This document shows positions 1 to 14,595 of a stretch of 14,595 bases of DNA, piece after piece (position 1 is the first letter of the stretch; each line of letters starts with the position of its first letter). Under the pieces are notes generated by a model. That model saw only the letters and a program-made list of their open reading frames with translations. It was not told the DNA's origin and ran no database searches. The translations under genes and the position numbers were made by a program. The DNA comes from Acidimicrobiales bacterium (GTDB lineage: Bacteria > Actinomycetota > Acidimicrobiia > Acidimicrobiales > UBA8190): assembly GCA_030042575.1 (NCBI GenBank), contig JASHZK010000199.1:1-14595 (forward strand). The letters run 5' to 3'.

Positions 1-90
1 GTGCTCGTCAACGGCGTGGTCATCCGCCGGGACGGTGCTCCCGACCAAGAGGGTCTCGACGTCCGCCCCGGCCGGCTGCTTCGCCCCTGA
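1..90 (+). CDS. C-terminal end of an amidohydrolase-like enzyme (partial)
   Basis: The first frame is open from the window edge to a TGA at 88-90 and gives 29 residues. It reads VLVNGVVIRRDG, then an acidic stretch, then RPGRLLRP. This ending (a V-x-V-N-G-V strand followed by a P-G-R-x-L-R-P tail) resembles the C-terminus of amidohydrolase family 3 enzymes, the N-acyl-D-amino-acid deacylase type, whose last beta strands belong to the small beta-sandwich domain beside the metal-dependent barrel. The catalytic part is outside the window, so substrate and activity cannot be judged. The gene converges with the VOC gene on the other strand, 75 bp away. Family assignment rests on this short tail only and is moderate at best. 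Confidence 0.55.
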   Translation: MLVNGVVIRRDGAPDQEGLDVRPGRLLRP

Positions 91-139
91 GCCTCAGCTG
101 GGGCTCGCCGCCCCGGGAACCGAGGCCCGAGACTCGGCC
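91..139. terminator. inverted repeats between convergent genes, possible terminator
   Basis: The 75-bp gap between two convergent stops holds several inverted repeats. A GGGGC/GCCCC stem with a 5-nt loop lies at 100-114, framed by GCCTC (91-95) and GAGGC (122-126). A second CCGAG/CTCGG dyad lies at 127-137, but with only one central base. There is no T-tract on either strand. A role in ending one or both transcripts is inferred from position; hairpins also arise easily by chance at this GC content. Confidence 0.3.
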
Positions 140-165
140 ATGTCCGGGCCGTCGCCCCCTGGTGG

Positions 166-651
166 TCACAACCGCAGAGGCTTCACCGGGCTGGCCACGA
201 GGGCAGGGTCGGCGGCCCAGTCGACCCCGGGCACGTCGATGTAGAGCTCGATCTCGTTGCCGTCGGGGTCGAGGAGGTAGAGCGAATGGGTGACGGTGTG
301 GTCACTGGCGCCCACCAGGGTGACATCGGCCTCCTGGAGGCGCTCCAGAGCCTGGCGCAACTCCTCGTCACTGTCGCCCACCTTGAGCCCGAAGTGGTAC
401 AGACCCACCCGGCGTCCGGCCGGTTGCGGCTGGGCGTCCTCACCCACCTCGATGAGAAGCAGCTCGTGGTGGGTGCGACCCGACGCCGAAGAGAAGGCGA
501 CGGCCGGGAATCCGGTCCCGCCGTCGAAGATCTGACGGAAGCCGAGCACCTCGCGGTAGAAGGCAGCCGAACGCCGCAGATTGCGCACGTACAACACGAT
601 GTGACCGAGGTCCTTCACCTCCACACGTCGGCCAACAACGGCCGCTGCCAC
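166..651 (-). CDS. VOC-superfamily (glyoxalase/extradiol dioxygenase fold) protein
   Basis: A 161-residue protein with two beta-alpha-beta-beta-beta modules of the vicinal oxygen chelate fold. The first module opens with DLGHIVLYVRNLRRSAAFY (residues 14-32), the classic start with a metal-ligand histidine (H17). The second contains GLYHFGLKV (H86) and closes with LLDPDGNEIELYID, where E135 sits at the usual last ligand position. H17, H86 and E135 therefore make a plausible divalent metal site, with H61 or H62 as a possible further ligand. These single-gene VOC proteins include glyoxalases, dioxygenases and thiol transferases, so the reaction cannot be named. The GTG start at 651 is favoured because AGGA lies at 656-659 on the coding strand with a short spacer; in-frame GTGs at 624 and 618 lack well-spaced sites. 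It is divergent from the YceH gene with only 26 bp between. Confidence 0.85.
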   Translation of the reverse strand: MAAAVVGRRVEVKDLGHIVLYVRNLRRSAAFYREVLGFRQIFDGGTGFPAVAFSSASGRTHHELLLIEVGEDAQPQPAGRRVGLYHFGLKVGDSDEELRQALERLQEADVTLVGASDHTVTHSLYLLDPDGNEIELYIDVPGVDWAADPALVASPVKPLRL

Positions 652-665
652 GCTATTCCTGCTCG

Positions 666-671
666 TATGCT
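666..671 (+). promoter_or_regulatory. candidate -10 box (TATGCT) giving a leaderless yceH-like mRNA
   Basis: TATGCT fits the TAnnnT -10 consensus and ends 6 nt before the GTG at 678, so transcription would begin at or next to the start codon. No Shine-Dalgarno-like sequence precedes that GTG, which agrees with a leaderless message, common in actinobacteria. No clear -35 box was seen. Assignment is by motif and spacing only. Confidence 0.4.
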
Positions 672-677
672 CGGACC

Positions 678-1358
678 GTGGAGCTCACGCTCGAGGAGCA
701 ACGGGTGCTCGGATGCCTGGTCGAGAAGGAGCTGACCACCCCCCAGCAGTACCCGCTCACCTTGAACGCCCTCACCCTGGCCTGCAACCAGTCCTCCAAC
801 CGGGACCCGGTGGTGTCCTACGACGAGGCCACGGTGGAGGAGGCCGTCACCCAGGCCAAGACCCGGGGCCTGGCCCGCTTCGTGCATCCCTCTCACGGCC
901 GATCGGCCCTGCGATACCGCCACGAGTTGGCCGAGCAACTCGGGCTCGACCGAAGGCAGCTGGCCCTCGTGTCGGTGCTCCTGCTGCGGGGCCCGCAGAC
1001 CCCGGGCGAGCTGCGGGGCCGTACCGAGCGCCTGGCCGGCTCGAGCGAACTGGTCGACGTGGAGGCCGAACTGGGCGCGCTGGCCGGGCGCCAGGAGCCG
1101 CTGGTGGTGCGCCTGGGGCGGGCACCGGGACAGAAAGAAGATCGCTTCGCCCACTGCCTGGGGCCCGCAGCCGGCCGATCGGGGCCACCGGTGGCTGCCG
1201 TGGGGGCGACGGCGTCGGCGGGCGCCGAAAGCGAGATCCCCCACGACGGCGCCCAGCGGCCGTGGCCGACGCCGGACGAAGAGCTGTCCTGGTTGCGTTC
1301 CGAGGTGCAGGCTCTGCGCCGGGACCTCGACGACCTGCGTCGGCAGCTCGGGGCCTGA
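678..1358 (+). CDS. YceH family (DUF480/UPF0502) winged-helix protein
   Basis: 226 residues. The N-terminus ELTLEEQRVLGCLVEKELTTPQQYPLTLNAL and the following ACNQSSNRDPV are hallmark segments of the DUF480/YceH family, which folds as two winged-helix domains in tandem. The second winged helix follows at about residues 90-155 (LALVSVLLLRGPQTPGELRGR, then a segment ending in DRFAHCLG). After an Ala/Gly-rich linker, the last 30 residues (DEELSWLRSEVQALRRDLDD...) form a heptad-patterned coiled coil, as seen at the end of many YceH proteins, and probably mediate dimerisation. The molecular role of the family is not established; DNA binding is a guess from the fold. The GTG start at 678 fits the family's usual N-terminus. 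The gene is followed after only 5 bp by ppk2, so the two are probably cotranscribed. Confidence 0.9.
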   Translation: MELTLEEQRVLGCLVEKELTTPQQYPLTLNALTLACNQSSNRDPVVSYDEATVEEAVTQAKTRGLARFVHPSHGRSALRYRHELAEQLGLDRRQLALVSVLLLRGPQTPGELRGRTERLAGSSELVDVEAELGALAGRQEPLVVRLGRAPGQKEDRFAHCLGPAAGRSGPPVAAVGATASAGAESEIPHDGAQRPWPTPDEELSWLRSEVQALRRDLDDLRRQLGA

Positions 1359-1363
1359 GGCCT

Positions 1364-2218
1364 TTGCCCACGAGCGCACTGCTCTCGCGGTGGCTGGTGC
1401 ATCCGGGCCACGGCGCCCACCTCGGCCGACGAGACCCGGCCGACACCACCGGCGCCCCGGGAGATCGCCAGGCCACCGAGGCGGCCACCCTCGAGCAGAT
1501 CACCGAGCTGTCCAGCTGGCAGGACCGGCTCTGGGGAGAGGCTCGGCGGTCCCTGTTGGTGGTGCTCCAGGGAATGGACGCCTCGGGCAAGGACGGGACC
1601 ATCAAGCACGTGTTCCGCGGTGTGAACCCGCAGGGTGTCCGGGTGTGCGCCTTCAAGGTGCCGACCCCCGCCGAGGTGGCCCACGACTTCCTCTGGCGTG
1701 TGCACCGGGAGGCGCCCGCCGCGGGCGAGATCGGCATCTTCAACCGTTCGCACTACGAGGACGTGTTGGCGGTGCGAGTGCACCGACTGGTGCCCGAAGA
1801 CGTGTGGCAAGGCCGCTACCGGGACATCGTGGCCTTCGAACGCATGTTGCACCGGGGCGGCACGACCGTGGTCAAGCTCCTGCTGCACATCTCCTACCGG
1901 GAGCAGGGCCGCCGCCTGGCCGAGCGCCTGCACGATCCGGACAAGGGCTGGAAGCTCGAGCGCTCGGACTTCCTCGAGCGGTCGCACTGGGACGAATATC
2001 AGGTGGCTTTCGAAGACGCTCTCACCCGCACCTCGACCAGCGAGGCCCCCTGGTACGTGGTGCCGGCCGAGCACAAATGGTTCCGTAACTGGGCGGTCAT
2101 CGAGATCCTGCTGCAGGCGCTGCGGGTCCTGGACCCCCGCTACCCGCCGGCGCCGCCACCCGAGGAGTTCGCCGACGTGCTCGACGAGCCGTCGGCCGGC
2201 CCCGACCCGGTTCGCTAG
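1364..2218 (+). CDS. ppk2: Polyphosphate kinase 2 family (class III-like) nucleotide phosphotransferase
   Basis: 284 residues, a normal size for the single-domain PPK2 family, which moves phosphate between inorganic polyphosphate and nucleotides in the cytoplasm. The Walker A loop is GMDASGKDG (residues 70-78), followed by TIKHVFRGVNPQGVRV. The Walker B/lid region is IFNRSHYEDVLAVRV (about 125-139), and the C-terminal half has the conserved WYVVPAEHKWFRNW. The order and wording of HDFLWRVH, NRSHYEDVL and FERML match, from memory, the class III enzymes (Meiothermus type) that can phosphorylate both AMP and ADP; the class call is inference. The TTG at 1364 is chosen because SRWLVHPG belongs to the usual N-terminal segment and a GAGG lies just upstream at 1357-1360. 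GTG at 1397 is the alternative. It sits 5 bp after the YceH gene. Confidence 0.92.
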   Translation: MPTSALLSRWLVHPGHGAHLGRRDPADTTGAPGDRQATEAATLEQITELSSWQDRLWGEARRSLLVVLQGMDASGKDGTIKHVFRGVNPQGVRVCAFKVPTPAEVAHDFLWRVHREAPAAGEIGIFNRSHYEDVLAVRVHRLVPEDVWQGRYRDIVAFERMLHRGGTTVVKLLLHISYREQGRRLAERLHDPDKGWKLERSDFLERSHWDEYQVAFEDALTRTSTSEAPWYVVPAEHKWFRNWAVIEILLQALRVLDPRYPPAPPPEEFADVLDEPSAGPDPVR

Positions 2219-2231
2219 CGAAGCGGGGCGA

Positions 2232-2237
2232 TAGGGT
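2232..2237 (+). promoter_or_regulatory. candidate -10 box (TAGGGT) for the cNMP-binding gene
   Basis: TAGGGT in the 69-bp gap after ppk2 fits TAnnnT and would place the transcript start near 2244, leaving a leader of about 44 nt that includes the purine-rich ribosome site at 2267-2278. A 12-bp perfect palindrome (TTCGCTAGCGAA, 2211-2222) covering the ppk2 stop lies just upstream and could be an operator or a weak hairpin. No convincing -35 was found, so readthrough from ppk2 remains equally possible. Confidence 0.3.
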
Positions 2238-2287
2238 GGGGGCGTCGCTCGGCCACCGGCGGAGACGAGGAGAGGAAGACAGCCACC

Positions 2288-2725
2288 ATGGCGCCCTGGG
2301 GACGTGCCCGGAAAGTCGAACTGCTCGTCGCCATTCCCCTGTTCTCCACGCTGAGCCAGCGTGAGCTGGGGCAGGTGGCGACCGTCACGGTGCCCAGCCA
2401 GCTTCCGGCCGGCGCCGTGCTCACCAGACAGGGCCAAAAAGGTGGTCTCGCCTACGTCATCGCCGATGGCCGAGCCGAAGTCGTCCGGGGCAACCGCCGT
2501 CTGGCCACGTTGGGGCGCGGCGACGTCGTGGGGGAATTGTCGCTCATCGACGGTGAGCCTCGCTCTGCCACCGTCAAGGCCATCACCCCCCTGGAGGTGC
2601 TCGAGATCAGCGCCGGGGACCTGAACCGTCTGCTGCGCAAGGCACCGGGTGTGAGGCGCAAGTTCCTCGAAGCTCTCTCCGAGCGGGTGCGTCAGGCCGA
2701 CCGACTGACCACGGCGGGGCTCTGA
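2288..2725 (+). CDS. Stand-alone cyclic-nucleotide-binding domain protein
   Basis: 145 residues made up almost wholly of one cNMP-binding (CAP_ED-type) domain. It opens with VELLVAIPLFSTLSQRELGQVA, the usual helix before the beta-roll, and contains the phosphate-binding cassette GELSLIDGEPRSATVKA (about residues 82-98). The Glu and Arg that contact the cyclic phosphate and ribose are both present, so cAMP or a related nucleotide is a plausible ligand. A C-terminal helix ends the protein. Unlike CRP/FNR regulators it has no helix-turn-helix, and it has no membrane segment or catalytic domain; it may act by partner binding. The ATG at 2288 is preceded by GAGGAGAGGAAG (2267-2278). The gene converges with the SRPBCC gene on the other strand and follows ppk2, but a functional link is unproven. 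Confidence 0.88.
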   Translation: MAPWGRARKVELLVAIPLFSTLSQRELGQVATVTVPSQLPAGAVLTRQGQKGGLAYVIADGRAEVVRGNRRLATLGRGDVVGELSLIDGEPRSATVKAITPLEVLEISAGDLNRLLRKAPGVRRKFLEALSERVRQADRLTTAGL

Positions 2726-2730
2726 GCCCC
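2716..2730. terminator. stem-loop over the stop codon at a convergent gene end
   Basis: GGGGCT-CTG-AGCCCC is a perfect 6-bp stem with a 3-nt loop that includes the TGA of the cNMP-binding gene. It lies 7 bp before the stop of the opposing SRPBCC gene, so it could fold in both transcripts. There is no U-tract, so efficiency as an intrinsic terminator is uncertain. Confidence 0.4.
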
Positions 2731-2737
2731 CGGAGGG

Positions 2738-3121
2738 TCAACCTTCGAGCTGGCCCTTCAGCGCCTCGAGCGCCTGCTGGTACATCGACTGCATGGGACC
2801 GGCCAGGTCGTCGGGATCCACGTCGAGGTCCCAGACCACCAGGCAGCCGCTTCCCGCAGACGTGACCGAGATGGTCGCCTTGTGGTTCACCACCGGTACG
2901 CCGCCCACGATGCGGTAGCTGATGGTGCGGGCGTCGTCGTCGCGCCCCTCGAGACGCTCGGTCACGTTCATGCCCATCATCTTGATGATGCGCTCGTCGC
3001 CGTCGACCACGCACGACTCGATGCCCGGCATCCATTTCCCGATGCCGGAGAAGTCCCCCACCACGTCCCACACCGCTTGGGGCTGCTGGCTCAACTCGAT
3101 CTCTGCGCGCCCTCGGGCCAT
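2738..3121 (-). CDS. SRPBCC (START/Bet v1-like) ligand-binding protein
   Basis: 127 residues with the SRPBCC layout: an opening strand ARGRAEIELSQQPQAVWDVVGDFSGIGKWMPGIES, a run of antiparallel strands (CVVDGDERIIKMM, ERLEG, ARTISYRIVGG, NHKATISVTS, CLVVWDLDVDP), and a long C-terminal helix from about residue 107. This matches polyketide-cyclase/dehydratase-like members that enclose a hydrophobic ligand; the ligand is unknown. The ATG at 3121 is set by a strong GGAGGT site (3125-3130) and by the start of the first strand; longer in-frame openings upstream are Arg-rich and unlike the family. It lies 71 bp downstream of PspAA on the same strand and may belong to the same transcript, though it has its own good ribosome site. 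Confidence 0.88.
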   Translation of the reverse strand: MARGRAEIELSQQPQAVWDVVGDFSGIGKWMPGIESCVVDGDERIIKMMGMNVTERLEGRDDDARTISYRIVGGVPVVNHKATISVTSAGSGCLVVWDLDVDPDDLAGPMQSMYQQALEALKGQLEG

Positions 3122-3124
3122 CGA

Positions 3125-3130
3125 ACCTCC
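3125..3130 (-). promoter_or_regulatory. ribosome binding site (GGAGGT) fixing the SRPBCC start
   Basis: The coding strand reads GGAGGT, then three bases, then ATG at 3121. This strong match selects the ATG at 3121 over the longer open frame upstream. Confidence 0.6.
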
Positions 3131-3192
3131 GATACGACCGGGGACGCAGCATGCCACGTCCACTGTCTGCCTGCCGTTGTGCCCGGCGGCGC

Positions 3193-3462
3193 TCAGGCCC
3201 CTTCTTCGGCCAGGAGTGCCTGCAACTCGGCCATGGTCGAGCCTTCGTGAGGTACCACCATGGCCGACGTGCCCACGTCGTCGTCGGGGAGCCGAGTCCC
3301 GGTGTGGCGCACCTGCCCCACCAAGTCGGCCAGGGCGCCGGTGAAGGCCGCCTCGTCGCCGCGATCGATGGCGTCCATCAGGGCGCTGTCGCTCTCCTCG
3401 ATGGCCGGTGCATCGGCCTCGGGCACGTCGTAGCGACCTTCGCCCAGTATGCGGACGATCAC
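3193..3462 (-). CDS. pspAA: PspA-associated protein (PspAA-type small protein)
   Basis: 89 residues starting MIVRILGEGRYDVPEADAPAIEESDSALMDAIDRGDE. This opening, the acidic middle, the TGTRLPDDD segment and the closing TMAELQALLAEEG are typical of the small PspA-associated (PspAA) protein encoded beside PspA in many actinobacteria. The protein is soluble with no membrane segment. Its ATG overlaps the pspA stop codon in an ATGA, so translation is very probably coupled and the two proteins likely act together in the envelope stress response. The exact biochemical role of PspAA is not known. Confidence 0.85.
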   Translation of the reverse strand: MIVRILGEGRYDVPEADAPAIEESDSALMDAIDRGDEAAFTGALADLVGQVRHTGTRLPDDDVGTSAMVVPHEGSTMAELQALLAEEGA

Positions 3463-4229
3463 TTCTGCCCCTCCGGTTCCTCGTCGCTGCCACCGCCGTT
3501 CGAGGTCCCCCCGGCTGGCAGCGACCCGGCCGCCATCTGGGATTTCAACGCCGCCAACTCGGCATCGACCTGACCGCTGCCCGAGGCGGCGTCCAGCTGG
3601 GCTTGGATGTCGTCCTTCGGTCCGCCCAGGGCGTCGGGCAGGGCACCGGAGTCCATGAGCTCGTCCATGGCCCCCGCCCGCGCCTGCATGTCGGCGATCT
3701 TGTCCTGGGCCCGTTGCAGGGTGACCCCGGCGTCGGACATCGACTCGGAGATGCCCGAAACCGCCTCGCCGATCCCCGTCTCGGCCTGGGAGGCGGTGTA
3801 GCTGGCCTTGAGGGTCTCCTTCTTGGTGCGGAACTGCTCGATCTCCGCCGACAGGCGCTGCTCGGTGGTCTCCAGCTGCTGCTGCTGCTTGGCCACCTGG
3901 TCGTGCTGGGTGCCCATGTCCTGGAGCTGGCTGGCCAGCGTGGACCGGCGGCTGAGAGCCTCACGGGCCAGGTCCTCGTTGCCCTGGGCCAGGGCCTGCT
4001 TGGCCTGGTCCTGCAGCTTGTCGGCTTGCGCCTGCAGCTGGCTGGCCTGGAGCTCGAGGCGCTTCTTGGCCGTGGTCACGTCGGCCAGGGCCCGGCGCAC
4101 CTTCTGGAGGTTCTCCTGCTGCTTCTCGTAGGAGAGGTCCAGCATCTCGACCGGGTTCTCGGCCTTGTCGAGCGCCTTGTTGGCCTTGGCCTGGAGGATC
4201 GCCGACAAGCGCTTGCTCACGCTTCCCAT
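3459..4229 (-). CDS. pspA: PspA/IM30 family membrane-stress protein
   Basis: 256 residues. It starts MGSVSKRLSAILQAKANKALDKAENPVEMLDLSYEKQQENL, the family's N-terminal amphipathic helix followed by the first coiled-coil helix. Residues 30-190 are almost entirely charged and Gln-rich heptads (RRALADVTTAKKRLELQ..., QHDQVAKQQQQLETTEQRLSAEIEQ), as in the ESCRT-III-like PspA/Vipp1 fold that polymerises on stressed membranes. The MDELMDSG and DDIQAQLD segments near residues 187-213 mark the end of the conserved core, and a low-complexity Gly/Ser/Glu tail finishes the protein. It overlaps pspAA by 4 bp. No PspB, PspC or PspF gene is next to it, in line with the different wiring of actinobacterial Psp systems. 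The ATG at 4229 has a GAAAGG site upstream. Confidence 0.93.
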   Translation of the reverse strand: MGSVSKRLSAILQAKANKALDKAENPVEMLDLSYEKQQENLQKVRRALADVTTAKKRLELQASQLQAQADKLQDQAKQALAQGNEDLAREALSRRSTLASQLQDMGTQHDQVAKQQQQLETTEQRLSAEIEQFRTKKETLKASYTASQAETGIGEAVSGISESMSDAGVTLQRAQDKIADMQARAGAMDELMDSGALPDALGGPKDDIQAQLDAASGSGQVDAELAALKSQMAAGSLPAGGTSNGGGSDEEPEGQK

Positions 4230-4313
4230 GGGTGCCCTTTCTGTGCGGCCGGTTCCGCCGTCGGGACGAACCCGGACGGTCCGCCGGGGACGATCACAGC
4301 ACGTCGGCGCCGC

Positions 4314-6059
4314 CTAGTCGAGAGCACCTCCGCCCTTTGCCGACCGCTCCGCCCCGGCGCCCGCCGCCGACCCGAGCAGGTCGGCCCGCCGACGGGCTTC
4401 GAGCTCGCCCCGCAGGGCCCGGCGGCCGGCGTCGGTGAGCGGGCGGTAGCGCAGCTGGCGGCCGGGGGAGTGCCACACCGGTTCCCCGCAGTCCCAGGCC
4501 TCGGCTCGCAGCACGGACTTGCGCACCTTGCCGGTGGCGGTGAGCGGCATCGCCCCGGTGATGCGGACCAGGCGCGGCGCCCACTTGGCACCGAGGTCGG
4601 GCTGTCGCCGGAGCCACCGGGCGAAGTCGTCGGGGTCGAAGCGCCCTCCGGGCCGCAGCTCCAAGGCGGCCATGACCCGGTCGCCGGAGACCGGGTCGGG
4701 CACCGGGTAGACGGCGGCGGCCGCCACTTCCGGATGGCGCTCGAGGACGCGTTCGATGGGCGCCGCCGCCAGGTTCTCCGAATCGACCCGCAGGCGGTCG
4801 CCGGCCCGGCCGGCGAAGTAGAAGAACCCCGCCTCGTCTCGGTAGCCGAGGTCGCCGCTCCAGTACCAGCCCTGCCTGGTGCGCTCCTCGTCGGCCTCGG
4901 CGTCCTCGAAGTAGCCCTCGAAGCCCCCCACCCCCGAGCGGTTCACGATCTCGCCGATGGCCTCGTCGCCGTTGAGCAGGCGGCCGGAGGAGTCGAGCCG
5001 GGCCCGGGGCCGCTCCGTGCCGTCGGGCCCGCACACGGCCACGTCCTGGGCCGAGGCGGCGCGCCCGAGCGCCCCGGGGGGGGTGTCGGCGGTGACGTTG
5101 ATGGCGGTCCCACCCTCGCTCGATCCGTAGCCCTCGACCAGGCGGAACCCGAAGCGGTGCTCGAAGGTCAGGCGATCCGGCGCCGAGGCTTCGGTGCCGA
5201 ACCCGACGCGCAGGCTGTTGTCGGCGTCGTCGGGCTCCTCGGGCGTGGCCAGGACGTAGGCCAGGGCCTTGCCCACGTAGGTGAAGCGGGTGGCCTCGTG
5301 ACGGCGGATGTCGGGCAGAAAGCGCGAGGCGCTGAAACGCCGAGCCAGAACCACGCTGGCGCCGGCGGCCAGGGCCGGGGCCCACAGGGCCATCACGGCG
5401 TTGCCGTGGAACAGGGGCATGGGGCAGTAGCAGACGTCGTCGCCGCGAAAGTCGTAGAGCTGGGCCGCCCGGGTGGCGATGGCGGCCAGGCGGCCCTGGG
5501 TGCACCGCACGGCCTTGGGCCTCCCGGTGGTACCCGAGGTGAACAGCAGCAGCAGCAGGTCATCGGGACGAGGCTCCCCGCTGCCGCCGGCGCCGCGGTT
5601 GGCGGCACTCGAGACACAGGACGCGTCGTCGACCACCAGCACGCGTTCTCGGGCCACGCCGGTGTCGAGGGCGCCGACACGGAGGGCACCAGCCTCGTCG
5701 GCCACCAGAGCCCGGCACCGGGTGAAGCGGATGTCGCGGGCCAGCTCCTCGTCGGGGTGGGTGGGGTTGATCCCCACCACCGTGGCCCGGCCCAGGGCGG
5801 CGCCACCCATCCAGAACAGGTACTCGGGGACGTTGTCGAGGAGGACCCCCACATGGCGCCGCGCACCGTGGTCCGTGGCCGAGGGGATCGGCCCCGGTGG
5901 GCCGAGCAGCTCCTCGGCCAGCTGCGCCCGGCGGGCGCTCTCCTCGACGACCTGGGCCCAGCTCCAGGTCCTGTCCTCGAAGTGCAGAGCGACGGCCTGG
6001 TCGTCTCGGCGGGCCAGGAGCAGATCGGCCACGGTGCGGGCGGGGGCGGGTGCCGTCAT
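4314..6059 (-). CDS. FadD-type acyl-CoA synthetase (AMP-forming)
   Basis: 581 residues of the adenylate-forming superfamily. In order: P-loop LLFTSGTTGRPKAV (171-184), substrate/adenine motif EGYGSSEGG (309-317), the YWSGDLGYRDEAGFFYFAGRAGD region with the ribose-binding Asp at 403 and hinge region near 418-422, SENLAAAPIE (428-436), and the C-terminal PLTATGKVRK with the catalytic Lys at 511. The enzyme activates a carboxylic acid to an acyl-adenylate and then to acyl-CoA. The ENLAAAPIE wording recalls mycobacterial FadD17/FadD1-like ligases (from memory), so a fatty or steroid-type acid is plausible but not shown. The ATG at 6059 fits the usual N-terminus; the open frame continues much further upstream but into non-homologous sequence under the CAP gene. 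A C8 run lies in the coding strand at 5083-5076 with the frame intact. Confidence 0.9.
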   Translation of the reverse strand: MTAPAPARTVADLLLARRDDQAVALHFEDRTWSWAQVVEESARRAQLAEELLGPPGPIPSATDHGARRHVGVLLDNVPEYLFWMGGAALGRATVVGINPTHPDEELARDIRFTRCRALVADEAGALRVGALDTGVARERVLVVDDASCVSSAANRGAGGSGEPRPDDLLLLLFTSGTTGRPKAVRCTQGRLAAIATRAAQLYDFRGDDVCYCPMPLFHGNAVMALWAPALAAGASVVLARRFSASRFLPDIRRHEATRFTYVGKALAYVLATPEEPDDADNSLRVGFGTEASAPDRLTFEHRFGFRLVEGYGSSEGGTAINVTADTPPGALGRAASAQDVAVCGPDGTERPRARLDSSGRLLNGDEAIGEIVNRSGVGGFEGYFEDAEADEERTRQGWYWSGDLGYRDEAGFFYFAGRAGDRLRVDSENLAAAPIERVLERHPEVAAAAVYPVPDPVSGDRVMAALELRPGGRFDPDDFARWLRRQPDLGAKWAPRLVRITGAMPLTATGKVRKSVLRAEAWDCGEPVWHSPGRQLRYRPLTDAGRRALRGELEARRRADLLGSAAGAGAERSAKGGGALD

Positions 6060-6069
6060 GCGCTCGCCG

Positions 6070-6099
6070 AGGATAGGTCGCCCCACCGGGAACCCGGTG
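6070..6099 (-). promoter_or_regulatory. candidate promoter/operator of the acyl-CoA synthetase gene
   Basis: On the coding strand, TATCCT (6075-6070) is a good -10 box ending 10 nt before the ATG at 6059, which would give a very short leader. Just upstream, CACCGGG and CCCGGTG (6084-6090 and 6093-6099) form a 7-bp inverted repeat with a 2-bp spacer, lying where the -35 contact would be. This layout suits a repressor operator, for example of TetR type. It could instead be a hairpin ending the upstream CAP-protein transcript, whose stop is 20 bp away. Confidence 0.35.
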
Positions 6100-6118
6100 T
6101 GGCCGCGCTCTCGTGCCG

Positions 6119-7078
6119 TCAGAGGTAAGGCCGCTCCTGGGCCCAGGTGAAGTCCACGGCCGGCTGCCCCGAGCTGTCGACGAGCAGCTCGGTCAGGCTG
6201 GGGTTGCCGTCGTAGGCGGTGGAGTCCCAGCCGGCACCCATGACGCACATCTGGCAGGAGAGGTTCATGAGGATGTTGTCGCGGTGGCCCCAGCAACCGC
6301 TGTGGTCGCCGGCCGTGCAGTCGACGTTGGAGGATCCCACGCCGTCGTCGTACATCCAGTAGTAGAGGGCCTCGAGCGGGTTGCCCACCTCGGCGGCCCA
6401 GTTGGCCCCCCACTGGGTGGAGGGGAAGCCGCCGGGGGGCGACGGGTCGGTGTCGTCGGCCGCGCCTTGCGCCGCGGCCTGGTCCAAAGCGGTGGCCATG
6501 GCCGACAGGGGAGGCAGGCCGCGGGCAGTGCGCTCCAGGTTGGTGGACACGAAGATCTGTTCGGGGGCGGAGAGCTGGTACCAGTTGCCGGGCAGGGTCA
6601 TGGCCGGCACCCCCTCTTGGGCGCGGGCGTTGTCGATGGCCGCCAAGGCGGCGCTCACGCAACCGGCGGAGTCGTCGTAAGCGGCGCCCGAGCAGTCCTG
6701 GAGGAAATCGGGCGACGGGGCGATGTTGGCCGACGGATTGTCGGGCGGCAGGATGCCGCTCGGGGCCGGCGCCGGGGTCCGAGGGGGGGAAGGCGTGGCC
6801 CGGACGGTCGCCGGGGCGGGCGGCACGGTCGTCGTGGTCGTCGTGGTCGTGGTGGTGGTGGTCGTCGTGGTAGTGGACGTGGACGTGGACGTGGACGTGG
6901 ACGACGGGACGGTGGTGACGGCGGCCGGACGGAGACGAGCTGGCAGCGGGTTGGTCCCCACTCCGAAGCTCACGCCGGTGGCGAGCACCGTGATCAGCCC
7001 GGTCACGGCGGCGCCCAGCGCGGCCAGGGCGATCCCGTCACGACGGCCGATGCGTCGCTGCCGGGGACCGCTTCGCAT
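6119..7078 (-). CDS. Secreted/anchored CAP (SCP-like) domain protein with polythreonine linker
   Basis: 319 residues. A basic N-terminus (MRSGPRQRRIGRRDG) precedes one hydrophobic helix at about 15-40, a signal anchor or signal peptide. Then comes a low-complexity stalk: four Ser-Thr pairs, 16 consecutive Thr (about 69-84), and a Pro/Ala-rich stretch to residue 120. The C-terminal domain has NLERTARGLPPLSAMATALDQAAAQGA and CWGHRDNIL (H265), the two recognisable CAP motifs. The His usual in the first motif is absent, so the canonical two-His metal site is incomplete. Six Cys (129, 140, 254, 262, 275, 278) could form disulfides, in agreement with export. Function in bacteria is largely unknown. 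The start is uncertain: ATG 7078 has GGAGG directly against it, and a TTG at 7150 would add 24 residues. Confidence 0.8.
   Translation of the reverse strand: MRSGPRQRRIGRRDGIALAALGAAVTGLITVLATGVSFGVGTNPLPARLRPAAVTTVPSSTSTSTSTSTTTTTTTTTTTTTTTTVPPAPATVRATPSPPRTPAPAPSGILPPDNPSANIAPSPDFLQDCSGAAYDDSAGCVSAALAAIDNARAQEGVPAMTLPGNWYQLSAPEQIFVSTNLERTARGLPPLSAMATALDQAAAQGAADDTDPSPPGGFPSTQWGANWAAEVGNPLEALYYWMYDDGVGSSNVDCTAGDHSGCWGHRDNILMNLSCQMCVMGAGWDSTAYDGNPSLTELLVDSSGQPAVDFTWAQERPYL
6826..6905. repeat. simple-sequence repeat coding for the Ser-Thr/Thr linker
   Basis: On the + strand five perfect GTGGAC hexamers run from 6873 to 6902, next to an imperfect GTC/GTG trinucleotide tract from about 6828 to 6872. 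On the coding (-) strand they give Ser-Thr pairs and 16 Thr codons. Copy number could change by slippage without breaking the frame for the trimer and hexamer units. The product would be an extended, possibly glycosylated stalk. Confidence 0.75.
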
Positions 7079-7203
7079 CCTCCAGGCATCGGCAGGGCAC
7101 CGGCGCTCTTGACCGAACCCGGGGGCCCTGTCCCCCCAACACCTGGACAATCCTCGACTTTACGGGCCCACCGACGAAGGGGCGGGCACCCAGATCCCCG
7201 CAT

Positions 7204-7209
7204 TAGCGT
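7204..7209 (+). promoter_or_regulatory. candidate -10 box (TAGCGT) upstream of the peroxidase operon
   Basis: In the 170-bp divergent gap 7079-7248, TAGCGT fits TAnnnT and would start transcription near 7216, with a leader of about 33 nt containing the AAGGAGA site. No good -35 is seen. On the other strand TAAAGT (7162-7157) could serve the CAP gene. Both are motif matches only. Confidence 0.25.
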
Positions 7210-7236
7210 CGAGTTCTGTTGTCTGCGGCAACCGAC

Positions 7237-7243
7237 AAGGAGA
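7237..7243 (+). promoter_or_regulatory. ribosome binding site (AAGGAGA) fixing the peroxidase start
   Basis: AAGGAGA followed by 5 nt and GTG at 7249 is a near-ideal Shine-Dalgarno arrangement. It selects the GTG over an in-frame TTG at 7219 that lies upstream of the site. Confidence 0.65.
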
Positions 7244-7248
7244 CGCGC

Positions 7249-7746
7249 GTGCCCGCCATCTACGACATCCCCATCCGGACCCTGCAGGGAGCGCCCTCCT
7301 CGCTGGCCGGCCACAGAGACAAGACCCTCCTGCTGGTCAACGTGGCGTCGCGCTGCGGGCTCACGCCCCAGTACGCCGGCCTCCAGCGGCTCCAGGACAC
7401 CTACGGGGAGCGGGGCTTCTCGGTGCTGGGCTTTCCGTGCAACCAATTTCTCGAGCAGGAGCCCGGCACGGCCGAGGAGATCGGCGAGTTCTGTTCGGTC
7501 AATTACGGCGTCACCTTCCCGCTCTTCGAGAAGATCGAGGTGAACGGTCCCGGCCGCCACCCGTTGTACCAGCAGCTCGTCTCCGCACCCGACACCGAGG
7601 GCCAGGCCGGAGACATCCAATGGAACTTCGAGAAATTCCTCGTCTCTCCCCGGGGCGAGGTGGTGGCGCGTTTCCGCCCGGGGGTGGAGCCCGAGGACCC
7701 CGCCCTCGTCTCGGTCCTGGAGTCGGCCCTGCCCGAGGTGGTCTGA
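7249..7746 (+). CDS. Glutathione peroxidase family thiol peroxidase (BtuE-like)
   Basis: 165 residues from the GTG with a strong ribosome site. Motifs in order: NVASRCGLTPQY with the peroxidatic Cys36, GFPCNQFLEQEPG with Gln66 of the catalytic tetrad, FCSVNYGVTFPLFEKIEVNG with Cys82 at the resolving-Cys position, and WNFEKFLV with Trp125 and Asn126. The active site uses Cys, not selenocysteine, and Cys82 implies a thioredoxin-type recycling route, sensible because most actinobacteria lack glutathione. The sequence is close in layout to E. coli BtuE but lacks its insertion before WNFEKFLV. It reduces hydrogen peroxide or lipid peroxides in the cytoplasm. It is the first of five genes in one direction that end with an iron permease; the next gene starts 39 bp on. 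Confidence 0.95.
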   Translation: MPAIYDIPIRTLQGAPSSLAGHRDKTLLLVNVASRCGLTPQYAGLQRLQDTYGERGFSVLGFPCNQFLEQEPGTAEEIGEFCSVNYGVTFPLFEKIEVNGPGRHPLYQQLVSAPDTEGQAGDIQWNFEKFLVSPRGEVVARFRPGVEPEDPALVSVLESALPEVV

Positions 7747-7785
7747 CACCGCGTCCGAGACGACGGCAAGGGGGATCGCCAAGAC

Positions 7786-8211
7786 GTGGACAGCCGCGTT
7801 CTTCGACTCGACACGAGCGGGCGCCAGGTGCTCGATCTCTCCGAGGAGCTCGAGGAGTTCTGCGCCGGCCGGGGCGACGGCCTGTGCTCGGTGTTCGCCC
7901 CCCACGCCACCGCCGGCGTGGCGCTCATGGAAACCGGTTCGGGGTCGGAAGCCGACCTGATCGAGGCGCTGGGGCGTCTCCTGCCTCGAGACGCTCCCTA
8001 CCGACACCGACACGGCGCCCGCGGCCACGGTGCCGACCATCTCCTTCCGGTCCTGGTGTCGCCGTCGCTGGTGGTTCCCGTTGTCGGCGGGCGCCCTGCC
8101 CTCGGCCCCTGGCAGCGACTGGTGCTGGTGGACTTGAACGCCGACAATCCCCGGCGCCACGTGCGCCTGAGCTTCCTCCCCTCGCCAACTCCTAGGATGG
8201 CTCGCTCATGA
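7786..8211 (+). CDS. YjbQ/UPF0047 family protein
   Basis: 141 residues. The signature of the UPF0047 fold is clear: SVFAPHATAGVALMETG, then YRHRHGARGHGADHLLPVLVSPSLVVPV, then LGPWQRLVLVDL. Conserved His residues cluster in these segments and probably hold a metal. Family members show thiamine-phosphate synthase activity in some assays, but the physiological role is unsettled. GTG at 7786 has AAGGGGGAT at 7768-7775 upstream. The stop overlaps the ATG of the DUF169 gene (ATGA, 8208-8211), so the two are translationally coupled. The C-terminal PTPRMARS tail is slightly longer than usual, probably a by-product of the overlap. Confidence 0.9.
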   Translation: MDSRVLRLDTSGRQVLDLSEELEEFCAGRGDGLCSVFAPHATAGVALMETGSGSEADLIEALGRLLPRDAPYRHRHGARGHGADHLLPVLVSPSLVVPVVGGRPALGPWQRLVLVDLNADNPRRHVRLSFLPSPTPRMARS

Positions 8212-8942
8212 CCGACCCCGCTGATCCTGCGCTGCGCCGGCGACTGGCCGAGGCGCTGACCAAGGCGCTGCATCTGGCCGTGGCGCCCATCGCCATCTCC
8301 TTCGAGGCGGAGCCGCCGCCGGCGCTGCCCGCCTTCGACGAGCCCATGTCCGACCCTGCTCCCGACGGGCGCCGGGGCCGGGTCCCGGCCGGCTGTGTCT
8401 TCTGGGTGCGGGCGGCGGAGCACACTTTCGCCACCGCGCCCGAGGACCACGGCAACTGCTCGGTGGGGCGCTACACCCACGGGCTCGCCTCCATGGAGGA
8501 GATCGCGGGCAACGACGACGTGGCCGCCCTGCTGGAGTCGGGCTGGGTGGACGCCGAGGCGGTTTCCGCCATCCCCTCGGTGTCGAAGAGTCCCGGCTCG
8601 ATCGTCTACGGCCCGTTGGCCGAGGCGCCCCGACAGCCCGACGTGGTGCTCCTGCGGGTGAACGGGCGCCAGCTCATGGTGCTCTCCGACGCCCTGCCGG
8701 CGCTGCGCATCGAGGGCAAGCCCCAGTGTCACATCGTGGCGCTGGCCCAGGAGCACGGTGAGGCCGCCGCCAGCGTGGGCTGCGCCCTGAGCCGGGCTCG
8801 TACCGGCATGCGGCCCGACGAGATGACCTTCGCCTTCCCCGGCAGCCGGCTGGCCGAGGTGGTGGACGCCGTCGAACGGACCTCTGCCGTCGACAGCGTG
8901 GTGGCCAAGTACGCGGCGGAGGATGCCCGGCGCTTCCCATGA
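8208..8942 (+). CDS. DUF169 family protein
   Basis: 244 residues. Family features seen: APIAISF near the N-terminus, PAGCVFWVRAAEHTFAT (Cys63), DHGNCSVGRYTHGLA (Cys84), KSPGSIVYGPL in the middle, and KPQCHIVALAQEHGEAAASVGCALSRARTGM (Cys174, Cys192). The four Cys lie in conserved DUF169 positions and could bind a metal or cluster, but the family's function is not known. No signal peptide or membrane segment is present, so it is cytoplasmic. The start overlaps the yjbQ-like stop by 4 bp. The next gene, a cupredoxin lipoprotein, begins about 28 bp downstream (or overlaps, if its ATG at 8923 is used), which places this Cys-rich protein inside the iron-uptake transcript. Confidence 0.88.
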   Translation: MTDPADPALRRRLAEALTKALHLAVAPIAISFEAEPPPALPAFDEPMSDPAPDGRRGRVPAGCVFWVRAAEHTFATAPEDHGNCSVGRYTHGLASMEEIAGNDDVAALLESGWVDAEAVSAIPSVSKSPGSIVYGPLAEAPRQPDVVLLRVNGRQLMVLSDALPALRIEGKPQCHIVALAQEHGEAAASVGCALSRARTGMRPDEMTFAFPGSRLAEVVDAVERTSAVDSVVAKYAAEDARRFP

Positions 8943-8970
8943 CGTCGAGGGCGACGTCGTTCTCCTCCTG

Positions 8971-9369
8971 GTGAGGCCGGCGGTCCCTGTCGGGCGGGGT
9001 GCCCTGGCCGTTGTCGTCGTGTCGTCGGGGCTGTGGCTGGCGGCGTGTGGTTACGCGGTGAGACCCAACAGCGAGGGCCTCGCTGCCGACGTGCGGGTCG
9101 TCCGAGTGACCGTCACCCCTTCGGGCTGTCACCCGGTACCCGGTTCCGTACCGGCCGGTGAAGTCCAGATCGTCGTCACGAACCTCAATGCGCCGACCGT
9201 GTCGGAAGTCGAGATTCGGACCGGCAATTTCTCCCAGGTCCTCGGCGAGCGTGAGAACCTGGTCGAGGGCCTGTCCCAGACTTTCGAACTCCATCTCGAG
9301 CGAGGGCGGTACATCGTGAACTGCCCTGGTGCCGTTCAGCAACAATGGCCCTTGGCGGTGTCCACCTAG
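8971..9369 (+). CDS. EfeO-type cupredoxin-domain lipoprotein (no M75 domain)
   Basis: 132 residues from GTG 8971. Residues 1-25 are a lipoprotein signal (two Arg, then a hydrophobic run) ending in the lipobox LAAC with Cys26. The mature part is one cupredoxin-like domain matching the N-terminal domain of EfeO: VTVTPSGCHPVPG (Cys53), PAGEVQIVVTN, SEVEI (Glu79, Glu81), GERENLVEGLSQ (Glu93, Glu95), and RGRYIVNCPG (Cys118). EfeO uses the equivalent Cys and acidic residues to bind copper and iron. The imelysin-like M75 domain that normally follows is absent. The protein would sit on the outer face of the membrane and pass iron to the permease whose GTG lies 9 bp downstream. The start is uncertain: ATG 8923 has GGAGG directly adjacent and would lengthen the signal. 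Confidence 0.85.
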   Translation: MRPAVPVGRGALAVVVVSSGLWLAACGYAVRPNSEGLAADVRVVRVTVTPSGCHPVPGSVPAGEVQIVVTNLNAPTVSEVEIRTGNFSQVLGERENLVEGLSQTFELHLERGRYIVNCPGAVQQQWPLAVST

Positions 9370-9378
9370 GATTGCACC

Positions 9379-11475
9379 GTGCTGCCGGCCTTCGTCATCG
9401 GCTTGCGAGAAGGCCTGGAAACCGTCGTCGTGCTCGGGGCCATCGTCGTGTTCCTGCGGGCGCAGGGTCGAAGCGACCTTCTTCCACGGGTCTGGCGGGC
9501 CGGCGCCCTGGCTGCGGTGCTGTGCATGGCCATCGGCGTGGTGATCCGCTACGTCGAGGTCAACCTTCCGTGGCGTCAGCAAGAGCAACTCGAGACCGTC
9601 GTGGGCTTGGTCGCCGTCGCCACCGTGACCTACATGGTCGTGTGGATGCGCCGTTTCCCCAAGGATCTTCGCCGTGACACCGACACTGCCGCCTCGGCCG
9701 CTCTCGCCCGTAAGGCCGGTAGCGGACTCGTCCTCCTCGCCTTCTTCGCCGTCCTGCGCGAGGGGTTCGAGGTCACCGTGTTCCTGGTGGCCACCATCGG
9801 CCTGACCGGACGCAACGCCTGGTTGTCGACGGGAGGGGCCCTCCTGGGCGTCCTCGCCGCCTTCGCCATCGGGACCGGCGTGGTGAAGGGGACCAGACAT
9901 CTCGATGTGGCTCGCTTCTTCCGGGTCACCGCCGTGGTCCTCGTCCTCTCGGCAGCAGGCATCGCCATGACCAGCATGCAGACAGCCAACGCCGCCGGCT
10001 GGATCACCGTCGGACAGCGGCCGCAGTTCGATCTTTCCTGGCTGGCTCCGCCCGGCTCGCTGCTGTCCTCGTTCACCACCGGCATGTTCGGGCTTCAGCC
10101 CTATCCCACGCTGGTGGAGGTGGTGGCCTGGCTCGCCTATCTGCTGCCCATGATGGCGGTCGTCCTGTGGCCGGTGGGGAAGGCCCCGTTCGGGCCGAGA
10201 AGAGCGGCGTCACCACGGCCGAGACCCAAGAGGTTCCTGGCCGTGGGTGCTGCCGTCTTCGCTGGCGCCCTGGGGGTGACCGTCGCCCTGGCCGTGGCCC
10301 TGCCGTCGTCCTCCTCCACCACCAAGACGACCAGCGCCTCGGCCAAGATCCTCTTCGCCGGTCTCGAGGCCGTCACCTGTAGCGGCGCCTCCCACTGCAC
10401 GGCCGTCGGAGACTTCTTGCCCGTCGACAAGGACGCGGCCATCGGTGACCCCGATGGCGACGGCAAGGCCACCCACACCCTGGTCGAATTCTCCGACGGG
10501 GCCCGATGGGTGCACGTTCCCAGCCCCGATGTGGGGCGTGGCGGCTCCCAGCTCTCGAGCGTGTCCTGTCCCAGCGTGGACAGCTGCACCGCCGTGGGCT
10601 TCTACCGGCCCGACCCGTTCCCCGGCTACGCCGCCACCGCCCCCCCCAGCGACCCCTTGATCGAGTCCGAGACCGACGGGCGTTGGCACATCGTCGACAG
10701 CCCGGTGCCGGCCCCCGACAGCGTGCTGGCAGGCGTCTCGTGTCCGACCACTTCCGACTGCACGGCCGTGGGCTACGCCATCTCGGGCCAGAGCGGGGCC
10801 ACACCGCTGGAGTCGCTCTTCATCGAGAGCTTCGACGGTCGGGCATGGACACTCGAAGAGGTCTCCCCACCGCCAGGGTCGGTCTCCGAGCTCGACTCCG
10901 TGTCGTGTGCCAGCACGTCTGCTTGTGTGGCCGTGGGCGACAGCGCCCCGCAGTCCGATCCCACCGCCACCCGTCCGCTGGTCGAGACGATGCAGCACGG
11001 GACCTGGAGGCAAGGCACCTTCGGCTCCTCGGGATCGGGCCAGGGCATCCTCTACGACGTCGCCTGCCCGGCGGTGGGACAATGCCTGGCCGCTGGGAAC
11101 TCGGTCACGGGCGCCACCGGATCGGCGCTGGTGCTGTCGCTGAGCGGAACGAGCTGGACCGTCGACCGGGCGGCGTCGAGCCAGGCGCACGATCCGTCCC
11201 TCACGGCACTGGGTTGTGCCGGTGTCGAGCACTGTGTGGTGGCGGGAACGGCGCTCGAGTCGGCGGCAAAGGTGTTGGCCGAGGTCGACGACACCGGCTG
11301 GCAGTCGCTCTCCCCGCCCGCCTTCTCCGACAACGTCGACAGCATCGCCTGCCCCACGCAGCGCAGCTGTGTCGTGGTGGGAAGCCGATATGTGAACAGC
11401 CTGGGCAACACCCGGGCCCTGACCGCCCTGCTGTCGGCGGGCACCTGGACCACCGAACCGAACCCCGGTCCTTGA
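9379..11475 (+). CDS. FTR1/EfeU iron permease fused to an extracellular seven-repeat beta-propeller-like domain
   Basis: 698 residues in one unbroken frame. Residues 1-266 are an FTR1/EfeU permease with seven helices and both iron-binding motifs, REGLE (10-14) and REGFE (127-131). A basic loop (RRAASPRPRPKR) and an eighth helix (286-309) follow, then a Ser/Thr linker. Residues 323-698 hold seven repeats, each with a C-x5-C pair (Cys 334/340, 397/403, 455/461, 510/516, 563/569, 613/619, 658/664), usually followed by an A-V-G-like turn, and each closed by a Trp (377, 436, 490, 543, 593, 641, 690). Seven repeats of 45-63 residues suggest a seven-bladed propeller with disulfides. Positive-inside loops put the N-terminus and the propeller outside. 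The first repeat carries DPDGDG, a DxDxDG cation loop. The GTG has TAGGA at 9367-9371 upstream. EfeU proteins normally end after helix seven; the propeller's role is unknown. Confidence 0.9.
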   Translation: MLPAFVIGLREGLETVVVLGAIVVFLRAQGRSDLLPRVWRAGALAAVLCMAIGVVIRYVEVNLPWRQQEQLETVVGLVAVATVTYMVVWMRRFPKDLRRDTDTAASAALARKAGSGLVLLAFFAVLREGFEVTVFLVATIGLTGRNAWLSTGGALLGVLAAFAIGTGVVKGTRHLDVARFFRVTAVVLVLSAAGIAMTSMQTANAAGWITVGQRPQFDLSWLAPPGSLLSSFTTGMFGLQPYPTLVEVVAWLAYLLPMMAVVLWPVGKAPFGPRRAASPRPRPKRFLAVGAAVFAGALGVTVALAVALPSSSSTTKTTSASAKILFAGLEAVTCSGASHCTAVGDFLPVDKDAAIGDPDGDGKATHTLVEFSDGARWVHVPSPDVGRGGSQLSSVSCPSVDSCTAVGFYRPDPFPGYAATAPPSDPLIESETDGRWHIVDSPVPAPDSVLAGVSCPTTSDCTAVGYAISGQSGATPLESLFIESFDGRAWTLEEVSPPPGSVSELDSVSCASTSACVAVGDSAPQSDPTATRPLVETMQHGTWRQGTFGSSGSGQGILYDVACPAVGQCLAAGNSVTGATGSALVLSLSGTSWTVDRAASSQAHDPSLTALGCAGVEHCVVAGTALESAAKVLAEVDDTGWQSLSPPAFSDNVDSIACPTQRSCVVVGSRYVNSLGNTRALTALLSAGTWTTEPNPGP

Positions 11476-11481
11476 GAGCGT

Positions 11482-11499
11482 CCGGCGCCGGGCCGCCGG
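11482..11499. terminator. GC-rich stem-loop between convergent genes
   Basis: CCGGCG-CCGGGC-CGCCGG is a perfect 6-bp stem with a 6-nt loop filling most of the 25-bp gap between the FTR1-fusion stop and the ABC permease stop. It can form in either transcript. No T-run follows on either side, so it may be a Rho-dependent pause or RNA-stabilising hairpin instead of a true intrinsic terminator. Confidence 0.4.
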
Positions 11500-11500
11500 T

Positions 11501-12268
11501 TCAGACCCTGGGCTCCCAGCTGAAGTGGCGTATGGCCAGCACCAGGCCGGCCACGCCCCATATCCCCACCACCAGCACGTCGTTCCAGCTGAAGTGGGTG
11601 CCCAAGAAGCCCGACTCCATGCCCCGGGCGAAGTGCCAGATCGGGAAGATCTTGGCGATCCAGCGGATCCAGGCCGGGGTGCCGTTGCCCAGGGGGATGA
11701 ACACCCCCGACAGGAACAGCAGGGGCAGGACCGAGGCGTTCACCACCGCCGGCGCCGCGTCGGAGTTGGGGATGGCGGCGGTGATGGCGAATCCCAGGGC
11801 GGCGAAGCTCCCCGCCCCCACCGCCAGCATCACCAAGAAGCGCAGGAGCGTCGTCCCCGACGGGACGTGGGCGTGATAGAAGGCGGCCCCGAAGGCGGTG
11901 GTGAGGAGCACCAGGAGCACGGCCATCAGCAGGGCGTGGACGACGCGTGCTCCGAGGTACAGCCAGCTCGGGATGGGCGTGCCCCGGATCCGCTTGAGCA
12001 CGCCCAGGTCGCGCTGAAAGGTGACGTTCATGGCGACGTTGGTGTAGCAGGCGGTGACGACGGCGAAGGCGCTCATGGCCGCCACGTAGTAGGTGGACTG
12101 CTTGACGACCAGTGCCCCGATGTGCACCTTGCCGTTGCCCAGCAGCGAGGTGAAGATCACGAGGAACATGAGGGGGAAGGCGAAGGTGAAGAAGGCCGAG
12201 GCAGGATTGCGCCAGTACGCCTTGTTGACGTAGCGCACCTGGGTGGCGAACAGGGCGGGACGGTTCAC
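11501..12268 (-). CDS. ABC-2 type transporter permease
   Basis: 255 residues with about six hydrophobic helices. The opening YVNKAYWRNPASAFFTFAFPLMFLVIF is the standard ABC-2 start: a cytoplasmic amphipathic stretch with the R-N-P turn before helix 1. LGVLKRIRGTPIPSWLYLGARVVHALLMAVL is the coupling region that meets the ATPase, and SVLPLLFLSGVFIPLGNGTPAWIRWIAKIFPIWHFARG is the conserved segment before the last helix. This is an exporter-type permease (drug, lipid or polymer); the substrate is unknown. The GTG start at 12268 overlaps the ATPase stop as GTGA, so the two subunits are coupled and should form a 2+2 complex. The stop faces the FTR1-fusion gene across 25 bp. Confidence 0.92.
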   Translation of the reverse strand: MNRPALFATQVRYVNKAYWRNPASAFFTFAFPLMFLVIFTSLLGNGKVHIGALVVKQSTYYVAAMSAFAVVTACYTNVAMNVTFQRDLGVLKRIRGTPIPSWLYLGARVVHALLMAVLLVLLTTAFGAAFYHAHVPSGTTLLRFLVMLAVGAGSFAALGFAITAAIPNSDAAPAVVNASVLPLLFLSGVFIPLGNGTPAWIRWIAKIFPIWHFARGMESGFLGTHFSWNDVLVVGIWGVAGLVLAIRHFSWEPRV

Positions 12269-13251
12269 GGCACGAGCGACCCTCGCCGCCGCCGGCGCCG
12301 GTCGGCTTCCTGGGAGATGTGCTCGCCGTGGTGGGCGCCGGGAGCGCCGGTCAGCTCGAGATAGACGTCCTCCAGGGTGGGTCGGGCCATCGAGAGGTCC
12401 TCGAGCTCGATCCCCTGCTCCAGGGCCCAGCCGGTGAGGCGGTGGAGGGTGGCGGTGAGCGTCTCGGGTACCAGCTCGACCATGCCGTCGGCGACGGGGC
12501 TGACGGCGAGGTCGGCGGGGAGGACGGCCCCCGGCGGGAGACGGAAGCGAATGACGGCCCGTGCCGTGTCGCGCCCGCCCAAGGTGGCCGGCGGCCCGCT
12601 CTCCACGATGCGGCCGCCGGCGATCACCGCCACCCGGTCGGCCAGGTACTGGGCCTCGTCCATGTAATGGGTGGTGAGCAGCACGGTCTTGCCCAGACCG
12701 GCCAGGTTCTTCACCACTTCCCATGCCTCGCGCCGGGCCGAAGGGTCGAAGCCGGTGGTGGGCTCGTCCAGGAAGAGCAGGTCCGGATCGCCGGACAGGG
12801 CTATGGCCACGTCCAGGCGCCGCTGCTGTCCTCCCGAGAGCTTGAGGACCCGGCTGTCGCGCTTGGCCTCCAGCCCCACCAGTTCGAGGATCTCGTCGCG
12901 CCGTCGCGGGTGCGGGTAGTAGGCCGAGTACATGGCGATGGTCTCGGCCACGGTGAGGTAACGGTCCACGCCGGTGGACTGCAGCACGATGCCGATGCGG
13001 CTGCGCAGGCGCTCGGCCTGTGTACCGGGGTCGAGCCCCAGCACCGACACCTCGCCCCCGTCGCGCTGTCGGTATCCCTCGAGGATCTCGATGGTGGTGG
13101 TCTTCCCCGCTCCGTTCGGCCCGAGGAGGGCGAAGATCTCACCGCTTCGGATCTCGAAGTCGATGCCGGCCACGGCGGTGAGCTCGCCGTAGGCCTTGGT
13201 CAGTCCTCGCACCTCCACCGCCGTGCTACCCGAGCGGTCCATCACGGCCAT
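12265..13251 (-). CDS. ABC transporter ATP-binding protein (DrrA/CcmA-like exporter class)
   Basis: 328 residues. Walker A GPNGAGKTT (44-52), Q-loop VLQSTG (Gln91), signature LSGGQQRR (138-145), Walker B LLFLDEPTTG (158-167) and switch His195 in TTHYMDEA are all intact, so it should hydrolyse ATP. The C-terminal part after residue 225 (ARAVIRFRLPPG..., ARPTLEDVYLELTG) is the extra domain typical of DrrA-like exporter ATPases with an ABC-2 partner. It ends in a basic RRRRRR stretch. ATG at 13251 is used; a second ATG at 13242 (MDRSG) is equally possible since neither has a good ribosome site. It follows the acyl-CoA dehydrogenase stop by 19 bp on the same strand, so readthrough is likely. Confidence 0.93.
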   Translation of the reverse strand: MAVMDRSGSTAVEVRGLTKAYGELTAVAGIDFEIRSGEIFALLGPNGAGKTTTIEILEGYRQRDGGEVSVLGLDPGTQAERLRSRIGIVLQSTGVDRYLTVAETIAMYSAYYPHPRRRDEILELVGLEAKRDSRVLKLSGGQQRRLDVAIALSGDPDLLFLDEPTTGFDPSARREAWEVVKNLAGLGKTVLLTTHYMDEAQYLADRVAVIAGGRIVESGPPATLGGRDTARAVIRFRLPPGAVLPADLAVSPVADGMVELVPETLTATLHRLTGWALEQGIELEDLSMARPTLEDVYLELTGAPGAHHGEHISQEADRRRRRRGSLVP

Positions 13252-13270
13252 GATGCCGCAGACCGACTAC

Positions 13271-14425
13271 TCAGTACGACTTGGGCAGCTGCAGACTGTG
13301 GGTGGCCACGAAGTTCAGGATCATCTCCCGGCTCACCGGTGCCGTGCGGATGAGGCGGGCCGCCCCCCACATGTCGGCCAGCCCGTACTCCGAGGCCAGT
13401 CCGTTGCCACCGTGGGTCTGGATGGCCTGGTCCAGGGCGCCCAGGGCCGCCTCGGCCGCCGCGTACTTGGCCATGTTGGCCGCTTCTCCGGCGTCCCCAC
13501 CGGCGTCGTAGGTCCAGGCCGCCTTCTGGGTCATGAGCCGGGCCAGCTCGACTTCGATCTTGGCCTTGGCCAGCGGATGGGCCAGTCCCTGGTGGCCGCC
13601 GATGGGGGTGCCCCACACGTTGCGGTGCCGGGCGTAGGCGGCCGCCTTGTCCAGGGCGTAACGGCCGATGCCGTTGGCCAGGGCGGCCGACATGATGCGC
13701 TCGGGATTGAGTCCCAGGAACACCTGGCGCAGCCCGTCCCCCTCGGTCCCGACGAGGCGGTCGGCGGGAACCTCCACGTCGTCGAAGAACAGCGTGAACT
13801 GTTTCTCCGGGGCCACGATCTCGACGGGGATCATCGTCTTGTCCACGCCGTCGCTGTCGGTGTCGACCACGAGCAGCGAGAGCTGGGCCTGGTCGGTCGC
13901 CTCGTTCGTGCCCGTGCGCACCACCACCAGCATCGCCTGGGATTCGTCGACCCCCGAGATGTAGTACTTGGTCCCCTTGAGCCGGTACAGGTCGCCGTCG
14001 CGGGTGGCGGTGGTCGTGATGTTGTGGGAGTTGGAGCCGGCGTCGGGCTCGGTGATGGCGAAGGCCATCTTGAGCACACCGGTGGCCAATCCCGGCAGCC
14101 ACTGCCTGCGCTGCTCCTCGGTGCCGAAGCGGGCGATGATGGTGGCGCAGATGGCGGGGGAGACCACCATGAGCAGCAGCGGGCACCCCTGCGCCCCCAG
14201 CTCTTCGAGGACGATGGCCAGCTCGCTGATGCCCGCGCCACCGCCGCCGTAGGCCTGGGGCACGTTCACCCCGAGGTAGCCCCCGGCGCCCAGCTCGGCC
14301 CACAGCTCGTCGGTCTTGAGACCCCGGCGGGCACAGCGCGAGTAATAGTCGTGTCCGTACTTCGTGGCGACGGCAGCCACCGCCTGGCGCAGCAGCAACT
14401 GCTCCTCGGTCTCGGTGAAGTCCAC
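13271..14425 (-). CDS. Acyl-CoA dehydrogenase (FadE-like)
   Basis: 384 residues from the GTG at 14425 (393 from ATG 14452; numbers below use the longer form). The FAD/substrate signature MAFAITEPDAGSN (129-141) and KGTKYYISG (159-167) mark the middle domain. The end is QTHGGNGLASEYGLADMWGAARL, then PVSREMILNFVATHSLQLPKSY, as in many actinobacterial FadE proteins. The usual short/medium-chain catalytic Glu position in that tail is Pro, but Glu251 in LNPERIMSA lies where isovaleryl- and long-chain dehydrogenases keep their base, so the enzyme may be of that class. GTG 14425 is chosen for a GGGGAGG site (14440-14434) and because VDFTETEEQ fits the family start; ATG 14452 overlaps the upstream stop (ATGA) and remains possible. 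Substrate unknown; a branched or terpenoid acyl-CoA would fit the AtuA-like neighbour. Confidence 0.93.
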   Translation of the reverse strand: MDFTETEEQLLLRQAVAAVATKYGHDYYSRCARRGLKTDELWAELGAGGYLGVNVPQAYGGGGAGISELAIVLEELGAQGCPLLLMVVSPAICATIIARFGTEEQRRQWLPGLATGVLKMAFAITEPDAGSNSHNITTTATRDGDLYRLKGTKYYISGVDESQAMLVVVRTGTNEATDQAQLSLLVVDTDSDGVDKTMIPVEIVAPEKQFTLFFDDVEVPADRLVGTEGDGLRQVFLGLNPERIMSAALANGIGRYALDKAAAYARHRNVWGTPIGGHQGLAHPLAKAKIEVELARLMTQKAAWTYDAGGDAGEAANMAKYAAAEAALGALDQAIQTHGGNGLASEYGLADMWGAARLIRTAPVSREMILNFVATHSLQLPKSY

Positions 14426-14433
14426 CCGCCTCG

Positions 14434-14440
14434 CCTCCCC
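14434..14440 (-). promoter_or_regulatory. ribosome binding site (GGGGAGG) before GTG 14425
   Basis: GGGGAGG followed by 8 nt and GTG at 14425 on the minus strand. It lies inside the longer ATG 14452 reading and argues for the shorter acyl-CoA dehydrogenase start. Confidence 0.5.
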
Positions 14441-14448
14441 TTGCCCCG

Positions 14449-14595
14449 TCATCTGTGTCGTCGTTGCTCGGCCAGCAGCTCTTCGGGGATGTCCACCAGG
14501 CGCGAGCGAAGGTACTCGCCCAGGCTCTTGGCCTGGGGGTCCGGCCGGGTGGAGGAGGCCACGCCTTCGCCCAGAAGCCCGTGGATCACGAAGTT
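14449..14595 (-). CDS. C-terminal end of an AtuA-like (DUF1446) protein (partial)
   Basis: 48 residues are open from the window edge to a TGA at 14451-14449. The piece starts NFVIHGLLGEGVASS, then DPQAKSLGEYLRSRLVDIPEELL. The N-F-V-x-H-G-x-L-G-x-G-V segment followed by D-x-Q-x-K-x-L-G resembles the C-terminus of acyclic terpene utilisation AtuA-family proteins (DUF1446). The rest lies outside the window, so the call is tentative. Its stop overlaps an ATG that could start the acyl-CoA dehydrogenase (ATGA), which supports cotranscription of the two in a catabolic cluster. Confidence 0.55.
   Translation of the reverse strand, partial: NFVIHGLLGEGVASSTRPDPQAKSLGEYLRSRLVDIPEELLAEQRRHR

Follow-up and report, generated by a model that had tools for sequence, protein, structure and literature searches.

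FTR1 proteins move iron through REGxE motifs, and how permeases of this type receive their iron is an unsettled question. The closest described systems are EfeUOB, with an EfeU/FTR1 permease of the OFeT family, and the FTR1-EfeO fusions, in which FTR1, cupredoxin and M75 follow one another (for example P0086). A preliminary description of the locus studied here gave EfeU/FTR1 proteins a normal length of under 300 residues, a limit that proved too narrow, since many of the FTR1 proteins listed in our searches are longer and carry other C-terminal extensions. The role of EfeO/M is called unclear in the abstract of one paper (PMC9174327).

We analysed a stretch of 14,595 nucleotides (the window), which is one contig (C354) of the draft genome of an uncultured Acidimicrobiales bacterium (G000; 2.39 Mb in 422 contigs, 59% complete). 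Read from sequence, the predicted product of its gene at 9379..11475 is an EfeU permease with a built-in outer propeller, a variant of FTR1 systems that recurs in relatives and touches directly on the question of iron supply. As the preliminary description had supposed, no FTR1-propeller protein was found described in the literature searched, mostly at title or abstract level. Our main reading, with a probability of roughly one half, is that this protein is an EfeU-type iron importer with its own tethered extracellular propeller, which would act with the cupredoxin encoded next to it and bind iron or a carrier near the permease. The features discussed are as follows.

8208..8942, + strand: DUF169 gene (Pfam), upstream; a different gene lies upstream of the cupredoxin in locus L002
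8971..9369, + strand: EfeO-type cupredoxin without M75 (PF13473, EfeO model, 7wgu), predicted lipoprotein (LAAC, by eye)
9379..11475, + strand: EfeU/FTR1-propeller fusion gene, GTG start, 698 aa, with at least 19 further fused homologs
9379..10167, + strand: FTR1 permease part, residues 1-263, with REGLE, REGFE and seven helices (FTR1 models)
10168..10233, + strand: loop, residues 264-285, predicted cytoplasmic (charge +7/-0; hydropathy)
10234..10290, + strand: eighth transmembrane helix (TM8), residues 286-304 by hydropathy, 284-307 in the full-length model
10291..10347, + strand: outer linker, residues 305-323, predicted flexible (low pLDDT; length variable among homologs)
10348..11457, + strand: predicted seven-bladed beta-propeller, residues 324-693 (seven C-x5-C pairs; structure prediction)
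10426..10464, + strand: blade-1 acidic loop DKDAAIGDPDGDG (residues 350-362), proposed as a metal site

The permease part and its topology

The frame had been read as a single polypeptide of 698 aa that joins an FTR1 permease, an eighth helix and seven C-x5-C repeats with Trp, and this holds. PF03239 (FTR1) matches residues 1-263 with E 3e-35 (122.4 bits against a Pfam cut-off of 25.3), while the scores for the NCBIfam EfeU equivalog model (232.7 bits, cut-off 255) and for TIGR00145 (143.7 against 303.8) fall below their cut-offs, so we assign the protein to the FTR1 family and call it EfeU-like rather than a curated EfeU equivalog. Across the 18 aligned fusions REGLE (residues 10-14) is invariant and so is REGFE (residues 127-131) except for R127, kept in at least 90%; the glutamates E11, E14, E128 and E131 are invariant, and both motifs lie inside helices of the full-length model (2-28 and 114-140). 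Hydropathy gives the seven FTR1 helices and one more at 286-304. The loop ahead of this last helix, residues 264-285, has seven K/R and no D/E (5 to 10 K/R in the equivalent loop of 19 fusions), so that by the positive-inside rule the C-terminal part is predicted to lie outside the cell, where the preliminary description had put the repeats.

When the whole protein was scanned, no Pfam or NCBIfam model matched residues 264-698 at E <= 1, and the C-terminal piece scanned alone hit a single NCBIfam model, evidently by chance (E 0.0069; 15.2 bits where the cut-off is 512.9). Searches of solved structures returned one match by sequence (E 0.46) and none by profile, with no FTR1 or Cys-propeller relative among them.

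A predicted seven-bladed propeller on a tether

After residue 318 all 14 cysteines fall into seven C-x5-C pairs, from 334/340 to 658/664; in 5000 shuffles of the residues, at the same composition, the mean number of such pairs was 0.48 and the maximum 5. Thirteen of the 14 are kept in every one of the 18 fusions and C664 in 17, and a Trp stands near the blade end in 18/18 for six blades and in 16/18 for the seventh (W690). Structure prediction bore out the proposed seven-bladed propeller, giving a closed ring of four-stranded blades that the seven predicted disulfides would stabilise outside the cell. D350, D352, D357, D359, D361, E370, Y409, E429, E483, Y559 and D605 are invariant in 18/18 fusions.

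Two of the best matches to this fold among solved structures are enzymes, CylK (PDB 7fh6) and hydrazine synthase, a likeness that would fit a propeller acting as an enzyme on iron chelates or iron redox, for example as a propeller-fold lyase or oxidoreductase. However, identity is about 10%, fold alone shows no function, and H366 is the only propeller histidine conserved at 90% or more in the 18 fusions, which makes a His-bound metal centre unlikely; we consider an enzymatic role improbable. The predicted topology, by placing the propeller on the outer face, might also allow it to stand as a rigid lid or gate over the permease mouth with its channel lining the iron path, and the preliminary description had it covering the iron entry path. 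A fixed position there is not supported: among 19 fusions the outer linker can be as short as 11 or as long as 85 residues, and the full-length model (pTM 0.60) has pLDDT below 50 at 274-284 and 304-321, flanking TM8, so the propeller looks tethered rather than fixed. Separate propellers, described below, also speak against a fixed lid, which we regard as quite improbable.

Homologs, fused and separate

Among the best 120 of 326 matches in the full-length homolog search, the same fusion occurs in 19 proteins (P0002-P0019 and P0024, the last without its N-terminus), and P0020 and P0028 are shorter pieces. For 17 of the 19 a single local alignment takes in 98-100% of the query (38% for P0016 and 54% for P0024), and the arrangement recurs on an independent MAG contig. 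The preliminary description had raised the possibility that a sequencing error joined two genes; against such an assembly or frameshift artefact stand these further fused proteins and the second contig, nothing was found in its favour, and we reject it as having next to no probability.

A propeller tree was made from 34 rows with the GDPDGDG loop, with the truncated propellers of P0020 and P0028 dropped. On it the 20 fused rows are scattered among the 14 separate ones, with 8 label changes, at least 5 of them forced by supported branches, and the labels are only mildly clustered (18 of 500 shuffles were as low). Some of the 14 separate propellers, on contigs of 1.5-3 kb, could be fragments produced by gene calling, and those with a better basis are P0027 (820 kb contig), P0030 (100 kb), P0092 (40 kb), P0129 (72 kb) and L101 (11 kb). 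Separate propellers mostly have an anchor helix or a lipobox (P0026, P0092, L101), as judged by eye. The interleaving of the two forms, through repeated fusion or fission, suggests that propeller and permease work together.

A permease tree (quick method, midpoint root) was made from 90 FTR1 parts with both FTR1 motifs by pattern, taken from 107 proteins. Cys-propeller permeases form one side of a branch with support 95, and together with the TolB-like EfeUs they make a group of 41 rows with support 100; C-terminal extensions of other kinds are shorter in 43 of the 90 rows and long in 8. The likeness to TolB draws on two results: solved TolB is matched by profile with E 6e-5, and PD40 turns up at E <= 0.1 in 13 of the 20 members. 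In the window protein Pfam PD40 gave no match at E <= 1. The TolB/WD40-like EfeU fusions, of 632-665 aa, are P0033-P0049 minus P0036, plus P0055, P0058, P0074 and P0096 (alignment A5), and their group on the tree also takes in P0054 (by pattern labelled as another long type) and P0119 (483 aa). Sister permeases thus seem to have acquired two unrelated propellers, Cys-pair and TolB-like, each behind the eighth helix.

Two unrelated propellers at the same place in sister EfeU groups would fit a scaffold better than one metal chemistry. This is the starting point of the main rival to the iron-binding reading, in which the propeller would be a receptor or anchor for a wall polymer, an iron chelate or a protein, and would place or regulate the permease without itself handling iron ions. 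Propellers are common binding scaffolds. A passage in the CylK paper says so as well (PMC8916777). With 2181 proteins at E <= 0.001 the wider C-x5-C repeat family is large, and nothing seen in it points to iron; the propeller may therefore be a module for binding in general. Against this rival stands the acidic loop of blade 1, which is tied to fused and near-relative propellers and nearly absent in the listed wider family: GDPDGDG occurs in 28 of the 29 listed C-terminal-search matches with at least 42% identity and, among the 91 remaining listed matches, in one, counts that rest on the best 120 of 2181 proteins (the exceptions are P0052, without the motif in the close group, and P0092, with it outside). 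These 120 rows were used for the count because the 34 tree rows had been picked by that very motif. The loop looks like calcium loops, and part of it has pLDDT below 50 in both the propeller-only and the full-length model, two points against the iron-binding reading; it may be a structural site for calcium or the place where binding occurs. Given the distribution of the loop and the neighbourhood of one separate propeller, considered next, we hold the receptor or anchor reading possible, if on the unlikely side.

Gene neighbourhood

The cupredoxin gene ends 9 bp before the fusion gene; its frame is open from 8923, and its GTG start at 8971 is inferred. The product matches PF13473 (31.3 bits against a cut-off of 27) and the EfeO model, and comparison with solved EfeO 7wgu, with queries that began at 8968, one codon before the inferred start, gave E 3e-7, and Cys and Glu positions line up. 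Of the 17 family genomes, only the two that carry the fusion have a close cupredoxin. Ahead of the fusion gene, and on its strand, stand genes for glutathione peroxidase, UPF0047, DUF169 and the cupredoxin, separated by short gaps (window positions 7219-9369), and in L002 the gene upstream of the cupredoxin is methyltransferase-like (by eye) and on the other strand.

The partners of EfeUOB were sought by profile. M75 (PF09375) had no match in G000 (59% complete) or in G283 (77% complete), the second genome with the fusion, and DyP peroxidase (PF04261, EfeB) had none in G000, at the same 59% completeness. Near EfeU, M75 was present at 20 of 23 other loci from named genomes (two of the three misses, L015 and L017, lie on contigs that end near FTR1, the third, L025, does not), at 4 of 30 short-flank EfeU loci of the order, and at none of the fusion loci (L002, L086 and L100). 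It was found in 0/5 genomes searched, among them G081 and G349, the latter with a plain FTR1. Because M75 is absent with or without the fusion, the propeller may have taken its place, but the pattern is not specific to the fusion.

Genes for ferric transport accompany the propeller in other genomes. At L100 of G283, taken as the same contig as L002, one strand encodes the cupredoxin, the fusion, a small lipoprotein, a HitA-type binding protein (E 7.5e-73 against HitA) and an ABC permease; the NCBIfam models closest to the binding protein are phosphonate models, all far below cut-off, so its iron role is inferred from solved relatives. In G081 (95% complete), which has no FTR1 match, a lipoprotein propeller encoded on its own, 39% identical and with the loop kept, is convergent to genes for a HitA-type binding protein (E 9.5e-70) and a permease, and this placement of a separate propeller beside a ferric transporter argues against a receptor or anchor that does not itself handle iron ions. 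The window has no ferric transporter gene adjoining the fusion; on contig C344 of the same genome (L109:1114-4206) are a small lipoprotein (likeness by eye), a HitA-like ferric-binding protein (72%) and an ABC permease. The preliminary description had offered capture, oxidation or gating of iron, or sensing of the wall, as possible roles; gene linkage speaks more for iron handling or for docking.

Iron boxes were scored with the IdeR/DtxR consensus over 19 positions. The best candidate in the window, at 11/19, was rejected as no better than chance (the best of 30 shuffles averages 12.1); the best in L101, 12/19, was likewise no better than chance, and the best in L100, 14/19, was also reached by shuffles. 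In L102 an 18/19 match (6059-6077) directly precedes the plain 284-aa FTR1 gene of G349, a member of the same genus, with a DtxR-like gene (by eye) on its other side. Where the small lipoprotein gene that follows the fusion starts (L100:9139-9158) there is a perfect inverted repeat, AAGTTAGG-4 nt-CCTAACTT, which is perhaps a regulator site.

Distribution among genomes

In the 397 genomes of the order, FTR1 matches occur in 121 and matches to the C-terminal part (E <= 1e-10) in 58, and comparison of the two lists gave the fusion in two, G000 and G283. These two also carry it among the 17 genomes of the family, where the remaining FTR1 matches are 30-33% identical. Propeller matches at E <= 1e-30 were found in 2 of 395 class-sample genomes (G000 and G081) and in 1 of 396 phylum-sample genomes (G000); in all three C-terminal surveys (order, class and phylum) at most four first-pass candidates per genome were scored, so matches may be missed. 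G283 and the MAG contig JASHUM010000020.1 (Acidimicrobiales bacterium JOPF179) hold the same protein and are counted once, and both fusion loci that can be read with their surroundings belong to one genus. Six other FTR1 frames of the order with at least 600 codons (G152, G115, G109, G061, G004 and G172) showed no Cys-propeller, TolB-like domain or M75 (tblastn E 0.01) and no GDPDGDG, in stretches that ended inside the frame for G172 (810 codons), G152 (515) and G115 (509).

Proposed role of the propeller

In the iron importer that we propose, the permease would move iron through its REGxE motifs, and the cupredoxin and the tethered propeller might jointly do the extracellular work done by EfeO elsewhere. 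The propeller would bind iron or an iron-carrying partner near the membrane, and in this way could raise the local supply to the permease. A more far-reaching version, which we find doubtful, is that an EfeU clade adopted two unrelated propellers in place of the imelysin of EfeO, that the blade-1 loop of the Cys type binds iron, and that the free lipoprotein propeller serves ferric ABC transporters; if so, the Cys-pair propeller would be a new class of extracellular iron-handling protein. The natural fused and separate versions of the accessory would allow direct tests of the role of the outer part, and the main reading would give a large unnamed family of propeller repeats its first functional link.

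Comparison with known systems

With EfeU/FTR1 and EfeUOB the locus shares the FTR1 domain, the REGxE motifs, seven helices and an adjoining EfeO-type cupredoxin; unlike them, the fusion has an eighth helix and an outer propeller, and its cupredoxin stands alone without M75. The FTR1-EfeO fusions likewise place a permease and an extracytoplasmic iron-handling part on one chain, but their outer part is cupredoxin and imelysin and here it is a propeller. The C-terminal propeller of CylK differs in its 10% identity, in the N-terminal domain to which it is joined (calcium-binding in CylK enzymes, FTR1 in the fusion) and in belonging to an alkylating enzyme, and CylK gave no sequence match at E <= 1 in the solved-structure searches. 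The unnamed C-x5-C/AVG/W proteins (P0121-P0210) have the same repeat, but mostly 11-14 copies of it in the listed members, no FTR1 domain listed, and GDPDGDG in one of the 91 listed, unlike the fusions; Pfam searches with P0121, P0124, P0126, P0138 and P0129 gave short DUF2510, DUF6087 or Rax2 matches, or none. Although their domain belongs to an unrelated family and lacks the seven C-x5-C repeats in alignment A5, the TolB/WD40-like EfeUs (P0033-P0049 and others) are sister permeases that share with the fusion an eighth helix, a linker and an outer propeller-like domain.
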